64,000 nt of DNA from Fibrobacter succinogenes (GTDB lineage Bacteria; Fibrobacterota; Fibrobacteria; Fibrobacterales; Fibrobacteraceae). The stretch's first letter is position 1. Every line of letters begins with the position of its first letter. Positions 1 through 64,000 of this stretch are shown here, piece by piece. The notes below the pieces were generated by a model. It saw nothing but the letters and a program-made list of their open reading frames with translations, was not told the DNA's origin and searched no databases. The DNA is taken from NCBI GenBank assembly GCA_902756345.1, contig CACVQR010000002.1, forward strand, positions 62,001 to 126,000, in the 5' to 3' direction. The translations under genes were made by a program, and so were the position numbers.

Positions 1-421
1 CAAAGATATGCAGGCCTTCGACCGGAGTCTCGATAGAATGCTCGACAGTGAGAGAATCTGCTTGCGTGGAATCTTGAAGGGTTGAATCCAGGGCGACCGT
101 ATCTTGAATGGAGGAATCCTGGATGGCGGGCTCCTGTGCGGCGGAATCTGGGGCACTTGCCTCCGCGGGGGCGGCCTGGGGCTGATTCAAGAGGTCGTTG
201 CCTTGGTCGTCGACAATGCTCTTGAAGCGGTCCTTGTGAATGCGGATGACAGTGAACTTGCCCTGGATGGTTCCGCCGAGGCTCACGGTGTCGTTCTTGA
301 CACCCAGGAATTGGGCGTCCTGCTTGGCGCCGGTCACGAGTTCTACGTGGCTAGGGATTCCTTCTTCGGCCCAAATGACGCTCACCCAAAAGAGTGCAAA
401 TGTCAGTAGAATCTTTTTCAT
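1..421 (-). CDS. Exported protein with Gln-Asp-Ser rich region, cut by left edge
   Basis: Reading leftwards from an ATG at 421, the frame stays open to the window edge, so only about 140 N-terminal residues are present. The start MKKILLTFALFWVSVIWA is a typical signal peptide, giving an exported protein. A short beta-rich stretch follows (HVELVTGAKQDAQFLGVKND), resembling the small folds seen in envelope assembly proteins. Then comes a low-complexity region of repeated QDS/QDT motifs with many Ala, Pro and Asp residues. It lies 6 bases after the PEGA-like gene and is probably the last visible gene of the 1-4387 operon. No family is recognised and the function is unknown. Confidence 0.7.
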   Translation of the reverse strand, partial: MKKILLTFALFWVSVIWAEEGIPSHVELVTGAKQDAQFLGVKNDTVSLGGTIQGKFTVIRIHKDRFKSIVDDQGNDLLNQPQAAPAEASAPDSAAQEPAIQDSSIQDTVALDSTLQDSTQADSLTVEHSIETPVEGLHIF

Positions 422-427
422 AAAGCC

Positions 428-1045
428 CTAGAATGAAAAAATGAATCCAATAGAAAGTAATGAGACACCTGTGATAAACGAGGCGTAGGTAAAGCCCTTC
501 GCGGTCCTTGCCTTGCGCTGGTAACTCCTGAATTCGTCGCGGGCGTCTTGGTTGCGGTCTGATTCGATAGAAGAGTTCTTGATAGCCTTTTTGCTGTCGT
601 CGGCCTTGCTGATTTCGTAATAGGTAATGGCACCAGACAAAAGGCCCAAGGCAAAGGGAACGAGCGAAAGCTTCATGAGGTCCTTGCCTAGCACTCTGCG
701 CTTGCGCTTGGATATGTCGGACTGCTGGGCTTGCAGAAATCCTTCGTCGAGAATCGGCTGCTGTGAAACGATAATGAACGAGGTGTCCTTGGCAGAAAGT
801 CTCACTCGAATCGTGGTGTCCGTAAATCCCGGGTTGAACAGGGATATCAGAACGTCGGAGGCGAGCGAATCGTTCACGTCGATGAATGCCGGCGACACGT
901 AAGCCGGCTCCCTGGAATGGTCGGGGCTCACTTCGTCGATGTAAATGTCGGCGTTGCTCGGAATGGTCGAAACATGCAGAACCTTGGATTCTGCAAAGGC
1001 GTAGCCCATCAGGGAACAGAGAAGTATCATGAGTATCTTGTTCAT
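428..1045 (-). CDS. PEGA-like exported membrane protein
   Basis: 205 residues. The signal peptide MNKILMILLCSLMGYAFA is followed by VLHVSTIPSNADIYIDEV, which matches the start of PEGA-type surface domains ('P.gA.vyidg'). Residues about 25-110 look like one such beta-sandwich. A basic region (KRKRR) and two hydrophobic segments follow (about 125-143 and 188-205), separated by a charged, probably helical stretch. The ATG directly follows the TAA of the upstream lipoprotein gene, so translation is probably coupled. PEGA domains usually sit on envelope proteins, and a partnership with the three lipoproteins upstream is inferred. The exact role is unknown. Confidence 0.72.
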   Translation of the reverse strand: MNKILMILLCSLMGYAFAESKVLHVSTIPSNADIYIDEVSPDHSREPAYVSPAFIDVNDSLASDVLISLFNPGFTDTTIRVRLSAKDTSFIIVSQQPILDEGFLQAQQSDISKRKRRVLGKDLMKLSLVPFALGLLSGAITYYEISKADDSKKAIKNSSIESDRNQDARDEFRSYQRKARTAKGFTYASFITGVSLLSIGFIFSF

Positions 1046-2416
1046 TTAGTACTCCCTGTTCGGGAACGGTCCCGTAATCACCCGGTAGCTGGACATGTTC
1101 TCGATGTACCAGTGGACATCGGAGACCTTGTTGCGGGCGTTGTCTTCGCCCAGGAATTCAATTTTGCACCTGCCGAAACAGCGGGTGTGGAACGACAGCA
1201 CCGGATTGGAATAGGTGGGCTGAATCGTGTCGAAATCCACAATGACCGAAAGCCTAGATTCGTTGATGCCGGAGCCGTCGTCAAAAAGCAGGAATTCGAC
1301 ATCTTCGGCGGCGCCGATGGTGTCGTGGTAAGAGGAAATTTGCGGCGCGACGTTGTCCTTGAGCACAATGGTGTCAGTCGTGAGTACGGTGTAGGCGGGC
1401 ACGTCTACGATAAGGCTTTCGCTCGCATATTCCCTGCGGTAAGTTTCTTTCACTAGAACCTTGAGCCCAAGCTGCGGCTTGACCTTGGCGACCAGCGTGT
1501 TCGAAATCCGGTCGCCCGTGAGTGTTTCGAGCGTGTCGCCGTTGTTGGCGATCAAGTAGGCGACCGTCTGCAAAATGGAATTGTCGCGGTAGCGGTCGTA
1601 AACCAGCGGAATCTTGATGGTCGAAGTCTCGTTCAGAATCTTTGTCGAGAAATGGAAAATCTCGGTGGAGTCGCGGTACTGGCGTCCGCTTACGCTGGTA
1701 ACCAGCATCTTGGTGCCCCAATACAGCGTGAAGGAACTGTCGTTCAGGTCAATAGCTTTCTGGGCGACGGAGTCGAAATCTTCGACGAGAGAACCCATCA
1801 AGGTCCCTTCGGAATTGCAGTCGATGGCTCCGAGCGGAGAAATCCAAACGGAATCCGGATCGTAAGACAGGTAAACTTCGCAGCGGGAAGTTTCCCACGG
1901 GTCGATTCCCGAAACCGTCCAGCGGAGTGGTAAGGATTGGTCGTCGGTAGGTTCGGCCTGGTTGTAGCCATTGTACGGGAAATCCAGGGAAATGGAGTTG
2001 GGCGTGTTCACGTAAATCTTGAAGGTGGAACGCAAGGTGTCGCCGTAGGTGTCGGTGGTTTCGAGTGAACCGTCTATGACTCCGGGCTCATTGAAGGTGT
2101 AACGGAAGGAATTCAGGTTGAAGGTGCTTTCGCCGATTTTCCAGAGGATCCCGTTGTAATAGGGTTGCAATGTTTCGTCGGTGTAAATGAGCCCGCCTAT
2201 GGAATAGCCGGCGTAGAACCGGAGCGTTTGCCCCTGCTCCACGAAAACATCTTCCAGGGGGGCGAAACGGTTGGCAATTTCCGTGTTGTATCCGTCGGGG
2301 CCGGCAAAGGCGAATTGCCTGAGGACGTTGGAATCCTTGTCGACGAGGTGCTCGTCTCCGCAAGCGACCAACGCAAAGACTGCGGCCAAAAGCCAAATGC
2401 TCAAGAGCTTATTCAC
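1046..2416 (-). CDS. Surface lipoprotein, paralogue 3 of 3
   Basis: 456 residues from a GTG start at 2416. This start is preferred over an upstream ATG because GGAGG lies 6 bases before it and it opens a clean lipoprotein signal (NKLLSIWLLAAVFALVAC). The GTG overlaps the end of the upstream gene by 8 bases (GTGAATAA), indicating coupling. After the lipid-anchored Cys the protein is all-beta with Ig/fibronectin-like stretches. It shares patterns with its two upstream neighbours: a Pro-Asn/Ser-Ile strand, a 'YDPDSVW' stretch and 'DTIVLKDNVAPQISSY', which matches 'DTIVLNDDIPPRISTF' in paralogue 2. Probably an outer-membrane lipoprotein of unknown binding role. Confidence 0.75.
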   Translation of the reverse strand: MNKLLSIWLLAAVFALVACGDEHLVDKDSNVLRQFAFAGPDGYNTEIANRFAPLEDVFVEQGQTLRFYAGYSIGGLIYTDETLQPYYNGILWKIGESTFNLNSFRYTFNEPGVIDGSLETTDTYGDTLRSTFKIYVNTPNSISLDFPYNGYNQAEPTDDQSLPLRWTVSGIDPWETSRCEVYLSYDPDSVWISPLGAIDCNSEGTLMGSLVEDFDSVAQKAIDLNDSSFTLYWGTKMLVTSVSGRQYRDSTEIFHFSTKILNETSTIKIPLVYDRYRDNSILQTVAYLIANNGDTLETLTGDRISNTLVAKVKPQLGLKVLVKETYRREYASESLIVDVPAYTVLTTDTIVLKDNVAPQISSYHDTIGAAEDVEFLLFDDGSGINESRLSVIVDFDTIQPTYSNPVLSFHTRCFGRCKIEFLGEDNARNKVSDVHWYIENMSSYRVITGPFPNREY

Positions 2417-3686
2417 TGAATACCTCCGGGAATGTCGCATTGGGGCGGAGGTAGAATGTCCTTTTACTCCTGTTGTAGCTGGCGTCAAAGACGACGACTG
2501 TTATCGGCTTGTAAGACCAGCTCTGCATCGCGGCTTCCTTGGTAAACGGGACATAGAGCGTGTCGTTAGAAAGCTTGAAATCGTAGAGGTAGTCGTTTTC
2601 GTAGAAGATGTGGATTTTCGATGTCGGAATGTCGCCGCCGAGGTCTTCGATGAAGAATCGCAGCGTGTCGATAATGTTGATTGTGTCGCGGTTCCTGAAG
2701 GTTGAAATTCGCGGCGGAATATCGTCGTTCAGGACAATGGTGTCGAGTTCCAGAATCTGGTTTGCGCCCAAGTGGAACGGAATGGATTGTGCCGTAAAGT
2801 CGCTTTCCTGGTTGACCGAGACGACGATGCGGTAGTCGCCCTCCGATAAGGGCTTGATGGCAAAATCGACGTCGTGCAGCTTGGAGGTAGTCAGGGTCTT
2901 GATCGTGTCATGGGCTTGATTGAGAAGGCTAACCTTGAATTCGAAGGTCCCGAACTCGGTGCTTGTGGTGATTGTCCCAGAAATTGCGTTTTCGCCGTTA
3001 AGCCCGTTGGTGTAGAACGACGACAAAAGGACTTCGTTGGATTTTTGGTTGAATTCGTTGTAGGCGGTCACGGTCCAGGTGTATTTCTGCAAGGGCGAAA
3101 GTCCCTTGAGATACGTAAAGTAAGCCTGATTCAGGATAGTGTCTACAAGGACGTTCTTTTCGTTGTCCATCAAGATAAAATGCGAATAGATATCCCAAAG
3201 GGAATCCGGGTCGTAAAGGTTCCAGGCGAAATTGACTGCGGTGTCGGCGGCGATGTTCTGGGTCTTGTTTGCCGGAATGAAATGCTCTGTGTCTATGGAC
3301 GGGGGCGAGGCGACGGTTATAGAAAGCGTGTCGCTCAAGGTGTCGCCGAAAAAGTCGACAAAGACGAAGGCTACCTTGTGTTCGCCGGGCGTTTCGATGC
3401 TTTTCTTGAAACTGTATTCGCTTGCAAAGGAATTGCCATCGATGGTCCAGTAGTACTGCTTGTTGCGAATGGACTTAGACGGGTAAACCGTCGTCAAGAA
3501 GATGAGCGAGTCGCCCGGCTGGACCGTGTCGGATTTTGCCTTTACGGCATCGACGTCGAAAGACTTGGAAATGGTTGCGGATACTTTTATGTCCTGAACG
3601 GGCTGCCCGTTGAACAGGTAGTCGTCAGAGTCGGTACAGGCAACAAACGAGAGAATCAGTAAACCCAGGGCGGCAAGACGTTTCAT
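2409..3686 (-). CDS. Surface lipoprotein, paralogue 2 of 3
   Basis: 425 residues. The lipoprotein signal is MKRLAALGLLILSFVAC with Cys17 as the lipidation site. The rest is predicted all-beta: a PKD-like segment ('GEHKVAFVFVDFFGDTLSDT'), a fibronectin-like segment ('PANKTQN...FAWNLYDPDSLWD') and a C-terminal Ig-like segment ('DDIPPRISTFRNRDTINIID'). These segments recur in the genes on either side, so the three arose by tandem duplication. The ATG overlaps the upstream stop as ATGA. No catalytic motif is visible. The likely role is surface binding or structure. Confidence 0.75.
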   Translation of the reverse strand: MKRLAALGLLILSFVACTDSDDYLFNGQPVQDIKVSATISKSFDVDAVKAKSDTVQPGDSLIFLTTVYPSKSIRNKQYYWTIDGNSFASEYSFKKSIETPGEHKVAFVFVDFFGDTLSDTLSITVASPPSIDTEHFIPANKTQNIAADTAVNFAWNLYDPDSLWDIYSHFILMDNEKNVLVDTILNQAYFTYLKGLSPLQKYTWTVTAYNEFNQKSNEVLLSSFYTNGLNGENAISGTITTSTEFGTFEFKVSLLNQAHDTIKTLTTSKLHDVDFAIKPLSEGDYRIVVSVNQESDFTAQSIPFHLGANQILELDTIVLNDDIPPRISTFRNRDTINIIDTLRFFIEDLGGDIPTSKIHIFYENDYLYDFKLSNDTLYVPFTKEAAMQSWSYKPITVVVFDASYNRSKRTFYLRPNATFPEVFSE

Positions 3687-4387
3687 TTTGCCTCCGGGGT
3701 GCCAAAGACGAAAAATTCCTGCTTGTCGGTAGAATCCTTGTCGCCCAAGGAATCTGTGACCAGAATGCGGAAGGTGTGGCGGCCTTCGCTAAAACCGGAC
3801 TGCATGACTTGTTGCAGTTCTCCCACCTTGTATTGGACGCCATCAATTTCCAGGACGTTTTCTAGCCCTTTACTGCCGTCGCGGTCAAAGGATTGCCAAG
3901 AAAACAGGAACGGTGTGTGGCTGTTGCCGTAAAGCGTGTCGCCATTGGCCGGAATCGTTTCGGCTAGAATCTGCGGCGGGTTGTTGACGTTTACGGAGAA
4001 GGTGGTTTCGAGCGTGTTGCCCTCGTTGTCTTTAATGAGAAGCCGGTCGGGAATGAAATTACGCGACAAGAAACTGGATGCCATGTAAGTGGTGCTGATG
4101 GTGTAGGTCGCGCCGCTGTCCAGGATTTCGTCGCCGTTGTACCAGTAATACTTGATTCTATTCTTGTACTTGCCGGGGGTGACTTCGGCAATCAGTTCGG
4201 CTTGCTCGTTGGAGTTGATTTTGATGGGCTCTTCGATTGCTTCGTCGAATTGCCTTGCGAAGACGCTCACTTCCGAAATTTTTTGGGTGTCGTTTGGAGC
4301 GTGAGGAACATCCAGGCATGCAGAAAAAAGGGCTCCAGCCGCAAGTGCAAGGCTGATGGCCAAAAGACACTGATTGTTCTTACTCAA
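3683..4387 (-). CDS. Surface lipoprotein, paralogue 1 of 3
   Basis: 234 residues from a TTG at 4387. The open frame extends upstream into the xseB region, but the lipoprotein signal (SKNNQCLLAISLALAAGALFSAC) and an AAGG Shine-Dalgarno 8 bases before the TTG favour this start. GTG at 4396 is the alternative. The mature protein has a charged first segment (VSVFARQFDEAIEEPIKI), a PKD-like 'KYYWYNGDEILDSGATYTI' and a C-terminal 'ETIPANGDTLYGNSHTPFLF' segment shared with its neighbours. It is the first gene of the operon and is divergent from xseB with only 37 bases between starts. Function unknown. Confidence 0.7.
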   Translation of the reverse strand: MSKNNQCLLAISLALAAGALFSACLDVPHAPNDTQKISEVSVFARQFDEAIEEPIKINSNEQAELIAEVTPGKYKNRIKYYWYNGDEILDSGATYTISTTYMASSFLSRNFIPDRLLIKDNEGNTLETTFSVNVNNPPQILAETIPANGDTLYGNSHTPFLFSWQSFDRDGSKGLENVLEIDGVQYKVGELQQVMQSGFSEGRHTFRILVTDSLGDKDSTDKQEFFVFGTPEAK

Positions 4388-4411
4388 TAAACTCACCTTG
4401 TTAAAGATAAC

Positions 4412-4417
4412 TATATT
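4412..4417 (+). promoter_or_regulatory. TATATT box placed for a leaderless xseB mRNA
   Basis: TATATT ends 7 bases before the xseB ATG, so initiation at the usual distance would start the mRNA on or next to the start codon. No Shine-Dalgarno sequence is present. No good -35 box is visible 16-18 bases upstream, which keeps confidence low. Confidence 0.4.
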
Positions 4418-4424
4418 CGTAAAC

Positions 4425-4643
4425 ATGAGTACCGAAAACTTTGAATATAAAACCGCAATGGAGCGTTTGGAGAATATCCTGGAGCGAATAGACAACTCCG
4501 AGATGGAAATCGACGAATTGGCCGGAGCGGTACAGGAAGCGACGGATTTGTTGCGCAAATGCCGCCAGATTTTGCTCGCGACCGAAAAGAACGTGCAAGA
4601 AGCCCTTTCGGGGCTCGACGGCGAGACTGAAACCGGGGCGTAA
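4425..4643 (+). CDS. xseB: Exodeoxyribonuclease VII small subunit
   Basis: 72 residues, the usual size for XseB. The sequence STENFEYKTAMERLENILER followed by 'MEIDELAGAVQEATDLLRKC' matches the two-helix XseB family ('fE.al..LE.IV..LE.gdl.LeesL..fe.G..L...C...L'). XseB subunits coat the XseA arm to form exonuclease VII, which degrades single-stranded DNA. The start at 4425 is chosen over upstream in-frame codons because the family alignment begins here. xseA is not in the window. The stop is 2 bases before the ATPase gene, so the two are co-transcribed. Confidence 0.88.
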   Translation: MSTENFEYKTAMERLENILERIDNSEMEIDELAGAVQEATDLLRKCRQILLATEKNVQEALSGLDGETETGA

Positions 4644-4645
4644 GG

Positions 4646-5446
4646 ATGGCAGATGTTCCTGCAATGGAAGTTTCGGGGCTTACAGTAAAGTTCCCGATTC
4701 GCGGCGGAGTGCTCGGCAAGGTCCAGAAGTACTTTACGGCGGTCGAAAACGTGTCGTTTTCGGTGCAGGCCGGGCAAATTCTTTCGATTGTGGGGGAGTC
4801 GGGCTGCGGAAAGTCGACTCTGGTGAAGTCGCTGGTGGGGCTTGTTCCCATGGACAGTGGCGAATTCAAGCTTTTTGGCGAAAAAGTGGTAAAGGGCCGG
4901 ACTGCTTCCGGAAAGCGGGTCTCGGACTTGGTACAGATGATTTTCCAGGATCCGTTCAGCAGCCTGAATCCGCGCCAGACGGTGTCTGAAATTCTGACGG
5001 CGCCGCTGGTTGCACGCGGAGTGAAGGTACTTGACGCCGAGGCGCGTGCAAGAGAACTTTTGGAGCGCGTGTCGTTACCGAAAGAGGCTCTCCAAAAGTT
5101 CCCCCACGAATTCTCGGGGGGCCAGCGGCAGCGCCTCTGCATTGCCCGCAGTCTGATGGTCAAGCCCAAGATTCTTTTGTGCGACGAAGTCACCAGCGCC
5201 CTGGATGTATCGGTGCAGGCGCAGATTCTGCATTTGCTCGACGACTTGCGGGGCGAATTCGGGCTTTCGATTGTGTTTATCAGTCACGACATGCAGGTTG
5301 TCCGCGCTCTGAGCGACGAGGTCTTGGTCATGTACTTTGGGCACGTGGTGGAACGTGGTGCGGCCGATTCTGTGCTCACTGATCCACAACATGAATACAC
5401 GAAAAAACTGCTGGCGAGCGTCCCGACCATTCGCCGCGACTGGTAA
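4646..5446 (+). CDS. Oligopeptide/dipeptide-type ABC transporter ATP-binding protein
   Basis: 266 residues with a complete nucleotide-binding domain: Walker A GESGCGKST (50-58), Q-loop Q101, 'DPFSSLNPR' (102-110) typical of the OppF/DppF group, signature FSGGQ (156-160), Walker B ILLCDE (176-181) and H-loop His214. The C-terminal 'DPQHEYTKKLL' is also characteristic of the group. This family normally powers peptide or nickel import through two permeases and a binding protein, none of which are nearby. It may serve distant permeases. It lies 2 bases after xseB. Confidence 0.88.
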   Translation: MADVPAMEVSGLTVKFPIRGGVLGKVQKYFTAVENVSFSVQAGQILSIVGESGCGKSTLVKSLVGLVPMDSGEFKLFGEKVVKGRTASGKRVSDLVQMIFQDPFSSLNPRQTVSEILTAPLVARGVKVLDAEARARELLERVSLPKEALQKFPHEFSGGQRQRLCIARSLMVKPKILLCDEVTSALDVSVQAQILHLLDDLRGEFGLSIVFISHDMQVVRALSDEVLVMYFGHVVERGAADSVLTDPQHEYTKKLLASVPTIRRDW

Positions 5447-5477
5447 TTTCTATCTTTGCGTGCGAAAAAGAGGTTTT

Positions 5478-6101
5478 ATGTCCGCGAATCCGATTATTGT
5501 AGTAGATTACAATGCCGGCAACCTGACTTCGGTGATGAATGCTCTTGCCCACATTGGCGCAGAGGCGAAGTCTAGCCACGATGCCGAAGAAATTGCGAAG
5601 GCGACCCGCCTGATTTTCCCGGGCGTAGGAGCTGCTGCTTCTGCCATGGAAACTCTGACCCGCACGGGTATCGGGGAGGCCATCAAGGCTGTCGTCAAGG
5701 CCGGAAATCCGGTACTCGGTATATGCATTGGCTGTCAGATTATTCTCGAAGAAAGTGAAGAAGACGGTGGAGTCAAGACTTTGGGCCTTATTCCCGGCAA
5801 GGCAGTGCGATTCAAGGATGAACCGGGCCTCAAGATTCCGCACATGGGCTGGAACCAGGTGGACTTTACGCGTGAACACCCGATTATGAAGGGTATCAAG
5901 AGCGGAAGCGATTTCTATTACGTGCATTCGTACCATCCGGTGGTGAGTGCCGAATACGCTTTTGCTGAAACGACTTACGGTTCGCAGACATTCCAGGGAA
6001 TGGTGGGCAAGGACAACTTGATTGCAACCCAGTTCCACCAGGAAAAGAGCGGAGACGTGGGCCTTGCCATGCTCAAGAATTTCTGCGATTGGAAAGTCTA
6101 G
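5478..6101 (+). CDS. hisH: Imidazole glycerol phosphate synthase glutaminase subunit HisH
   Basis: 207 residues, class I glutamine amidotransferase. The triad is visible: Cys83 in GICIGCQ, and His187 and Glu189 in QFHQEKS. Family marks include 'VDYNAGNLTSV' and 'PHMGWNQV'. With HisF it supplies ammonia for the step making IGP and AICAR in histidine synthesis. The residue between the triad His and Glu is Gln where Pro is usual, a mild variation. The ATG at 5478 is preferred over the longer upstream frame, which runs through the end of the ATPase gene. hisF is not nearby. The gene is 31 bases after the ATPase gene and 34 before rfbB. Confidence 0.92.
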   Translation: MSANPIIVVDYNAGNLTSVMNALAHIGAEAKSSHDAEEIAKATRLIFPGVGAAASAMETLTRTGIGEAIKAVVKAGNPVLGICIGCQIILEESEEDGGVKTLGLIPGKAVRFKDEPGLKIPHMGWNQVDFTREHPIMKGIKSGSDFYYVHSYHPVVSAEYAFAETTYGSQTFQGMVGKDNLIATQFHQEKSGDVGLAMLKNFCDWKV

Positions 6102-6107
6102 TATTAC

Positions 6108-6113
6108 TATATT
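6108..6113 (+). promoter_or_regulatory. TATATT box upstream of rfbB
   Basis: TATATT lies 22 bases before the rfbB ATG, with a Shine-Dalgarno TTGGAGA at 6124-6130. This gives a short leader of about 16 bases. The -35 region is poor, so this is a probable but unproven promoter. Confidence 0.4.
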
Positions 6114-6135
6114 GTCCCCGTAATTGGAGAAAAAT

Positions 6136-7272
6136 ATGAAAAGATCCATCGTTATCACCGGCGGCGCAGGCTTTATTGGTAGCCACGTGGTTCGCCTGTT
6201 CGTGAACAAGTACCCGGACTACAAGATTATCAATCTTGACAAGCTGACCTACGCTGGCAACCTTGCAAACCTCAAGGACGTCGAAGACAAACCGAACTAC
6301 AAGTTCGTGAAGATGGACATTTGCGACTTTGACGCTTTCTACAAGCTCATGCAGGACGAGCATGTCGACGGCATCATTCATTTGGCTGCAGAAAGCCACG
6401 TGGACCGCTCCATCAAGGATCCGTTCACTTTTGCCAAGACAAACGTGATGGGGACTCTCGCGCTTCTCCAGGCTGCCAAGCTCTACTGGGAATCCTTGCC
6501 CGAAAAGTACGAAGGCAAGCGCTTCTATCATATTTCGACCGACGAAGTTTATGGCGCCCTCAAGATGAACCACCCCGAAGGCATTACGCCACCGTTCACG
6601 ACTACGGCGTCCAGTTCGGAACACCACCTGGCCTATGGCGATGACTTCTTCTACGAAACCACGAAGTACACGCCGCACTCTCCGTATTCTGCATCCAAGG
6701 CGGGTTCCGACCATTTTGTTCGCGCGTTCCACGATACCTACGGTATGCCGACGATCGTGACGAACTGCTCCAACAACTACGGTCCGTACCAGTTCCCCGA
6801 AAAGCTGATTCCGCTGTTCATCAACAACATCCGCCACAAGAAACCGCTCCCGGTTTACGGTAAGGGCGAAAACGTTCGCGACTGGCTCTTTGTGGAAGAC
6901 CATGCCCGCGCTATTGACGTGATTTTCCATAACGGAAAGATTGCCGAAACCTACAACATCGGTGGCTTCAACGAATGGAAGAACATCGACATTATCAAGG
7001 TCGTCATCAAGACCGTCGATAGGCTGCTCGGCCGCGCAGAAGGCGAGGACATGAACCTCATCACCTACGTCACCGACCGCCTGGGCCACGACGCGCGCTA
7101 CGCGATCGATTCCACCAAGCTCCAGAAGGAACTCGGCTGGGAACCAAGCCTCCAGTTCGAGGAAGGCATCGAAAAGACGGTACGCTGGTACCTCGACAAC
7201 CAGGAATGGCTCGACAACATCACCAGCGGCGACTACGAAAAGTATTACGAAAGTATGTACAAGGGAAAGTAG
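6136..7272 (+). CDS. rfbB: dTDP-glucose 4,6-dehydratase
   Basis: 378 residues, extended short-chain dehydrogenase/reductase. The NAD-binding TGGAGFIG is at 8-15, the catalytic T-D-E at 135-137 (STDEVYG), and YxxxK is Tyr184-Lys188 (YSASK). It converts dTDP-glucose to dTDP-4-keto-6-deoxyglucose, the precursor that RfbC acts on next. The ATG at 6136 is chosen for its Shine-Dalgarno. Between STDEVYG and SPYSASK there are about 20 more residues than in typical RfbB, including FTTTASSSEHHLAYGDDFFY, so the lid over the active site is probably larger. rfbA and rfbD are not in the window. Confidence 0.93.
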   Translation: MKRSIVITGGAGFIGSHVVRLFVNKYPDYKIINLDKLTYAGNLANLKDVEDKPNYKFVKMDICDFDAFYKLMQDEHVDGIIHLAAESHVDRSIKDPFTFAKTNVMGTLALLQAAKLYWESLPEKYEGKRFYHISTDEVYGALKMNHPEGITPPFTTTASSSEHHLAYGDDFFYETTKYTPHSPYSASKAGSDHFVRAFHDTYGMPTIVTNCSNNYGPYQFPEKLIPLFINNIRHKKPLPVYGKGENVRDWLFVEDHARAIDVIFHNGKIAETYNIGGFNEWKNIDIIKVVIKTVDRLLGRAEGEDMNLITYVTDRLGHDARYAIDSTKLQKELGWEPSLQFEEGIEKTVRWYLDNQEWLDNITSGDYEKYYESMYKGK

Positions 7273-7357
7273 AACTTAGAATTTAGAACTTAGAACTTAG
7301 ATTTATTTGTTCGTCTAAGAGCGAAGCGGTCTAAGTTCTGCCAACTACCAACTAAAT
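7273..7357 (+). repeat. Intergenic AGAACTTAG repeat island
   Basis: The rfbB-rfbC gap holds three direct copies of (A)GAACTTAG/GAATTTAG, then the inverted form CTAAGTTCT at 7331-7339, then CCAACTACCAACTA. The same arrangement recurs at 13237-13310. The arms could form a hairpin between the genes. A GC-rich AGCGAAGCGGT piece sits between the arms. Confidence 0.7.
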
Positions 7358-7921
7358 ATGTCCAAATTCAACTTTATCAAAACCTCTATCGAGGGCGTGA
7401 CGATTGTAGAGCCGACGGTCTTTGGCGACCATCGCGGCTACTTTATGGAAACCTACAACAAGGCTGAATTTGACGCAGCCGGCTTAAACATGGTTTTCGT
7501 ACAAGATAACGAATCCAGAAGCAAGAAGGGCGTGCTTCGCGGGCTCCACTTCCAGAAAAAGAATCCGCAGGGCAAACTTGTCCGCGTGATCGAAGGTGAA
7601 GTCTTTGACGTCGCTGTAGACCTGCGCAAGGGAAGCCCCACGTTCGGCAAGTGGGAAGGTGTCGTGCTTTCTGCCGAAAACAAGAAGCAGTTCTACATTC
7701 CCGAAGGCTTTGCACACGGTTTCGTGGTTCTTAGCGAAACGGCGACGTTCGTGTACAAGTGCACCCGCCTTTACGATCCGAAGGACGAAGGTGGCCTGAT
7801 GTGGAATGATCCCGAAATCGGCATTAAGTGGCCGGTAGGCAATGGTTTCGAGCCGCTGCTTTCCGAAAAGGATACCAAGAATCCGGCGCTCAAGAATCTG
7901 GGATTCGCTTTCGAATTGTAG
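7358..7921 (+). CDS. rfbC: dTDP-4-dehydrorhamnose 3,5-epimerase
   Basis: 187 residues, cupin-like RmlC family. Catalytic base His64 lies in VLRGLHFQ, with 'VRVIEGEVFDVAVDLRKGSPTFGKW' (75-99), 'IPEGFAHGF' (114-122) and Tyr134 in the expected place for the proton donor. It epimerises C3 and C5 of the RfbB product in dTDP-rhamnose synthesis. No clear Shine-Dalgarno precedes the ATG. The gene follows rfbB after the repeat island and is followed by a good terminator, so it probably ends the transcript. Confidence 0.93.
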   Translation: MSKFNFIKTSIEGVTIVEPTVFGDHRGYFMETYNKAEFDAAGLNMVFVQDNESRSKKGVLRGLHFQKKNPQGKLVRVIEGEVFDVAVDLRKGSPTFGKWEGVVLSAENKKQFYIPEGFAHGFVVLSETATFVYKCTRLYDPKDEGGLMWNDPEIGIKWPVGNGFEPLLSEKDTKNPALKNLGFAFEL

Positions 7922-7952
7922 TCCCGCTCTGCAAACGATATTTTGTGCTTAA

Positions 7953-7979
7953 AGAGTCGTCTTTGGACGGCTCTTTTTA
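7953..7979 (+). terminator. Rho-independent terminator after rfbC
   Basis: A 9-bp stem AGAGTCGTC / GACGGCTCT with one G-U pair and loop TTTG (7962-7965) runs into TTTTT. It separates rfbC from the phosphatase gene. Confidence 0.85.
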
Positions 7980-8020
7980 TATTATTCTTGTCCCGGTTGT
8001 AATAATTTTTTAATTTTTAG

Positions 8021-8470
8021 ATGATGAAACACATTCTCGTTGTATGTACCGGTAATATTTGCCGTAGCCCCACGGGTGAATATTGCCTAAAGAAAGAATT
8101 GGGGCCTGATTTTGAAGTGATGAGTGCTGGGCTTGGCGCCTTGGTGGACCATCCGGCGCACGAACTCAGCCAAAAAATTGCTCTTGAACATGGTATCGAT
8201 ATGAGCGCACACCGCGCTCGCCAGATTAATCTGGATATTTTGAAGTGGGCCGATCTCATCCTGGTGATGGAAAACGGCCACAAGATGGATTTGTTGCACC
8301 GTTATCCGTGGCTTGAAGGCAAGGTTTTCCGTTACGGCGAACCGCAGCGGGTGGATGTCCCCGACCCGTACCGCCGTCCCGAAAACGCTTTCGTGCTGGC
8401 GTGGAATTTTATCTCTAAACTGACCCCGTACTGGGTAGAAAAAATCAAACAAAGCGAAGGCCAGGCTTAA
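8021..8470 (+). CDS. Low-molecular-weight protein tyrosine phosphatase
   Basis: 149 residues. The P-loop is VCTGNICRS with Cys9 as nucleophile and Arg15 binding phosphate. The general acid Asp115 is in DVPDPYRRP. These are the hallmarks of the Wzb/Etp/arsenate-reductase-like family. It sits directly before a Wza-like exporter, the order seen in group 1 capsule and colanic-acid loci, where Wzb dephosphorylates the Wzc kinase. No Wzc-type kinase is in the window. Either ATG (8021 or 8024) could be the start, and neither has a clear Shine-Dalgarno. A role in polysaccharide export control is inferred from position. Confidence 0.9.
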   Translation: MMKHILVVCTGNICRSPTGEYCLKKELGPDFEVMSAGLGALVDHPAHELSQKIALEHGIDMSAHRARQINLDILKWADLILVMENGHKMDLLHRYPWLEGKVFRYGEPQRVDVPDPYRRPENAFVLAWNFISKLTPYWVEKIKQSEGQA

Positions 8471-8491
8471 GCTGGCCAAAAGGGTTAATTT

Positions 8492-9646
8492 ATGAAGAAA
8501 ATGAGTTTGGGTCTTGGCCTTATTGTCGCCGCCTTCTTGAGTGGTTGCGCTCTCGGACCTCAGATGCAAATGTCTGTACCAGGAGATTCTGCCGAATACA
8601 ATGGCATGATGGTACATATTCACGACATTGGCGCCGGCGATTTCGGCACCGCTGTGGCTGCCTCCGGCTCTGACAGTGCCAGTGCTAGTGATTTTGGTGA
8701 CTTGAAGGAATTGATGGTGGATTCCCTGCCGGAACTGGAATACCGCATTGGACCTCTGGACATGGTTCAGGTCGTGGTGTGGGAACACCCGGAACTGACT
8801 TCCCCGATGGGTCAGTACCAGCCGGCCGGCCAGAAGGTGACTACCGATGGTAAGCTTTTCTACCCCTATGCCGGTGAACTCCAGGCTGCAGGTCTTACCG
8901 CCCAGGAACTCCGCGCCGAAATTACCAAGCGCCTTTCTGACAAGATTTTGAACGATCCGCAGGTGGATGTCCGCGTGACGGGCTACCATAGCCGCAAGAT
9001 GTCCGTGTCTGGCGCCGTTTCCAAGCCGGGCTATGTTTCGTTCGATGAACATCCGATGACTCTCCCCGATGCAATTGCCGGCGTTGGCGGTTTCTCCAAG
9101 GAAGCTGACCCGTCCGTGATGCAGCTCCGTCGCGGCGACAAGGTCTATACCATTAACTATCTCGATGCCTTCAAGGCCAACCTGCCGCTTGAACGCATTG
9201 TGGTGCAGCCCGATGACCAGATCTTTGTGCCGTCGCTTTCTGAAACCCAGAAAGACCAGAAGGCCTACGTGATGGGTGAAGTCGGCAGACCCGGTATCGT
9301 GAATATCTATAACGGCAAACTGACTCTGGCCGAAGCCTTGGCTACCGCCGGTGGCCTGCAGGCTCTGAACGCTACCGCCCGCGGAATTTACGTTATCCGT
9401 AATACCTCTGACAAGCAGATCGATGTGTTCCAGCTGAATGCAAAGAACGCAATGGCCTTGGCTATGGCCGATCGCTTCCAGTTGAATGCCCGCGATGTCG
9501 TCTACGTCGACGCTTCCGAACTCGCAACTTGGAACCGTCTCGTCAGCTTGATCTTCCCGTCTGTTAACATGGTTTACTATGGCGCTTTGGCTGCTCATGA
9601 AGTTCATGTGGTCAAGGATGACTATACTCCTGATAACAAGAAATAA
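8492..9646 (+). CDS. Wza-like outer-membrane polysaccharide export lipoprotein
   Basis: 384 residues. The lipoprotein signal is KKMSLGLGLIVAAFLSGC with Cys19. A polysaccharide-export domain starts near residue 85 ('LEYRIGPLDMVQVVVWEHPE') and runs to about 170. Two SLBB-type segments follow ('VSGAVSKPGYVSF', 'VMGEVGRPGIVNIYNGKLTL'), and a C-terminal segment lies near 345-365. Wza proteins form the outer-membrane channel for capsule or exopolysaccharide. An AGGG Shine-Dalgarno is present, and GGCCAG/CTGGCC around the preceding stop could form a small hairpin. It is co-directional with the phosphatase (21 bases) and manC (13 bases). Confidence 0.9.
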   Translation: MKKMSLGLGLIVAAFLSGCALGPQMQMSVPGDSAEYNGMMVHIHDIGAGDFGTAVAASGSDSASASDFGDLKELMVDSLPELEYRIGPLDMVQVVVWEHPELTSPMGQYQPAGQKVTTDGKLFYPYAGELQAAGLTAQELRAEITKRLSDKILNDPQVDVRVTGYHSRKMSVSGAVSKPGYVSFDEHPMTLPDAIAGVGGFSKEADPSVMQLRRGDKVYTINYLDAFKANLPLERIVVQPDDQIFVPSLSETQKDQKAYVMGEVGRPGIVNIYNGKLTLAEALATAGGLQALNATARGIYVIRNTSDKQIDVFQLNAKNAMALAMADRFQLNARDVVYVDASELATWNRLVSLIFPSVNMVYYGALAAHEVHVVKDDYTPDNKK

Positions 9647-9659
9647 GGTTCGATAGACT

Positions 9660-11036
9660 ATGATTAACTTGATTCTTTGTGGTGGTTCGGGCACGCGCCT
9701 TTGGCCCGTGAGCCGTTCCCTGATGCCCAAGCAGTTCGCCCCGCTTTTTGACGGACAGTCCCTGTTCCGCAAGACCGTGGTCACGAACTCCGCCGTTTGC
9801 GAATCCCAGTTTATTGTTTCTAACGCCGACCAGTTCTTCTTGGCCAAGGACCAACTCGAAACGGAAGGCATGACGGGTAGCAAGTTCCTGTTGGAACCCG
9901 TGGGCCGTAACACCGCCCCGGCAATCGCCCTTGCCTGCCTTACCATGAATCCCGAAACGGTCGTTCTCGTGTCTCCGTCTGACCACGTGATCCGCAAGAA
10001 GGACGAATACAAGAAGGTGCTTCTCCGCGCCGAAGAACTGGCGAAGGCCGGTAACTTGGTGACGTTCGGCATTACGCCCACCAGCCCCGAGACAGGCTAC
10101 GGCTATATCGAAGCCGATGGAGAAGACGTAAAGCGCTTTGTGGAAAAGCCCGACCGCGCTACTGCCGAAAAGTACCTGCTGGCAGGGAATTTCTACTGGA
10201 ACAGCGGTATCTTCTGCTTTACGGCAAAGACATTCCTCGCCGAACTGGGCAAATATTCCCCGGAAATGCTCACCGCTGCGAAAAAGGCCCTTGCCAATGC
10301 GACAGTCGAAGACGGTGAACCCATCCGCATTGACCGCGACGACATGATGGCTATTCCGTCGAATTCCATCGACTATGCCGTCATGGAAAAGTCCAACAAG
10401 GTGAAGGTGGTTCCCAGCGATATCGGCTGGAGCGACCTTGGCAGCTTCGATAGCCTTTATGGCGAATACCAGCATGATGGAAACGGCAACAACGTGAACC
10501 CGCGCCACATTGCCGTGGACTCCAAGAATTCCCTTGTGATGGGCGGTCAACGAACCATTGCCACTATTGACCTCGACAAGATGCTCATCGTGGACACCCC
10601 GGACGCCCTCCTGGTCGCTCCGCTCAGCAGCAGCCAGAAGGTCAAGAAGGTGGTGGAAGAACTCAAGGAACGCGGTTCCGATCTCATTAACGTGCCGCAG
10701 ACTGTGAGCCGCCCGTGGGGTACGTATTCCGTGCTGGAATCTACCGAGCGCTACAAGATGAAGCGTATCGTGGTAAAACCGGGCAAGCGCCTCAGCCTGC
10801 AGAAGCACCTGCACCGCTCGGAACACTGGGTGGTCGTAAGCGGGACTGCTACTGTGACCGTAGGCAAGAACGTGTTCTACGTGCGTTCGAACGAATCCAC
10901 CTATATCCCAGTGGGTGAAGTTCACCGCCTGCAGAACGAAGGCAAGCTCCCGCTGGTTATCGTTGAAGTCCAGGTGGGCGAATACACCGGCGAAGACGAC
11001 ATCATCCGCATGGAAGACGACTTCCACAGAAACTAA
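9660..11036 (+). CDS. manC: Mannose-1-phosphate guanylyltransferase / mannose-6-phosphate isomerase
   Basis: 458 residues, the normal length of the two-domain ManC/CpsB/AlgA type. The nucleotidyltransferase domain begins with the pyrophosphorylase motif 'LCGGSGTRLWPVSR' and carries FVEKP. The C-terminal cupin isomerase domain (about 350-450) has 'RPWGTY', 'KPGKRLSLQKHLHRSEHWVV' and the zinc-site pattern QxHxH. It makes GDP-mannose for surface polysaccharides. It follows the exporter in one transcription unit that ends at the 11086-11114 terminator. Confidence 0.93.
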   Translation: MINLILCGGSGTRLWPVSRSLMPKQFAPLFDGQSLFRKTVVTNSAVCESQFIVSNADQFFLAKDQLETEGMTGSKFLLEPVGRNTAPAIALACLTMNPETVVLVSPSDHVIRKKDEYKKVLLRAEELAKAGNLVTFGITPTSPETGYGYIEADGEDVKRFVEKPDRATAEKYLLAGNFYWNSGIFCFTAKTFLAELGKYSPEMLTAAKKALANATVEDGEPIRIDRDDMMAIPSNSIDYAVMEKSNKVKVVPSDIGWSDLGSFDSLYGEYQHDGNGNNVNPRHIAVDSKNSLVMGGQRTIATIDLDKMLIVDTPDALLVAPLSSSQKVKKVVEELKERGSDLINVPQTVSRPWGTYSVLESTERYKMKRIVVKPGKRLSLQKHLHRSEHWVVVSGTATVTVGKNVFYVRSNESTYIPVGEVHRLQNEGKLPLVIVEVQVGEYTGEDDIIRMEDDFHRN

Positions 11037-11085
11037 ACCAGATTCGGAATTCAGAATTCGGATTTCGGAGTTGAGCAATAATTAC

Positions 11086-11114
11086 ATGCCGGACAAAGTT
11101 CCGGCATTTTTTTT
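11086..11114 (+). terminator. Rho-independent terminator after manC
   Basis: A perfect 8-bp stem ATGCCGGA / TCCGGCAT with a 6-base loop is followed by a run of T. Confidence 0.9.
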
Positions 11115-11196
11115 AACCGTCACCGCCCACTGTCAACTTCTAACTACCTGCTGTCTACTTGTACTTTCGCTTCGCTCAAGTACCAAAAGTGTGCAA

Positions 11197-11240
11197 GGTT
11201 ATGACGCAGCTGAATACTTGTATTCAGATATGGCATAACC
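11197..11240. other. Compound hairpin of unknown role
   Basis: An outer 7-bp stem GGTTATG / CATAACC encloses a symmetric 6x6 internal loop and an inner 7-bp stem CTGAATA / TATTCAG with loop CTTG. The shape is RNA-like and lacks a T-run, so it is not a simple terminator. It may be an intergenic repeat unit or a small structured RNA. Confidence 0.5.
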
Positions 11241-11321
11241 GCAGCCACGAACGCCAACGGCGTTAAATGCTAGCCTCGGTCATGTCCAAGCAAGCTTGAT
11301 CGCGACACTCGACTTACGCAT

Positions 11322-11350
11322 TTGTCTTACTTCCTACTACTTACTATATT
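11322..11350 (+). promoter_or_regulatory. Promoter for the hydrolase gene, placed for a leaderless mRNA
   Basis: TTGTCT (11322-11327) and TATATT (11345-11350) are exactly 17 bases apart. The ATG begins 7 bases after the -10 box, where transcription should start. No Shine-Dalgarno fits between them. Confidence 0.6.
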
Positions 11351-11356
11351 TCTAGC

Positions 11357-12169
11357 ATGAGCGAAAATCTTGTACATACGGTTCGTGCGGGAACCATTGA
11401 AATGGAATATGCCCGTATTGGTTCGGGCCCCAAACCCCTGATTGTAATCCCAGGGCTTTCGATCAAGAGCGTCATGAAATCGGCGGCCTCGTTAGAGGGA
11501 CCGTTCAAGATTTTTAAGGAAAAGTACACGCTCTACTTTTTTGATCGCAAAAAAGACGCCAAGCCCGGTTACTCTTTGCCCGAAATGGCCGACGACCAGG
11601 TGGCGGCCCTCAAGACTTTAGGCATTGAAAAGACCGATATCTATGGCGTGTCCCAGGGCGGCATGATTGCGCAGTATATGGCGGTCCGCAATCCCGAAGT
11701 CGTGAACAAGCTGGTGCTCGGTTCCTCGACATCGAAGGCGGAACCGCGACAGATTACGACGATCCAGAATTGGGCCCGTCTCGCTCGTGCCCGCGAAACG
11801 ACGACGCTTGTAAATAGCTTTATTGACGAATGCTTTAGCGAAAAATTTGCTGCCCGTTATCGCAGGGCTTTGCTTGCCTTGTACAAGGAAATCTCGGACG
11901 AAGAACTGGACCGCTTTGCCGTTTTTGCAGACGCCTGCGATTACGTGGATACTTACGATGACCTCGGCAAAATCAAGTGTCCGGTGCTTGTGCTGGGGGC
12001 CGGCAAAGACCTTGTGACTACGCCTGAAGCGTCTGTCAAATTGGCCGAAAAGCTAAAGGCCGAAGGCGTTCCTTGCGAATTCTACATGTACGAAGATTGC
12101 GGCCACGCCGTCTTCGATGAACGGCCCGATTACAAACAGCGCATTTTCGATTTCCTGGAAAAGGAATAA
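11357..12169 (+). CDS. Alpha/beta hydrolase
   Basis: 270 residues. The catalytic triad is readable: nucleophile Ser99 in GVSQGG, Asp218 in GAGKDLVT and His250 in DCGHAVFD. The oxyanion-hole region is 'IVIPGLS' (29-35). The fold family includes esterases, lipases and peptidases, and the substrate cannot be told from sequence. The gene seems to start a short transcript with the acyltransferase 8 bases downstream, and it may be leaderless. Confidence 0.85.
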   Translation: MSENLVHTVRAGTIEMEYARIGSGPKPLIVIPGLSIKSVMKSAASLEGPFKIFKEKYTLYFFDRKKDAKPGYSLPEMADDQVAALKTLGIEKTDIYGVSQGGMIAQYMAVRNPEVVNKLVLGSSTSKAEPRQITTIQNWARLARARETTTLVNSFIDECFSEKFAARYRRALLALYKEISDEELDRFAVFADACDYVDTYDDLGKIKCPVLVLGAGKDLVTTPEASVKLAEKLKAEGVPCEFYMYEDCGHAVFDERPDYKQRIFDFLEKE

Positions 12170-12177
12170 CAGTATTC

Positions 12178-13236
12178 ATGGAACCTGTGACGCCCACCAC
12201 TGCTGCAAAGCCGCGCTACGCTTTTGTCGACTTGGCGAAGGGCATTTGCATTATGCTGGTGGTGTGGCATCACGTGGTGAGCACGTGGGGGCTTGAAACA
12301 TACCCGCTAAAAGAGGCCGTGTCTTCGTTCAGAATGCCATTGTACTTCTTTTTGTCGGGGCTCTTCTTTAAGGAATATGCGGGATTTTTTGATTTCTGCA
12401 AGCGCAAAATCAACAAGTTGCTGATTCCGTTTGCTTTCTTTTTTGTGACTCTTTCGTGCGTATTTCCGTATGTGTTGCATTACCTGCATTTACGAGGGAA
12501 TCCCGGTGCCGCTGTATGGTTTTCTTTTGTCTGGAAACAGTCTTTCCCGAATATCCCGATTTGGTTTTTGCTGAGCCTATTCTGGACGAACCTGATGTTT
12601 TACGGGCTGTACTTGGCCGCTAAAAAAGTTGTAGCCAGAAACTTCCCGCAGTATGCGACGGTATCTTTAGTGGTGCTTTCGGTTGTGCTTGGCCTGATCG
12701 GTTTTTTCTTGGGCCGCTACAATATCAAGCTTCCTCTGTTCTGGGCGTCTTCGATGACGGCTATTCCGTATTTTTGCGCTGGGCATGTGGCGTTTCGCTA
12801 TACCAAGATTCTTGCCCCCAATCGCATGGATCGCTGGAATATGCCCTTTGCGCTTTTGGGCTTTGGCCTGGTTGTTGCGCTTGCGTGGAATGCCCCTCCT
12901 GATTCGGTGAGTTACGTGAGCAACCGCTATTGGTTCCCGATTTGGAGCGTTTACCTGTGCGGCATTATCGGAACGCTTGCGGTGCTGTTCTTTTCGAAGG
13001 CGGTCAAGAAGATTCCACTAGTGTCTTATTTCGGGCGATACTCCATCATGGTGCTTGTGACTCATGGATGGGTGCAGTGGGGTATCATTAAGATTTTGCA
13101 GGAAAACCATGTGCATTGGCCGAGGCCTGTGGCGCTTGCCTTTGTTTTTGTGGTGACCATGCTGCTGTATTTGGGCATCATACCGCTCATGAAGCGCTTC
13201 TTGCCCCATGTAACTGCACAAAAAGACTTGATATAG
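12178..13236 (+). CDS. Acyltransferase-3 family membrane protein
   Basis: 352 residues with about ten hydrophobic segments. The N-terminus 'RYAFVDLAKGICIMLVVWHH' and 'FRMPLYFFLSGLFFKEY' match acyltransferase family 3 (OafA/NodX/WecH type), with the conserved His in the first transmembrane region and an Arg before MPLYFFLSG. These proteins O-acetylate or succinylate surface glycans. With the polysaccharide genes just upstream, decoration of the exported glycan is a fair inference. It follows the hydrolase by 8 bases. Confidence 0.88.
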   Translation: MEPVTPTTAAKPRYAFVDLAKGICIMLVVWHHVVSTWGLETYPLKEAVSSFRMPLYFFLSGLFFKEYAGFFDFCKRKINKLLIPFAFFFVTLSCVFPYVLHYLHLRGNPGAAVWFSFVWKQSFPNIPIWFLLSLFWTNLMFYGLYLAAKKVVARNFPQYATVSLVVLSVVLGLIGFFLGRYNIKLPLFWASSMTAIPYFCAGHVAFRYTKILAPNRMDRWNMPFALLGFGLVVALAWNAPPDSVSYVSNRYWFPIWSVYLCGIIGTLAVLFFSKAVKKIPLVSYFGRYSIMVLVTHGWVQWGIIKILQENHVHWPRPVALAFVFVVTMLLYLGIIPLMKRFLPHVTAQKDLI

Positions 13237-13340
13237 AACTTAGAGCTTAGAACTTAGAGCTTTGATTATTCATCTAAGTTCTACCAACTAAGCTCTACCA
13301 ACTATCTTCTAACAACTGCGGCGAAGCCGCGCTACTCTTT
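13237..13340 (+). repeat. Second AGAACTTAG repeat island
   Basis: Direct copies of AGAACTTAG / AGAGCTTAG are followed by the inverted CTAAGTTCT, CCAACTAAGCTCTACCAACTA and the small palindrome-like CGGCGAAGCCG. The order matches the island at 7273-7357, so these are copies of one intergenic repeat. Confidence 0.7.
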
Positions 13341-13355
13341 TCTCGTACATTTTTG

Positions 13356-13361
13356 TATATT
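13356..13361 (+). promoter_or_regulatory. TATATT box upstream of the VWA gene pair
   Basis: TATATT lies 43 bases before the ATG at 13405 in a T-rich context. The -35 region is weak. Confidence 0.35.
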
Positions 13362-13404
13362 CTTCTGCGAAATGATTTGATTTTTGCGATTTTTCGGAGA
13401 TTTT

Positions 13405-14508
13405 ATGGATATTGGTGCGTTACATTTTCAGAATCCCGAAGCCTTCTGGCTTTTGCTTTTAGTCCCTGTTTTAGTCGGTTGGTATATCTATCGTGAACAC
13501 CGCCGCAAGAGTACCATCAAATTCCCGGCCCTTTCGATTGCCAAACGCGCGGTTCCGAGCCGTCGCGTCAAATTCCGCCATATTGTACCGATTTTGCGCT
13601 TGGCCGCCCTCGTTTGCTTTGTGGTTGCACTTGCACGCCCGCAGAACGCCATGGAAGTCGAATATACCTCGACCGACGGTGTCGATATCATGCTTGCGCT
13701 CGATGTTTCGGGTTCTATGGGTACGCTCGATATGCTTACCCGCATGGAGCAGGCGAAGCTCGGCGTGATGAATGCGGAACGCATATTGAAATCCGGCGAT
13801 TACTGGAAGTATAGCCGCTTGGGTTATGCCCAACAGGTGATTGCTGATTTTATCCAGAAACGCCATAGCGACCGAATCGGTTTGTCCGCTTTCGGAGCCC
13901 GTTCCGTTACTCAGTGCCCGCTGACGCTCGATTACGGATCCCTCCTTGAAATCCTGAAAGCGACCGATGACTTGGCCCGCGATTCCATTATGGGGAGTCG
14001 TACGGCCATTGGAGACGGCCTTATGAATTCCCTTGCGCGCTTGCAAAAGTCCGAGGCGAAATCCAAGGTGGTGGTACTCTTGACCGATGGCCGCGATAAC
14101 GCCAGCGTGGTGCCGCCCATGCGTGCTGCTGACGTCGCGCAATCTCTCGGAGTCAAGGTCTATACCGTTGGCGTGGGCAAAAGAAACGGCAAGATTCTTG
14201 CCTTTCAGCAAAATCCGTGGACTGGCGATATCTCTTGGGGTGAACGCGATATTACGCCCGAAGAAGGTATCGACGAAGGCGTGTTAAAGTCTGTGGCCCA
14301 AAAGACAGGTGGCCGATTCTACCGCGCCGAAAACAAGGAAGAACTCGAAAAGATCTATTCCGAAATCGACGAACTCGAAAAGACCGAAATCGAAACGGTT
14401 GCATACGCCCGCTATGCCGAAAAGTTCTACCCGTGGCTATTGGCGGGTGCACTCTTGATTTTACTTGAATTGTTGCTTGCGAATACGCGCTTTGTGCGCA
14501 TCCCGTAA
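13405..14508 (+). CDS. BatA-like VWA-domain membrane protein
   Basis: 367 residues from the ATG at 13405, which has CGGAGA 4 bases before it. Two N-terminal transmembrane segments (about 12-29 and 58-76, ending in the family mark 'VALARPQ') lead to a von Willebrand A domain with metal-site motif Asp100-x-Ser102-x-Ser104 (ALDVSGSM) and 'LLTDGRDN'. A C-terminal transmembrane segment lies near 335-355. This is the BatA/BatB (aerotolerance) layout. About 30 extra residues after DVSGSM ('NAERILKSGDYWKYSRLGYA') are unusual. It is coupled to a second VWA gene 12 bases downstream. The usual MoxR ATPase and DUF58 partners are not in the window. Confidence 0.85.
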   Translation: MDIGALHFQNPEAFWLLLLVPVLVGWYIYREHRRKSTIKFPALSIAKRAVPSRRVKFRHIVPILRLAALVCFVVALARPQNAMEVEYTSTDGVDIMLALDVSGSMGTLDMLTRMEQAKLGVMNAERILKSGDYWKYSRLGYAQQVIADFIQKRHSDRIGLSAFGARSVTQCPLTLDYGSLLEILKATDDLARDSIMGSRTAIGDGLMNSLARLQKSEAKSKVVVLLTDGRDNASVVPPMRAADVAQSLGVKVYTVGVGKRNGKILAFQQNPWTGDISWGERDITPEEGIDEGVLKSVAQKTGGRFYRAENKEELEKIYSEIDELEKTEIETVAYARYAEKFYPWLLAGALLILLELLLANTRFVRIP

Positions 14509-14520
14509 TGGAGGCTTTAG

Positions 14521-15549
14521 ATGCGATTTGCTGAACCGATGTTCTTGTGGGGCCTTTTAACGCTCCCGTTGTTTGCGCTTCTTTTTGTGTATGCATACCA
14601 CCGTCGCAAAAAGCTTGCCGCACGCTTTGTTTCGCTTTCGATGTTGCCTAAGCTTTCGACTTCGGTGTCGCCCTGGCGTAGGCTTGCGAAGGTGACCATT
14701 TTGTTGTTTGCGATAGCCTTCTTGTTTGTGGCTCTTGCGCGCCCGCAGTGGGGCCGTAAAATGGAACATATCGAACGCCGCGGCCTTGATCTTGTGTTGT
14801 TGCAGGACATTTCGCTTTCGATGCTTGCCGAAGACGTCAAGCCGAATCGCTTGACCCGCAGCCGTCATGAAATTTCGGCGTTCTTGGAATCGCTTTCGGG
14901 TGACCGTGTGGGGCTTGTGGCGTTCTCGGGCGAAGCCCAGGTGATGGTGCCTCTGACTCTTGATTACGGCACCGTACAGATGATGCTCAGGGAACTGACT
15001 CCGGGCTGGCTCATGCCGGGCACGAACCTCGAAAAGGCAATCCGCAAGGGCATGGATTTGTACCGCAATTCCGGAAGTGCGGGGCAATATTCCGTGATGA
15101 TTTTGATGAGCGATGGCGAAGAGCTTGAAGCCGCTGCCGTAAACGCCGCCAAGGAAGCGGCCGAAATGGGAATCCGCATTTATACAATCGGTATCGGCTC
15201 CCGCGAGGGCGTGCCTATTCCGGTGCCCTCCAAGAATGGCGAAGTCGCTTACAAAAAAGACATGCAAGGAAACATTGTGACGACCCGTTTGGAAGACGGA
15301 ACTCTGCAAGAAATCGCAAGCGTTACCGGTGGGCTTTATTTCTATGCGAATCCGGGCGAATTCCAGTTGCAGAAGGTGCTGACTGAAATTGCAAGCCTCG
15401 AAAAAAAGGATCAGGCTACTGACCGCATGGAAAACTATCAGGACCGCTACCAGATTTTTCTGGCTCTTGCAGCCCTCTTGTTCTTGATCGAAGCTTTGGT
15501 GTCTGAAAGGGGTCGAAAGCGTCGTGTCGGAGCGGGCCGATTCAACTGA
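14521..15549 (+). CDS. BatB/BatA-like VWA-domain membrane protein
   Basis: 342 residues. An N-terminal transmembrane pair (about 7-25 and 58-74, 'VALARPQWG') is followed by a VWA domain with Asp96-x-Ser98-x-Ser100 (LLQDISLSM), 'GLVAFSGEAQVMVPLT' and 'ILMSDGEELE', and a C-terminal transmembrane segment (about 308-326). It is paralogous to the gene before it. In other bacteria BatA and BatB form a membrane complex tied to MoxR chaperones and envelope stress. Here the pair stands alone. Confidence 0.85.
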   Translation: MRFAEPMFLWGLLTLPLFALLFVYAYHRRKKLAARFVSLSMLPKLSTSVSPWRRLAKVTILLFAIAFLFVALARPQWGRKMEHIERRGLDLVLLQDISLSMLAEDVKPNRLTRSRHEISAFLESLSGDRVGLVAFSGEAQVMVPLTLDYGTVQMMLRELTPGWLMPGTNLEKAIRKGMDLYRNSGSAGQYSVMILMSDGEELEAAAVNAAKEAAEMGIRIYTIGIGSREGVPIPVPSKNGEVAYKKDMQGNIVTTRLEDGTLQEIASVTGGLYFYANPGEFQLQKVLTEIASLEKKDQATDRMENYQDRYQIFLALAALLFLIEALVSERGRKRRVGAGRFN

Positions 15550-15641
15550 AAATCGTAAAAAAAAATTACTGTGATTTGCACGCTATTTGCACACAAGTTT
15601 TAGAATGAAAAAATCTTTTTAGGTGTTATTTTTGCCCTTTT

Positions 15642-15671
15642 TTGCTATTATTCTAACTGGTGTGGTAAAAT
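15642..15671 (+). promoter_or_regulatory. Possible promoter of the DUF4956-VTC operon
   Basis: TTGCTA (15642-15647) and TAAAAT (15666-15671) are 18 bases apart in the AT-rich 262-base gap before the DUF4956 gene. The gap contains no gene. A leader of about 130 bases would result. Confidence 0.35.
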
Positions 15672-15811
15672 AGGGTGAATTCGTCCCGAATCGCCTCATT
15701 TTTTAGGAACGTTTGGTTTTTGTTCATCCATTTTTACACAGAAATTCGCTATTTTGCGAGTGATTAAAGTAAATTTTGGCTGAAAAATAAAAAGTAAACC
15801 ACGGAGTCCTT

Positions 15812-16495
15812 ATGCTCGACCTATTAGCCGTCCAATCCGGCACCGCCAACGCCACTCTCATTACGTTGGCGTACACCTTGATTCTCACATTTATCCTTTC
15901 TTCGGTGATTGCCTGGACCTACGAAAAAACCTTCCTTGGTTTGTCGTATTCGAGAAACTTTGTGCAGGCCATTGTGCTTAGTGCCGTGGTCGCTGCCACG
16001 GTGATGCAGGCTATCGGTGATAACGTGGGTCGCGGTCTTGGTATGATGGGCGCTCTTTCCGTGGTTCGCTTTAGAACATCTTTTAAGGACCCGCGCGACA
16101 TTATGTTTGTGTTCGCATCGCTCGGCGCCGGTATCGGTTGCGGTGTGTACGCCTGGGGTGCTGCCGTGGGTGGCACGATTGCCTTTAGCGCGGTTGCTTT
16201 CCTCCTTTCTCGTACTGGTCTTGGTACCAAGCATTTCTTTGACGGTATGCTCCGTTTTGCGCTTCCCAACGAGTCAAAGGTCCGTGGTCAGATCGAAGAC
16301 ATCATGAGGTCTAGCCTCAAGACGTTCATCTTGATTACGATGCGTGAAGTTGACGGCGGTGCTCGCCTTGACGTCGCTTACCAGATTCGCCTGCGTGCCA
16401 CTCATCCGGCTGCAGAAATCCTGAGCGAACTCTCTAAAATCGAAGGCATCTCGGACGTACAGTTCATGATGCAGGACGCCACGACGGAAATGTAA
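15812..16495 (+). CDS. DUF4956 membrane protein
   Basis: 227 residues. About four transmembrane segments lie in residues 15-135, with the family core 'GMMGALSVVRFRTSFKDPRD' between the second and third. A soluble C-terminal domain (about 150-227, ending 'EGISDVQFMMQD') has an ACT/ferredoxin-like pattern. The family is related in look to MgtC/SapB proteins. DUF4956 genes are commonly found beside VTC-domain polyphosphate polymerase genes, as here three genes downstream, so it is the likely inner-membrane partner of that enzyme. GGAG lies just before the ATG. First gene of a five-gene operon. Confidence 0.85.
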   Translation: MLDLLAVQSGTANATLITLAYTLILTFILSSVIAWTYEKTFLGLSYSRNFVQAIVLSAVVAATVMQAIGDNVGRGLGMMGALSVVRFRTSFKDPRDIMFVFASLGAGIGCGVYAWGAAVGGTIAFSAVAFLLSRTGLGTKHFFDGMLRFALPNESKVRGQIEDIMRSSLKTFILITMREVDGGARLDVAYQIRLRATHPAAEILSELSKIEGISDVQFMMQDATTEM

Positions 16496-16505
16496 GGGAG
16501 ACGGT

Positions 16506-17570
16506 ATGAACAAGCTTAGCGATATGCTCGAAAATTTTTGGAACACGCACAAGTCTAATGCCGGTGTCGCTTATGTCTATGGCCACAAGCTTTCTATTGC
16601 CTGGGTTCTTTGCGTAATCATTGCCATTATTCTTGGGTTCATGTATCAGGGCAAGATTGCAACCTTCCAGGGTATTGCAGAAGCTGCAGAAACAACCATT
16701 AGCGTGCCGAGCCCGACCGAAGTGGTCAAGGTGCACGTGATGCCTGGTCAGTCCATTAATGCAGGCGATACCATCGTGGAACTCAACCGTCCGGACCTCA
16801 CGCTCCGTATTGCCGAAGTGACTCGCGAACTCGATGCGAGCGAAGGCCGTAGCAACTTGTCTGCTGCAGACATCGACCAGAAGGTCGCTGCAGTCAAGGC
16901 CGACCTTGCCACGAAGACCCTTACGCTCAAGTCCGAAATCAACAGACTTGAAACCGAATACAAGAAGAACAAAGAAATTGCTGCAAAGCTCAAGAGCCTC
17001 AAGGGTTCCAACGCCAACAGCGACGGTAACGACGCTATGGCTATGCAAATCAAGAGCTTGAAGAACGAACTTGCCGTTGCTAACGCCAACGCCAACGAAC
17101 AGATCAAGCTCCTGCGCAGCAGCAACCGTTTGCAGAAGGATGCTGGCAAGAGCGAAGTCGAAAACCTGCAGAAGGAACTCGGAGAACTCAAGAAGCAGCA
17201 AGAAGAGTTGACCCAGATTGCCAAGGAAAGCTGGGTCGTGGGCTCTGTGAACGTTCATGACGGCGAAAAAGTGTCTAGTTTCGCTCCGATTGTCACCCTC
17301 ACTCACAAGTCTCCGACGTTGGTTCGTGGCTACATCCACGAAAGAATGTACCAGCGTTTGGATGTTGGTGAATCGGTCAAGGTGAAAAGCCTCAGTGGAA
17401 CGGGTAAGCCTATCAAGGGTAAGGTTGTTGGTCTTTCTAGCCGCATCGTGGAATTCCCCATGCGCATGTGGAAAATGCCCGAAATGCCGATTCACGGCCG
17501 CGAAGTTATTATCACAATCCCTGCTGAAAATTCGTTCTTGCTGGGCGAAATGGTGACCATCTCCGAATAG
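16506..17570 (+). CDS. HlyD-like membrane fusion protein (periplasmic adaptor)
   Basis: 354 residues. There is one N-terminal transmembrane anchor (about 30-49), then a lipoyl half-motif ('SVPSPTEVVKVHVMPGQSIN'), a long coiled coil (about 108-240, rich in Lys, Glu and Leu heptads with an Asn/Ser-rich break near 165), the second lipoyl half ('SWVVGSVNVHDGEKVSSFAP') and a beta-barrel region ('VGESVKVKSLSGTGKPIKGK'). This is the standard adaptor layout that links an inner-membrane component to a TolC channel. It begins 10 bases after the DUF4956 gene and ends 8 bases before the TolC-like gene. No ABC, RND or MFS pump is nearby, so DUF4956 is the only candidate inner-membrane partner. Confidence 0.82.
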   Translation: MNKLSDMLENFWNTHKSNAGVAYVYGHKLSIAWVLCVIIAIILGFMYQGKIATFQGIAEAAETTISVPSPTEVVKVHVMPGQSINAGDTIVELNRPDLTLRIAEVTRELDASEGRSNLSAADIDQKVAAVKADLATKTLTLKSEINRLETEYKKNKEIAAKLKSLKGSNANSDGNDAMAMQIKSLKNELAVANANANEQIKLLRSSNRLQKDAGKSEVENLQKELGELKKQQEELTQIAKESWVVGSVNVHDGEKVSSFAPIVTLTHKSPTLVRGYIHERMYQRLDVGESVKVKSLSGTGKPIKGKVVGLSSRIVEFPMRMWKMPEMPIHGREVIITIPAENSFLLGEMVTISE

Positions 17571-17578
17571 TTTGATTT

Positions 17579-18970
17579 ATGAAAAAATCCGCTCTTGTAT
17601 CTCTGTTTGTTGCAGCACCGTTGCTTGCCGCTCCCTTGACTTGGGAAACGCTTATCCAGTCTGCAGACCAGGATGTGCGTTATCAGGCTTCTCAAAAGCG
17701 TGCAAACATTGCGACCTCCCGCAATACCAAGTTGTGGGAAAAACTTGAACTCCGTTACAAGCTTGATGGTTTTAGTTTTGCCCAGCACGATTTTGAACTT
17801 CGCATGACGCCGAAGCCTTTTGGCGAAGGCTCTGCCGACCGTGCTCATTACGAAGCTCAGATGGCGTACGCAAACGCCCAGTTGGCCGAAGATCGCGGTA
17901 TCCTCCTGTACGACCGTTACGAACGCGGCATCCATTACCTGATGCGCAAGCGTATCAATGCTCTTAACCAGGAACTTTACCAGATCAACGCAGACCGTAT
18001 CGAAGTGCTGCACCTCAAGTCGGGGTCCCCCAACTTCAACCCGCAGGACTTGATGTCCGCTCTTGAAAAAGAAGCATCGATCCGTGCCGCCCTCATTAGT
18101 GATTCCAACTCTCTGAAGAATTCCGAAAGGAAGCTGAGAGTCTGGATTCCTGATTTTGACAGCGTTGAACTGGATTCTTCCTGGCTTCCGAAAATGGAAG
18201 ATATTCAAGCCTGGTTGAATGACGGTGTCGATGTGAACGAAAAGTTCCCGCAAGTTGCCATGGCCAAGGGCAAGATGGATTCCGAAAAGGCTCGTGCCAA
18301 GCAGGATCTGGCTAGCCGTCACGACTATATTTCGCATATCGGTATCGGTTACTCCATGAAGATCCAGTCCTTGATGAAAAAGTACAAGGACATGGGCTAT
18401 GACGATTTGTGCAATACAAATAGCGAATATTACAGCGAAGACGATTGTTCCAAGTGGAATGACAACGCCTACAACGACGAAACCGCCCGCTTTGACAATA
18501 CCTATTCTATCCAGCGCCTCGTGGACGACAGGGACAACCGTCGCACCCGCGACAAGTTTTACGCCACGCTTGCCATCAAGCTTCCGTTCTTTGACAGCAA
18601 CAAGGATAACGATTTGCGTAACCAGGTGGCCGACCTCGATGCTGAAGGCGACTATATGCAGAAATCTCGCGACGTGAGCGTGAAGGTGAATCGTCTTGTT
18701 GAACAAATTAACGGTTTCCTTGCCCAGTGGAAGGTCCAGAAGGATTTCGCAGACAAGGTAAAGGCCGGTAACATCTTCGAGCAGTTTGCGAAAGACGCCG
18801 GATCTGATCCGCTTCTGTTGCTGCGCGCCCGTGAATCCGCTGTCGAAAGCGAACTGAATGCAGCCAAGCTCGAAACCGACATTTACGACCTTTATCTTGA
18901 ACTGTTGCAGTATGCAGGCCAGCTTTCCAAGGAAGGCGTGCAGAACCATTTAGTCGGGGGGCTCAAGTAG
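17579..18970 (+). CDS. TolC-like outer-membrane efflux protein, divergent
   Basis: 463 residues. The signal peptide KKSALVSLFVAAPLLA is followed by 'PLTWETLIQSADQDVRYQAS', which resembles TolC-family openings. The rest is largely long alpha-helical with two repeat halves: 'AHYEAQMAYANAQLAEDRGI' and 'RARESAVESELNAAKLETDI'. A beta-like stretch holds 'HIGIGYSMKIQSLM' and later 'FYATLAIKLPFFDSNKDNDL', the latter close to the usual second-half strand. An unusual insert near 280-320 carries two Cys in a Tyr/Asp-rich loop. It fits the outer-membrane channel of the adaptor gene just upstream. Confidence 0.72.
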   Translation: MKKSALVSLFVAAPLLAAPLTWETLIQSADQDVRYQASQKRANIATSRNTKLWEKLELRYKLDGFSFAQHDFELRMTPKPFGEGSADRAHYEAQMAYANAQLAEDRGILLYDRYERGIHYLMRKRINALNQELYQINADRIEVLHLKSGSPNFNPQDLMSALEKEASIRAALISDSNSLKNSERKLRVWIPDFDSVELDSSWLPKMEDIQAWLNDGVDVNEKFPQVAMAKGKMDSEKARAKQDLASRHDYISHIGIGYSMKIQSLMKKYKDMGYDDLCNTNSEYYSEDDCSKWNDNAYNDETARFDNTYSIQRLVDDRDNRRTRDKFYATLAIKLPFFDSNKDNDLRNQVADLDAEGDYMQKSRDVSVKVNRLVEQINGFLAQWKVQKDFADKVKAGNIFEQFAKDAGSDPLLLLRARESAVESELNAAKLETDIYDLYLELLQYAGQLSKEGVQNHLVGGLK

Positions 18971-18971
18971 T

Positions 18972-19802
18972 ATGGCCGAAGCCCGCGGATTTAGCCTTCT
19001 CGAAAGGTTCGAACTCAAGTACCACATTCCCGTGGAATGGGCGGACCGTATCGGCGCATTCCTTGCTCCGTACTGCGAAGAAGACTATTACTCTAAAATT
19101 ACGCCGGGCGGATTCTACTGGATTACGAACCTCTACTTGGATTCGCCTTCTTGGACGTTCCTCGGCTGGAAAAAGAAACAGTTGCTGGATCGCTTCAATA
19201 TGCGCATTCGCACCTATGGTGAACACCCGGCTCAAGACGGAACGTTCCACTTTGAATGCAAGCGCAAGATCAAGAACATTTGCTACAAGAGCCGCGGAAC
19301 CATCAAGGGCATTAACCCGGGCGAAGTCTGGAACATGAAACCTGAAGATTGGCCGTGCAAGGGCGAAAAGGACCGCATGTACATCAAGGATTTCTTGTAC
19401 AAGACGGAACTCTACAATGCGCACCCGCGCCTTTTGACCCAGTACAAGCGCCGCGCCTGGTTTGGCCTTCGCGAAGAATATTCCCGCGTGACGATCGATA
19501 CCGGCATGCGTTTCCGCGAAGAAAACGGTTTTGATTATACGGTCGATCCGCATTACATGCACTCGACGGGGCTTCCGAGATTTTTCCAGCCTGCATGCGA
19601 TGCCGTGCTCGAACTCAAGTGCCCCTGCTCCCAGGTGCCGTACTGGATGTTCGACTTGATCAAGTTCTTGAACTTAAAACACGCTGCCTTCTCCAAATTC
19701 GGCAACGCCGCCGCAGAATGGAAACGTGTATACGAAAATCCGCGTCGCTTTAAGACTCCGTACTGGACGAAGCTTGCCGTAGGCGCTGGCGAAAATTATT
19801 AA
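18972..19802 (+). CDS. VTC-domain polyphosphate polymerase family protein
   Basis: 276 residues. The charged tunnel motifs of the VTC/TTM superfamily are in order: 'LERFELKYHIP' near the start, 'NLYLDSPSW', 'RFNMRIRTYG' (two Arg), 'FECKRKIKNICYKSRG', 'LLTQYKRRAWFG', 'VTIDTGMRFR' and 'AVLELKCP'. In yeast Vtc4 such residues bind ATP and the growing polyphosphate and also metal. The protein has no transmembrane segment or signal peptide, so it should act in the cytoplasm. The start lies 1 base after the TolC-like gene, implying coupling. Other TTM members hydrolyse triphosphates, so activity is inferred, but the length and motifs favour the polymerase branch. Confidence 0.85.
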   Translation: MAEARGFSLLERFELKYHIPVEWADRIGAFLAPYCEEDYYSKITPGGFYWITNLYLDSPSWTFLGWKKKQLLDRFNMRIRTYGEHPAQDGTFHFECKRKIKNICYKSRGTIKGINPGEVWNMKPEDWPCKGEKDRMYIKDFLYKTELYNAHPRLLTQYKRRAWFGLREEYSRVTIDTGMRFREENGFDYTVDPHYMHSTGLPRFFQPACDAVLELKCPCSQVPYWMFDLIKFLNLKHAAFSKFGNAAAEWKRVYENPRRFKTPYWTKLAVGAGENY

Positions 19803-19833
19803 AATAGAAGAAAGTTTTTGCGAGGATACCTCT

Positions 19834-21546
19834 ATGGATATCAAAAAGATTCTTTTGGCTGGTTCGGCAGTGACCGCAATGGTTCTTGCCACCTCTTGTT
19901 CCAGTGACTCGTCTACGGAACCGGATCCTGCTGATCCGACCGTTTCTTCGTCTTCGGAAGGTGGTACGAATCCTGACCCGACTTCGTCTGCGGGCGATAC
20001 TCCTGCGACGGGTTCTTCGAGCAGCGTTAACGGTGACGTTCCCAAATCTTCGGCTACTGAAGTGGTTGATTCTTCGTACACCCAGATGGCTATTACCGAA
20101 ATCATGTATAATGCTGACGATGGTTCCGCATTGGAATGGGTCGAAGTGACAATCCAGAGTGGTCCGGATATCAGCAGTATGCTCGCTTCGGGCATGCGTT
20201 TGGACGGTGCGCTTTCCTATACGTTCCCGAACGAAGAACTCAAGAAGGGCGAATACATTGTCGTGACCAACGACAAGGATTTGTTCATGCAGACTTATCC
20301 CGAATTCAAGGGCCGTCTCTATGGTCCGTGGGATAATGATCCGAAGACTGGTGCTGTGGCCAAGCTTTCGAACGAAGGCGACGTGATTGACGTGAAACTG
20401 ACGGGTGAAGGCGACGTGAGTTGCTCTTACAGCATGGAACCGCCTTGGCCGTCTCTTGCCAACGGCAAGGGCCGTACGCTTGTGTACAAGGGCGGCAACG
20501 CTGCCCAGGCAACCTCCTGGGGTGCAAGCAAGATTATGAACGGTAATCCGGGTGTGGGCAACGATGAATGGCTCACGACTTCGAATATCCGCTTGAACGA
20601 AATCATGCCGACTGGTACGGGCGTCGCTGCCTGGGTTGAGCTCTACAATGCGGGTAGCGCCGATGTTGATGTGACAGGTTGGATTTTTGAATCCAAGATC
20701 CGTAAGGAAAAACTCACCATCAAGGCCGGAACGGTTCCTGCAAAGGGTTACCTTGTCTTGAACGCTGAAACCGATTTTAACGATAGCGAAGGTGCCGCAA
20801 AGGAACTGATCGTTAGCGATATCGGTGGTTCTTACTACCTGTATGGCGCCACCGAAGGTGATGAATCCAGCTTGCTTTTGCCGTCTAGCAAACTTTCGAG
20901 CGGTGTCATTGACTTGAACGATGGCTCTACGGCTCAGGGGGCGCTTGTCGAAGCGACTCCGGGGGCTGCAAACTCCAAGCTTTATATTGGTGGCTTGGTC
21001 ATTAGCGAAATTCACTACCACCCGAACGAAGAAGACTTGAACGACGTGGAATTCCTGGAACTCAAGAATTTGTCTGAAACGCCCATTACGCCGTTTGAAA
21101 AACTTTCAAACGGAGGAAGCAGAGGTTGGAAGGTCGAAGGTATTAATTTTGAATTTGCTTCGACTGACGTGATTCCGGCTGGCGGCATTGTAGTGCTGTT
21201 CCCGGATTCCCTGCAGGCTGCATTGGGTGCAGACAAATTGCGTACGCGTTACTCGATTGACGCTAATGTGCTCATTAGCTTCTATAGCGGTAAGCTTTCC
21301 AACCGCGGTGAAACGATTGCTGTAAAGAAGCCTTACTTCTATCAGAAAGATACTTCGAACCCGCTTAATGACCAGTGGTACTACGATTGGTCCGATGCAA
21401 CGCTCTATAGCGATAAGTGGAGCGGCAACGGCATTGACTATAAGCGCGCGGACGGTTTCGGTTACAGTTTGCAGCGCAAGGACTTCACCACGATGGGTTA
21501 TGAAGCTGCCGCTTGGGCGGTTGACAAGCCGACTCCTGGCAAATAG
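19834..21546 (+). CDS. Lamin-tail-domain surface lipoprotein
   Basis: 570 residues. The lipoprotein signal ends at a Cys in 'VLATSC', followed by a Ser/Pro/Asp linker of about 65 residues. Three lamin-tail-like beta domains then begin at 'MAITEIMYNADDGSALEWVE', 'NIRLNEIMPTGTGVAAWVEL' and 'LVISEIHYHPNEEDLNDVEF'. Such domains often accompany CotH kinase domains in bacteria, and CotH genes commonly neighbour VTC and DUF4956 genes. No CotH kinase domain is visible here. It starts 31 bases after the VTC gene and ends the operon. A surface acceptor or anchor for the exported product is an inference. Confidence 0.8.
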   Translation: MDIKKILLAGSAVTAMVLATSCSSDSSTEPDPADPTVSSSSEGGTNPDPTSSAGDTPATGSSSSVNGDVPKSSATEVVDSSYTQMAITEIMYNADDGSALEWVEVTIQSGPDISSMLASGMRLDGALSYTFPNEELKKGEYIVVTNDKDLFMQTYPEFKGRLYGPWDNDPKTGAVAKLSNEGDVIDVKLTGEGDVSCSYSMEPPWPSLANGKGRTLVYKGGNAAQATSWGASKIMNGNPGVGNDEWLTTSNIRLNEIMPTGTGVAAWVELYNAGSADVDVTGWIFESKIRKEKLTIKAGTVPAKGYLVLNAETDFNDSEGAAKELIVSDIGGSYYLYGATEGDESSLLLPSSKLSSGVIDLNDGSTAQGALVEATPGAANSKLYIGGLVISEIHYHPNEEDLNDVEFLELKNLSETPITPFEKLSNGGSRGWKVEGINFEFASTDVIPAGGIVVLFPDSLQAALGADKLRTRYSIDANVLISFYSGKLSNRGETIAVKKPYFYQKDTSNPLNDQWYYDWSDATLYSDKWSGNGIDYKRADGFGYSLQRKDFTTMGYEAAAWAVDKPTPGK

Positions 21547-21571
21547 ATAATAACCGACATGTTTTGTTATA

Positions 21572-21599
21572 AAGGCTACCTATAATGGTGGCCTTTTTT
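21572..21599 (+). terminator. Rho-independent terminator after the VTC operon
   Basis: A 9-bp stem AAGGCTACC / GGTGGCCTT with one G-U pair and loop TATAAT is followed by TTTTTT. Confidence 0.88.
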
Positions 21600-21624
21600 G
21601 TAAAAATTATATATCTTTTAAGGT

Positions 21625-23436
21625 ATGAAAAAGAGTTTGTTTTTGGGTATTGCAGCGAGTGCTGCCGTTTTTGCCGCGCCCATTTCGCTATCGGATGCGA
21701 TTGCGATGGCAAAGACGAACAATTCGCAGATTAAGGCCGAAAAGGCCAAGGTCGAAATGGCCGAAAGTGGTCAGTCCGAGGCCCGTTCCCGTTTTATGCC
21801 ACAGCTTTCGCTGACGGCCAGCGTGACAAAGATAAACGACCCGATCTATATTGATTTGGGTCAAATCCAACAGGGGCTAAGTGGACTTGCAGACGGTCTT
21901 GCGACGGTTGGCCCTGCAGGGGTGTATTCCAAAGCTTATATCGATGCCTATAACAAGGCCCAGGCCGGTTACGAGCAGGCATATGCCGGTGCAAGGGCGC
22001 AAGGTCTGGGCGAAGCCGAGGCGAATGCCTTTGCCTTGGACAAGGTGGGTGGTTCTGCACAAGAAATCGCTCAACAGACGGCAGACAAGTATGCGGCTGA
22101 CAGCAAGCAACAGCTTGATGCTGCAAAAGCGAAAATCGACGATGCCGATTTCCGCATGAAGGTGCAGGACGACGTGTTCTTTAATGCGCGCTTGACTGCT
22201 ATTTGGCCGATTTTTACGGGCCTCAAGATTTATTCAGCCTACGATGCCGCCAAGGAAAACGTGAATGCCAAGAAGGCGGCCTTTGACATGGCGCAAAACA
22301 CAATCCTCATGGATGTGGCTACCAAGTACTTTACGCTTCGCCTGGCCGAAGAATTGACGGTGCTTCGCGAAAGCACCAAGAAGAACTTGGAAGAACACTT
22401 GGCCCGCTCCAAGAAACTGGAAGAAGGTGGCCAGATTAGCAAGGCGGAACGTCTGCGCGCCGAAGTGGCTTTAGCTGAGGCTGAAAACGCGCTTGAAGAT
22501 TCTTACCGCGACCAGACTCTTGCGCGCCTCGCACTTGCAAGTCTGTTGCATACGGACACGAACATTACGGCTATCACTCCGGTGCTTGCTCCGGAGCAGA
22601 CCTTGGCCATGGAAGAATTCAAGCAGCTCGCCATGGATAGGCACCCGGGCCTGCGCCAGCTGCGCACCGAGCGCAAGCGCAGTCAAGATGCGGTGAGTGC
22701 TGCCCGCGCCGATTATTTCCCGACGGTCGCACTCTTTGCCTATAAGGAACTTTATACCCGCGACCTGACGCTCCTGGAGCCCGATTGGGCGGTGGGTGCC
22801 AAGATGCAGTGGGACTTGTTCAAGGGCGGCGAGACTCGCTCCAAGGTGAGCAACGCGAAGGCTCTTGATCGTTCGCTTTCGAGCATGGAAGAGCAGACCA
22901 TGGACAACATCGGACTCCTCGTGGAAAAGCGCTGGCGTGAAATGGAGCATGCCAAGAGCCGCTTGGAAAGCCTGAAGAAGACTCGTGAACTTGCTGAAGA
23001 AGCGCACCGCAGCCAGACTTTGGCTTACGAAGCGGGCCTTGCCACGGGCTTGGATGTAGTGGATGCAGAACTTGCGCTTTCGCGCTTGCAGGTGGCTGAC
23101 TTGAAGGCGCATTACGACGCGGTGGTCGCCTGGCTTGGACTTTTGGAAGCAAGTGGAGAAGTGGTGAATGCGGGCGAGATGCTCAAGAACGTAAAGCCTG
23201 TGGAAGAGACGAAGGTTGAAGAATCGAAGCCCGCTGAACCTGCTCCCGCTGCTGTCGAAACGGTTCCGCCCGCTGTAGAAACCGTTGCAAGCGACTCTAC
23301 AAACGCTGCCGCGAGCCCCTCAACAAACGTCATTGCGGACCCCGAAGGGGTGAAGCAATCTACAGCAGCAGATTCTGCACCGGCAGATAGCGCCAAGGCG
23401 CCAGAAGCGGCAACGCCTGCTACACCTGCAAATTGA
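21625..23436 (+). CDS. TolC-family outer-membrane efflux protein
   Basis: 603 residues. The signal peptide KKSLFLGIAASAAVFA is followed by 'ISLSDAIAMAKTNNSQIKAE', a classic TolC-family first helix. Repeat halves are seen at 'RFMPQLSLTASVTKI' and 'ADYFPTVALFAYKE', with 'WDLFKGGETRSKV' typical of the second barrel strand. An insert of about 90 residues near 75-170 is rich in Ala, Gln and Tyr. The last about 80 residues form a Pro/Ala/Glu/Ser tail outside the family fold. A TATATA box lies 11 bases before the ATG with AAGG between. It heads an operon with HlyD and two ABC-2 permease genes. Confidence 0.88.
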   Translation: MKKSLFLGIAASAAVFAAPISLSDAIAMAKTNNSQIKAEKAKVEMAESGQSEARSRFMPQLSLTASVTKINDPIYIDLGQIQQGLSGLADGLATVGPAGVYSKAYIDAYNKAQAGYEQAYAGARAQGLGEAEANAFALDKVGGSAQEIAQQTADKYAADSKQQLDAAKAKIDDADFRMKVQDDVFFNARLTAIWPIFTGLKIYSAYDAAKENVNAKKAAFDMAQNTILMDVATKYFTLRLAEELTVLRESTKKNLEEHLARSKKLEEGGQISKAERLRAEVALAEAENALEDSYRDQTLARLALASLLHTDTNITAITPVLAPEQTLAMEEFKQLAMDRHPGLRQLRTERKRSQDAVSAARADYFPTVALFAYKELYTRDLTLLEPDWAVGAKMQWDLFKGGETRSKVSNAKALDRSLSSMEEQTMDNIGLLVEKRWREMEHAKSRLESLKKTRELAEEAHRSQTLAYEAGLATGLDVVDAELALSRLQVADLKAHYDAVVAWLGLLEASGEVVNAGEMLKNVKPVEETKVEESKPAEPAPAAVETVPPAVETVASDSTNAAASPSTNVIADPEGVKQSTAADSAPADSAKAPEAATPATPAN

Positions 23437-23457
23437 TTTTAGAAACGGAGAAAAAAG

Positions 23458-24456
23458 ATGAACGTCTTGAAAGTGATTGGAAAAACTTTAGTCGTCTTGG
23501 CGTTGATTGCCTTGATCGTTCTAGGAATTATCACGTTGCAGAAGTTTGCGACGGAGCCCCGCGATGCTTATTTGCAAGGTCAGATGGAAGCTCGCCGAGT
23601 ACTTGTGGCGGGCAAGGTTCCCGGTCGCGTGGAACAGCTGTTCTTCCGTGAAGGCGACATGGTCGAAAAGAATGCCATTGTCGCTATTATCAGCAGCCCC
23701 GAAATTGAAGCCAAGAAAATGCAGGCGCAGGGTGCTTTAGGTGCGGCTCGCGCCCAGGCAAACAAGGCTAAAAACGGCGCCCGCTCCGAAGACATTACAG
23801 CCCTCAAGGCGATGGCCTCGCGCGCGCAAGATGCCGCGAACCTCGCGAAGAACACTTACGACCGTGTGCAAAAGCTTTATAACGAAGGCGTGCTCCCGCT
23901 CCAGAAGCGCGACGAAGCCGAAACCCAGATGAAGGCGTCGCAGTCTGCTGCCGACGCCGCCAAGGCCCAGTACGAACAGGCGCTCGCCGGCGCCCGCAGC
24001 GAAGACAAGGCTGCCGCAAACGCACTCGTGATGCAGGCGAAGGGCGCCAACGCCGAGGTCGACGCCTACCTCGAAGAAACGAAAATCCGCGCCCCCATCG
24101 CAGGCGAGGTCTCCGTGAAGCTGGTCGAAGAGGGCGAAGTCGTAGGCTCCGGCATGCCGGTAGTCGCCATTACCGACCTCGACGATTCCTGGGCCGTATT
24201 CCACTTGCGCGAAGACTTGCTCAAGAATGTGTCCAAGGGCAAGACTTTCAGCATGTTCATTCCGGCGCTCGACAAGAACGTAGAAATGGAAGTCAGCTAC
24301 ATTGCGTCTGTGGGCGATTACGCCACCTGGCGCAGCTCCAAGGAAAGCGGCGGCTTTGACCTCAAGAGTTTCGAAGTGCGCCTGCGCCCGAAAACCAAGA
24401 TTGAAAACCTGCGCCCCGGCATGAGCGTGCTTTTCCCGATGGAACAGGTTCAGTAA
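23458..24456 (+). CDS. HlyD-family periplasmic adaptor
   Basis: 332 residues. There is an N-terminal transmembrane anchor (about 8-28), a first lipoyl half 'RVLVAGKVPGRVEQLFFREG', an Ala/Lys-rich coiled coil (about 85-195, with the internally repeated 'NGARSED' / 'AGARSED'), a second lipoyl half 'KIRAPIAGEVSVKLVEEGEV' and a beta-barrel domain ('LRPGMSVLFPMEQVQ'). The organisation matches YbhG/EmrA-type adaptors. It lies 21 bases after the TolC gene and 11 before a permease gene, forming a tripartite exporter. Confidence 0.9.
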   Translation: MNVLKVIGKTLVVLALIALIVLGIITLQKFATEPRDAYLQGQMEARRVLVAGKVPGRVEQLFFREGDMVEKNAIVAIISSPEIEAKKMQAQGALGAARAQANKAKNGARSEDITALKAMASRAQDAANLAKNTYDRVQKLYNEGVLPLQKRDEAETQMKASQSAADAAKAQYEQALAGARSEDKAAANALVMQAKGANAEVDAYLEETKIRAPIAGEVSVKLVEEGEVVGSGMPVVAITDLDDSWAVFHLREDLLKNVSKGKTFSMFIPALDKNVEMEVSYIASVGDYATWRSSKESGGFDLKSFEVRLRPKTKIENLRPGMSVLFPMEQVQ

Positions 24457-24467
24457 GGTCGTGCGCC

Positions 24468-25733
24468 TTGTTTATCGATTTCTTTAGAGCGATTCGCAAA
24501 ATCTATATCAGTCACAATATCGTGTTGTGGCTGGTGCTCCTGATTTTGCCGGTGGTGACATCGGTCTTTATGGTGAATTTCTTTTCGGCCGAAATCATTC
24601 AGCATGTGCCAATTGGCCTTTTAAAGCAGGACCGTTCGCAGCTGGCCGATAAAGTCGAAATGGCATTGCGTGCAGACCCCGTGCTCGAAGTCGCGGTGGA
24701 ATGCCACGACCGTAGCGAATGCGAACATGCGGTGATTCGCGGTGACTTGCAGGCTTTTATCGTGCTCCCGTACGACATGGAACGCCGCGCGCTCCGGCTT
24801 GAAACGCCCGTGATTCCGGTGTATTCCAGCGGCCAGAATTATCTTACGAATACGTTTGCGGTCAAGGAAATCCGCTCGGTGATTTCGGCGATTGGCGCCG
24901 ACTTGTTTACCAAGCAGATGGATGACCCGATTCATGTAGAACTCAAGTCCGTGAGCAATAATAGCGGTAACTACCAGGGCTTTTTAGGGCTCGGGCTTGT
25001 GACGGCGCTTTTCCATTTGGCAGGAATTTTGGCGGCGGTGTACCTGTTCAGTTTTCCGTTCCGCGATCACCGCGTCCGCGAATTCTTACAGGCTGCGGGT
25101 GGCTCGCGCGTGGTGCTTGGTGCCGCGACGGTTTTGCCGCTGGTCGTGATTCAGTGGCTGTCGATGGTGGCGGTGTATGCGTATGCTCGCCGTGCGCTCA
25201 CGCCGATGACATTCGATGAATTCGTGGTGGTGTCTGCAGGGCAGCTGGCGATGTTTCTCGCTTGTTCTGGAGCGGGGGCCGCCTTTGTGGGCATTACAGG
25301 CAACATGCGTATGTCTTCGAGCGTGGCGGGCGTTATCGCCGGCCCCGCGTTTGCCTTTGCGGGTCAGACATTCCCCGTGATGGCAATGCCCTTGGTGGTG
25401 CGCGGTTTTGCTTTCCTGCTTCCGCTTACTCATGTTCTTAAGGTTCAGTCCGCGATGCTCTTGGGCTCGGTCGGCAAGGCGCATGCCTGGGAATCGATAG
25501 CAATCCTTTTATGCATGGCGCTGTTCTGGCACCTACTCGCCTCAAAATTGTTGTTCTTGCGTTGGAAAGTCGCCATTGAAAAAGAAGCAGACTGGGAAGC
25601 TCGCGAAAAGTTGCACCTGAAGGATAAGCTGAAAAATATTGCCGGCGCCGTCTATTCGGATTTGAGTATTCGCAAGGCGGTCGCATCTGAAATTGCCAAA
25701 AGAAAATTGCATAAAGGAGGCAAAAATGATTGA
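24468..25733 (+). CDS. ABC-2 type permease, first of pair
   Basis: 421 residues from a TTG at 24468 with AAGG 9 bases upstream. No ATG is available near the signal-anchor (FIDFFRAIRKIYISH followed by a transmembrane helix at about 20-40). The YhgE/ABC-2 layout is clear: one N-terminal transmembrane segment, a large periplasmic domain (about 41-180, 'EMALRADPVLEVAVECHDRS') and five or six transmembrane segments from about 183 to 370. The C-terminal about 45 residues are charged. It pairs with the next gene, which overlaps it by 8 bases. No ATP-binding subunit is encoded in the operon. Confidence 0.85.
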   Translation: MFIDFFRAIRKIYISHNIVLWLVLLILPVVTSVFMVNFFSAEIIQHVPIGLLKQDRSQLADKVEMALRADPVLEVAVECHDRSECEHAVIRGDLQAFIVLPYDMERRALRLETPVIPVYSSGQNYLTNTFAVKEIRSVISAIGADLFTKQMDDPIHVELKSVSNNSGNYQGFLGLGLVTALFHLAGILAAVYLFSFPFRDHRVREFLQAAGGSRVVLGAATVLPLVVIQWLSMVAVYAYARRALTPMTFDEFVVVSAGQLAMFLACSGAGAAFVGITGNMRMSSSVAGVIAGPAFAFAGQTFPVMAMPLVVRGFAFLLPLTHVLKVQSAMLLGSVGKAHAWESIAILLCMALFWHLLASKLLFLRWKVAIEKEADWEAREKLHLKDKLKNIAGAVYSDLSIRKAVASEIAKRKLHKGGKND

Positions 25734-26916
25734 CCTCTTTAAGCGACTTTTCAAGGTGGCATTTGCCGAATGGAAGCTTTTTTACACCGACCCTGCGGCG
25801 GTGCTGTTGCTGGTGGTGGCGGGCGTGCTTTACGCATTCTATTACCCGACGCCTTACATGAAACAGACGGCTACAGATGTACCTGTGGCGGTGGTGGATC
25901 TTGACCATACGGTCATGTCGCGCGAACTCACGCAGATGTCTGCCGCAGCCCAGCAGATTGATGTGCGCTACGTGTTTTCGGATATCCGCGAAGCGGAACA
26001 GGCCATGGCCGAAGAAAAAATCTACGGTTTCATGGTAATTCCCAAGGACATGGAAAAGACGCTCCGTAACGGTGGCAAGACGAACGTGAACGTGTTTACG
26101 CACGGCGCCTACGTGATGCTCCACGGCAACATCGGAACGGCGTTTACTACATGCGCATTGACTGTTGGGGCAACTACCAAAGTCAAGCGGATTGCTTTAG
26201 GTAAAAAGGTCCCTGCAGCCAAGGCGATTGCCATGCGCGACCCGATTCCCATCAGCGTGCAGACCATGTACAACAACACGGGGAGCTACTCGAACTATGT
26301 GGTGCCGAGTGTGTTGGTGCTGATTTTACAACAGACGCTAGTGATCGGCATTTGCATTCTGGGCGGTGCCCGCGCTCATCGCAAGTTCCGCAAGTTGCAA
26401 CGCGACAGTTCCGTGGAAAACGAACTGATGCCTTACCGTTACTTTGGCCGTTCGCTCGCGTACTTCTTGCATTACTGCAGCTTTATCCTGTTCTACCACT
26501 TTGTGGTGTACAACGTGTTCGATTTTCCGCGCCGTGGTGAAATTTTGCCTATGGTGGCGTTTGCGATTGTGTTCCTGTTTTCGGTTATCAACTTCGGGAT
26601 GGTGCTTTCGCAGGTGTTCCTGCGCCGCGAAACGAGCATGCAACTGTTCCTGTACATGAGCATCCCGATTCTGTTCCTTTCGAACTTTAGCTGGCCCACC
26701 GAACTGATTCCGACGTGGATGAAGGGTTTCTCTTGCTTGTTGCCCTCGACGTTTGCCATTCCGGCATGGCTTGCCATTGAGCAACGCGGCGCCGACATTT
26801 ACGATGCGGCATCGCTGTTGCTGCCGCTCGCTATGCAGGCGGTATTCTACCTGTTGCTCGGGCTCGTGCTGACAAACCTCCGCGATGGTAGCAAGCTGCA
26901 GACTGGGGACATGTAA
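25726..26916 (+). CDS. ABC-2 type permease, second of pair
   Basis: 396 residues. The start at 25726 is fixed by AAAGGAGG 5 bases upstream. An N-terminal transmembrane helix (about 18-36), a periplasmic domain ('VPVAVVDLDHTVMSRELTQM' is typical of YhhJ/YbhR-like proteins) and a transmembrane bundle from about 190 to 390 with 'SNFSWPTELIPTWMKGFSCL' define the family. With TolC, HlyD and the first permease it forms a YbhFSR-like exporter lacking its ATPase. It ends the operon. Substrate unknown. Confidence 0.87.
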   Translation: MIDLFKRLFKVAFAEWKLFYTDPAAVLLLVVAGVLYAFYYPTPYMKQTATDVPVAVVDLDHTVMSRELTQMSAAAQQIDVRYVFSDIREAEQAMAEEKIYGFMVIPKDMEKTLRNGGKTNVNVFTHGAYVMLHGNIGTAFTTCALTVGATTKVKRIALGKKVPAAKAIAMRDPIPISVQTMYNNTGSYSNYVVPSVLVLILQQTLVIGICILGGARAHRKFRKLQRDSSVENELMPYRYFGRSLAYFLHYCSFILFYHFVVYNVFDFPRRGEILPMVAFAIVFLFSVINFGMVLSQVFLRRETSMQLFLYMSIPILFLSNFSWPTELIPTWMKGFSCLLPSTFAIPAWLAIEQRGADIYDAASLLLPLAMQAVFYLLLGLVLTNLRDGSKLQTGDM

Positions 26917-26917
26917 T

Positions 26918-27036
26918 TAATTCGGAGTTCTGATTTCGGAATAGACATAACCGCTTCCTACTTCCTACCGTCTACTTTTGTATATTATAACAGGAAAAAT
27001 AAACCCTGTTTACTAAACACCGCACCGGAGGCGCCT
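26918..27036 (+). repeat. Intergenic GAATTCGGA-type repeat with TATATT box
   Basis: The gap holds TTCGGAGTTCTGATTTCGGAA, a pyrimidine-rich 'CTTCCTACTTCCTACCGTCTAC' run, TATATT at 26981-26986 (possible -10), a small hairpin AACAGG / CCTGTT (26990-27010 region) and CCGGAGG just before the next ATG. The same pieces occur at 11037-11163 and 56325-56422. Confidence 0.55.
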
Positions 27037-27750
27037 ATGATGTTCGATCCTTTATACATGATGATTCTCCTGGTGACGCTTGCCCTTTCGGGTAGCGTTT
27101 CTTGGATGGTCAAGTCCCGTTTTAACGCTGGCCAAAAAGTCGGCATTTCGAGCGGCCTTACCGGTGCTGATGTGGCGAAGGCCATCCTTATGGATGCGGG
27201 CATTACCGACGTGAAGGTGCTGCAGCATCACGGATTCCTGTCGGACCATTACAATCCGCTGAACAAGACTCTGAACTTGTCGCCTGAAGTCTATAACGGT
27301 CGCAATGCGTCTGCCGCGGGTGTTGCCGCTCACGAAGTGGGCCACGCCATTCAGCATGCGCAGGGATATTTCCCGCTGTGGCTACGTTCGTTCATTGTGC
27401 CTGCCGCAAACCTCGGCTCGAATCTCGGCCCGTGGCTTGTGATTCTCGGCATCATCCTGATGAGTGCGGGCCGTGCGCTCGGCTATTCGCTCGCCGTGGC
27501 GGGTGTGCTGCTGTTCGGTATCGCGACACTCTTTACGCTGGTGACCGTGCCGGTGGAATTCGATGCTTCTTCCCGCGCCAAAAAGGTGCTTGCTCGCCTC
27601 GACATCGTGGCGCAGGGCCGCGAATACAATACGGTTTCGGGAGTGCTGTTTGCCGCAGGGCTTACCTACGTGGCAGCCGCCATCGGTTCCATTATGCAGT
27701 TGCTTTATTGGGCGTACCGCGCCGGTCTCATTGGCGGTCGGCGAGACTAG
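27037..27750 (+). CDS. YugP-like membrane zinc metallopeptidase
   Basis: 237 residues. Zinc motif His99-Glu100-x-x-His103 (AAHEVGHAIQHAQ) lies between an N-terminal transmembrane helix and two or three C-terminal ones. 'SKTLNLSPEVY'-like text (NKTLNLSPEVYNGRN) and 'VEFDASSRAKKVL' are hallmarks of the YugP (peptidase membrane zinc metallopeptidase, DUF-type) family. The substrate is not established. It is transcribed towards scpA, with a palindrome between them. Confidence 0.9.
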   Translation: MMFDPLYMMILLVTLALSGSVSWMVKSRFNAGQKVGISSGLTGADVAKAILMDAGITDVKVLQHHGFLSDHYNPLNKTLNLSPEVYNGRNASAAGVAAHEVGHAIQHAQGYFPLWLRSFIVPAANLGSNLGPWLVILGIILMSAGRALGYSLAVAGVLLFGIATLFTLVTVPVEFDASSRAKKVLARLDIVAQGREYNTVSGVLFAAGLTYVAAAIGSIMQLLYWAYRAGLIGGRRD

Positions 27751-27762
27751 TCTTCTATTGTC

Positions 27763-27783
27763 ATCCCGGGCTTGACCCGGGAT
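27763..27783. terminator. Palindrome between convergent genes
   Basis: A perfect 8-bp inverted repeat ATCCCGGG / CCCGGGAT with loop CTTGA lies between the YugP-like gene and scpA. It could act in both directions, but T-runs are poor, so it may instead be a dispersed palindromic repeat. Confidence 0.55.
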
Positions 27784-27786
27784 CTC

Positions 27787-29217
27787 CTAGTCATTAGTAT
27801 GAACCTCTATAGACGAGAAATCGTCATCGTCGTCAGAATTGTCTGAATTTTCATTAGCTTGGGAGTCATAGAACGCTTGGGCTTTTTTCATGAACGCTTC
27901 GAATTCTTCGTCCGTCATGTTGTCAGCGGGCTGCGGCTCTTCAGAGGAGATTTCTTCTGCAGGCTCGATCGAGGCGTCGACAGGTTCTTCGCTCACGTCA
28001 TCGCGAGGAGTCGTAGACAACGAAGCGATCCATTCCTCATTTTCTTCCACCGGAGTTTCTTCGACGGGCGCGCTTGTTTCTTCCGCAACCGTTTCAGTTG
28101 TCGTCGCGGCTGTGTCAGCAACAGGTTCTGCAGGTGAGTTCTCTGCCGGGGCCTGAGTCCCTTCAGCCGGAGCACCTTCAGTCGGAGTCTGCGCACCTTC
28201 CGTCGCCTCGTCTTCCTTCATCATTTCGGCGAACGGGTTTTCTTGCACTTCGCTCAAGTCTTCGCGACCTTCGAGCATGGCGTTCAAATCGTCTTCGCTC
28301 ACGTTCCGTCCGCGTTCCGTCCACAGCACGGCTTCGCGCATCACTGCGGCCAAGTCGCCTACGGTCTGTTCCTTGGAACGTGCAATCGCCTGGTTGCGAA
28401 TCGCTTCCACAAGGCCCGGCTTCACGTCCGGATCCTTGCTGAAGAACACGGTCTCGTGCGCCATTTCTTCGGCGTAGTCGGCGTTATTCTTCTTGCGGTA
28501 AATCCAAATTGGGCCAAACAGTTCGCTCTGGCGGAATACGATTTCGTCCGTCTTGATCATCTCGAGCATGGCCATGAAGGTCACTGCCGCCACAATCGGG
28601 TGTGAATCGTTGTCGAGCAAGTCTTCGAACAGGGCGCGGCCATTCACCGCAAGATAATTGTTAATCGCCTGCTGACGGTCCTGAATGGTCACGTAATCGA
28701 GTTCAATGTGGTGAATCGTTTCCGAAATCTTGGTCTTCAGGCTCTTCTGGTAAGCGCGGAAAAGCTGCCAAATGTTTGCGTCAGCCAAAGTCTCTTCGTC
28801 GGTCTGCGTCTTTTCAAGGCGTCCGCGGGAATACGTACCGAAGTTTTCGCTTTCCATTTCCTGGAGACCGCTCGCCACCTGCTTAAAGCGCTGGTATTCC
28901 AGCATTTCCTTCATGAGCTGTTCGCGGTCTTCGTTGTATTCCGCTTCCATCTCGGGGTCGCGCTGCTCGGCCGGCAAAAGTTCCTGCACCTTTAAAGCCA
29001 TCAAGCGGCTCGCCATGTACAAGAAGTCGCCCGCCTTCGACAGGTCGGTGCCTTCGTACTCGTTCACCCACTTTAAAAACTGGTCCGCAATTTCGGCAAT
29101 CGAAATCTGTTCAAGCGGAACTTCCTTCTTCTGAACAAGATACACCAGCAAGTCCATCGGGCCGTTAAACGCCCCGATGCGTACTTCGTATTCTTCCTGT
29201 TCTTCGACTTCGGTCAT
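27787..29217 (-). CDS. scpA: Segregation and condensation protein A with long acidic tail
   Basis: 476 residues, against about 250-280 for typical ScpA. The kleisin core is clear: 'YEVRIGAFNGPMDLLVYLVQ' at the N-terminus, 'FLYMASRLMALKVQELLP', and a C-terminal winged helix up to about residue 240 ('FMAMLEMIKTDEIVFRQSEL'). ScpA bridges SMC heads with ScpB to form bacterial condensin. Residues about 245-300 continue helical, then about 170 residues of Glu/Ala/Thr/Pro low complexity end in an Asp-rich stretch. The tail is a lineage feature or added module of unknown role. scpB is not adjacent. Confidence 0.9.
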   Translation of the reverse strand: MTEVEEQEEYEVRIGAFNGPMDLLVYLVQKKEVPLEQISIAEIADQFLKWVNEYEGTDLSKAGDFLYMASRLMALKVQELLPAEQRDPEMEAEYNEDREQLMKEMLEYQRFKQVASGLQEMESENFGTYSRGRLEKTQTDEETLADANIWQLFRAYQKSLKTKISETIHHIELDYVTIQDRQQAINNYLAVNGRALFEDLLDNDSHPIVAAVTFMAMLEMIKTDEIVFRQSELFGPIWIYRKKNNADYAEEMAHETVFFSKDPDVKPGLVEAIRNQAIARSKEQTVGDLAAVMREAVLWTERGRNVSEDDLNAMLEGREDLSEVQENPFAEMMKEDEATEGAQTPTEGAPAEGTQAPAENSPAEPVADTAATTTETVAEETSAPVEETPVEENEEWIASLSTTPRDDVSEEPVDASIEPAEEISSEEPQPADNMTDEEFEAFMKKAQAFYDSQANENSDNSDDDDDFSSIEVHTND

Positions 29218-29291
29218 TTACGGTAAATGTAGTTAAAATCATTCGGCCTGAACGCGTTTTCAGAGCGCGAAGGCGAATTCCACTCGGCGAT

Positions 29292-29693
29292 TTAATCTTT
29301 CAATTCTTCAATTTTGACGAGCATCTTTTCGGAGAAGTGTTCGAAAGCGTTGATGTAGCTGTCGTATACTCGATTTAGCACAGCCTCAAACGCTTCTTCG
29401 TCATAGACATGTGTTGCGGAGTTTCGGTCTTTTAACATCTGCAACCAGGTTTGCTCATCATCAATGAAATTATACTTGAAACCAGCCTTGAGGATTTCGC
29501 GCGGAGAACCGTTCTCAGCTTCGTTAATGGCGTGGGCTCGCATAACTTCTTGTAAAGTTTTCCATGACAACTCAAAAGCGAGACTAAATTGTCCGATAAC
29601 ACCAGTACGATAAATTTCATCGCTTTTTGCCATATCGCGATTGGAGTTTTTCAGCACGTCAAAACATGCAACAAAGTTGTCAAACTTTTGCAT
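29292..29693 (-). CDS. HEPN-type nucleotidyltransferase substrate-binding protein
   Basis: 133 residues of four-helix type. The HEPN ribonuclease-like motif R-x4-H is present as Arg90-NSAT-His95, and 'FELSWKTLQEVMRA' is typical of the HI0074 family. It overlaps the MNT gene upstream by 14 bases, the standard two-gene arrangement in which the HEPN protein acts as toxin and the MNT protein as antitoxin. No clear terminator follows. Confidence 0.9.
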   Translation of the reverse strand: MQKFDNFVACFDVLKNSNRDMAKSDEIYRTGVIGQFSLAFELSWKTLQEVMRAHAINEAENGSPREILKAGFKYNFIDDEQTWLQMLKDRNSATHVYDEEAFEAVLNRVYDSYINAFEHFSEKMLVKIEELKD

Positions 29694-29964
29694 AAAGCAG
29701 GACTCCCTCGCGCTGGATGTTGTCTTTCAATTTTCTTGAAGCAACTCCGTCCATGTTAATTACATCGAACGAAAGCAAGGTGTCTGCTTTTTCTTCAAGC
29801 AGTTCCTCAAAACGGGCCAGATTGCCGCCGGACACCGCGAGGTCAATATCACTGCGTTCGCGGTTTGTACCTCGTGCCCTAGAACCAAATAGAATAACGC
29901 GGTCAAGGAAACATTCCTTGGCAAAGGTCTCTATCTGGTGTATTATGTTTATCGGCAAGTTCAT
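29680..29964 (-). CDS. MNT-type minimal nucleotidyltransferase (antitoxin)
   Basis: 94 residues. The start at 29964 (MNLPINI) is preferred to the ATG 4 codons earlier because GGAG lies 6 bases before it. The nucleotidyltransferase signature is G27-S28 with Asp39-x-Asp41 (FGSRARG...SDIDLAV). In studied MNT/HEPN systems the enzyme AMPylates a Tyr of the HEPN partner and blocks its RNase activity. A TATATT box on this strand lies at 29986-29981. Confidence 0.9.
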   Translation of the reverse strand: MNLPINIIHQIETFAKECFLDRVILFGSRARGTNRERSDIDLAVSGGNLARFEELLEEKADTLLSFDVINMDGVASRKLKDNIQREGVLLYAKV

Positions 29965-29986
29965 TTGATGCTCCATTTACAATATA

Positions 29987-30510
29987 CATTATTTACGGGA
30001 AGAATGGGCATGTTTATTGCAAGAAGGGGGCCGTATCCCCCTGGTTCGCACTACGTTGCTCTCCTCCCCCTAACACCCCCAGCTTAACGCATGGGGCTTT
30101 AAGCTCACATGGCCTCGGCCTTCGGCCTCTAATGTTCGCTCAACGACACATTTTCTTCCGCCTTAGGGCATTCATTTCCGGTTGTCTTGCCGCACTTGAT
30201 GCGGCATCTCCTTTCCCCGCCCGCGTCATGCCGATGGAAATCGGCATCAGCTTTTCATGTCCGAAAAAAAAACGCTCCGTCTCAGCCTGCTCCGCACGAG
30301 CCCAAAGACTGTTCGTCTTACGCCTCACTCTCGCAAATATGCTTGGTTAATACCAAGCATTTATTGCTCACGGAAATTACAGTCTTCGGCCTTTACTGTC
30401 CGCTTAGCGGCCAGGCATTCGCCGCCGCTTTCTTCTTAGACATAATAACCCTCAATGGGCTGTTAAGTACAGCCCTGTTTATTTGTTAAAATTGTTTGTT
30501 TAATTAACGG
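29987..30510. other. Gene-free stretch packed with hairpins
   Basis: No credible coding frame. Perfect or near-perfect inverted repeats follow one another: AGGGGG / CCCCCT (30025-30042), AGCTTAA / TTAAGCT (30081-30105), TGCCGCA / TGCGGCA (30188-30206), ATGCCGAT / ATCGGCAT (30228-30247), TGCTTGGT / ACCAAGCA (30340-30359) and GGGCTGT / ACAGCCC (30457-30475). It looks like an accretion of dispersed palindromic units. Confidence 0.7.
30323..30375. repeat. Two-copy hairpin element, copy A
   Basis: This 53-base unit matches 49192-49245 along its whole length, with conserved flanks CTCTCGC and GCTCACGGA. Its 8-bp stem (loop TAAT) differs from copy B at two paired positions by compensatory T-A to C-G changes. 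Confidence 0.75.
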
Positions 30511-31710
30511 TTACTCAACCATTACGCAGCGGACAGGAAGACCATTCTCTTTATGCGATACATTCGTATGCATAACTTTATCCGAATAACTTGTATACCC
30601 ATCATCAGCAGAAGCGTACTCAGCATAGGAATTTTCTATTGGATAAAACCAATATGCAACCTTGTCCAACTCTTTAAATCCCCCCCCTATAGGAGTCAAC
30701 CGCATTCCCGCACCAACAAGGCTATAGCCCGTAGTATTATACCCACCAAAACTTCCCGATCGCGTACCCTCAACACCTTCATCGTTATTATCCGCATGTA
30801 CAACGATATAGTAGTCATTATAAGTCAGCAACCTCCAGCCACTGGGGCAGATTCCCTGGTGGTTCGGCTTAATCATGTCAGCACAGCTTTCGGTGTTGCA
30901 ACGGTTCGGCAACTGCATCATCTCGGCCCACTGGTAAAGGCCACCGTACTTGTTGCAGTTGGTCGTATCATTGTCATAACAATACTTTTCTATTTTAGAG
31001 TCGTTTTCTTGGTCTTTGCGACCTCTTATAAACTCGCCGACATTCAAGTTTTCGGCCATCACCTTGATAGTAGCGGCATTGCCGGCTGTATCTTCACCCG
31101 CTATTTCTATGTAATAATATTCACGATTGTCGCGCGGGTCAACAAATGCTTTATACGCGCCAGTACGCCAAAGCGATCCTTTAAAAGCCTTGTCGAACGA
31201 ACTGCTAGATTCTTCCACCACGCTACTGCTCGAAGCCACAACACTCGAAGAAGACTGCTTTACGTCTTCGCTGCTGCTCGACTTTGCTTCAGAAGAAGAA
31301 GAGATCACTGAAGAACTAGATTCCTTCGCTTTTCCTTCCGACGAACTGGACTTTTCATCTATTTTAGAGGAAGAGGAGGAAACCTGCTTACCTTCGCTAG
31401 AAGAGGACGTCGACTTTTCTACCGAGGAAGAAGACTTGTCCTTATCGGCGCTCTTTTGCGAACTCGAAGAATTTTTGGAAATTTTTTCACTGCTAGAACT
31501 TACATTATCGCAGTCATCGCTCTGTTCCTCGCACTGGCGAGGTTCTGGCGAAACAGAAGAAGAGGATTCATCGCCACATGCACCAAGCAGGGCTAGAAGA
31601 ATGGACAGAGCCAATAACATGCGAAGCGAATGCCGCGGCAGGCTGCTTGCAGACTGACATGGCTGAACTGATGCTGTTATGCGCTTGCGCAATACGTTAA
31701 AAATCTTCAC
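30511..31710 (-). CDS. FISUMP-domain lipoprotein with poly-serine linker
   Basis: 399 residues from a GTG at 31710 with GGAGG 6 bases upstream. A long N-terminal region precedes the signal helix (RMLLALSILLALLGAC), whose Cys is the lipid site. A linker of about 125 residues is dominated by Ser runs broken by Glu, Lys and Asp. The C-terminal about 200 residues match the Fibrobacter succinogenes major paralogous domain: 'DPRDNREYYYIEIAG', 'VMAENLNVG', 'YGGLYQWAEMMQLP', 'ICPSGWRLLTYNDY' and the terminal 'NGLPVRCVMVE'. The domain is thought to be surface-exposed. Function unknown. Confidence 0.85.
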   Translation of the reverse strand: MKIFNVLRKRITASVQPCQSASSLPRHSLRMLLALSILLALLGACGDESSSSVSPEPRQCEEQSDDCDNVSSSSEKISKNSSSSQKSADKDKSSSSVEKSTSSSSEGKQVSSSSSKIDEKSSSSEGKAKESSSSVISSSSEAKSSSSEDVKQSSSSVVASSSSVVEESSSSFDKAFKGSLWRTGAYKAFVDPRDNREYYYIEIAGEDTAGNAATIKVMAENLNVGEFIRGRKDQENDSKIEKYCYDNDTTNCNKYGGLYQWAEMMQLPNRCNTESCADMIKPNHQGICPSGWRLLTYNDYYIVVHADNNDEGVEGTRSGSFGGYNTTGYSLVGAGMRLTPIGGGFKELDKVAYWFYPIENSYAEYASADDGYTSYSDKVMHTNVSHKENGLPVRCVMVE

Positions 31711-31793
31711 AGAAGACCTCCAGTTATAAAAATCCCACCAAACTTTTTTGCGAAATATAATAAAGTAATCAACCGATTTTTTTTTCAAACCTC

Positions 31794-31822
31794 TTGACAA
31801 TCCGATTTCAGTAATTTATATT
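31794..31822 (+). promoter_or_regulatory. Near-consensus sigma-70-type promoter
   Basis: TTGACA (31794-31799) and TATATT (31817-31822) are exactly 17 bases apart, the best match in the window. It drives the GNAT-like/small-protein pair with a leader of about 88 bases. Confidence 0.75.
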
Positions 31823-31879
31823 TAGTGCACAAGTGTGTAGCAAATTGATTTTTGCGCACGAAGCAAAATAATTAAAGCC

Positions 31880-31903
31880 CCGCCTTTTTTAGCTTGTAGG
31901 CGG
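31880..31903 (+). promoter_or_regulatory. Leader hairpin just before the ribosome site
   Basis: CCGCCT and AGGCGG form a 6-bp GC-rich stem with a 12-base loop, ending one base before the Shine-Dalgarno TTGGAG (31905-31910). It could affect translation of the gene at 31917. Confidence 0.45.
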
Positions 31904-31916
31904 ATTGGAGTAAAAG

Positions 31917-32474
31917 ATGAAGAGCTCGCTGGTAAGCGGTTGTGTTGACATTTGGTTGGACGAAATAGTCCCTTGCCTCAAGGATGTCGAAACCGGAGAA
32001 ATCAAGGAAACGGTGGTATTCAAGATTGAAAGCCGCTCGTTTTTGAGAAAGTTCAAGGAAAAGGACGGATGGGGAATCAATTGGATTGATGTTCCCAATG
32101 ATGTCGAGGTGTATGCACTTGCCTTGAAGGAAAATAATGAAATCCAAGGGTTAGTTGGTGTAAAGAATGATGAAAATGCTCAAGCGGCGTATTTGCATTG
32201 GGCTTGCACTGCTCCACACAATAATAAACACTTGTTTGGAAAACAGAAATTTAGTGGGGTTGGCGGTCATCTTTTTGCAATTGCAGCAGACCGCTCAATG
32301 TTATGGAGTTATAAAGGGTATGTTTATGGATTTGCCCTTAACAAGGATCTGCTAAATCACTATATTAAAGTTGTTGGAGCATCCTTTTTAGGTGTGTTGC
32401 ATCCGTTTCATTTCATGCTTGACAAGGGCGCTGCGCAAAAACTTTTGGAGGTCTATACCTATGAATGGAATTAG
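31917..32474 (+). CDS. GNAT-like protein of unknown role
   Basis: 185 residues. An acetyltransferase-like pattern is visible in the second half: 'VYALALKENNEIQGLVGVKN' (strand-turn-strand), 'GVGGHLFAIAADRSM' where the acetyl-CoA loop would be, and 'GYVYGFALNKDLLNHYIKVVG', similar to the last GNAT strand and helix. The first about 60 residues are not recognised. It overlaps a 62-residue gene by 14 bases and has the strongest promoter in the window. Such pairs may be toxin-antitoxin-like, but this is inference only. Confidence 0.65.
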   Translation: MKSSLVSGCVDIWLDEIVPCLKDVETGEIKETVVFKIESRSFLRKFKEKDGWGINWIDVPNDVEVYALALKENNEIQGLVGVKNDENAQAAYLHWACTAPHNNKHLFGKQKFSGVGGHLFAIAADRSMLWSYKGYVYGFALNKDLLNHYIKVVGASFLGVLHPFHFMLDKGAAQKLLEVYTYEWN

Positions 32475-32649
32475 AAAGCCTGCGGTAATTCTGGCGGACT
32501 CCATGGAAGAATATATGGCGACGCCGGATCCGTACAAGCCCACTCCGAAAAGTAAGTTGAATATTTTTAAGCTTGGTGAATATGCTGAGCGTGTCGGCAA
32601 GAAAATTGAGGAATTGACTGCCGAAGAAATATTGCAGTTTAAGATTTAA
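32461..32649 (+). CDS. Small protein paired with the GNAT-like gene
   Basis: 62 residues. GGAGG at 32445-32449 fixes the ATG at 32461, inside the end of the preceding gene. The N-terminal half (NGIRKPAVILADSMEEYMAT) and Pro/Lys-rich middle look extended. The C-terminus (KLGEYAERVGKKIEELTAEE) is probably helical. No family recognised. The overlap and shared terminator indicate a two-gene unit. It may bind its partner. Confidence 0.72.
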   Translation: MNGIRKPAVILADSMEEYMATPDPYKPTPKSKLNIFKLGEYAERVGKKIEELTAEEILQFKI

Positions 32650-32655
32650 CAAAAT

Positions 32656-32675
32656 AGCCTCCCGTTAGGGAGGCT
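32656..32675. terminator. Stem-loop terminator after the GNAT-like pair
   Basis: A perfect 8-bp stem AGCCTCCC / GGGAGGCT with loop GTTA is followed by TTGCTT. A smaller GCGGC-GTA-GCCGC palindrome follows at 32690-32702, before the end of convergent glmS. Confidence 0.75.
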
Positions 32676-32725
32676 TGCTTATAACCTTGCGGCGTAGCCG
32701 CGATTATTCCAATAACCAGTGGGGC

Positions 32726-34552
32726 TTATTCCACGGTCACGCTCTTCGCTAAGTTGCGCGGCTGGTCCACGTCGTTTCCGCGCAGCACGGCAATGTGGTA
32801 GGCGAGTAGCTGCAAAGGCACGCAGGTCACAATCGGCATGAGCATCGGGATGGTCTTCGGGACTGTAATCAGGTGGTCTGCGATTTCGTCGAGCGGGTGA
32901 CAATCTGCGGTCGAGATGGCAATCACCTTGCCGCCGCGGGCCTTGATTTCGCGCACGTTGCTGATCACCTTGTCGAACAGGGCGTCCTTCGGGGCAATCA
33001 CCACGACCGGCATGTTTTCGTCAATCAAGGCAATGGGCCCGTGCTTCATTTCAGCGGCGGGGTAGCCTTCGGCGTGAATGTAGCTGATTTCCTTGAGCTT
33101 GAGAGCGCCTTCCATGGCCACCGGGTAGTTGAAGTGACGACCCAGGTACAAGAAGTTGTTTGCCTTCACGTACTTGTTCGCGATGCCTGCAATCTGGTCC
33201 GAAAGCTTGAGGGTCTGCTCCACGAGTTCCGGGAGTTCCTGCATAGCCTTCACGATGTCGGAGCCTGCTTCAAAAGAAAGCCTGCGCTGGCGGCCAAGCA
33301 AAAGAGCAATCATCGCAAGCACGGTCACCTGGCTGGTGAACGCCTTGGTGCTGGCTACACCGATTTCGGGGCCTGCGTGCAGGTAAACGCCGCCGTCGCT
33401 GGTGCGGGCGATGGTTGAACCCACGCCGTTACAGATGGCAAGAGCGGTAGCGCCCTTCTGTTGGGCTTCTTTAAGGGCGGCGAGCGTATCGGCGGTTTCG
33501 CCGGACTGGCTAATGGCAAGCACCAGCGTGCCCGGCTTGATAATCGGGTTGCGGTAGCGGAATTCCGAGGCGTATTCCACTTCGACCGGGACGCCGGCCA
33601 AGTCTTCGATCATGTATTCGCCGACCATACCGGCGTAGTAGCTGGTACCGCAGGCGGTAATGATGATACGGTTGATGTTCCTCAGTTCCTTGATGTTGGT
33701 GTCGAGTCCTGCGAGCTTGGCGTTGCCTTCGGCGTAGAGCAGGCGTCCGCGCATGGTGTTGCGGAGCACTTCGGGCTGCTCGAAGATTTCCTTGAGCATA
33801 AAGTGCGCAAAGCCGCCCTTCGCAATGGCGTCGGCATCGAATTCCACGTCCTGCACTTCGTGCTGCACCGGCTGGCTGTTCGTATTCAACAGGTTGTAAC
33901 CGTCTTCCTTGATTTCGACGATGTCATTGTCGTCGAGATAAACGACCTTCTGCGTGTGCATGATGATAGCGGAAACGTCAGAGGCCAAGTAGAATTCGTT
34001 CTGGCCGATACCCAAAATAAGCGGAGATCCGCGGCGGGCACCAATCATGGTGTCGGGTTCGTCCTTGCAAATGACGGCAAGGCCAAAAGTTCCTTCGATC
34101 TTGGAAATGGCCTTGAGGACGGCTTCCTTGAGGTTGCCCTTGTAGTAGCGGGCAATCAGGTGGGCGACGACTTCGGTGTCGGTTTCGGACTTGAATTCGA
34201 TGCCTTCGGCCTGGAGTTTCTTCTTAAGAATGGCGTAGTTTTCGATAATGCCGTTGTGCACAATCGAAATCTTGCCGTCGAAGCTCTGGTGGGGGTGAGC
34301 GTTCTGTTCGGTCGGAGCACCATGGGTGGCCCAACGGGTGTGGGCAATGCCGACATGGCCGTGGAGATGCTTTGTCTTGAGCTTGTCTTCGAGGGCTGCA
34401 ATCTTGCCGGAAGCACGGACCGTTTCAATATTTCCGTCTTCAATCAGGGCAACGCCCGAGCTATCATAGCCGCGGTACTCCAACTTTTTAAGACCGCCAA
34501 CCAAGATAGGTAGAGCTTCGTTCTGGCCGATATATCCGACAATTCCGCACAT
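32726..34552 (-). CDS. glmS: Glutamine-fructose-6-phosphate aminotransferase
   Basis: 608 residues, full length. The N-terminal glutaminase begins CGIVGYIGQNEA with the catalytic Cys2 exposed after Met removal. Two SIS isomerase domains follow ('ITACGTSYYAGMVGEY', 'SQSGETADTLAALKEA', 'YLGRHFNYPVAMEGALKLKE'), and the C-terminus is 'PRNLAKSVTVE', close to the family end. It makes glucosamine-6-phosphate for peptidoglycan and LPS. AAGGA precedes the start by 10 bases. No glmS ribozyme could fit in the 128-base gap to the divergent FKBP gene. Confidence 0.96.
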   Translation of the reverse strand: MCGIVGYIGQNEALPILVGGLKKLEYRGYDSSGVALIEDGNIETVRASGKIAALEDKLKTKHLHGHVGIAHTRWATHGAPTEQNAHPHQSFDGKISIVHNGIIENYAILKKKLQAEGIEFKSETDTEVVAHLIARYYKGNLKEAVLKAISKIEGTFGLAVICKDEPDTMIGARRGSPLILGIGQNEFYLASDVSAIIMHTQKVVYLDDNDIVEIKEDGYNLLNTNSQPVQHEVQDVEFDADAIAKGGFAHFMLKEIFEQPEVLRNTMRGRLLYAEGNAKLAGLDTNIKELRNINRIIITACGTSYYAGMVGEYMIEDLAGVPVEVEYASEFRYRNPIIKPGTLVLAISQSGETADTLAALKEAQQKGATALAICNGVGSTIARTSDGGVYLHAGPEIGVASTKAFTSQVTVLAMIALLLGRQRRLSFEAGSDIVKAMQELPELVEQTLKLSDQIAGIANKYVKANNFLYLGRHFNYPVAMEGALKLKEISYIHAEGYPAAEMKHGPIALIDENMPVVVIAPKDALFDKVISNVREIKARGGKVIAISTADCHPLDEIADHLITVPKTIPMLMPIVTCVPLQLLAYHIAVLRGNDVDQPRNLAKSVTVE

Positions 34553-34680
34553 ATACTAATAATCCTTCTTTTGTTAACGAAACGCAATATACCAATTTCT
34601 TTTGGTAAAAATGGGTTACATATGGTCTTTTGACGTAAGATTTTGTTATTTTTCATTTGTCAAACATAAAAGAGGATAAA

Positions 34681-35784
34681 ATGAACAAAAAACTCATTAT
34701 TGCTGCGGGTGCTCTCGCATTTGCTCTGACTGGCTGTGATCAACTTTGCCAGGGTCCCAAGACCAAGACTGCTTTGGTGACCGATAAGGATAAGTATAGC
34801 TACGCTCTCGGTGCCCATTTCGGTAACCAGGCTCGTTTCCAGTTGGTAACCCGCGATTCTATCGACCTCGACCTCGATCTCTTTATCCAGGCTTTCAAGG
34901 AACGCTACAACGAAGACTCCGCTCATTTCTTGATGAACGATTCCATCATCTTCCAGACTCTCACCGACCTTTCCCAGGCCCGTCAGGCAGAAAAGAACAA
35001 GAAGGATAGCCTCGCTGCCGAAGCCAACAAGGCTGCCGGCGAAGCATTCCTCGCCAAGAACAAGACTGCCGAAGGCGTCGTGATCACCGAATCTGGCCTC
35101 CAGTATAAGGTGATTACCGAAGGTACGGGCGCAACTCCGGCTGATGGCGACATCGTTAAGGTTCATTACACCGGTACGCTCCTCGACGGAACCAAGTTCG
35201 ACAGTTCCATCGACCGTGGCGAACCGCTTGAATTCCCGATCGGCGCCGTAATTCCGGGCTGGACCGAAATGCTCAAGCTCATGAAGGTGGGTGGTAAGGT
35301 CACCGCTTGGATCCCGAGCGACCTCGCATACGGTCCGCGTGGCCGTGGCCCGCAGATTCCGGGTAACAGCCTCCTCGTTTTCGAGATGGAACTGATTGAT
35401 ACTCACGCTGCCGATGCTCCGGCTGCTGAAGCCCCGAAGGCCGAAGCTCCGAAGGCTGAAAAGAAGGCTGCCGCTCCGAAGGCTGAAAAGAAGGCCGAAG
35501 CTGCAAAGCCTGCTGCCGCTCCTGCCGCCAAGCCTGCCGAAGCTGCAAAGCCCGCAGCCGCAAAGCCGGCTGCTGCCGAAGCCCCGAAGGCCGAGGCCAA
35601 GCCTGCTGCCGCTCCTGCCGCCAAGCCTGCCGCTGAAGCCCCGAAGGCCGAGGCCAAGCCTGCTGCTGCCGCTCCTGCCGCCGCAGCCCCGAAGGCTGAA
35701 GCTAAGCCTGCTGAAGCTGCAAAGCCGGCTGCTCCTGCCGCCGCACCTGCTGCTGCCCCGGCCGCCGCACCTGCTGCAAAGTAA
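34681..35784 (+). CDS. FKBP-type peptidyl-prolyl isomerase lipoprotein with Ala/Lys/Pro tail
   Basis: 367 residues. The lipoprotein signal is NKKLIIAAGALAFALTGC (Cys19). An FkpA/Mip-like dimerisation region (about 25-115, 'KYSYALGAHFGNQARFQL') leads to a canonical FKBP domain (about 130-240, 'GDIVKVHYTGTLLDGTKFDS', 'VIPGWTEMLKLMKVGGKVTA', 'IPGNSLLVFEMELID'). The last about 125 residues repeat PKAEAKPAAAPAA-like units. It catalyses proline isomerisation for periplasmic or surface folding. The tail resembles histone H1-like or wall-associated tails and could reach the cell wall, which is inferred. AGAGGA precedes the ATG at 34681. Confidence 0.92.
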   Translation: MNKKLIIAAGALAFALTGCDQLCQGPKTKTALVTDKDKYSYALGAHFGNQARFQLVTRDSIDLDLDLFIQAFKERYNEDSAHFLMNDSIIFQTLTDLSQARQAEKNKKDSLAAEANKAAGEAFLAKNKTAEGVVITESGLQYKVITEGTGATPADGDIVKVHYTGTLLDGTKFDSSIDRGEPLEFPIGAVIPGWTEMLKLMKVGGKVTAWIPSDLAYGPRGRGPQIPGNSLLVFEMELIDTHAADAPAAEAPKAEAPKAEKKAAAPKAEKKAEAAKPAAAPAAKPAEAAKPAAAKPAAAEAPKAEAKPAAAPAAKPAAEAPKAEAKPAAAAPAAAAPKAEAKPAEAAKPAAPAAAPAAAPAAAPAAK

Positions 35785-35814
35785 TCGGTTCTGTCACCGT
35801 AATTTACGAAAGGT

Positions 35815-35839
35815 CCCCGCGATACTCGCGGGGCTCTTT
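35815..35839 (+). terminator. Rho-independent terminator after the FKBP gene
   Basis: A perfect 8-bp GC-rich stem CCCCGCGA / TCGCGGGG with loop TAC is followed by CTCTTTG. Confidence 0.8.
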
Positions 35840-35876
35840 GTTTATATAAAGACAAATCGGGGTGAAAAATAATGCG

Positions 35877-36079
35877 TGTACAGGTTAAAAAAAGGATAAA
35901 TCTCTTTTTAGCCTGTACAAAAGTTCAATGTGAGCCAATATATTTTGGATTGTACAGGCTTATTTCTTAACAAACAGAGCTGTAGCCTGTACCATGGGTC
36001 AAAAAGTGCTGTTAATTTGTGTGTAATTTGCGGAATGTACAGGCTAAACAGGGTAGAAAGCCTGTTTCGGTCTGTACAG
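35877..36079. repeat. Array of three hairpins built on TGTACAGGCT
   Basis: The 10-mer TGTACAGGCT and its reverse complement alternate at 35877 (+), 35910 (-), 35951 (+), 35984 (-), 36036 (+) and, as a truncated AGCCTGT, 36059 (-), with a further TGTACAG at 36073. Adjacent pairs form stems of about 15, 9 and 7 bp. The array lies between the FKBP terminator and the promoter of the M23 gene. Confidence 0.85.
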
Positions 36080-36094
36080 TGGCCTCTGGGATAA

Positions 36095-36123
36095 TTCAAA
36101 TTCCGCGTTTCTTATTCTATATT
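36095..36123 (+). promoter_or_regulatory. Probable promoter of the M23 peptidase gene
   Basis: TTCAAA (36095-36100) and TATATT (36118-36123) are 17 bases apart. A leader of about 20 bases follows with GAGG before the GTG start. Confidence 0.5.
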
Positions 36124-36149
36124 TGGCTCATTATCATTCTGAGGTTTTC

Positions 36150-37463
36150 GTGAAATTTATTCTGTCGATTGCGTTGTCTGCGTTTATGGCATTTTCGCTA
36201 CTTGGCTGTAACGAAGAAAAGAAAATTCAAGGTCTTAAGGATGAAGGCAATCGCCTACGCGCGCAAATCGATTCCCTCACGAATGAAATTGAGCAGGTGC
36301 AAATGCAACCAGGCAACTGGATTGTGCATAACGATACCGTCCGAGCTGGCGATGGCCTTTTCCAGGTGCTTGTCCGCATGCAGATTAACGAACGCGAACG
36401 TGGTAAGATTGTGCTTGCCCTCCAGGACAGTGCCGAACTTTCCAAGCTCCGCGTGGGCCAAGTCTTTTACGCCGCCATCGATTCTTCGGGTAGCGTCCAG
36501 CGATTCCGTTATGCCCCGAATCCGGCAAACATCCATATGCTTAGCCGTACCGAAAACGGTTACGTCTATAGCCTGATTCAAAAGCCGGTAACCCGCCGTC
36601 AGTCTGTTTTCGAGGGAGCCCTTACCGAAGGCAGCACCTTGAACGGCACGCTTTTCAAGGTCGGCATTCCCGGCCGTATGGTAGGTATCGTGAGTGGAGT
36701 TCTCCAGTGCAAGGTGGCTTTCCCCTTGGCGCGTGCCGGCGACAAGTTCCGCATTCTGCTCGAAGAGACCTTCTACCAGGATTCTATCTGGATTGACGGC
36801 CGGGTCGTTTACGCCGAATTCGATGGCCGTATCGTGGGCCACCACGAGGCCTTCCGTTACGAAGACCCGGACCCGAAAAGTTCCTTTAATGCCCACTATA
36901 CCGAAAAGGGCGAGGCGCTCGTGTTTGATGGCCTGCGTTACCCGCTTGACCGCCTGCATATTACGAGCCCCTTCGGTAGCCGCATTCACCCCATTACGGG
37001 CCAGCGCAAAATGCATGCGGGTATTGACTACGGTAGCCCCACGGGCACGCCGGTTTACGCCGTCGCCGAAGGTGTTGTGACGGTTTCGGGCTTTGATCCC
37101 TTCAGCGGCAACAAGATTGCCATTCGCCACCGCGACCGTTCCGAAAGTTGGTACATGCACCTCTCGGTCCGCGGCGTCAAGGTAGGCTCCAAGGTGGCTG
37201 CGCGCCAGTGCATCGGCCGCGTGGGCTCCACAGGCCGAAGCACCGGCCCGCACCTGCATCTGGGTTTCAAGAACGAAAAGGGCAAATGGATCAATCCGGC
37301 CTCCAAGACCATGATTGCCGCCCCCAAGCTCGAAGGGCAGCGGCTTGCTCGCCTCAAGGAACAGGTGGCCGAAATCCGCAAACAAATTGAGGCGACTCTC
37401 GCCGCCCCTGCCGTAAAAGCAAACGACACCACCGACGTGATGGTGCGTATGCGTAACTTGTAA
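36150..37463 (+). CDS. M23-family murein peptidase lipoprotein
   Basis: 437 residues from a GTG at 36150 with GAGG 5 bases before it. The lipoprotein signal is KFILSIALSAFMAFSLLGC. A short coiled coil follows (about 24-50), then an OapA/LysM-like region ('VRAGDGLFQVLVRMQIN'). The C-terminal M23 domain carries the zinc ligands in HAGIDYG and HLHLGF, with 'SPFGSRIHPITGQRKMHAG' typical of active members. It would cut peptidoglycan cross-links in the periplasm. A helical tail of about 50 residues follows the domain. Its stop codon directly abuts the stop of the convergent S41 gene. Confidence 0.9.
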   Translation: MKFILSIALSAFMAFSLLGCNEEKKIQGLKDEGNRLRAQIDSLTNEIEQVQMQPGNWIVHNDTVRAGDGLFQVLVRMQINERERGKIVLALQDSAELSKLRVGQVFYAAIDSSGSVQRFRYAPNPANIHMLSRTENGYVYSLIQKPVTRRQSVFEGALTEGSTLNGTLFKVGIPGRMVGIVSGVLQCKVAFPLARAGDKFRILLEETFYQDSIWIDGRVVYAEFDGRIVGHHEAFRYEDPDPKSSFNAHYTEKGEALVFDGLRYPLDRLHITSPFGSRIHPITGQRKMHAGIDYGSPTGTPVYAVAEGVVTVSGFDPFSGNKIAIRHRDRSESWYMHLSVRGVKVGSKVAARQCIGRVGSTGRSTGPHLHLGFKNEKGKWINPASKTMIAAPKLEGQRLARLKEQVAEIRKQIEATLAAPAVKANDTTDVMVRMRNL

Positions 37464-38888
37464 TTATTTCGCGATTTTATATCTCAGCTTCAGGTCTTTG
37501 GCGGTCGGAATTCTGCCAGAGGCTTCGTGCTCGTGTTCTTTAGAGAAGTGGTTGAGCTTCTGGGAGCCGTAGCCGGCAGAGCGGACAAACTGAGCTTCTT
37601 TGGCGAGTTCCACGGCCTTGGCCATCTGTGCGTCCGGATCGTCAATTTCAAAGTCCGGAACAATTCCCAAGTCATGGTAGCTTTCCCAGTTCTTGTCGAA
37701 ACCTTGCAGGGCCGTTACCAGGGCGAGGCCTTTTCCGACGTCAGTCTGAATCACGAGCTGTCCGATTCCCTTTCCGTAGGTCAGCATGCCCACGACCGGA
37801 ACTTTGCGGTTTGCCGTCAGAGCCGAGAGCATGGTTTCGGCGCAGCTTGCCGAGCCTGTGTCGGCCATAAAGACATAGTAGCGGTTCTTGCCAATGCCGT
37901 CGTGTTCTGCGGTAACGGTAAGGGTGTCGAATATCTGGAAATAATTCATGCCTCGACCATTGGAAATAGAATCGATGGTGGCTTCGATATCGATTACGAC
38001 GGTGTCGCCTGCAGAAAGCAGTTCTGCGGCCATGTTGGCGCACTGCTCGGTTTCGCCACCGGGGTTTCCGCGCAAGTCGATAATCGTGGAGGTGGCGCCT
38101 TCGGTCTTTTTGAGGGCCGTCACGAATTCTCCATAGGAACCGCTGTCGCTGATTGAGGTCACGACAAATTCCTTAATCTGGATTACCGGAATGGAATCCT
38201 GGTAAGTGAGCTTGACGGAGGGTTCGTTGTATTCGTCAACAGAGACTTTTACGCTGAGTGGTTCCGAATTGCGGGTGACGACGATGTTGATTGTGTCACC
38301 CTTGTTGCCGGTGCACATGTTTTCGAAATTGATTGCCGAGGTAATGTTTAGCCCGTCCACCTGGACTACAATGTCTCCGGCCTTCAAGCCGGCTTTTTCT
38401 GCCGGAGAACCCGAATAAACATCCGTTATGAGCAAATAGCGGGATGTAGAATCTAGCTGTTCTTCGACTTCCGCTCCGATACCTACGATAGATTCGGATT
38501 CCAGAATGCTGGAATAAATCTGGTCTGCGACAAGGGGGTCGAAGTAGCGGGTGAATGGATCTGCCATCTGGTTGTACATGTAGCACACGTCGTAATAATC
38601 GACAGAGCAATAACCCTTGGTGCGGCTGTCTTGGCTTGTGCCCTTGTTCAGGTAAACCTTATAGTCGTCAGCCAGCTCGTTGCGCATGTGGGCGTAAATG
38701 TAGAACAGGTCGAGCATTTCATAATTGAAATAAAGTTCGGCTTCGTATTCATTATTGATGTCTCTCATTTCAGGAAACAAGTCTGCCATAATGTCACGTT
38801 CGTCCGCCGAGCTGCTTGCGGATTGCGTACACGCCGAAAATAAAAATGCTATGGCGCCAAAAATGGCGAGTGTCTTTATCAGTTTCAT
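37464..38888 (-). CDS. S41 (C-terminal processing) peptidase lipoprotein, second of pair
   Basis: 474 residues. The lipoprotein signal is KLIKTLAIFGAIAFLFSAC with Cys20. A PDZ domain lies near 150-215 ('SGSPAEKAGLKAGDIVVQVD'). The S41 catalytic region has 'IIDLRGNPGGETEQC', nucleophile Ser in TGSASCAETM and Lys in TYGKGIGQ, all intact. It probably processes or degrades exported proteins at the cell surface or periplasm. The ATG overlaps the stop of its upstream paralogue by 1 base (TAATG), implying coupling. Confidence 0.9.
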   Translation of the reverse strand: MKLIKTLAIFGAIAFLFSACTQSASSSADERDIMADLFPEMRDINNEYEAELYFNYEMLDLFYIYAHMRNELADDYKVYLNKGTSQDSRTKGYCSVDYYDVCYMYNQMADPFTRYFDPLVADQIYSSILESESIVGIGAEVEEQLDSTSRYLLITDVYSGSPAEKAGLKAGDIVVQVDGLNITSAINFENMCTGNKGDTINIVVTRNSEPLSVKVSVDEYNEPSVKLTYQDSIPVIQIKEFVVTSISDSGSYGEFVTALKKTEGATSTIIDLRGNPGGETEQCANMAAELLSAGDTVVIDIEATIDSISNGRGMNYFQIFDTLTVTAEHDGIGKNRYYVFMADTGSASCAETMLSALTANRKVPVVGMLTYGKGIGQLVIQTDVGKGLALVTALQGFDKNWESYHDLGIVPDFEIDDPDAQMAKAVELAKEAQFVRSAGYGSQKLNHFSKEHEHEASGRIPTAKDLKLRYKIAK

Positions 38889-40288
38889 TATTCATCTCCT
38901 TCTATAATTGCGCCGCCCAAGTCTTTGTAACGGCGTAAAATCTGTGGTTCGCTAACATCGGAACCTGTGGCGCTTTTTTTAAAGGCTTGCTTCTTTGTGC
39001 CTTTTTTGCCGAATATGCTTTCGAGCGCGTCGAAGCCGCATTGCAGCGATGCTTCGGAACAAGGGTAGTCGGGAATGATTCCCTTTTTGTGGTAGGAATT
39101 TCCTTTGGGAGTCAGGAACTCCAAATTCGTGATGAGCGAAAGGCCTCCGGCCATTGTCTTCCAGGTGCTTTGGCCGATTCCCTTTCCGTAGGAGACCGTC
39201 CCTGCGATAGGAATATTTGCGCCTTCCTGGAGGGCGACCGCAAAGATTTCGGCGCAGCTTGCGCTTCCGCCATTCACGAGAGCCACGAAGTTCTTTTTCT
39301 CGCCGGCATCGCCGGGCTTGGCAACCACTGTCACCTTGTTGTAAAGGGGACTCCCGTCGCCTGCAAAGCTTCGCCAGGAGCGGGTTGAAATATTTCCCTT
39401 CTCCATGAACAAGTCTGCCATTGCGGTGCAATGGTTTACATGGCCGCCCGGATTTCCTCGCAAGTCAATGAGTCGGGGAGCCTTCGAGTTCCTGGTTGAT
39501 TCCAGATAAGTCGTGAGTTCGCCCAGCGTGCCGTTTTCCTTGTCGACGGTGTTCAGCTTGAATCCGGTAATGGTAATGATTTCGATTCCGTTCAGCGTGT
39601 CGACAAATACGGTCGGGGCATAGACGTCTTCCTTGGTCAGCTCGTAGGTAGATGTGTCGCCCGAGTAGGTCACCGTGATCGAGATTTCCTTGTTGTGGGT
39701 CAGGATCGAATCGTAGATGTCGAATGCGCGGTCGCCTGTAATTTCGACTCCGTTGACATTCAGAATGTTCCCGTAGCGCTTGATGCCTGCCCGGCCTGCC
39801 GGGCTTTCGGCGTATACCCGGTAAATGACAAGCGGATGTTCCATTTGGTTGAACAGCGAGTATTCCATGCCCACATCGCCCGGCACGATGCTCGTGTTGA
39901 TATGCGATATGGCCGCTTCGCTTTTTGATGGCGGAACGTAGCGGGTGTAGGGGTCGGACAACTTGTTGTAGAGCTCGTTTACCGAATCCCCCTGTTCGTC
40001 TAGCAGGGGCAGTTCGTCTTCGAACAGGTATGTCTTTTGCAGTAGCCAGTAATTATACGAGTATTCTGTGGGGGCAGGAGTGCTGTCTACCGGCTCGAAA
40101 AAATCGGAACAAGAAGAAATGAGAAATGAAATTAGGACGCAGGAAATAGGAATAAATTTCTTGATTATACAGAATGTGTCATTCTGAGTGACGCCCTTTA
40201 GGGCGGAATCGATATACAAGACTAGGGACTTTAGTCCCTTAGTCGCGTTAGATTCGAAGGAGCAGAATCTATAAATATGGTCTTTCAT
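38888..40288 (-). CDS. S41 (C-terminal processing) peptidase lipoprotein, first of pair
   Basis: 466 residues as called, paralogous to the next gene. The signal KKFIPISCVLISFLISSC ends in a lipobox, but the only ATG in frame is about 43 codons earlier at 40288, and the extension is encoded by intergenic repeat DNA. That ATG has AAGGA 8 bases upstream, itself part of a repeat. PDZ ('ESPAGRAGIKRYGNILNVNG') and catalytic motifs (RGNPGG, GGSASCAE, SYGKGIGQ) are intact. A non-standard start nearer the signal is possible. The start is therefore uncertain, but the protease domain is not. Confidence 0.85.
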   Translation of the reverse strand: MKDHIYRFCSFESNATKGLKSLVLYIDSALKGVTQNDTFCIIKKFIPISCVLISFLISSCSDFFEPVDSTPAPTEYSYNYWLLQKTYLFEDELPLLDEQGDSVNELYNKLSDPYTRYVPPSKSEAAISHINTSIVPGDVGMEYSLFNQMEHPLVIYRVYAESPAGRAGIKRYGNILNVNGVEITGDRAFDIYDSILTHNKEISITVTYSGDTSTYELTKEDVYAPTVFVDTLNGIEIITITGFKLNTVDKENGTLGELTTYLESTRNSKAPRLIDLRGNPGGHVNHCTAMADLFMEKGNISTRSWRSFAGDGSPLYNKVTVVAKPGDAGEKKNFVALVNGGSASCAEIFAVALQEGANIPIAGTVSYGKGIGQSTWKTMAGGLSLITNLEFLTPKGNSYHKKGIIPDYPCSEASLQCGFDALESIFGKKGTKKQAFKKSATGSDVSEPQILRRYKDLGGAIIEGDE

Positions 40289-40345
40289 AGTTTAGATCCT
40301 TCGACTACGCACTTCGTGCTCCGCTCAGGATGACATGTTCCTAAC
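40192..40345. repeat. Palindromic repeats over the 5' end of the S41 gene
   Basis: CGCCC-TTTA-GGGCG (40192-40205), GACTAGGGACT with its inverted partner AGTCCCTTAGTC (40220-40244), a 'TCATTCTGAGTGAC' unit before them and 'GATCCTTCGACTACG...CTCAGGATGACA' after them are typical dispersed intergenic repeats. Confidence 0.65.
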
Positions 40346-40365
40346 CACTGCCTACTGTCTACTTC

Positions 40366-41118
40366 CTACTGGTCTATGCTCAGTCCCTTCTTGTCCAAAA
40401 GCACGCGCGGAATTCCGCCTTCCATCGGGTTTTCGACGACGGAAATCGTTTCGAGACTGTCGCATTCGGCAAGACTTTCGGGGAGTGTGGCGAGCTGGTT
40501 TGCATCGAGTACCAGTTCCTTGAGCTTTTTCAGGTTCGATAATTCCGAGGGGATTGCGCCCAGGTTGTTGCCCGACACCATCAGGACTTCGAGCGATTCC
40601 AGATGGCCGAGGGAGGCCGGAATGCTGGTCAGGTCGTTGTTGTCGAGGTAGAGCTTGCGGAGTTTTTTCAGCTTGCCGAGGGTAGGAGGCACTTCGGAAA
40701 GCATGTTGTCGTGCAGGGAAATCTTGGTGACGTTTTCCCACTTGCCGACTTCGAGGGTGAGGTCCAAAAGCTGGTTCTTGGCGATATTCACCGTTTCGAG
40801 CTTTTTGAGGTTGCCGACGGAATCCGGAAGTTCGGACAGGCTGTTGTAGCCCAGGTACAGGTGTTCAAGATTTGTAAGTTCGCCAATGGTTTCAGGAAGT
40901 TCCATCAGGTCGTTTTCGCTTACGGACAGTTTTTTGAGCTTTTTCAGCTTGCAAATGTCGTCGGGAAGTTCCACGAGCATGTTACGGTCGAGGATTAGCT
41001 CTTCGAGGTCTTCCAGTTCGAAAAGTTCCTGAGGAAGAATTCTCAGTTCTTTTTGGGAAAGGTCTAACGAGGTGGCTTTTTCGGCTTTAGCTTTATGAAT
41101 AACGTCTAACAAGTTCAT
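40366..41118 (-). CDS. Leucine-rich-repeat protein
   Basis: 250 residues from the ATG at 41118, with AGGAGA 7 bases upstream. An in-frame ATG 9 codons earlier lacks this. After a short N-terminal helix, about nine to ten repeats of 23 residues follow the pattern 'LkkLekLyLdnNdLtsiPasLg', the cytoplasmic, Rho/Ras-suppressor-like LRR class. There is no signal peptide or transmembrane segment, so it should be cytoplasmic. Such proteins mediate protein binding. The partner is unknown, and it stands alone between the S41 pair and AIPR. Confidence 0.88.
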   Translation of the reverse strand: MNLLDVIHKAKAEKATSLDLSQKELRILPQELFELEDLEELILDRNMLVELPDDICKLKKLKKLSVSENDLMELPETIGELTNLEHLYLGYNSLSELPDSVGNLKKLETVNIAKNQLLDLTLEVGKWENVTKISLHDNMLSEVPPTLGKLKKLRKLYLDNNDLTSIPASLGHLESLEVLMVSGNNLGAIPSELSNLKKLKELVLDANQLATLPESLAECDSLETISVVENPMEGGIPRVLLDKKGLSIDQ

Positions 41119-41337
41119 GGGAACATCTCCTATAGTGTAAATCATAGCATTTTTGTCCCGAAAAGATGAAACATTCTACAAAAAAAGTAAAAAAGTATGG
41201 TTTTTACACAAATGTTCACTATAAATAGGGGTACTTTTGAAAAAAAATGAAAAAAATGTATGTTTTTTATCCACAAAGCGGCATTTTGAAACTATTTTTA
41301 AGGTGCAAAATACGATATTAAGGGTAAGGTGCCGCAA

Positions 41338-41365
41338 TTGCACCCGACTTTTGCTATTGTAAAAT
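41338..41365 (+). promoter_or_regulatory. Probable promoter of the AIPR gene
   Basis: TTGCAC (41338-41343) and TAAAAT (41360-41365) are 16 bases apart. The inverted repeat GGTGC / GCACC overlaps the -35 box. The rest of the 265-base divergent gap is AT-rich with no gene. Confidence 0.5.
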
Positions 41366-41383
41366 AACAGAACTGAGGAAAAA

Positions 41384-43276
41384 ATGGAATTAACCAAATC
41401 GCAGGAACGCCGTCTAGCATTTGTGGCTAGCCTCTTGAGTCTCAATCCCAACGATCCTACTGACCGAATTAAGGCACTCCGGCATCTAAACCTTGATGAA
41501 AACGGCTGCTTCCATGGTTTCCAATACTCCCAAGGCTTTATGGAATTCTTCATCTTCCTCGATGAAGATACTCCGCTCGAAAAGGTTGTTTCTCACCTCA
41601 ATTCCGACCTGAAACAGCTCCAGATTGCCGTTTTCCGCACCAGCGATCCTCCTAATCCGTTCTTCATGTCGTTGCGCGAAGAGGCTGATCCTTGGGCTGT
41701 GAACAAGATTTCCGACGACGAAGAAGAGGAAGATTCCGATTCCCCGGCAAGTCGCCCCTACATGGAAACGCTCGAAATTACGGTTCTCCGTACTCGTGCA
41801 ACCCGCGATATTACCGACTCCGAACTGGAACGTACCCTCAAGGATATGCGTCGCAAGCTCGGCATCTGGAAGAACGAAGTCAAGGCAAAGCTCGAAATTA
41901 TTGCCGAACATGACGATTTGACCCGCGATTTCCGCAGCGCCGACGACAAGCTTGAAATCGTGATGGATTCCGATCCGTTGCACTTGACCTCTGATCACGG
42001 CGAACTCTTCCTCGGTTTCTGCCCGATTCGCACGATTTTTGACTATCACGTGAACCTCGGTAAGCGCCTCAAGACGAAGCACAACATGGCGATCGTCTCG
42101 AGCAACATCCGTACTTACCTCGGTAACCTCACCCACACGAACGCAGCCTTGATTGACGCCTTCCAGACTATGGAACGTAACGACGACCAGAACGTGAATG
42201 TGGACGACTTCCCGTTCCTGCACAACGGTATGACCCTTACGGGCGATGACCTGCGCCTCAAGGAACGCGACGGCAAGAAGGTTCTCTATATTGAACGTCC
42301 GAAGATTATTAACGGTGCCCAGTCCCTGTTCACCTACGAACAGTACGCCAAGAAGAGCAAGAAGCCGGTGAACCCGCAGGTGCTGGTGAAGGTGGTGGTT
42401 CCGTACCCCGGTGCCGACAACTTCTTGAACCAGGTGACCATGGCCAACAACCGCCAGAACCCGGTGTTTAGCTACCACCTGCGCGCCGCTGACGACCTGC
42501 AGTTCTTCATTTGGCAGCGTTATCAGGAAGAAGGCTTTACCTACGTTTATAAGGATGGCGTGCGTCTCAAGGCACGTACCCGTAAGCTCGAAGTCCGCAT
42601 GCGCCCCGAACTCGCCAAGACCCTCTTCATGATGGATGGCAAGCTCAGCGAATGCCGCTCCAGCGACTGCATTTTCGACAAGGAAACCCTGTACCAGCGT
42701 TGCTTCGGCGCGTTCGTGCGCGTGTCTCCGGACAAGGAACGCGATTTTGTGCGCAAGACCATCGCCTTCACCAAGGCCTGGCAGCTCCTTAGCCGCTTGC
42801 CCATCAAGATCCGTCGCGTAACCCCGGGTAAGGGTGTTTCTATCGAAGCCAACGACGATAACCCGCTGACCCGTATCACCTGGAACGGCCGCCTCGAAGA
42901 CAAGTTTATCTTCCGCAGCGCCGTGAAGGACCTCGTGGTGGCCCTTGCCCTTAAGCATTGGCTCATTTACGGTGATCCGATTCAGGATTTCGAATGGCTG
43001 GTTGAAAACGAACTCAACTTCAACGATTCCATCCTCAAGTATGCTTCCAAGATTTACACCGAAGACTTGAAGGGAATCCTGATTTCTGAATTCAAGGATA
43101 ATCCGGCCTACTACGACACCATCACCACAATCGATAAGGATAGCGGTGAATCTGTGGAACGTCGCCTGTGGAAGGGCTTTGCCAATACCGCCACTTACGA
43201 CAAGATGATGGATCTTCTGTGCAAGAAGAACCGCACTTGGGAAAAGTGCCGCGGCGGCATCGAAGTATTCCTTTAA
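41384..43276 (+). CDS. AIPR (abortive infection phage resistance) family protein
   Basis: 630 residues. The AIPR domain (about 215-500) is recognised by 'VSSNIRTYLGNLTHTNAALI', 'FPFLHNGMTLTGDDL' and 'PKIINGAQSLFTYEQYAKK', with 'QVTMANNRQNPV' after it. An acidic linker (SDDEEEEDSDSP) lies near 110-122 after an N-terminal domain. No nuclease motif is obvious. AIPR proteins are linked to phage abortive infection and often sit in defence islands. Here the gene stands alone with its own promoter and terminator, no mobile DNA beside it, and codon use like housekeeping genes. Its Shine-Dalgarno is TGAGG. A role in defence is inferred from the family only. Confidence 0.82.
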   Translation: MELTKSQERRLAFVASLLSLNPNDPTDRIKALRHLNLDENGCFHGFQYSQGFMEFFIFLDEDTPLEKVVSHLNSDLKQLQIAVFRTSDPPNPFFMSLREEADPWAVNKISDDEEEEDSDSPASRPYMETLEITVLRTRATRDITDSELERTLKDMRRKLGIWKNEVKAKLEIIAEHDDLTRDFRSADDKLEIVMDSDPLHLTSDHGELFLGFCPIRTIFDYHVNLGKRLKTKHNMAIVSSNIRTYLGNLTHTNAALIDAFQTMERNDDQNVNVDDFPFLHNGMTLTGDDLRLKERDGKKVLYIERPKIINGAQSLFTYEQYAKKSKKPVNPQVLVKVVVPYPGADNFLNQVTMANNRQNPVFSYHLRAADDLQFFIWQRYQEEGFTYVYKDGVRLKARTRKLEVRMRPELAKTLFMMDGKLSECRSSDCIFDKETLYQRCFGAFVRVSPDKERDFVRKTIAFTKAWQLLSRLPIKIRRVTPGKGVSIEANDDNPLTRITWNGRLEDKFIFRSAVKDLVVALALKHWLIYGDPIQDFEWLVENELNFNDSILKYASKIYTEDLKGILISEFKDNPAYYDTITTIDKDSGESVERRLWKGFANTATYDKMMDLLCKKNRTWEKCRGGIEVFL

Positions 43277-43296
43277 CCGCTTCGAAAACAATCTTG

Positions 43297-43329
43297 TAAG
43301 ACCCTGTGTGACGCAGGGTCTTATTTTTT
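43297..43329 (+). terminator. Rho-independent terminator after the AIPR gene
   Basis: A perfect 10-bp stem TAAGACCCTG / CAGGGTCTTA with a 7-base loop is followed by TTTTTT. Confidence 0.9.
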
Positions 43330-43332
43330 ATG

Positions 43333-43414
43333 CGACCAAAGAAATATGAGAACTCCAAAAGGAAAAGTAAGTCTTTGGTCGCCCTTCGTCTCAACAATAA
43401 GCTAATGCTTATTG
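43333..43414. repeat. Inverted repeats in the 321-base gap before the CBM-like genes
   Basis: A perfect 10-bp inverted repeat CGACCAAAGA / TCTTTGGTCG (43333-43342 and 43372-43381) is followed by an 8-bp hairpin CAATAAGC-TAAT-GCTTATTG (43395-43414). The rest of the gap to 43597 is AT-rich promoter-like DNA without a gene. Confidence 0.65.
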
Positions 43415-43597
43415 CTTCGACTCGGCAAAATGTAAGATGATGTACGACATTGTTTTTGCGTGAGAATTAGGTCTAAGAAAAAGTGCAAAAAGTCGTGACT
43501 GGATTAACAGGTTTTTGAACATTTGTCTGTATATAAAACAATTTGTTTTATTTGATTTTATATTTGAGATAGTGAGACAATTAAGGAGGATATCACT

Positions 43598-45409
43598 ATG
43601 AGTTCTAAAAAAATGAACATCAGAAAATCTCTTGCATTTGCAACTGTATCGACCTCCCTGGCGATGGTTGCGTGCGATTTCAGTGCCGATACGACAGTCA
43701 AGGCTTCGGACGACCCGGTACCCGGTCCGGTGTCAGAATTGCCGGAAGGCGCCTTCTTGCAGGTAAATGTGCTGGAAGACTTGCCGAATTGTACGGTAAG
43801 TCGCGAAGGCAAATCGGCCTACGTGAATATCAGCAATTCCGTTTATGTCTGCTCCAATGAACGTTGGACCAAGGCAAGCGTGACTGTCGATCCGATCGTT
43901 CCGCCGGAAGAAATTTCTTCGAGCAGCGGTGACATTGTTCCGGAAACATCGAGTAGCGGGCTTGAACCTCCTCCGCCACCTCCGCCGTTTGGTACGTGCT
44001 TTACCACCTGGTATGGTGGGTATGGCGAGTATTGGATCGATACGGGCTTTGATAACGATTACGGAAATGCAGGCTATTGGTTCTCTTACGCCGATGACAG
44101 CGACGGAGGCATGTCGACAATTGTTTGGCCGGTTCCGAAGGGTAATGAATATTCCGACGATGCGATGGATCCGATTATCGATTACTGCGGCGGCGTTTGC
44201 GGAACCTATATTCTGGAAGCGGGAACTCTGGAGTATGACCCGTTCGTAGCAGTTGGTTTCAATTTGGGCGGCTACGATGAAAGTGGTGCGCTCACGGTTG
44301 TCGATGCCTCTAGCATGGGTGGTATTCGCGTGACTTATACCTCCGAAGCTCCTGTTATTCTGGAACTCGGCTTGGGCGAAAAGAATGATGCCTACTTGGG
44401 TTACGACCTTCCGGTTGTATACCTTCCGAAGGCAATTGCACCGGCTACGATTGCGGTAACCTGGGCTGATTTCAAGCAGCTCGGTTGGGGCACGAACTTT
44501 ATTACTGGCGAAGATGCTGCAAGAACGCTTGCTACCATTAAGTTCAAGATTCAGGGTAAGAGCGGTTCCAAGGGCTCCTTCAACATTATGGCTGTCGGTG
44601 CCTACGATGAATCCTGCTCCGGTTATTTCCCGCCGATTCCGCACTCGTCTTCGAGCTATGTGCCGCCGCAGCCGATGTCTTCGAGCAGCTACATTCCGTA
44701 TTATGGAGGCTTTGAAACCTGGTACGGTAATGAAGGCGTTTACAAGATCGAGACCGGTCTTGATGCCGGCGGAGATATCTCGGGTTACTGGTATGAATTC
44801 AACGATGCTGTTGATGGCGGCGAATCGAAGATTATTTGGCCCGTTCCGAAGGGAAACGAATATTCCGATGAGGCCATGGATGGAATTATCGACTACTGCG
44901 GAGGCGTTTGCGGTACCTACCAGCTTGAACAGGGCAAAATGGACTACAACCCGTTTGTCGGTATAGCCTTCGATATTGCTGGCCCGGCAGATTACTGGGA
45001 TGGTCCCGCTGTCGCGGCTGACGCCTCTGCAATGGGTGGCTTGTGCATCGCCTACACCTCTGACTTTGCTGCAAGCCTTGAATTAGGTCTCTCCGATGAA
45101 AAGGAAGCAGAAGTCGGTTACGATATTCCGTTTGCATCGCTCCCGAAGGCAACTTCCGTCGTGGTGAAGGATATTCCGTGGAGCAGCTTCAAACAGGCAG
45201 GCTGGGGCACGGGGAAGATTACCGGTGAAGAGGCTGCTGCGATGCTGAAGAGCGTTCGCTTCAAGATCCAGGGCAAGGACGGTATGACCGGTAGCTTCAA
45301 CGTGATGTCTGTGGGTGCCCTTGGTGGCGGTTGTTCTGCAGAACGCTATTTTACCGTTATTCCGACCGTAGATGTTGTTAAGCTTAATGAAAAAAAGATT
45401 GACCGTTAA
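43598..45409 (+). CDS. Lipoprotein with two carbohydrate-binding-like domains, paralogue 1
   Basis: 603 residues, ATG set by AAGGAGG 7 bases upstream. The lipoprotein signal ends in VAC. A 45-residue Cys module follows (LPNCTVSREGKSAYV...YVCSNERWTKA), then a Ser-rich linker, a run of seven Pro and two similar beta-sandwich domains (about 135-345 and 375-585). Each contains 'DGG.S.I.WPVPKGNEYSD', 'IIDYCGGVCGTY', 'ASxMGG', 'WG...TGE.AA' and 'FKIQGK.G..GSFN'. The pattern resembles family 11-type carbohydrate-binding jelly rolls. No catalytic domain is present, so cell-surface binding of plant polysaccharide is the inferred role. Confidence 0.7.
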   Translation: MSSKKMNIRKSLAFATVSTSLAMVACDFSADTTVKASDDPVPGPVSELPEGAFLQVNVLEDLPNCTVSREGKSAYVNISNSVYVCSNERWTKASVTVDPIVPPEEISSSSGDIVPETSSSGLEPPPPPPPFGTCFTTWYGGYGEYWIDTGFDNDYGNAGYWFSYADDSDGGMSTIVWPVPKGNEYSDDAMDPIIDYCGGVCGTYILEAGTLEYDPFVAVGFNLGGYDESGALTVVDASSMGGIRVTYTSEAPVILELGLGEKNDAYLGYDLPVVYLPKAIAPATIAVTWADFKQLGWGTNFITGEDAARTLATIKFKIQGKSGSKGSFNIMAVGAYDESCSGYFPPIPHSSSSYVPPQPMSSSSYIPYYGGFETWYGNEGVYKIETGLDAGGDISGYWYEFNDAVDGGESKIIWPVPKGNEYSDEAMDGIIDYCGGVCGTYQLEQGKMDYNPFVGIAFDIAGPADYWDGPAVAADASAMGGLCIAYTSDFAASLELGLSDEKEAEVGYDIPFASLPKATSVVVKDIPWSSFKQAGWGTGKITGEEAAAMLKSVRFKIQGKDGMTGSFNVMSVGALGGGCSAERYFTVIPTVDVVKLNEKKIDR

Positions 45410-45436
45410 TTTTTAGGGATTATCCTTACAGAAGCG

Positions 45437-45477
45437 GCTCCCGGTTGCGTAAAGAATTTGCATCCGGGAGCTTTTTT
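45437..45477 (+). terminator. Rho-independent terminator between the two CBM-like genes
   Basis: A perfect 8-bp stem GCTCCCGG / CCGGGAGC with a 19-base loop is followed by TTTTTT. Confidence 0.88.
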
Positions 45478-45486
45478 GTTTATATT
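45458..45486 (+). promoter_or_regulatory. Promoter embedded in the preceding terminator
   Basis: TTGCAT (45458-45463), inside the terminator loop, and TATATT (45481-45486) are 17 bases apart. The spacer is the terminator's 3' arm plus its T-run. Confidence 0.6.
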
Positions 45487-45519
45487 CATGGATGTCAAGT
45501 GTAAACAGGAGAAATTCAA

Positions 45520-47394
45520 ATGCGCGGGGATATGCTTTTGATGAAGGCTTTGCCTTTTGCCGTTCTTTCAGCATCGCTTGCCATGGTGGCTTGCGATTCC
45601 GGTTCCAATTCCAATGAATCTCGAAATGACAATCCGGTATTGCCGGAAAATCCGGTTGGCGACGGTTCTAATATCGCAGCTGTTGAAACGGCTGAGGACT
45701 TGATGAACTGTACCGAAAGCCGTGAAGGCAATATGGCTAAGGTGCTAAGCGAAAATACCATCTACGAGTGTGTGGATGAACGTTGGAGCAAGGTAACTGT
45801 TATTGAGACGTTGCCGAGAGACACTTTGTCAAATGGGATTTCATCGAGTGGAACTTCGTTGATTGAAATTTCGTCAAGTGAAACGTCGCCGAGTGAAAAT
45901 TCTTCGGCTGGCGAAACACAGATGTCCAGTTCCTCGACGGATTCAAACGTTCCTTCGCCTGTAAAATCGGCGCATTGCTTTGAACCTTGGCATGGCAATG
46001 AGATGGTTTACCAAATTCTAACCGGCTATGACAATGGTTCTGAAACGTCGGGTTATTGGTATTCCTTTGGCGATGACGCTGATGGAGGCATGTCGACGAT
46101 TGTTTGGCCTGTTCCGGCTCCGGCAACCGAATCGCCCGATGTATTAGATGCGCTTATCGACTTTTGTGGTGGTGTTTGCGGAACCTTCGAACTTGCCAAG
46201 GGTTCTTTAACATACGACCCTTATGCTGGGGTGGGATTTAATATTGCAGGAGTAGATGAGAATGGCTATCCTACAACGGTAGATGCTTCGGCAATGGGCG
46301 GAATCATTGTGACTTACTCCTCGAGTATGGGGGCGACCTTGGAACTTGGCTTGGGCGAAGAAATGGATCGCAGTATAAGCTACGACAACCCGTTTGTTGT
46401 ACTTCCCAAAAACACAAATGGTACTGTGAAAGAGTTTAAATGGTCCGAGTTTAAACAGGCGGGCTGGGGAGACGTTGAGATTACCGGTGAAGAGGCTGCA
46501 AAAAAACTCGCGTCTATTCGCTTTAGAGTACAAGGCAAAGATGGCTCTAAAGGTGAATTCAATATTAAGGCGATCAAAGCGTATAATCCTAGTGATTGTG
46601 CTGCATTTGTGCCTCCCGTCTTTTCGTCAAGTTCCAAGAACGTGAATTCTAGCAGCAGTAAACCTGTCTCTAGTTCCAGCATTGTTCGTTCTAGCAGTAG
46701 TGGCGAAAACGCTGTTGGCATCAAGCCGATAGACTCTTTTGAAACCTGGAGCGGAGCCGACGGCATGGAACGAATCAGCACGGGCTTTTTTGCGGAAAAG
46801 GAAGATGGAGGCTACTGGTATGAATACAACGATTCCGAAGATGGCGGCAAGTCATCCATTATATGGCCAGAGCCTTTGGGCAATGAATACGATGCGAAGT
46901 CCTTTCTGCCTGTAATTGATATTTACGGGGGCGTTTATGGAACCTATCAGTTGAATGCGGGAGACCTGCCGTATAATCCGTATGTGGGTGTAGGATTTGA
47001 CTTGGCCGGTCACGACGCAAACGGGAACCTTGTTCTTGCTGATGCCTCTAGTATGGAGGGAATATGCGTTGGGTATTATTCGGATGCTCCTATTACAGTT
47101 GAAATGGGCTTTGGCGAAACAAAAGACCGGGAACTTGAATATGATGTCCCGCTTGCAAGGCTTCCGAAGAGTACTGCCGGAACTTACAAAGAATTCAAGT
47201 GGTCTGATTTTAAACAGGCCGGCTGGGGAAGAGGCGAGAAAGTTTCGGGTGAACAGGCTGCCAAGACGCTCGGCTCGCTCAAGTTCAAAATTCAGGAAAA
47301 GGACGGCTCTACGGGAAAATTCAATATCATGGCGGTTGGCCCCTATCGTAATGGCAACTGTAGCGTGTTGTCAATGGTGCCGGTGCTTCCCTAG
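45520..47394 (+). CDS. Lipoprotein with two carbohydrate-binding-like domains, paralogue 2
   Basis: 624 residues. AGGAG lies 7 bases before the ATG, and another in-frame ATG 4 or 7 codons on would also leave a good lipoprotein signal (LPFAVLSASLAMVAC). The Cys module (LMNCTESREGNMAKV...YECVDERWSKV) matches paralogue 1. A Ser/Glu-rich linker, domain 1 (about 155-365), a poly-Ser linker and domain 2 (about 405-615) follow. Domain 2 has lost the two Cys of the IDYCGGVCGTY motif (IDIYGGVYGTY). A tandem duplicate of the gene before, with its own promoter. Carbohydrate binding is inferred. Confidence 0.7.
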   Translation: MRGDMLLMKALPFAVLSASLAMVACDSGSNSNESRNDNPVLPENPVGDGSNIAAVETAEDLMNCTESREGNMAKVLSENTIYECVDERWSKVTVIETLPRDTLSNGISSSGTSLIEISSSETSPSENSSAGETQMSSSSTDSNVPSPVKSAHCFEPWHGNEMVYQILTGYDNGSETSGYWYSFGDDADGGMSTIVWPVPAPATESPDVLDALIDFCGGVCGTFELAKGSLTYDPYAGVGFNIAGVDENGYPTTVDASAMGGIIVTYSSSMGATLELGLGEEMDRSISYDNPFVVLPKNTNGTVKEFKWSEFKQAGWGDVEITGEEAAKKLASIRFRVQGKDGSKGEFNIKAIKAYNPSDCAAFVPPVFSSSSKNVNSSSSKPVSSSSIVRSSSSGENAVGIKPIDSFETWSGADGMERISTGFFAEKEDGGYWYEYNDSEDGGKSSIIWPEPLGNEYDAKSFLPVIDIYGGVYGTYQLNAGDLPYNPYVGVGFDLAGHDANGNLVLADASSMEGICVGYYSDAPITVEMGFGETKDRELEYDVPLARLPKSTAGTYKEFKWSDFKQAGWGRGEKVSGEQAAKTLGSLKFKIQEKDGSTGKFNIMAVGPYRNGNCSVLSMVPVLP

Positions 47395-47454
47395 CGGTAG
47401 GGGAACTTCCTACAAACAACTTCCATCTTACTTATTTAAACAAAATTATACAAA

Positions 47455-47482
47455 AGTCGTTGACTAGCTCAACGGCTTTTTC
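47455..47482 (+). terminator. Rho-independent terminator after CBM-like paralogue 2
   Basis: A 9-bp stem AGTCGTTGA / TCAACGGCT with one G-U pair and loop CTAGC runs into TTTT. Confidence 0.85.
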
Positions 47483-47528
47483 TAATTTTGGCTACGAAAA
47501 TCTTACAAGTACAGGAGTTCTTTACATT

Positions 47529-49148
47529 ATGTGGAACGAAAAGTATATCGCTAAGCTGGATAGCTACCTGGCTCAGGCCCAGGCGGCAGGTGGGGCTGCC
47601 CGTGTCGATAAGCAGCACCAGTCCGGAAAGTGCACCGCCCGCGAACGCATGGAAATGCTGTTCGACGAAGGTACGTTTGTAGAAGTCGGTGCGCTCCGCA
47701 AGTCGAGCAACCGCGTGCTCAAAGAAAGCAAGGTCGTCCTGGGTGACGGCGTCGTGACCGGTTACGGCAAGGTGAATGGCCGTCTGGTGTTCGCCTCTTC
47801 TCAGGATTTTACGGTAGGTGGCGGCTCCTTGGGCCAGTGCCATGCCGAAAAGATTTGCCGCGTGATGGACATGGCCGTGGAAGCCGGTGCTCCGTTTGTC
47901 GCCATGAACGATAGCGGTGGAGCCCGTATCGACGAAGGCGTGTTCTCGCTCGCCGGTTATAGCGCCATTATGGCCCGTAACGTGTGGGCTTCGGGCGTGA
48001 TTCCGCAGATTGCCGTGATTATGGGCCCCTGCGCTGGTGGCGCCTGCTATTCTCCGGCTCTCAGCGACTTCATTTTCATGACGCAGAACACGAGCCAGAT
48101 GTTCCTGACGGGTCCGGCTGTGGTGAAGCAGGTGATGGGCGAAAACATCACTGCCGCTGACCTCGGTGGCGCTCAGGTGCATACCTCCAAGTCCGGTGTG
48201 GCTCACTTCATGTACGAAGACGACAAGAAGTGCCTCGAAGGTGTCCGCAAGCTGCTCAGCTACTTGCCGCAGAGCAACCGCAAGGAATCTGCCGAATGCA
48301 ACTGCAAGATTGCCGAAGCCGCCAAGAACGACGAAGGCTTCTTCAAGAAGCTGTTCTCCAAGTCCGAATCGAACGAAGTGGCCGCTTCCTTCGACAACAG
48401 CGCCTCTATCCAGGATATCGTTCCGGATAACTACAAGCAGGCTTACGACGTGAAGTCCGTGATTGCCGCCTTTGCCGATGCAGACAGCTTCTTTGAAGTG
48501 CAGAGCGACTGGGGCAAGAATGTGGTGATCGGCTTTGCCCGCTTAAACGGTGAAGCCATCGGTATCGTGGCTAACCAGCCGAAGGTGCTCGCCGGTTCCT
48601 TGGACGTGGACGGTTCCGACAAGGCTGGCCGCTTTGTGCGTTTCTGCGACGCGTTCAACATTCCGCTTTTGGCTCTCGCTGACGTTCCGGGCTACATGCC
48701 GGGTTCCAAGCAGGAATACTCGGGCATTATCCGCCACGGTGCAAAGCTCCTTTACGCATTCGCCGAAGCAACCGTGCCGAAGGTGACGCTCATTCTGCGT
48801 AAGGCTTTCGGTGGCGCCTACATCGCCATGAACAGCAAGGACGTGGGTGCCGACTACGTGTTCGCGCTCCCGATTGCCCAGGTGGCCGTGATGGGTGCCG
48901 AAGGTGCCGTGGAAATCATCAACAAGAAGGAAATCGCTGCGGCTCCGGATCCGGCTGCTGCTCGCGCCCAGTGCATCGCCAAGTACGAAGAAGAACTGAT
49001 GAACCCCTACGTTGCCGCCTCCATGGGCGTGGTCGATGAAGTGATTCACCCGGCCGATGTTCGCAAGCGCCTGATTGCCGCCTTTGATGCCTTGAAGACC
49101 AAGGAACAAAAGCGTCACTGGAAGAAGCACGCCAACATCCCGCTTTAA
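47529..49148 (+). CDS. Acyl-CoA carboxylase carboxyltransferase subunit
   Basis: 539 residues. The start at 47529 (MWNEKYIAKL) is chosen because the longer frame would begin inside the terminator, and AGGAG lies upstream at 47513-47517. Both crotonase-like halves are present: 'CTARERMEMLFDEGTFVEVG', 'AMNDSGGARIDEGVFSLAGY', 'GPCAGGACYSPAL', then 'DVPGYMPGSKQEYSGIIRHG' and 'KAFGGAYIAMNSKD'. This is the propionyl-CoA carboxylase beta / methylmalonyl-CoA decarboxylase alpha family. Which reaction applies cannot be told without partner genes, which are absent here. It uses biotin carrier protein as carboxyl donor or acceptor. Confidence 0.92.
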   Translation: MWNEKYIAKLDSYLAQAQAAGGAARVDKQHQSGKCTARERMEMLFDEGTFVEVGALRKSSNRVLKESKVVLGDGVVTGYGKVNGRLVFASSQDFTVGGGSLGQCHAEKICRVMDMAVEAGAPFVAMNDSGGARIDEGVFSLAGYSAIMARNVWASGVIPQIAVIMGPCAGGACYSPALSDFIFMTQNTSQMFLTGPAVVKQVMGENITAADLGGAQVHTSKSGVAHFMYEDDKKCLEGVRKLLSYLPQSNRKESAECNCKIAEAAKNDEGFFKKLFSKSESNEVAASFDNSASIQDIVPDNYKQAYDVKSVIAAFADADSFFEVQSDWGKNVVIGFARLNGEAIGIVANQPKVLAGSLDVDGSDKAGRFVRFCDAFNIPLLALADVPGYMPGSKQEYSGIIRHGAKLLYAFAEATVPKVTLILRKAFGGAYIAMNSKDVGADYVFALPIAQVAVMGAEGAVEIINKKEIAAAPDPAAARAQCIAKYEEELMNPYVAASMGVVDEVIHPADVRKRLIAAFDALKTKEQKRHWKKHANIPL

Positions 49149-49191
49149 TGAGACCGCTCGGCTCTATTGCATAAATGGAAATGTGATATCG

Positions 49192-49245
49192 CCTCGCTCT
49201 CGCGAACACGCCTGGTTAAGACCAGGCGTTTTTTCGCTCACGGAG
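49192..49245 (+). repeat. Two-copy hairpin element, copy B (also terminator-like)
   Basis: The stem CGCCTGGT / ACCAGGCG with loop TAAG is followed by TTTTTT, so this copy can terminate the carboxylase transcript. It aligns with 30323-30375. Confidence 0.78.
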
Positions 49246-49292
49246 ACCGCTCGCGCCCAATCGTAACCACTCGGTTTAAACAAATTAATTTC

Positions 49293-49323
49293 AAAAAACG
49301 GCTCGCTCTGCGGGCCGTTTTTT
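49293..49323. terminator. Bidirectional terminator before sprA
   Basis: AAAAAACGGC and GCCGTTTTTT form a 10-bp stem around an 11-base loop, with A- and T-runs on both sides. Confidence 0.8.
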
Positions 49324-49463
49324 GCTTATGTAGCGCAAGGAAAACCGTCCAAATCGTTGAAAAATTGCTAATTTCGCACAAATTGCAGGAAAAACCCATA
49401 TTATAGGTGGTTTTGCGGTGTGCAAATTCAGTATTTTATGGGGCGCCTGTATAGAAGAATATT

Positions 49464-52400
49464 GTGTTTTTTGAAGGTTTAAAACGCTTGTGGCCGGTGG
49501 CGACTGTCGCCCTTGCCGTAGGAATCGCCTGGTCCCAGAGCGACTCTGTTTCGGTTGTGTCTGCAAGCGATGCTGAATCTGCTCCTGATCCGGCAGAGAC
49601 CGAATGGCAGCCGACTTACCAGTACATTTCGCTTCCGCCTTCTGTAACGCCTTTGAACGGCTTGTTGCCGTTTGGAGGCATAGGGTCTTCGCCTACGCTC
49701 ATGAGTACGAGCAAGGGGCAGGTCTTTAGTCACGATATCGATGTGTCGACCCGTGAAATGGACGTGAGCGAGAAGCGCGTGAACTCCGTTTCGCGCGATA
49801 CGACGACTTTGTGGACGGCGCATTACCCCGAACTGGCGGACTACGTGTCGGACATGTACAGCATTGGTCAAAAGAGCCTGTGGCTGAACGATTTGGTCGG
49901 TAAGGCAAACGACGGATACGAGACTCCCGAGACCGGTTCGGTGTTCGATATTACGATTCCGGTGACGATGCCTGCTTGGATGCGCGACTTTGGCCTCGAT
50001 AAGCCGAAGCTGATGCTCCAGGGTACCATGGACATTCGCTTGAAGGGCTACGGTGAAAAGGACGATGCCGAAGGTAGCACGAATACGAGCCTGTGGCCGA
50101 GCCCGACTTTGAACTACACGCCGAACTTCATGGTGAAGGGTAAAATCGGTCCTTATATCACGGTTGAAATCAACAACGTGGAAGAAGGCCTCGGTGCCCG
50201 CAACCAGGTGCGCGTGGTTTACGAAGAATCTTACAAGGACGAATTCGAAGATTACATTCTGCAGCGCGTAGAAGCCGGTACCACGAACCTTGCTTTGACC
50301 GGTACGGAACTCACGGGTTACTCCGAGAACCACCAGGGCCTGTTCGGTATCAAGGCCGACTGGAAGCTTGGTGACTGGCGCCTTACGACGATTGCCTCGC
50401 AAGACGGTGGCGATCAGGAAGAATATAGCCTGAAAGCGAGCGAATCGACGACGGAATTCCAGATTCTTGATAAAGGCTTTGTCGCTTACCGTTATTACTT
50501 CTTGAACCAAGAGGCTAGGAATACTTACATCAAGGAATATTCGGTTTCAGGTAGAAAGACTTCGACCTATAAGGCGACCAGCCTGAAACTTTACAAGCGC
50601 AGTGCGACGAATTCCAAGGAAGTCATTGATAACGTCTATGTCAGGTATGTGACGCCGAACGGAAAGACGATTGTCAAGAAGGTAGAGCGCTTGGCCGAAA
50701 TCAAGAACACCAACAACGATGTGTTCTCTTACGATGAAAAAACGGGCGTACTCAAGATTAACGGAGTGAACCGCAATACCTTGCTTGCCGCTAGCTGGGC
50801 TGAAGACCGCGATGGCAAGACTGCCGTGAAAGAAGGCGATACGATTGCGCTTGTCCAGTGGGACGCCACCCTTTCGGAACTCGTGGACATCGACAAGTTG
50901 ATGTTGCGTAACGTGTATTCCATCGGTATTTCGGATGCAAGTTCTTCGAGCTTTGTGCTGCGCATGAAAAACAAGGCGGGCATTTCGGGAGACTTCCTCA
51001 AGAAACTCGGCCTGGTGGATACCACGACGGGAACGCCTTTGGTAAACGACGCTACGATCTTTAAGAAAGACGCTGCCGGTAATTACACGGGCGAAATGTG
51101 GCTGCCTTGTAAATCGAGAGACGACCCGATCTATGCGGGTAAGCCGAACAAGGATGATCTGGCTCGCCAGAACTGCTTGGAACCGCTGCGTAACCTGGAC
51201 TCGTCTGCGGCCATGGCTCAGCTCTATACACTCCCGGTCTACAATCTTTCTCGCTATACGAATCGCTTCTACTTTGAATCGGTGGGTAAGCGCCGCAGTT
51301 CTACTTTGAGCGTCCGCGATCCCAGTTCCAGCTATTCTGTGAGCGGCAGTTCCTGTATGGATATTTCGCCGGGAACTGAAAAGGTGACGGCGGGCTCTAC
51401 GACCCTTATTCGCGGTACCGACTACGAAGTCAACTACGAACTCGGCCAGATTGAACTTTTGAGCGAACGCGCCCTTGACCCGAACAAGGAAATCAAGGTC
51501 AGCTACGAATGCGAACCCCTGTTCGAAATCGACAACAAGCTGTTACTTGGTGCCCGCGCGGAACTCCCGCTGGACTTGTACGGCATGGGCGCAGGTTCCG
51601 TATTCGGCATTACTGCTTTGTACAAGAGCCAGAGTACGACAGCCCAGACTCCGACGCTTGGAAACGAACCGTATTCCAGTGTGCTGTGGGGCATGAACCT
51701 CCGCCTGCAGGATACCGTGCCTGCTCTCACGGAACTGGTGAACTTGATTCCGGGCATTAACACGACTGCCCAGTCCAGCTGGCGCTATGAAGCGGAATTT
51801 GCCGCTAGTCGCCACAATGCGAACACGAGCGATGACCAGGCCGCGTTGGTCGAAGATTTCGAAGCGACTGCATCGGGACTTACGTATCCGCTGTCTAGAC
51901 TTTCTTGGTACCATGCGTCGCCTCCTGGTGGCGTTGAATCGAATGCTTCTACCTATATCAAGAGTCAGGACTACCGTCACCAGGGTGAATTCATTTGGCA
52001 CAGCAACAATACGGAACTGTACAAGAATATTTATCCGGCGGTGGGTAATTCCGATGTTGACAACCAGCACTTGACTGTGCTCAAGATGACCCTCAGGGCG
52101 AATGATAACCTGTCAGGTAATTCCTGGGGCGGTATCATGCGCCCGAACAGCAGCTATTACCAAGACCTGAGCGACATGAAATACATTGAAGTCGTGGCTC
52201 GCGGTAATGTGGGCTCCATTTACCTTGATCTTGGTTTGATCAGCGAAGACCTTTCGATTAGCGGTGATGCGCCGAACGGATTCTACGACGGCGAAAACGA
52301 CTTGGGTACAACGACCGCCTTGCATGACAGAGGCTTAGATAACAAGACCGGCTCTGAAGAAGAACGAATAGAATGGATTTGCCAAGGCGATGAATGTAAG

Positions 52401-55400
52401 ATTAAGCAGAGGCACAATACGACGAATACGGATGCCTCTACAACCGATATCTCCCGCGATAACTATGACGATGATTTGGACGATGAAAGCGATCCGCCGG
52501 TAAATATTAACGGTACCGAAAAGAACTCGGGCGAACGCACCTACGATACCGAAGATATCAACAAGAACGGTTCTTTGGACAGGGACATTAGCTTTGTCCG
52601 TTACCGCATCGACTTGTCCGACACGACGGCTCAACTTGAAAAGCTGAAAAACGGCTGGCGCAAGTGGCGCATTTACCTGGACCAGTACGATACCATTGTT
52701 TCGCAGACGGGTAGCGATTACCGGACGATTCTTTCGGAAGCCCAGTACAGCAGGCTTTGGCTCGGCAAGTTGAATAATGGCGTTGCCGAAGCCAAGGTGC
52801 AGATTGTGCAACTTGCCGTGGTCGGTAATGCCTGGGAAGAACGCACGGTTGCCGACTTCTACAAGACGACCTCGTCGGAACATTCTCAGATTGCCGAAGT
52901 GAACGGCCTTGAAATGAAGGTGACAGAAAATGTCGCCTCTAGGGACAACACCTACATCAGCGTTTCTACAATCAACAACCGCGAAGATTCGAACAAATAT
53001 CACAAGTCGCCCAATACGCGCACCGAACGCGATTCCGATTCTAACGCTCCGCTCAAGGAAACGGCCCTCGTGCTGGATTACCACGACATGAGCCCGGGCC
53101 AGGAAGTGGGCGTGACCCGTATTTTTGAAACGGACGTGAAGGACCTTTCCAGCTACCGTTCTCTCAAAATGGAAATCCATTATGCGGATAGTTCGGGATC
53201 TGAAAAAGTGCCGATTCGCTTTGCTATCCAGTTCGGTGAAGGCTCGCTGGAAGGCTCGAACGATTACTATGAATGGAGTTTCCGCCCGGTCAACTATAAC
53301 TGCAACAAGGGCAAGGAACGCGAACAGGATTGCCATGAACGCAACTGGCTTGACAACGCCTTTGCCATGGACTTGGTTGACTTTACGAACTTGAAGCGCG
53401 GCCGCCGTCCGCCTTACATGAATGCGGTCGAAAAAGATCTGGGTGGTGAACGCGAAGAAAAGTTGCGCTTGGTGGGTAACCCCTCGATTACCAGCGTCGA
53501 CTGGATGCGCTTTGTGATTATTGCCGATTCTAACGCCTCGGCAGAAGACATTAAGGGAACGTTCTGGATTGATGACCTGCGCCTTTCGGACATGGATACC
53601 GAATGGGGCTATGCCGCCCGTACGAGCGGTCAGGTCAACTTTGCCGACTTTATTTCGCTTTCTGGTGCTATCCGTTACCAGGACGGTAACTTTGCAACGC
53701 TATCGACTTCGAACGGTTCTCCCAAGCCGAAGGCTTCTGTCGCGGCCTCCCAGCTTGACGTAGCGGGTGACTTCACCATGAACTTGAACAAGTTCCTGAA
53801 TGACAGTTCCGGCTTCCACATTCCGCTTTCTTTGGGCTACCACAGCTCTACCAAGCGCCCCTACATGAAGCCGACAGACGACATGATTCTTGAACGCAGC
53901 AGCTTTGTGGACTTGACGGGTGACATGTTCCAGAACAAGCTGGAAGTCGGCTCGAACAAGGAAGAACAGAAACTGCGTGACGAAGCGGAATCGAAGGGCT
54001 ACCAGTCTTATGTTCGCGAAAAGTCGTTTGGCATTAGCTACCGCAAGGATTATCACGCTCACGATACCAAGCTTGGCGAAGTGATGTCGCAGATCTTCTT
54101 GGATCGTCCGGCAATCAGCTATTCCTACAACGAATCCGAAGGCAAGTCGACGACCTCGGCGGACTCCAGCTATTCTTACCACACGGTGCTTGAATATAAG
54201 CTGGGAACGTTCAGCATGTTCAAGTTCAGACCGCTCGAAGGCTTGTCGAAGTATGAATGGCTGAAGCCGTTGTCTAAGGCCGAATTTGAACCGTGGCCGC
54301 AGACGTTTGACCTTACCGTGTTTGACTTGAGCTACATCCGCTATGTGAACCAGAGTCGCGATCCGGACTTCGTGGAACCGCAAGTCGACAAGATTGTGAC
54401 TTACACGACGGAACTGAACCACAAGTTGAACATGCGCTGGAACATTTTCTCGTTCCTTACCACAAGCTATTCCTTGAACATCAAGCGTGACATGTACGGT
54501 GGCGGTGACCGCGAAGCATTCGTGAAGAAGAACTTCTTTACATCGCGCGACGGTGGCCTGTTTGCTAACGAATACATCTTTGATTACGACCATACCGACA
54601 AGCGCGTGTATATTTCGGGCGATAGCGTGGTCGCTATTCCTTACGACACGATTCCGAAAGTTTCTGAAAATGGCGATACGCTCGCTATTGACATGCAGAA
54701 TCCGGATTCTTACGAAATCCGCTACGATTCGACCACCTTCTACAAGGTCGATAGCGTGGGCAGCAAGACTTATGGCAAGTCTTACGGTATTCTGCGTAAC
54801 GAACGTTCTCGTTCTCAGCAGTTCAAGATTGGCTTTAACCCGAGGCTGATTCCGTTCTTGCCGTTCAGCACGAACTTCAGTTCTGACTTTAACCAGCAAA
54901 AGACGATTCCCGACGACTTTGACTTTATGGATGAAACGTCGGTCGAGAAAAACTACTGGACGATTTCTCAGACGAATCGCTTTGAATTTGCTCCGTCTTT
55001 GAAGGTGCTTGAATTAGCGCGTGCTTTCGGTAAAGAAAACCCGGTGGCAACCGCCTTTGACAAGATCAAGTGGCGTGAAGTGCGCTTTAACTGGACGGCA
55101 AGCACCAACACGGTGGGTGAAAACTTTACCTTGGCCCAGTTGTACGAAGACCAGGGTGTGACTCCACTGCAGTATTACCTGTATGGACTCGGTCTCGGAA
55201 ACGGTTATCGCAACCGCGGATTCTATAACATTGTCACGGGTGATATGGGTCTTGACCACCGCGACGATTTCCAGCGTTTCGCCCAGTACAGAAACCGCCA
55301 TGTCGATACGTTGGTGTATCAGGGTAACTTTAGACATTCCGTGTCCCGCCAGTTCCAGATTGGTACCGGCGTGACGCTCCCGATTTGGGATATCGGCGTG

Positions 55401-56324
55401 ACGGGCGATTTGCAATGGAAGGAAGACTTCTCGCAGGCCCGCGAATACCCGATGTATATTGACACTACGACGGTGTGGCCGAAGATCGGTATCGGTATTA
55501 CGGTTCCGAACTTTGCTCAGCGAGTTTCGTTCTTGAACAGTTTCCGCAGCGTGTCTACGTTCCACCGCTTCGATTACTCTTATACGACTACGGTACACCC
55601 GTTCCAGAGTGCCGAAGATTCCTGGTCGCATAGTATTAACTTCAACCCGCTTATTCGTATTACGTTCTTGCTGCAGAACAACATGCGAATTGAAAACAGC
55701 GTGCGCATGAAGATCGAAGATACGGATAGACGTCCGAAGGAAGAAGTCATTGGCATTACCAGCTGGCCGGATTCTTCGGCGCATGGCCGCGATACCAGTG
55801 ATTACTTCTGGGATATTCCGTGGATTCACACGTCGCTGTATAACGACTTCATGTTCAACATTGGCGATGACTTCACGATTACTTACCCGCTCAAGCTCGA
55901 TAAGGCCGTGAAGTTCTTCAAGTGGTTCTTCAAGTTCAAGAATTCCATTGATCTGAAGTTCACTGCCGGTTACGACTACAAGAAGACTATCCGTAAGGAA
56001 TACGATCCGGTGGATGGTTACGACAAATGGAACAAGGAAAGTGGCACGGACGGAGTGTTCAAACAGTGGCACTTTGAAAACCCCTTGTATGAAGATCAGC
56101 CCGATAGGGTTTATAGCCCGAAACTGGAACTGACTGACAGAACCGTGCCGTCGCGTACACATGAATGGTTTATTCGCCCGAGTGCTGGCTACCAGTTCAA
56201 CAAGATAGCCTCGATGAGCAGCTACATTGAATACCGCCAGATTCATGAAAAGCTGGATGACGAAACGCCGCACTTGCGCCAGATTCTGCAATTTGAAATT
56301 GCACTCATGCTGAGGTTTGACTAA
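49464..56324 (+). CDS. sprA: SprA-type type IX secretion translocon
   Basis: 2286 residues, near the usual 2,300-2,500 of SprA. The GTG at 49464 opens a signal peptide (LWPVATVALAVGIAWSQS). Family marks near residues 205-300 include 'LMLQGTMDIRLKGYG', 'GKIGPYITVEINNVEEG' and 'ILQRVEAGTTNLALTGTELT' followed by 'HQGLFGIKADWKL'. Later there are many beta strands, 'WRKWRIYLDQYDT', and 'TFWIDDLRLSDMDTEWGYAA', then barrel-like strands to the terminal 'ILQFEIALMLRFD'. SprA forms the very large outer-membrane barrel through which type IX cargo leaves the periplasm. Other type IX genes are not in the window. Confidence 0.9.
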   Translation: MFFEGLKRLWPVATVALAVGIAWSQSDSVSVVSASDAESAPDPAETEWQPTYQYISLPPSVTPLNGLLPFGGIGSSPTLMSTSKGQVFSHDIDVSTREMDVSEKRVNSVSRDTTTLWTAHYPELADYVSDMYSIGQKSLWLNDLVGKANDGYETPETGSVFDITIPVTMPAWMRDFGLDKPKLMLQGTMDIRLKGYGEKDDAEGSTNTSLWPSPTLNYTPNFMVKGKIGPYITVEINNVEEGLGARNQVRVVYEESYKDEFEDYILQRVEAGTTNLALTGTELTGYSENHQGLFGIKADWKLGDWRLTTIASQDGGDQEEYSLKASESTTEFQILDKGFVAYRYYFLNQEARNTYIKEYSVSGRKTSTYKATSLKLYKRSATNSKEVIDNVYVRYVTPNGKTIVKKVERLAEIKNTNNDVFSYDEKTGVLKINGVNRNTLLAASWAEDRDGKTAVKEGDTIALVQWDATLSELVDIDKLMLRNVYSIGISDASSSSFVLRMKNKAGISGDFLKKLGLVDTTTGTPLVNDATIFKKDAAGNYTGEMWLPCKSRDDPIYAGKPNKDDLARQNCLEPLRNLDSSAAMAQLYTLPVYNLSRYTNRFYFESVGKRRSSTLSVRDPSSSYSVSGSSCMDISPGTEKVTAGSTTLIRGTDYEVNYELGQIELLSERALDPNKEIKVSYECEPLFEIDNKLLLGARAELPLDLYGMGAGSVFGITALYKSQSTTAQTPTLGNEPYSSVLWGMNLRLQDTVPALTELVNLIPGINTTAQSSWRYEAEFAASRHNANTSDDQAALVEDFEATASGLTYPLSRLSWYHASPPGGVESNASTYIKSQDYRHQGEFIWHSNNTELYKNIYPAVGNSDVDNQHLTVLKMTLRANDNLSGNSWGGIMRPNSSYYQDLSDMKYIEVVARGNVGSIYLDLGLISEDLSISGDAPNGFYDGENDLGTTTALHDRGLDNKTGSEEERIEWICQGDECKIKQRHNTTNTDASTTDISRDNYDDDLDDESDPPVNINGTEKNSGERTYDTEDINKNGSLDRDISFVRYRIDLSDTTAQLEKLKNGWRKWRIYLDQYDTIVSQTGSDYRTILSEAQYSRLWLGKLNNGVAEAKVQIVQLAVVGNAWEERTVADFYKTTSSEHSQIAEVNGLEMKVTENVASRDNTYISVSTINNREDSNKYHKSPNTRTERDSDSNAPLKETALVLDYHDMSPGQEVGVTRIFETDVKDLSSYRSLKMEIHYADSSGSEKVPIRFAIQFGEGSLEGSNDYYEWSFRPVNYNCNKGKEREQDCHERNWLDNAFAMDLVDFTNLKRGRRPPYMNAVEKDLGGEREEKLRLVGNPSITSVDWMRFVIIADSNASAEDIKGTFWIDDLRLSDMDTEWGYAARTSGQVNFADFISLSGAIRYQDGNFATLSTSNGSPKPKASVAASQLDVAGDFTMNLNKFLNDSSGFHIPLSLGYHSSTKRPYMKPTDDMILERSSFVDLTGDMFQNKLEVGSNKEEQKLRDEAESKGYQSYVREKSFGISYRKDYHAHDTKLGEVMSQIFLDRPAISYSYNESEGKSTTSADSSYSYHTVLEYKLGTFSMFKFRPLEGLSKYEWLKPLSKAEFEPWPQTFDLTVFDLSYIRYVNQSRDPDFVEPQVDKIVTYTTELNHKLNMRWNIFSFLTTSYSLNIKRDMYGGGDREAFVKKNFFTSRDGGLFANEYIFDYDHTDKRVYISGDSVVAIPYDTIPKVSENGDTLAIDMQNPDSYEIRYDSTTFYKVDSVGSKTYGKSYGILRNERSRSQQFKIGFNPRLIPFLPFSTNFSSDFNQQKTIPDDFDFMDETSVEKNYWTISQTNRFEFAPSLKVLELARAFGKENPVATAFDKIKWREVRFNWTASTNTVGENFTLAQLYEDQGVTPLQYYLYGLGLGNGYRNRGFYNIVTGDMGLDHRDDFQRFAQYRNRHVDTLVYQGNFRHSVSRQFQIGTGVTLPIWDIGVTGDLQWKEDFSQAREYPMYIDTTTVWPKIGIGITVPNFAQRVSFLNSFRSVSTFHRFDYSYTTTVHPFQSAEDSWSHSINFNPLIRITFLLQNNMRIENSVRMKIEDTDRRPKEEVIGITSWPDSSAHGRDTSDYFWDIPWIHTSLYNDFMFNIGDDFTITYPLKLDKAVKFFKWFFKFKNSIDLKFTAGYDYKKTIRKEYDPVDGYDKWNKESGTDGVFKQWHFENPLYEDQPDRVYSPKLELTDRTVPSRTHEWFIRPSAGYQFNKIASMSSYIEYRQIHEKLDDETPHLRQILQFEIALMLRFD

Positions 56325-56422
56325 GTCGGAATTCGGATATCGGAATGATGAATGAAAGTAATCGCGGCGAAGGCGCCTGACAAAAAAAATCCGAACTCTG
56401 AATTCTGAAATCTGAATTTATT
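56325..56422. repeat. GAATTCGGA / CTGAATTCTGAA repeat island
   Basis: TCGGAATTCGGATATCGGAA (56328-56347) is followed by CGGCGAAGGCG and then CCGAACTCTGAATTCTGAAA, partly the inverted form. Related pieces lie at 11041-11073 and 26920-26942. Confidence 0.65.
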
Positions 56423-57520
56423 ATGGCTAAGAAACGTGTAGCGGTAGGCATGAGCGGGGGAGTGGATTCGTCGGTGGCGGCGCTTCTGCTCTTGGAGCTG
56501 GGTTACGACGTTTTCGGCGTAACGCTTCGCGTATTGCCGCCTCTGGCGAATGCCAGACAAGTTTATGATCCCGAAAAAGACGAAAGCGTCTTGCGCGCCC
56601 GCGCGGTCGCGAAGCGCTTGGGTATAGAGCATTATGTGGCCGTGTGTGACGACGCATTCACGGAGCGGGTGCTTAAACGCTGTCACGGGGATTTTGCGGG
56701 GGCGCGTACCCCGAATCCTTGCTGCTATTGCAATCGCTACATCAAGTTCGGCTGGATGCTCGACTTTGCGCTTGAGCACGGCGCAGACTTCCTTTCGACA
56801 GGGCACTATGTGAACGTGAAGGAGGTCGGTGGCGTGCGCAGGCTTTTCAAGGGTCGCGATGCCGCGAAGGACCAGAGTTATTTTTTGTTCGGGGTGCCCG
56901 ATTCCGCCATGGCGCATGTGATGACGCCGCTCGGGGGCATGGAAAAGCCCGAAGTTCGCGCGATGGCGGCAAAGCATGGCTTTGAAAACGCGAGCGCAAG
57001 CGATAGCCAGGATATTTGTTTTGACATTTACGGCGATGATTATACGAATTTTTTGCAGGAACGTTTCGGTGCGATGACACGCCCAGGAAACTTCGTGACC
57101 GCCGACGGCAAGATTTGGAATAGTCACGAAGGTTACCACCGTTACACGGTGGGGCAACGCAAGGGACTTGGCGTTGCGCTGGGTGTCCCCGCATTCGTGC
57201 AGAGCGTGAATCCGGAAACGGGCGATATTCTGGTGACCGCCGACAAGTCGGCCGTCTCCGCAACGGATGTCCGCATCGAAAATTGCGAATGGCACGGCAT
57301 CAATCCCGCAACGGGCAGGGCCTACGCCGCTGGCGACACTTTCGAGTGCGAGGGCATGGTACGTTACCGCCAGCGTCCGACTCGTTGCATGGTCAAGATT
57401 CTAGAAGACGGCTGCGCACTCGCCAGCTTTGAACAGCCCCAGTTTGCAGTCACTCCTGGCCAGTGCGCCGTATTCTACGACGGCGATATGGTGATTGGCG
57501 GCGGCTGGATAGTTCGCTAG
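56423..57520 (+). CDS. mnmA: tRNA-specific 2-thiouridylase MnmA
   Basis: 365 residues. The PP-loop is GMSGGVDSSVAALLL near the N-terminus. The catalytic Cys pair lies in 'TPNPCCYCNRYIKF' and 'DSQDICFDIYG', and 'TGHYVNV' and 'DQSYFLFGV' fit the family. It inserts sulfur at U34 of Lys, Glu and Gln tRNAs. One variation is Cys-Cys-Tyr-Cys where most members have a single Cys in that loop. The gene has no close partner and begins directly after the repeat island. Confidence 0.93.
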   Translation: MAKKRVAVGMSGGVDSSVAALLLLELGYDVFGVTLRVLPPLANARQVYDPEKDESVLRARAVAKRLGIEHYVAVCDDAFTERVLKRCHGDFAGARTPNPCCYCNRYIKFGWMLDFALEHGADFLSTGHYVNVKEVGGVRRLFKGRDAAKDQSYFLFGVPDSAMAHVMTPLGGMEKPEVRAMAAKHGFENASASDSQDICFDIYGDDYTNFLQERFGAMTRPGNFVTADGKIWNSHEGYHRYTVGQRKGLGVALGVPAFVQSVNPETGDILVTADKSAVSATDVRIENCEWHGINPATGRAYAAGDTFECEGMVRYRQRPTRCMVKILEDGCALASFEQPQFAVTPGQCAVFYDGDMVIGGGWIVR

Positions 57521-57651
57521 GGATTTTCATTGCGGGTGTGGACATTTTCTATGATGAATGTCAACGCCTTGAAATAAAAAATGTTCATTTAGCCCCTCGT
57601 TAGTATATCTTTAGGAAGAGCGCCCCTTAAAAAGGGTGTTTGAGGAGTATT

Positions 57652-59520
57652 ATGAAAAAAACTGGTTTTAAGGCTTTAAGCGGAGCTTTATTGCTCGGCG
57701 GAGCTGTTTCTGCTTTCGCTGCCCCGGGACTTACCGTGAGCGGCACCGATCTCATGTACAACGGCAAGAAGATTTTCTTCTCGGGCACGAACCTCGCCTG
57801 GAGTGACTACAATTCCGATGTGGGCGATTCCCCACTGAACGAAAACGCCTGGCGCAAGGCTGTGGAAGGTACCCGTGCCGCAGGCGGTAACGCCATTCGC
57901 TGGTGGCTTTTCAACAACATGAGCCAAAGTCCCGAAATCGATCAGAGCACGCATCTGGTTTCGGGCCTCAAGGCAAATACCATCGCCAATATGAAAAAGG
58001 CCTTGGACATTGCCGAAGAATACGGCGTGATGGTTTCGATGTGCCTTTTCAGCCACAACTTGATGGAACCGAATCAGTGGGGCCTATACGACGAAAAGCT
58101 GGACATTACCGCAAACACGCAACTTTTTGAAGACGCGGGCACCAAAGCCTTTATCGACAATGCGCTTGTTCCAGTGGTAAAGGCTATCGGTAACCACAAT
58201 GCGCTTATGACTTGGGAAGTGTTCAACGAACCCGAAGGCATGACAAGTGTAGGCTGGACCACCAAGAAACTCGACAAGGCTGTGCTGCAGAAGTTCACGA
58301 ACAAGATTGCGGCGGCAATCCATACCACAAACCCGGAACTGCTCGTTTCTACGGGTAGCGTGAATATCCAGTATCAGAGCTGGTGGAACGATTCCGAACT
58401 CATCGCAGCCGGTGGCGAAGCGAACGGTACGCTCGACTTTTTCCAGACGCATTACTATCCGTACTACCAGAACGATGCCGTGTCTCCGTTCGTGAATACG
58501 GCAGCCCAGATGGCAACAACGTACAAGTACGACAACAAGCCCATGATTATCGGTGAATTCCCGGCAAGCGGCTGGAAGGGCGATACTTATACTACAAGCA
58601 TGGCGGCCAAGACCCAGATTTCTACCGAAGAATGCTACCGCAAGGCCTTTGACGGCGGTTACGCAGGCGCACTTGCCTGGCAGTACATTGGCGACAAGAC
58701 CGAATCGAACTTCGGCGGTTACACCTATACCATTGATCCCGCTCTCGATGCCATGAAGGCCCTTGCCGCTACCGAAGAAGCAAGCATCAAGATCAAGGAT
58801 GTCGCCATCAGCCAGGAAGGCGGTGACGGCAAGATGTCTGTGACTTACGGCGGCGACAATGCCCAGATTGAATACCAGAAGACTTGGGACCTGAGCAAGG
58901 CCAATACGTTTACGTTCGAGGTTACTAATAAGAGCGAAAGCGATGCACAACTGAACTTGATTTTCAAGCTGACGGATGCGTGGACATGGACCGAAGTGGA
59001 AGGCCCCTGCGAAGTAGCCGCGGGCCAGTCCAAGACTTGTTCGTTCGATATTTCCAGCTACGCCGACCGTAACAAGACTTTGAGCGTCGTTATTGCAAAC
59101 TACGCTGCTGGCTACACCGGTACAATCCTTTACGACAACTTCAAAGCGGGCGACCAGGTTCTCTGGGACTTTAACGAAGACAAGTACGACGCCTTCAGCC
59201 GCGGTTTCGAGAATACCGAAGAGATGATTCCCGAAATCAAAATCGTGTTCGAGGATCCTTCGGGAATTTGCATGCGCCCGCAAGTTGCAGGTGCCAAGGC
59301 TCTGCGAGTAAGTGGTAACATGCTTAGCCTTTCGATGGGCCGCACACAAGGCGTGACAGCGGAACTCTTCGATGTCACGGGCCACAAGGTTGTAACGCTT
59401 CACAAGGGTACACTTTCTGCAGGCACGCACCAGTTCAAGGTGAATGCGGCTGCGGGTACATACTTTGTGAAGGTCGCAGGCCAGGGAATCGATTTGACCC
59501 AGAAAGTGATGGTGAAATAA
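57652..59520 (+). CDS. Secreted GH5-type glycoside hydrolase with type IX sorting domain
   Basis: 622 residues. The start at 57652 has GAGGAG 4 bases upstream. The signal peptide KKTGFKALSGALLLGGAVSAFA precedes a GH5-like (beta/alpha)8 domain (about 27-380) with acid/base Glu193 in WEVFNEPEGM and nucleophile Glu302 in MIIGEFPA. 'FFQTHYYPYY' supplies a conserved His-Tyr. The 'FFSGTNLAWSDY' opening suggests the mannanase side of the family, which is not certain. A beta-sandwich, CBM-like domain spans about 385-520. The last about 75 residues ('AELFDVTGHKVVTLHKGTLS', 'AAGTYFVKV') are a type A type IX sorting domain, matching sprA 1.3 kb upstream. Confidence 0.88.
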   Translation: MKKTGFKALSGALLLGGAVSAFAAPGLTVSGTDLMYNGKKIFFSGTNLAWSDYNSDVGDSPLNENAWRKAVEGTRAAGGNAIRWWLFNNMSQSPEIDQSTHLVSGLKANTIANMKKALDIAEEYGVMVSMCLFSHNLMEPNQWGLYDEKLDITANTQLFEDAGTKAFIDNALVPVVKAIGNHNALMTWEVFNEPEGMTSVGWTTKKLDKAVLQKFTNKIAAAIHTTNPELLVSTGSVNIQYQSWWNDSELIAAGGEANGTLDFFQTHYYPYYQNDAVSPFVNTAAQMATTYKYDNKPMIIGEFPASGWKGDTYTTSMAAKTQISTEECYRKAFDGGYAGALAWQYIGDKTESNFGGYTYTIDPALDAMKALAATEEASIKIKDVAISQEGGDGKMSVTYGGDNAQIEYQKTWDLSKANTFTFEVTNKSESDAQLNLIFKLTDAWTWTEVEGPCEVAAGQSKTCSFDISSYADRNKTLSVVIANYAAGYTGTILYDNFKAGDQVLWDFNEDKYDAFSRGFENTEEMIPEIKIVFEDPSGICMRPQVAGAKALRVSGNMLSLSMGRTQGVTAELFDVTGHKVVTLHKGTLSAGTHQFKVNAAAGTYFVKVAGQGIDLTQKVMVK

Positions 59521-59548
59521 GAATTATAAACTTTAAGTAGCTCGCTTT

Positions 59549-59580
59549 AAGGCTTTATCCTTTGAGATAAGGCCTTTTTT
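59549..59580 (+). terminator. Rho-independent terminator after the GH5 gene
   Basis: An 11-bp stem AAGGCTTTATC / GATAAGGCCTT with one G-U pair and loop CTTTGA is followed by TTTT. Confidence 0.9.
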
Positions 59581-59611
59581 AATTACATTTACCTTGTATA
59601 ATATAAGGAGG

Positions 59612-62600
59612 ATGAATATGCTCAAAAGGGCGTGTTTGCTTTTTATTGCACTTTCTTGTGCCGTTTTCGCAGCAGATTTGGGGACTGCCGAAAAACCGTT
59701 AACCATCGATAATGAGAACGACCTGGTGCTGCTACGTAATGCGGTGAATGCCGGTAGTGGAACATTCAAGGGTGTCGACGTTTCTGATGGTGCGACGGAT
59801 CTGTATTTTAAACTTGTCCGCGATTTGGACTTGAGTACCGTTTGTGGAAAGAATGTCGGAAACTGGACTCCGATTGGAACCTACGAACACCCCTTCAAGG
59901 GAAGCTTTGATGGTAATGGCAAAACGGTTGATTATCTCTATATTAATGAACCTCTGCCGGAACGTGGTGATACGGCCATCGGTTATTACGGCTTGTTTGG
60001 AGTCGCGTCAACAGAAAACGAATCCAAGACCGTCATTTCTAACTTGACTATTGGCAAGAACTCAAGGATTGTTTCGGAGCGCGATGGCGATGTGGGCGCT
60101 ATTGTCGGACTCGCCAGGAAGAACGTGCGCATTTCCGATTGCAAGAATAAAGCCTATGTGTCCGGAAGGTCTGCTGTAGGTGGAATTGTTGGCTTTGCCG
60201 CAAATGCACCCCTTCCCGATGGTGTGAACATAAAGAACTGCGTGAATGAAGGCTATGTCGATGCTATGCTCAAGGCAGGTGGCATTGTGGGGGCCGTCAA
60301 TGGATTCGGAGTGCATATCGACAGCTGTACGAATTTGGGCGGAGTGTCTTCTGCCGATACGGCTGCAGGAATTGTCGCCGCGGATTACAGTTCGGTAATG
60401 ACACCTGCCAAGCTGAATTATTTGATTAACAAGGGAAACGTGAGCTCGGGTAAAATTTCGGGTGGAATTATTGCTGTTACTGCAGACGGCGGGGCTTCCA
60501 TTGCGAATTGTTTTAATTCTGGTCACGTGCAGGCATCGACTTCGGCCGCAGGCATTGTAGGTCATTGGAAATCGATGATGAACCCGCAGACCATTTTAAC
60601 ATGCGTAAATTCGGGCAGCGTTTTTGCGGGGACTAATGCGGGAGGCATCGTTGGGTTTGTCGCAGAATCTTCTCCTAGTTATATGAAGATTTCCCAATCG
60701 CTTAACTTGGGTGTAATCAATGCTGGCGCCTATGCCGGTGGAATTGTCGGAAACAACAATAACGGCGCGTTTTATGCAGACCATAATATGAATGCCGGCG
60801 CAATCGGCTTTGGTTATGCGGGTGGAATCGCGGGCCGGGTGAAAACAGATGCTGCTGAAAATATCGCTGCAAACTTAAGCATTGCCGCTCCCGATACGTT
60901 TGCAATCTATGATAGCGTCATGTCGCATTTTGAAGAGGATTGCCTGTATCCAGTTGATGCGGCGCATGCCTATGTTACGGACAGCTTGATTTCGGGAAAG
61001 ACAGTAGTTGCTCTGGGCGATTCCCTTTGGGTGTATAAGGAAGGCTACTATCCGCAAATCAAGACCCTTGCCGAAAACCCAATGAAAGAAATCCGCGACG
61101 CTCAGCAGGTGGCCTCTACTCCGGTGCGCTTGGGCCTTGGCGATGACATCGCACACATCTCGAAAAACATAAGCTATACGACTAAGGATGCCGCAGGGAA
61201 TGCAGTCGATGTCTATAGTGCTCGTGGAAATATCTCTTTTGTGAACGATTCTGTTGCAATGCCTTATTCCTTGGGTGCAGATACCCTTTATGTGCTTAAT
61301 GAAAATGCAACGAAAAAAATCATCGTGAATGTTACTGCGACAAGTAATTTGGGAACGGTTGAAAATCCGCTCACGATTTCTTCAGTGGAAGAACTGTTGC
61401 AGTTCAGAAAGGCTCTTGCCGATACGACTAAATACAAGGGCGTTCTAATGGATGATGCGGGTGCGCGTCTCGCGTTCAAGATTACCAAAGATCTGGACTT
61501 GAGTTCTGTCTGTGGCCCCAGCAAAGGCAACTGGACTCCTATCAAGAATTTCTTGGGTAAACTCAATGGCGCAAATCACAAGATTTCGAATCTCTATATT
61601 GATATCGAAGATTCCCTTTCTCAAGTGAATGGAGGTCTTTTCGAAACGATTATCGCTGCCGATACGGCCATTGTTGAAAATCTGGTGCTTGAAAATGTCC
61701 ATATTCGGCTTGCGGGAGCTCGTTCTGCAGGTGCGATTGCCGGTTACATGGGCGGTAACGTGGGCATTATTCGCAACAATACGTTGGATGGAACCGTTTA
61801 CAGCGATGGAACGGTTGGTGGTCTTGTTGCATCAACAGGATTAAACGATTTCTTCTTGCAGAACAATTTGGTAGAGGGCTCTGTCGAAGTCGTTCATGCG
61901 GATAGCACCAAGTCTCAAGGGGCCGTCGGTGGAATGATTGGGTTTACGAACGGTTTAAAAGCATCTGTTACAGGTAATGTGAACCGGGCTAATATCAAGG
62001 GAACATATGTTGATGCAATGAGCGGTATTCTGGGTGTTGTGTATGCGCAGTCCACTATTGAAAATAATATAAACGAGGGATCTCTAACGGGTGTCGCAGG
62101 GTCGTATCTTGGTGGCATCGCTGGCGAAATCACTTCGTCTGTCAGATTAGTAGATAACCATAATAAGGGCGATATCAAGGTCGATAGTTACGCAGAGTAT
62201 GTTTGTATAGGTGGTACAGTTGGTTTCTTGGCTGAAATCTATTCAAATGATGGTGTGGTAGAAAATAATTCCAATACTGGTAATATTGATGTTAGCTTGT
62301 ATGCGTCCTTGTATGACAAATATGTAGGAGGTGTGTTCGGCAGATATATACATACGAAAGCATCTGACCTTGTGAATAAAGGTCATGTCTCTGCACTGGT
62401 TTTAACTGCAAGTACAGTCAAAGTGGGCGGCGTCATCGGAAGTGCAGACTATACGGATTCCGTTTCGCTCGCGTCGATTGTGAATGAAGGCGCCGTTGAA
62501 GTAAATATCGATACATCTGAGGTTGGCGCCTATGTGGGTGGCGTTCTAGGTTATTCCAATTCCAAGTATGTAGAAATTCGGGATGCCTTAAACAAGGGAA

Positions 62601-64000
62601 GTGTTACTGTCGAAAGGAAAAGCTCTTCTTTAACAATTGTCGGCGGTGTTGCGGGTCTTTTGAGTCACAAGAATGCTCGTGTCGAAACCAGCTTTAATTA
62701 CGGAGATGTAGATGTCCGTGGCGGCAACAATTTGAAAGTGGGTGGCATTGCGGGCTATTATGCCTCTTCGGATACCATTGCGGTGATGCAGAAATGCGGT
62801 AACGAGGGTAATCTTCATGCTGTCAAGACTGCCAAAAAAACAAGTGAAATGGATGTGGGTGGCCTTATTGGAGATGGCTGGTCCTTGCATATAAGCGATT
62901 CCTATAATTCGGGTAATGTCAGTGCTGGGTATAGGATGGATTCTTTGGTGACACCAAATAAGAATGCGACTTCAGATTTCATTGGCGGACTTGTTGGTGA
63001 TGCGTATGATGGCGTCCCGAAAGGAATGAATTCTTTCTTTGAAATTGAAAGATCGATAAATATTGGTGATGTGTATTACGAATCGAGTGCTGATGTTGTA
63101 TTCGCTGCCGGAATTGGCGGCATTGTGGGAAGCTCTCAACCTCAGGAGATGACTATAAAAAACGTGGCAAACTATGGCTCTGTTTCTTCGAATAAGTCGG
63201 AGACATTGCTTTGGATGGGCGGCGTTGTCGGTTATTCGCTTTATACCTTGACGATGAAAAATATCGTGAATGGAGGCGCCCTTTCTTTTGATGCCGATGT
63301 AAAGAATTCTTCTAGCGGAAGCCTTGTTGGATGGAACGCCAGCTCGACTCCTTATTCGGTAAGTTCTGCATTCCTCCATGGTTACGAGCATCTTGAAAAT
63401 CCGGAGCGCTACCATGCCGAAAAATGGGATAGTACCGTTGTCGATTTGCAGTGGGCTCGCCTTGATACCAATGAAGCGTATACAAGGCGCTTGACTGCAG
63501 AACTTACTGCAGATTCTTTACCCTTGGTGTTGAATGCCGAAAACTGGATTCAGGTGGAAGGTTATTATCCGCAGCTGAAGGCACTTGCAGAGTCTCCGGT
63601 AGAAGCGATTCGCAAGATTAGCGCACTTGGTGCAACGCCTGCCTATTTAAAAACCGGAAAAGAAGACTACGAACATGCCGATTTAGTCTGGAGTCCGTTT
63701 GCAGTTGCTACGAAGAATGCCCTTGGCGAAACGGCGGTTTGGACATCGAACGTGTCGCAGGTAGTGTTGAATGCCGATACCGTTTCTTTCAAGGCCCTGG
63801 ATCGTGACACGGTTACGGTGTTGACCGTTGCTGCAGATGGCTACAAAAAGTCAGTTTGGGTTTCTTTGATGTCCCTCTTCAAAAAGAACCTGGATTTCTC
63901 GAAGGTGAAATGGGACTATACGGCGCCCTTCACTTACGATGGAAAGGCTAAGGCTGTTTCTTTGAGTGGCCTTCCGGAACAGGTAAAGGCAACTTACTGC
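59612..64000 (+). CDS. Giant exported GLUG-repeat protein, cut by right edge
   Basis: 1463 codons are open to the window end. AAGGAGG at 59605-59610 lies directly before the ATG at 59612 and better suits the second ATG at 59618. The signal peptide LKRACLLFIALSCAVFA precedes two similar large modules, each opening with 'GT.E.PLTI' and 'DLDLS.VCG...GNWTPI' (about residues 22 and 578). Each is followed by many GLUG-like repeats ('AGGIVGF', 'VGGIAGYY', 'GGLVGD') typical of beta-helical surface proteins. Near the right edge, 'FTYDGKAKAVSLSGLPEQVK' is a YDG/MBG-type repeat. An adhesin-like surface protein, probably type IX secreted, is inferred. Confidence 0.82.
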   Translation, partial: MNMLKRACLLFIALSCAVFAADLGTAEKPLTIDNENDLVLLRNAVNAGSGTFKGVDVSDGATDLYFKLVRDLDLSTVCGKNVGNWTPIGTYEHPFKGSFDGNGKTVDYLYINEPLPERGDTAIGYYGLFGVASTENESKTVISNLTIGKNSRIVSERDGDVGAIVGLARKNVRISDCKNKAYVSGRSAVGGIVGFAANAPLPDGVNIKNCVNEGYVDAMLKAGGIVGAVNGFGVHIDSCTNLGGVSSADTAAGIVAADYSSVMTPAKLNYLINKGNVSSGKISGGIIAVTADGGASIANCFNSGHVQASTSAAGIVGHWKSMMNPQTILTCVNSGSVFAGTNAGGIVGFVAESSPSYMKISQSLNLGVINAGAYAGGIVGNNNNGAFYADHNMNAGAIGFGYAGGIAGRVKTDAAENIAANLSIAAPDTFAIYDSVMSHFEEDCLYPVDAAHAYVTDSLISGKTVVALGDSLWVYKEGYYPQIKTLAENPMKEIRDAQQVASTPVRLGLGDDIAHISKNISYTTKDAAGNAVDVYSARGNISFVNDSVAMPYSLGADTLYVLNENATKKIIVNVTATSNLGTVENPLTISSVEELLQFRKALADTTKYKGVLMDDAGARLAFKITKDLDLSSVCGPSKGNWTPIKNFLGKLNGANHKISNLYIDIEDSLSQVNGGLFETIIAADTAIVENLVLENVHIRLAGARSAGAIAGYMGGNVGIIRNNTLDGTVYSDGTVGGLVASTGLNDFFLQNNLVEGSVEVVHADSTKSQGAVGGMIGFTNGLKASVTGNVNRANIKGTYVDAMSGILGVVYAQSTIENNINEGSLTGVAGSYLGGIAGEITSSVRLVDNHNKGDIKVDSYAEYVCIGGTVGFLAEIYSNDGVVENNSNTGNIDVSLYASLYDKYVGGVFGRYIHTKASDLVNKGHVSALVLTASTVKVGGVIGSADYTDSVSLASIVNEGAVEVNIDTSEVGAYVGGVLGYSNSKYVEIRDALNKGSVTVERKSSSLTIVGGVAGLLSHKNARVETSFNYGDVDVRGGNNLKVGGIAGYYASSDTIAVMQKCGNEGNLHAVKTAKKTSEMDVGGLIGDGWSLHISDSYNSGNVSAGYRMDSLVTPNKNATSDFIGGLVGDAYDGVPKGMNSFFEIERSINIGDVYYESSADVVFAAGIGGIVGSSQPQEMTIKNVANYGSVSSNKSETLLWMGGVVGYSLYTLTMKNIVNGGALSFDADVKNSSSGSLVGWNASSTPYSVSSAFLHGYEHLENPERYHAEKWDSTVVDLQWARLDTNEAYTRRLTAELTADSLPLVLNAENWIQVEGYYPQLKALAESPVEAIRKISALGATPAYLKTGKEDYEHADLVWSPFAVATKNALGETAVWTSNVSQVVLNADTVSFKALDRDTVTVLTVAADGYKKSVWVSLMSLFKKNLDFSKVKWDYTAPFTYDGKAKAVSLSGLPEQVKATYC

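Follow-up and report, generated by a model that had tools for sequence, protein, structure and literature searches.

The window analysed here, the whole 64,000-nucleotide stretch at C2:62001-126000 of its genome (G000, hereafter the home genome), carries an array of inverted repeats between genes for an FKBP-type peptidyl-prolyl isomerase and an M23-type cell-wall peptidase (Table 1). The six copies of a 10-mer that the original prediction had placed at 35877-36079, alternating in orientation, were all found there, and they do lie between the FKBP-gene terminator and the peptidase gene. With one mismatch allowed, the window held six matches to the 10-mer against 1.8 expected, and none of 100 shuffles reached six; five of these matches fall inside the array, whose sixth copy has two mismatches. 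Beyond what had been predicted, the arms of every unit were fixed 41 bp apart and the unit-to-unit spacing was quantised. In relatives that lack the array, the M23 gene start comes directly after the FKBP terminator. The 3′ end of the FKBP gene (window 35400-35784) forms a long Ala/Pro/Lys/Glu repeat tail, the length and order of which differ between species.

Table 1. Features of the array locus and its neighbours, in window coordinates.
Feature	Position	Strand	Details
Whole phased-dyad array (3 dyads, 200 bp)	35878..36077	.	Dispersed copy without a (putative) nuclease gene
Dyad 1, 41 bp	35878..35918	.	Half-sites GTACAGGTTAAA (+, 35878-35889) and GTACAGGCTAAA (-, 35907-35918)
Linker 1, 33 bp	35919..35951	.	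44 bp minus one helical turn
Dyad 2, 41 bp	35952..35992	.	Half-sites GTACAGGCTTAT (+, 35952) and GTACAGGCTACA (-, 35981-35992)
Linker 2, 44 bp	35993..36036	.	A/T-rich blocks at 10.5-bp intervals, phased with the dyads
Dyad 3, 41 bp	36037..36077	.	Half-sites GTACAGGCTAAA (+, 36037) and GTACAGACCGAA (-, 36066-36077)
FKBP-type peptidyl-prolyl isomerase gene (upstream neighbour)	34681..35784	+	Annotated by sequence reading; start inferred
FKBP-gene terminator	about 35818-35838
M23-type cell-wall peptidase gene (downstream neighbour)	36150..37463	+	Annotated by sequence reading; start about 36150

Further copies, on which the original prediction had staked itself, exist: a search of the home genome with one arm, then with both, located 29 dyads, all within eight extragenic arrays of 3-4 dyads each. 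The position matrix from these arrays gave the 41-bp dyad consensus GTACAGGCYAAA-N17-TTTRGCCTGTAC, in which 17 variable bases separate two arms that point towards each other; 28 of the 29 dyads had this length, and one had 40 bp. Because a two-mismatch search of the same genome gave no more dyads above control (6 residual hits outside arrays, 5 in the control), every dyad belongs to an array. The gaps between dyads were 33 bp (n = 2), 43-45 bp (n = 18) and 55 bp (n = 1), that is, 44 bp plus or minus one helical turn, and the Rayleigh p for this 33/44/55 quantisation was about 1e-12.

The arrays occupy intergenic space beside functionally unrelated genes, among them, as named by sequence reading, glgB, rpiA, GAPDH, prfB, nhaA and priA. 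Since arrays adjoin genes of unrelated function, the M23 peptidase neighbour of the window array is incidental. The arrays do not fit a transcription-factor regulon: the neighbouring genes lack functional coherence, and of the eight home arrays, four are placed where convergent genes meet. We also observed that the GAPDH-side array has, at its outer edge (G000:C6:248134-248155; G030:C1:1105127), back-to-back half-sites that share one GTAC (TTTGATCTGTACAGGCTA), an arrangement conserved in two species.

The three successive stems of the original prediction do form when the plus strand of the window array is folded as RNA (-73.4 kcal/mol, z -4.9). The minus strand, however, folds too (z -4.3), and a significant folding energy by itself is a consequence of the inverted repeats. 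In a 28-row dyad alignment, arm pairing was 87.5%, compared with 88.5% after shuffling, and the covariation score lay below the shuffled mean; the arms thus show no compensatory changes. Moreover, the window array had no Rfam match, the interiors of other units were generally unpaired, and the half-site GTACAGGCTAAA is not itself a stem. The structured RNA that had been offered as one reading of the locus was not supported.

A different order was found in the linkers. The 44-bp linkers of the home genome carry A/T-rich blocks at about positions 2, 12, 22, 33 and 43, a 10.5-bp rhythm that none of 2000 shuffles and none of 5000 rotations reproduced; linker 2 of the window array gave the strongest single-linker A/T signal among 14 linkers. 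The rhythm continues through the dyads; counted from the centre of a dyad, its peaks lie near 10, 21-23, 31, 42, 53 and 62-64 bp. It is not inherited, because linkers of different arrays are no more alike than the A/T pattern predicts (identity 0.297, with 0.303 expected). By a wedge model, each of the eight arrays is predicted to be more curved than shuffled sequence (z 1.4 to 13). Since the gaps are helically quantised, the A/T rhythm is phase-locked and the arms lack covariation, we conclude that the unit is a site in duplex DNA, wrapped or curved and presumably contacted by protein, and not an RNA hairpin. The regulator-binding array of the original prediction was partly right, in that the behaviour of the units is that of protein-binding dyads lying on a single DNA face.

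It might still be argued that the three hairpins act as a structured RNA or as bidirectional intrinsic terminators, given the stable folds predicted for both strands and the array beside rpiA (G000:C6:79176-79565). In G030 and G005, a terminator of rpiA occupies the position that this array has in the home genome, and a run of eight T comes after the first unit of the array, which might terminate transcription there. Nevertheless, we regard the RNA or terminator explanation as very unlikely: besides the missing covariation, pairing no higher than in shuffles, the lack of an Rfam match and the unpaired interiors of other units, 10.5-bp phasing has no meaning for RNA, and the window array comes after a separate, good terminator. 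Terminator function as such was rejected on the last point and because T runs follow only some units.

At the FKBP-M23 site, the array was present in G000, G005, G102 and G020 and cleanly absent from G068, G003, G030, G103, G010, G080 and others; at the other sites checked, the home-type array was missing from most relatives. The relatives bearing the motif are labelled Fibrobacter succinogenes MAGs. Between the window array and its ortholog in G005, 1 of 72 half-site positions had changed, compared with 20 of 128 linker positions. The length of linker 1 was 33, 33 and 34 bp in the home genome, G005 and G102, respectively, with the sequence largely changed. Half-sites are thus conserved in place, as is the phase, while whole arrays are gained and lost between close species. 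The expected conservation in relatives was therefore found, and the palindromic repeat element proposed earlier was borne out in part, the array as a whole being extragenic and dispersed, with units gained and lost; decay of the window array was not evident, since half-sites and phase are kept in orthologous arrays. The constraint on these orthologous arrays argues that the cell may gain something from them.

The number of units differs between species by exact steps of 74 or 85 bp. Such steps would also be expected if the arrays were products of tandem-repeat expansion and the 85-bp period only a relic of unit duplication, and some adjacent units are indeed duplicates (the C4 linkers are 73% identical). 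Yet the spacings of 33, 44 and 55 bp, and elsewhere of 24-109 bp, all stand on a 10.5-bp ladder, and unrelated linkers have the A/T phase alone in common. Expansion as the sole cause is disfavoured, and we find this explanation scarcely credible.

In G071, four arrays are dispersed copies of one another, the best pair being 87% identical over about 313 bp. The copies are bounded by outer half-sites, the similarity beginning at an outermost half-site, and whole arrays have therefore moved or been copied. Comparison of empty and filled sites (FKBP-M23, rpiA and nhaA) revealed no clear target-site duplication, the edges being too diverged.

The arrays are not confined to the half-site of the home genome. 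A de novo scan of another species yielded an array with half-site TTACATACTAAA, and the general pattern TACANNYYAA-N18-20-TTRRNNTGTA, searched across 80 genomes, matched in 32 of them, with almost no control matches. The dyads found with it took three main forms, with GG, TA or GA at the two variable bases. TA-type arrays obey the spacing rule as well, with gaps of 24-25, 34, 45-46, 57, 96-98 and 109 bp, and in their 97-bp linkers the A/T rhythm persists across nine turns (matched by 0 of 2000 rotations). In G003, a genome without the protein family described below and without dyads, 400 kb scanned de novo contained no array of any type. Two further candidates were rejected. An origin in phages or another phylum was set aside because outside Fibrobacter, whether in bacteria or in viral contigs, dyads occurred singly and never in arrays; the viral contigs held neither TA-type dyads nor relatives of the protein. 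A centromere or terminus site was dismissed since the array-flanking genes map widely over the G081 and G082 chromosomes.

Among the genes flanking the TA-type arrays and one home array are members of one family of proteins of ~280 aa, found in 49 of the 80 genomes. The family core, SKSE...PDFT...WEH, contains the E...PD...E motif of the PD-(D/E)XK superfamily and is read as PD-(D/E)XK-like; SKSE169, PD200FT and WE215H (G006:C83 numbering) are kept in at least 92% of 49 proteins. Neither a Pfam nor an NCBIfam model covers the family, and sequence comparison gave no PDB relative. The C-terminal ~115 residues match the C-terminus of the PADLOC candidate PDC-S68 (E 2e-22), and this part also resembles the C-termini of AAA ATPases or helicases on plasmids. 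The nuclease assignment, which rests on the motifs and on the C-terminal similarity to PDC-S68 and to helicases, is putative.

The association of these genes with arrays was strong. An array with alternating half-sites lay within 574 bp upstream of 43 of the 49 family genes, compared with 2 of 581 ordinary genes (Fisher p about 1e-57); of the remaining six, three had an array downstream and three a weak array with the half-site of sister genes. Five family genes were flanked by arrays on both sides. Of 19 genomes with at least two dyads, 17 had a close clade of the nuclease-like family, against 9 of the 61 others, with a p value (about 4e-9) that is too small because the genomes are related. 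In gene-adjacent arrays, the gaps differ by multiples of 10.5 bp, which none of 20000 random sets matched. The single family member of the home genome (G000:C1:105464-106303, 279 aa) has its start codon 35 bp from a GTACAGG array, the type of the window, at C1:106338; the nearest relatives of this protein carry CGGCAGACCAAA.

Half-sites were specific to clades (GTACAGGCYAAA, TTACATACTAAA, CGTACCTATAAA, GGGGCGTATAAA, GGGGCATATAAA, GATAGGACTAAA, TGCTACTAAA and others) and mostly have an A/T-rich, YTAAA-like inner end in common. In the protein tree, genes with like half-sites group together, and half-site similarity tracks the N-terminal part only slightly better than the C-terminal part (rho 0.43 and 0.33). 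We also note that G077, G024 and G079 carry seven or eight family copies per genome, yet no TACA-type dyads; these copies probably use other half-site types, such as the TAGGTTACTAAA found at G077:C103. In a 400-kb stretch of G065, a family gene stands with a TAGGACTAAA array, and a second, dispersed TAGGACTAAA array lies 75 kb away on the same contig. The same stretch has an array of a further type at about C9:183298, with half-site TGGGGATTAAA and gaps of 54 and 76 bp; no family gene was seen nearby, and its partner may be undetected or lost.

These observations would also be accommodated if the arrays were operators of an ordinary transcription factor or nucleoid protein, with the nuclease-like gene merely a regulated neighbour. 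The phased dyads, their cooperative-looking spacing and their conservation in place all agree with this explanation, as does the position of an array in the promoter region of the nuclease-like gene. However, half of the home arrays, those between convergent genes, have no promoter nearby, and the flanking genes, read by eye, have no common function. Half-site type goes with the clade of the nuclease-like protein encoded next to the array, and a separate factor would not account for this. We therefore consider the operator explanation unlikely.

Arrays and genes are not strictly coupled. GTACAGG arrays occur in G005 and G102, which have no family gene, and in G080 and G020, whose family genes have other half-site types; arrays can therefore outlive, precede or persist without their cognate gene. 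At the nhaA intergenic site, the home genome has a GTACAGG array and no family gene (G000:C1:338220-338516), four relatives (G080:C6:91909-92159, G061:C105, G020:C2 and G030:C9) have a TTACATAC array with a nuclease-like gene, and G068 (C123) has nothing. This site is a hotspot taken up by different array types.

A purely selfish miniature transposable element (MITE-like), which the nuclease-like protein would move in trans while the cell gained nothing, would explain why dispersed copies are bounded by outer half-sites, why presence at orthologous sites is patchy and why arrays lie on both sides of the gene in five cases. It would not explain why half-sites and linker lengths are kept in orthologous copies that do not move. 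Furthermore, the home arrays have no recent linker similarity among them, so they are old yet intact. We judge a purely selfish element to be quite unlikely.

The arrays and the ~280-aa protein probably make up a two-part system, in which the protein would bind, and may move, its dispersed target arrays. In this model, the window array is one of the dispersed copies of the DNA half and codes for nothing. The DNA half consists of 3-4 dyads, each a pair of inverted 12-bp half-sites with a fixed separation. Successive dyads are joined by A/T-phased linkers whose lengths differ by full turns of the helix, which would put every dyad on one side of a bent duplex. The likeliest candidate for the protein half is the ~280-aa PD-(D/E)XK-like protein, which may use its variable N-terminal part to bind the dyads, forming a symmetric assembly. 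Three to four bound dyads could then assemble cooperatively and wrap the DNA. Where a family gene has its array upstream, the array would cover the promoter, and the protein may regulate its own expression. The same complex could have spread arrays to new intergenic sites, the dispersed arrays being further binding targets. The most specific form of this model, which we advance tentatively and hold to be somewhat short of an even chance, is a protein of nuclease fold whose 12-bp specificity switches rapidly and which forms a nucleosome-like wrap of 200-300 bp on 3-4 phased dyads, controls its own gene and spreads its arrays through the genome, where the host would keep them under selection.

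Among known systems, REPIN-RAYT is organised most similarly in several respects. Dispersed inverted REP pairs are duplicated there by the RAYT transposase, and REPINs persist in genomes without RAYT (PMC8049555). The Fibrobacter arrays are likewise dispersed extragenic inverted repeats, with paired half-sites and a variable spacer (PMC8049555; PMC3116915, PMC8266576, PMC3733652). In organisation only, they also share an associated nuclease gene (putative here) next to its own repeat type and repeats that outlast the gene. In contrast to the Y1/HUH tyrosine transposase TnpA-REP, the Fibrobacter partner belongs to a PD-(D/E)XK-like family. The arrays lack the GTAG/CGTC tag described for REPs and any hairpin constraint, and their element consists of 3-4 dyads with linkers that are A/T-phased and quantised by 10.5 bp. 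No Y1/HUH transposase (PF01797, Y1_Tnp) was matched in the home genome, which is 99.2% complete; among array-rich relatives, G006 and G080 had none and G071 had two. Membership in REP/REPIN-RAYT was rejected because the home genome has no Y1 transposase and the repeats are not hairpin-constrained. For these reasons, and because the searches made found the protein families unrelated, the Fibrobacter arrays and their protein appear to form a system of their own, as judged against open-licence papers, in which we found no description of such arrays.

For BIMEs, clusters of alternately oriented extragenic REPs, roles in supercoiling and further DNA processes have been proposed (PMC3733652). The Fibrobacter arrays are also clustered, alternately oriented extragenic repeats, but BIMEs have no cognate gene of the ~280-aa family, and what the Fibrobacter linkers conserve is their phase and not their sequence. 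A CRISPR array, with near-identical direct repeats and unique spacers, was rejected, because here successive repeats are in opposite orientation and the two intervals are both variable. MITEs are short, non-coding, dispersed elements bounded by inverted repeats, with a possible partner gene in trans. The G071 copies resemble them in being dispersed and bounded by inverted outer half-sites; unlike in MITEs, the internal dyads repeat the terminal sites throughout, the arrays are constrained in place, and no target-site duplication was seen at sites with such diverged edges. With the PADLOC candidate defence proteins PDC-S68, the family has a common C-terminus, whereas those models are about 1200 aa long, and the ~280-aa protein has a different N-terminal half, which correlates with the DNA site, and an array.

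If the two-part system is real, it would be a second independent case, beside REPIN-RAYT, of dispersed extragenic repeats with a dedicated nuclease-like gene, built on duplex wrapping in place of single-strand hairpins. The matched set of about 50 proteins and their half-sites, in which specificity has switched several times within a single tree, provides data on how a DNA-binding domain changes its sequence preference. The phased arrays supply exact putative binding sites and spacing rules, which are testable at once with purified protein. They also bear on why bacterial interspersed repeats persist.
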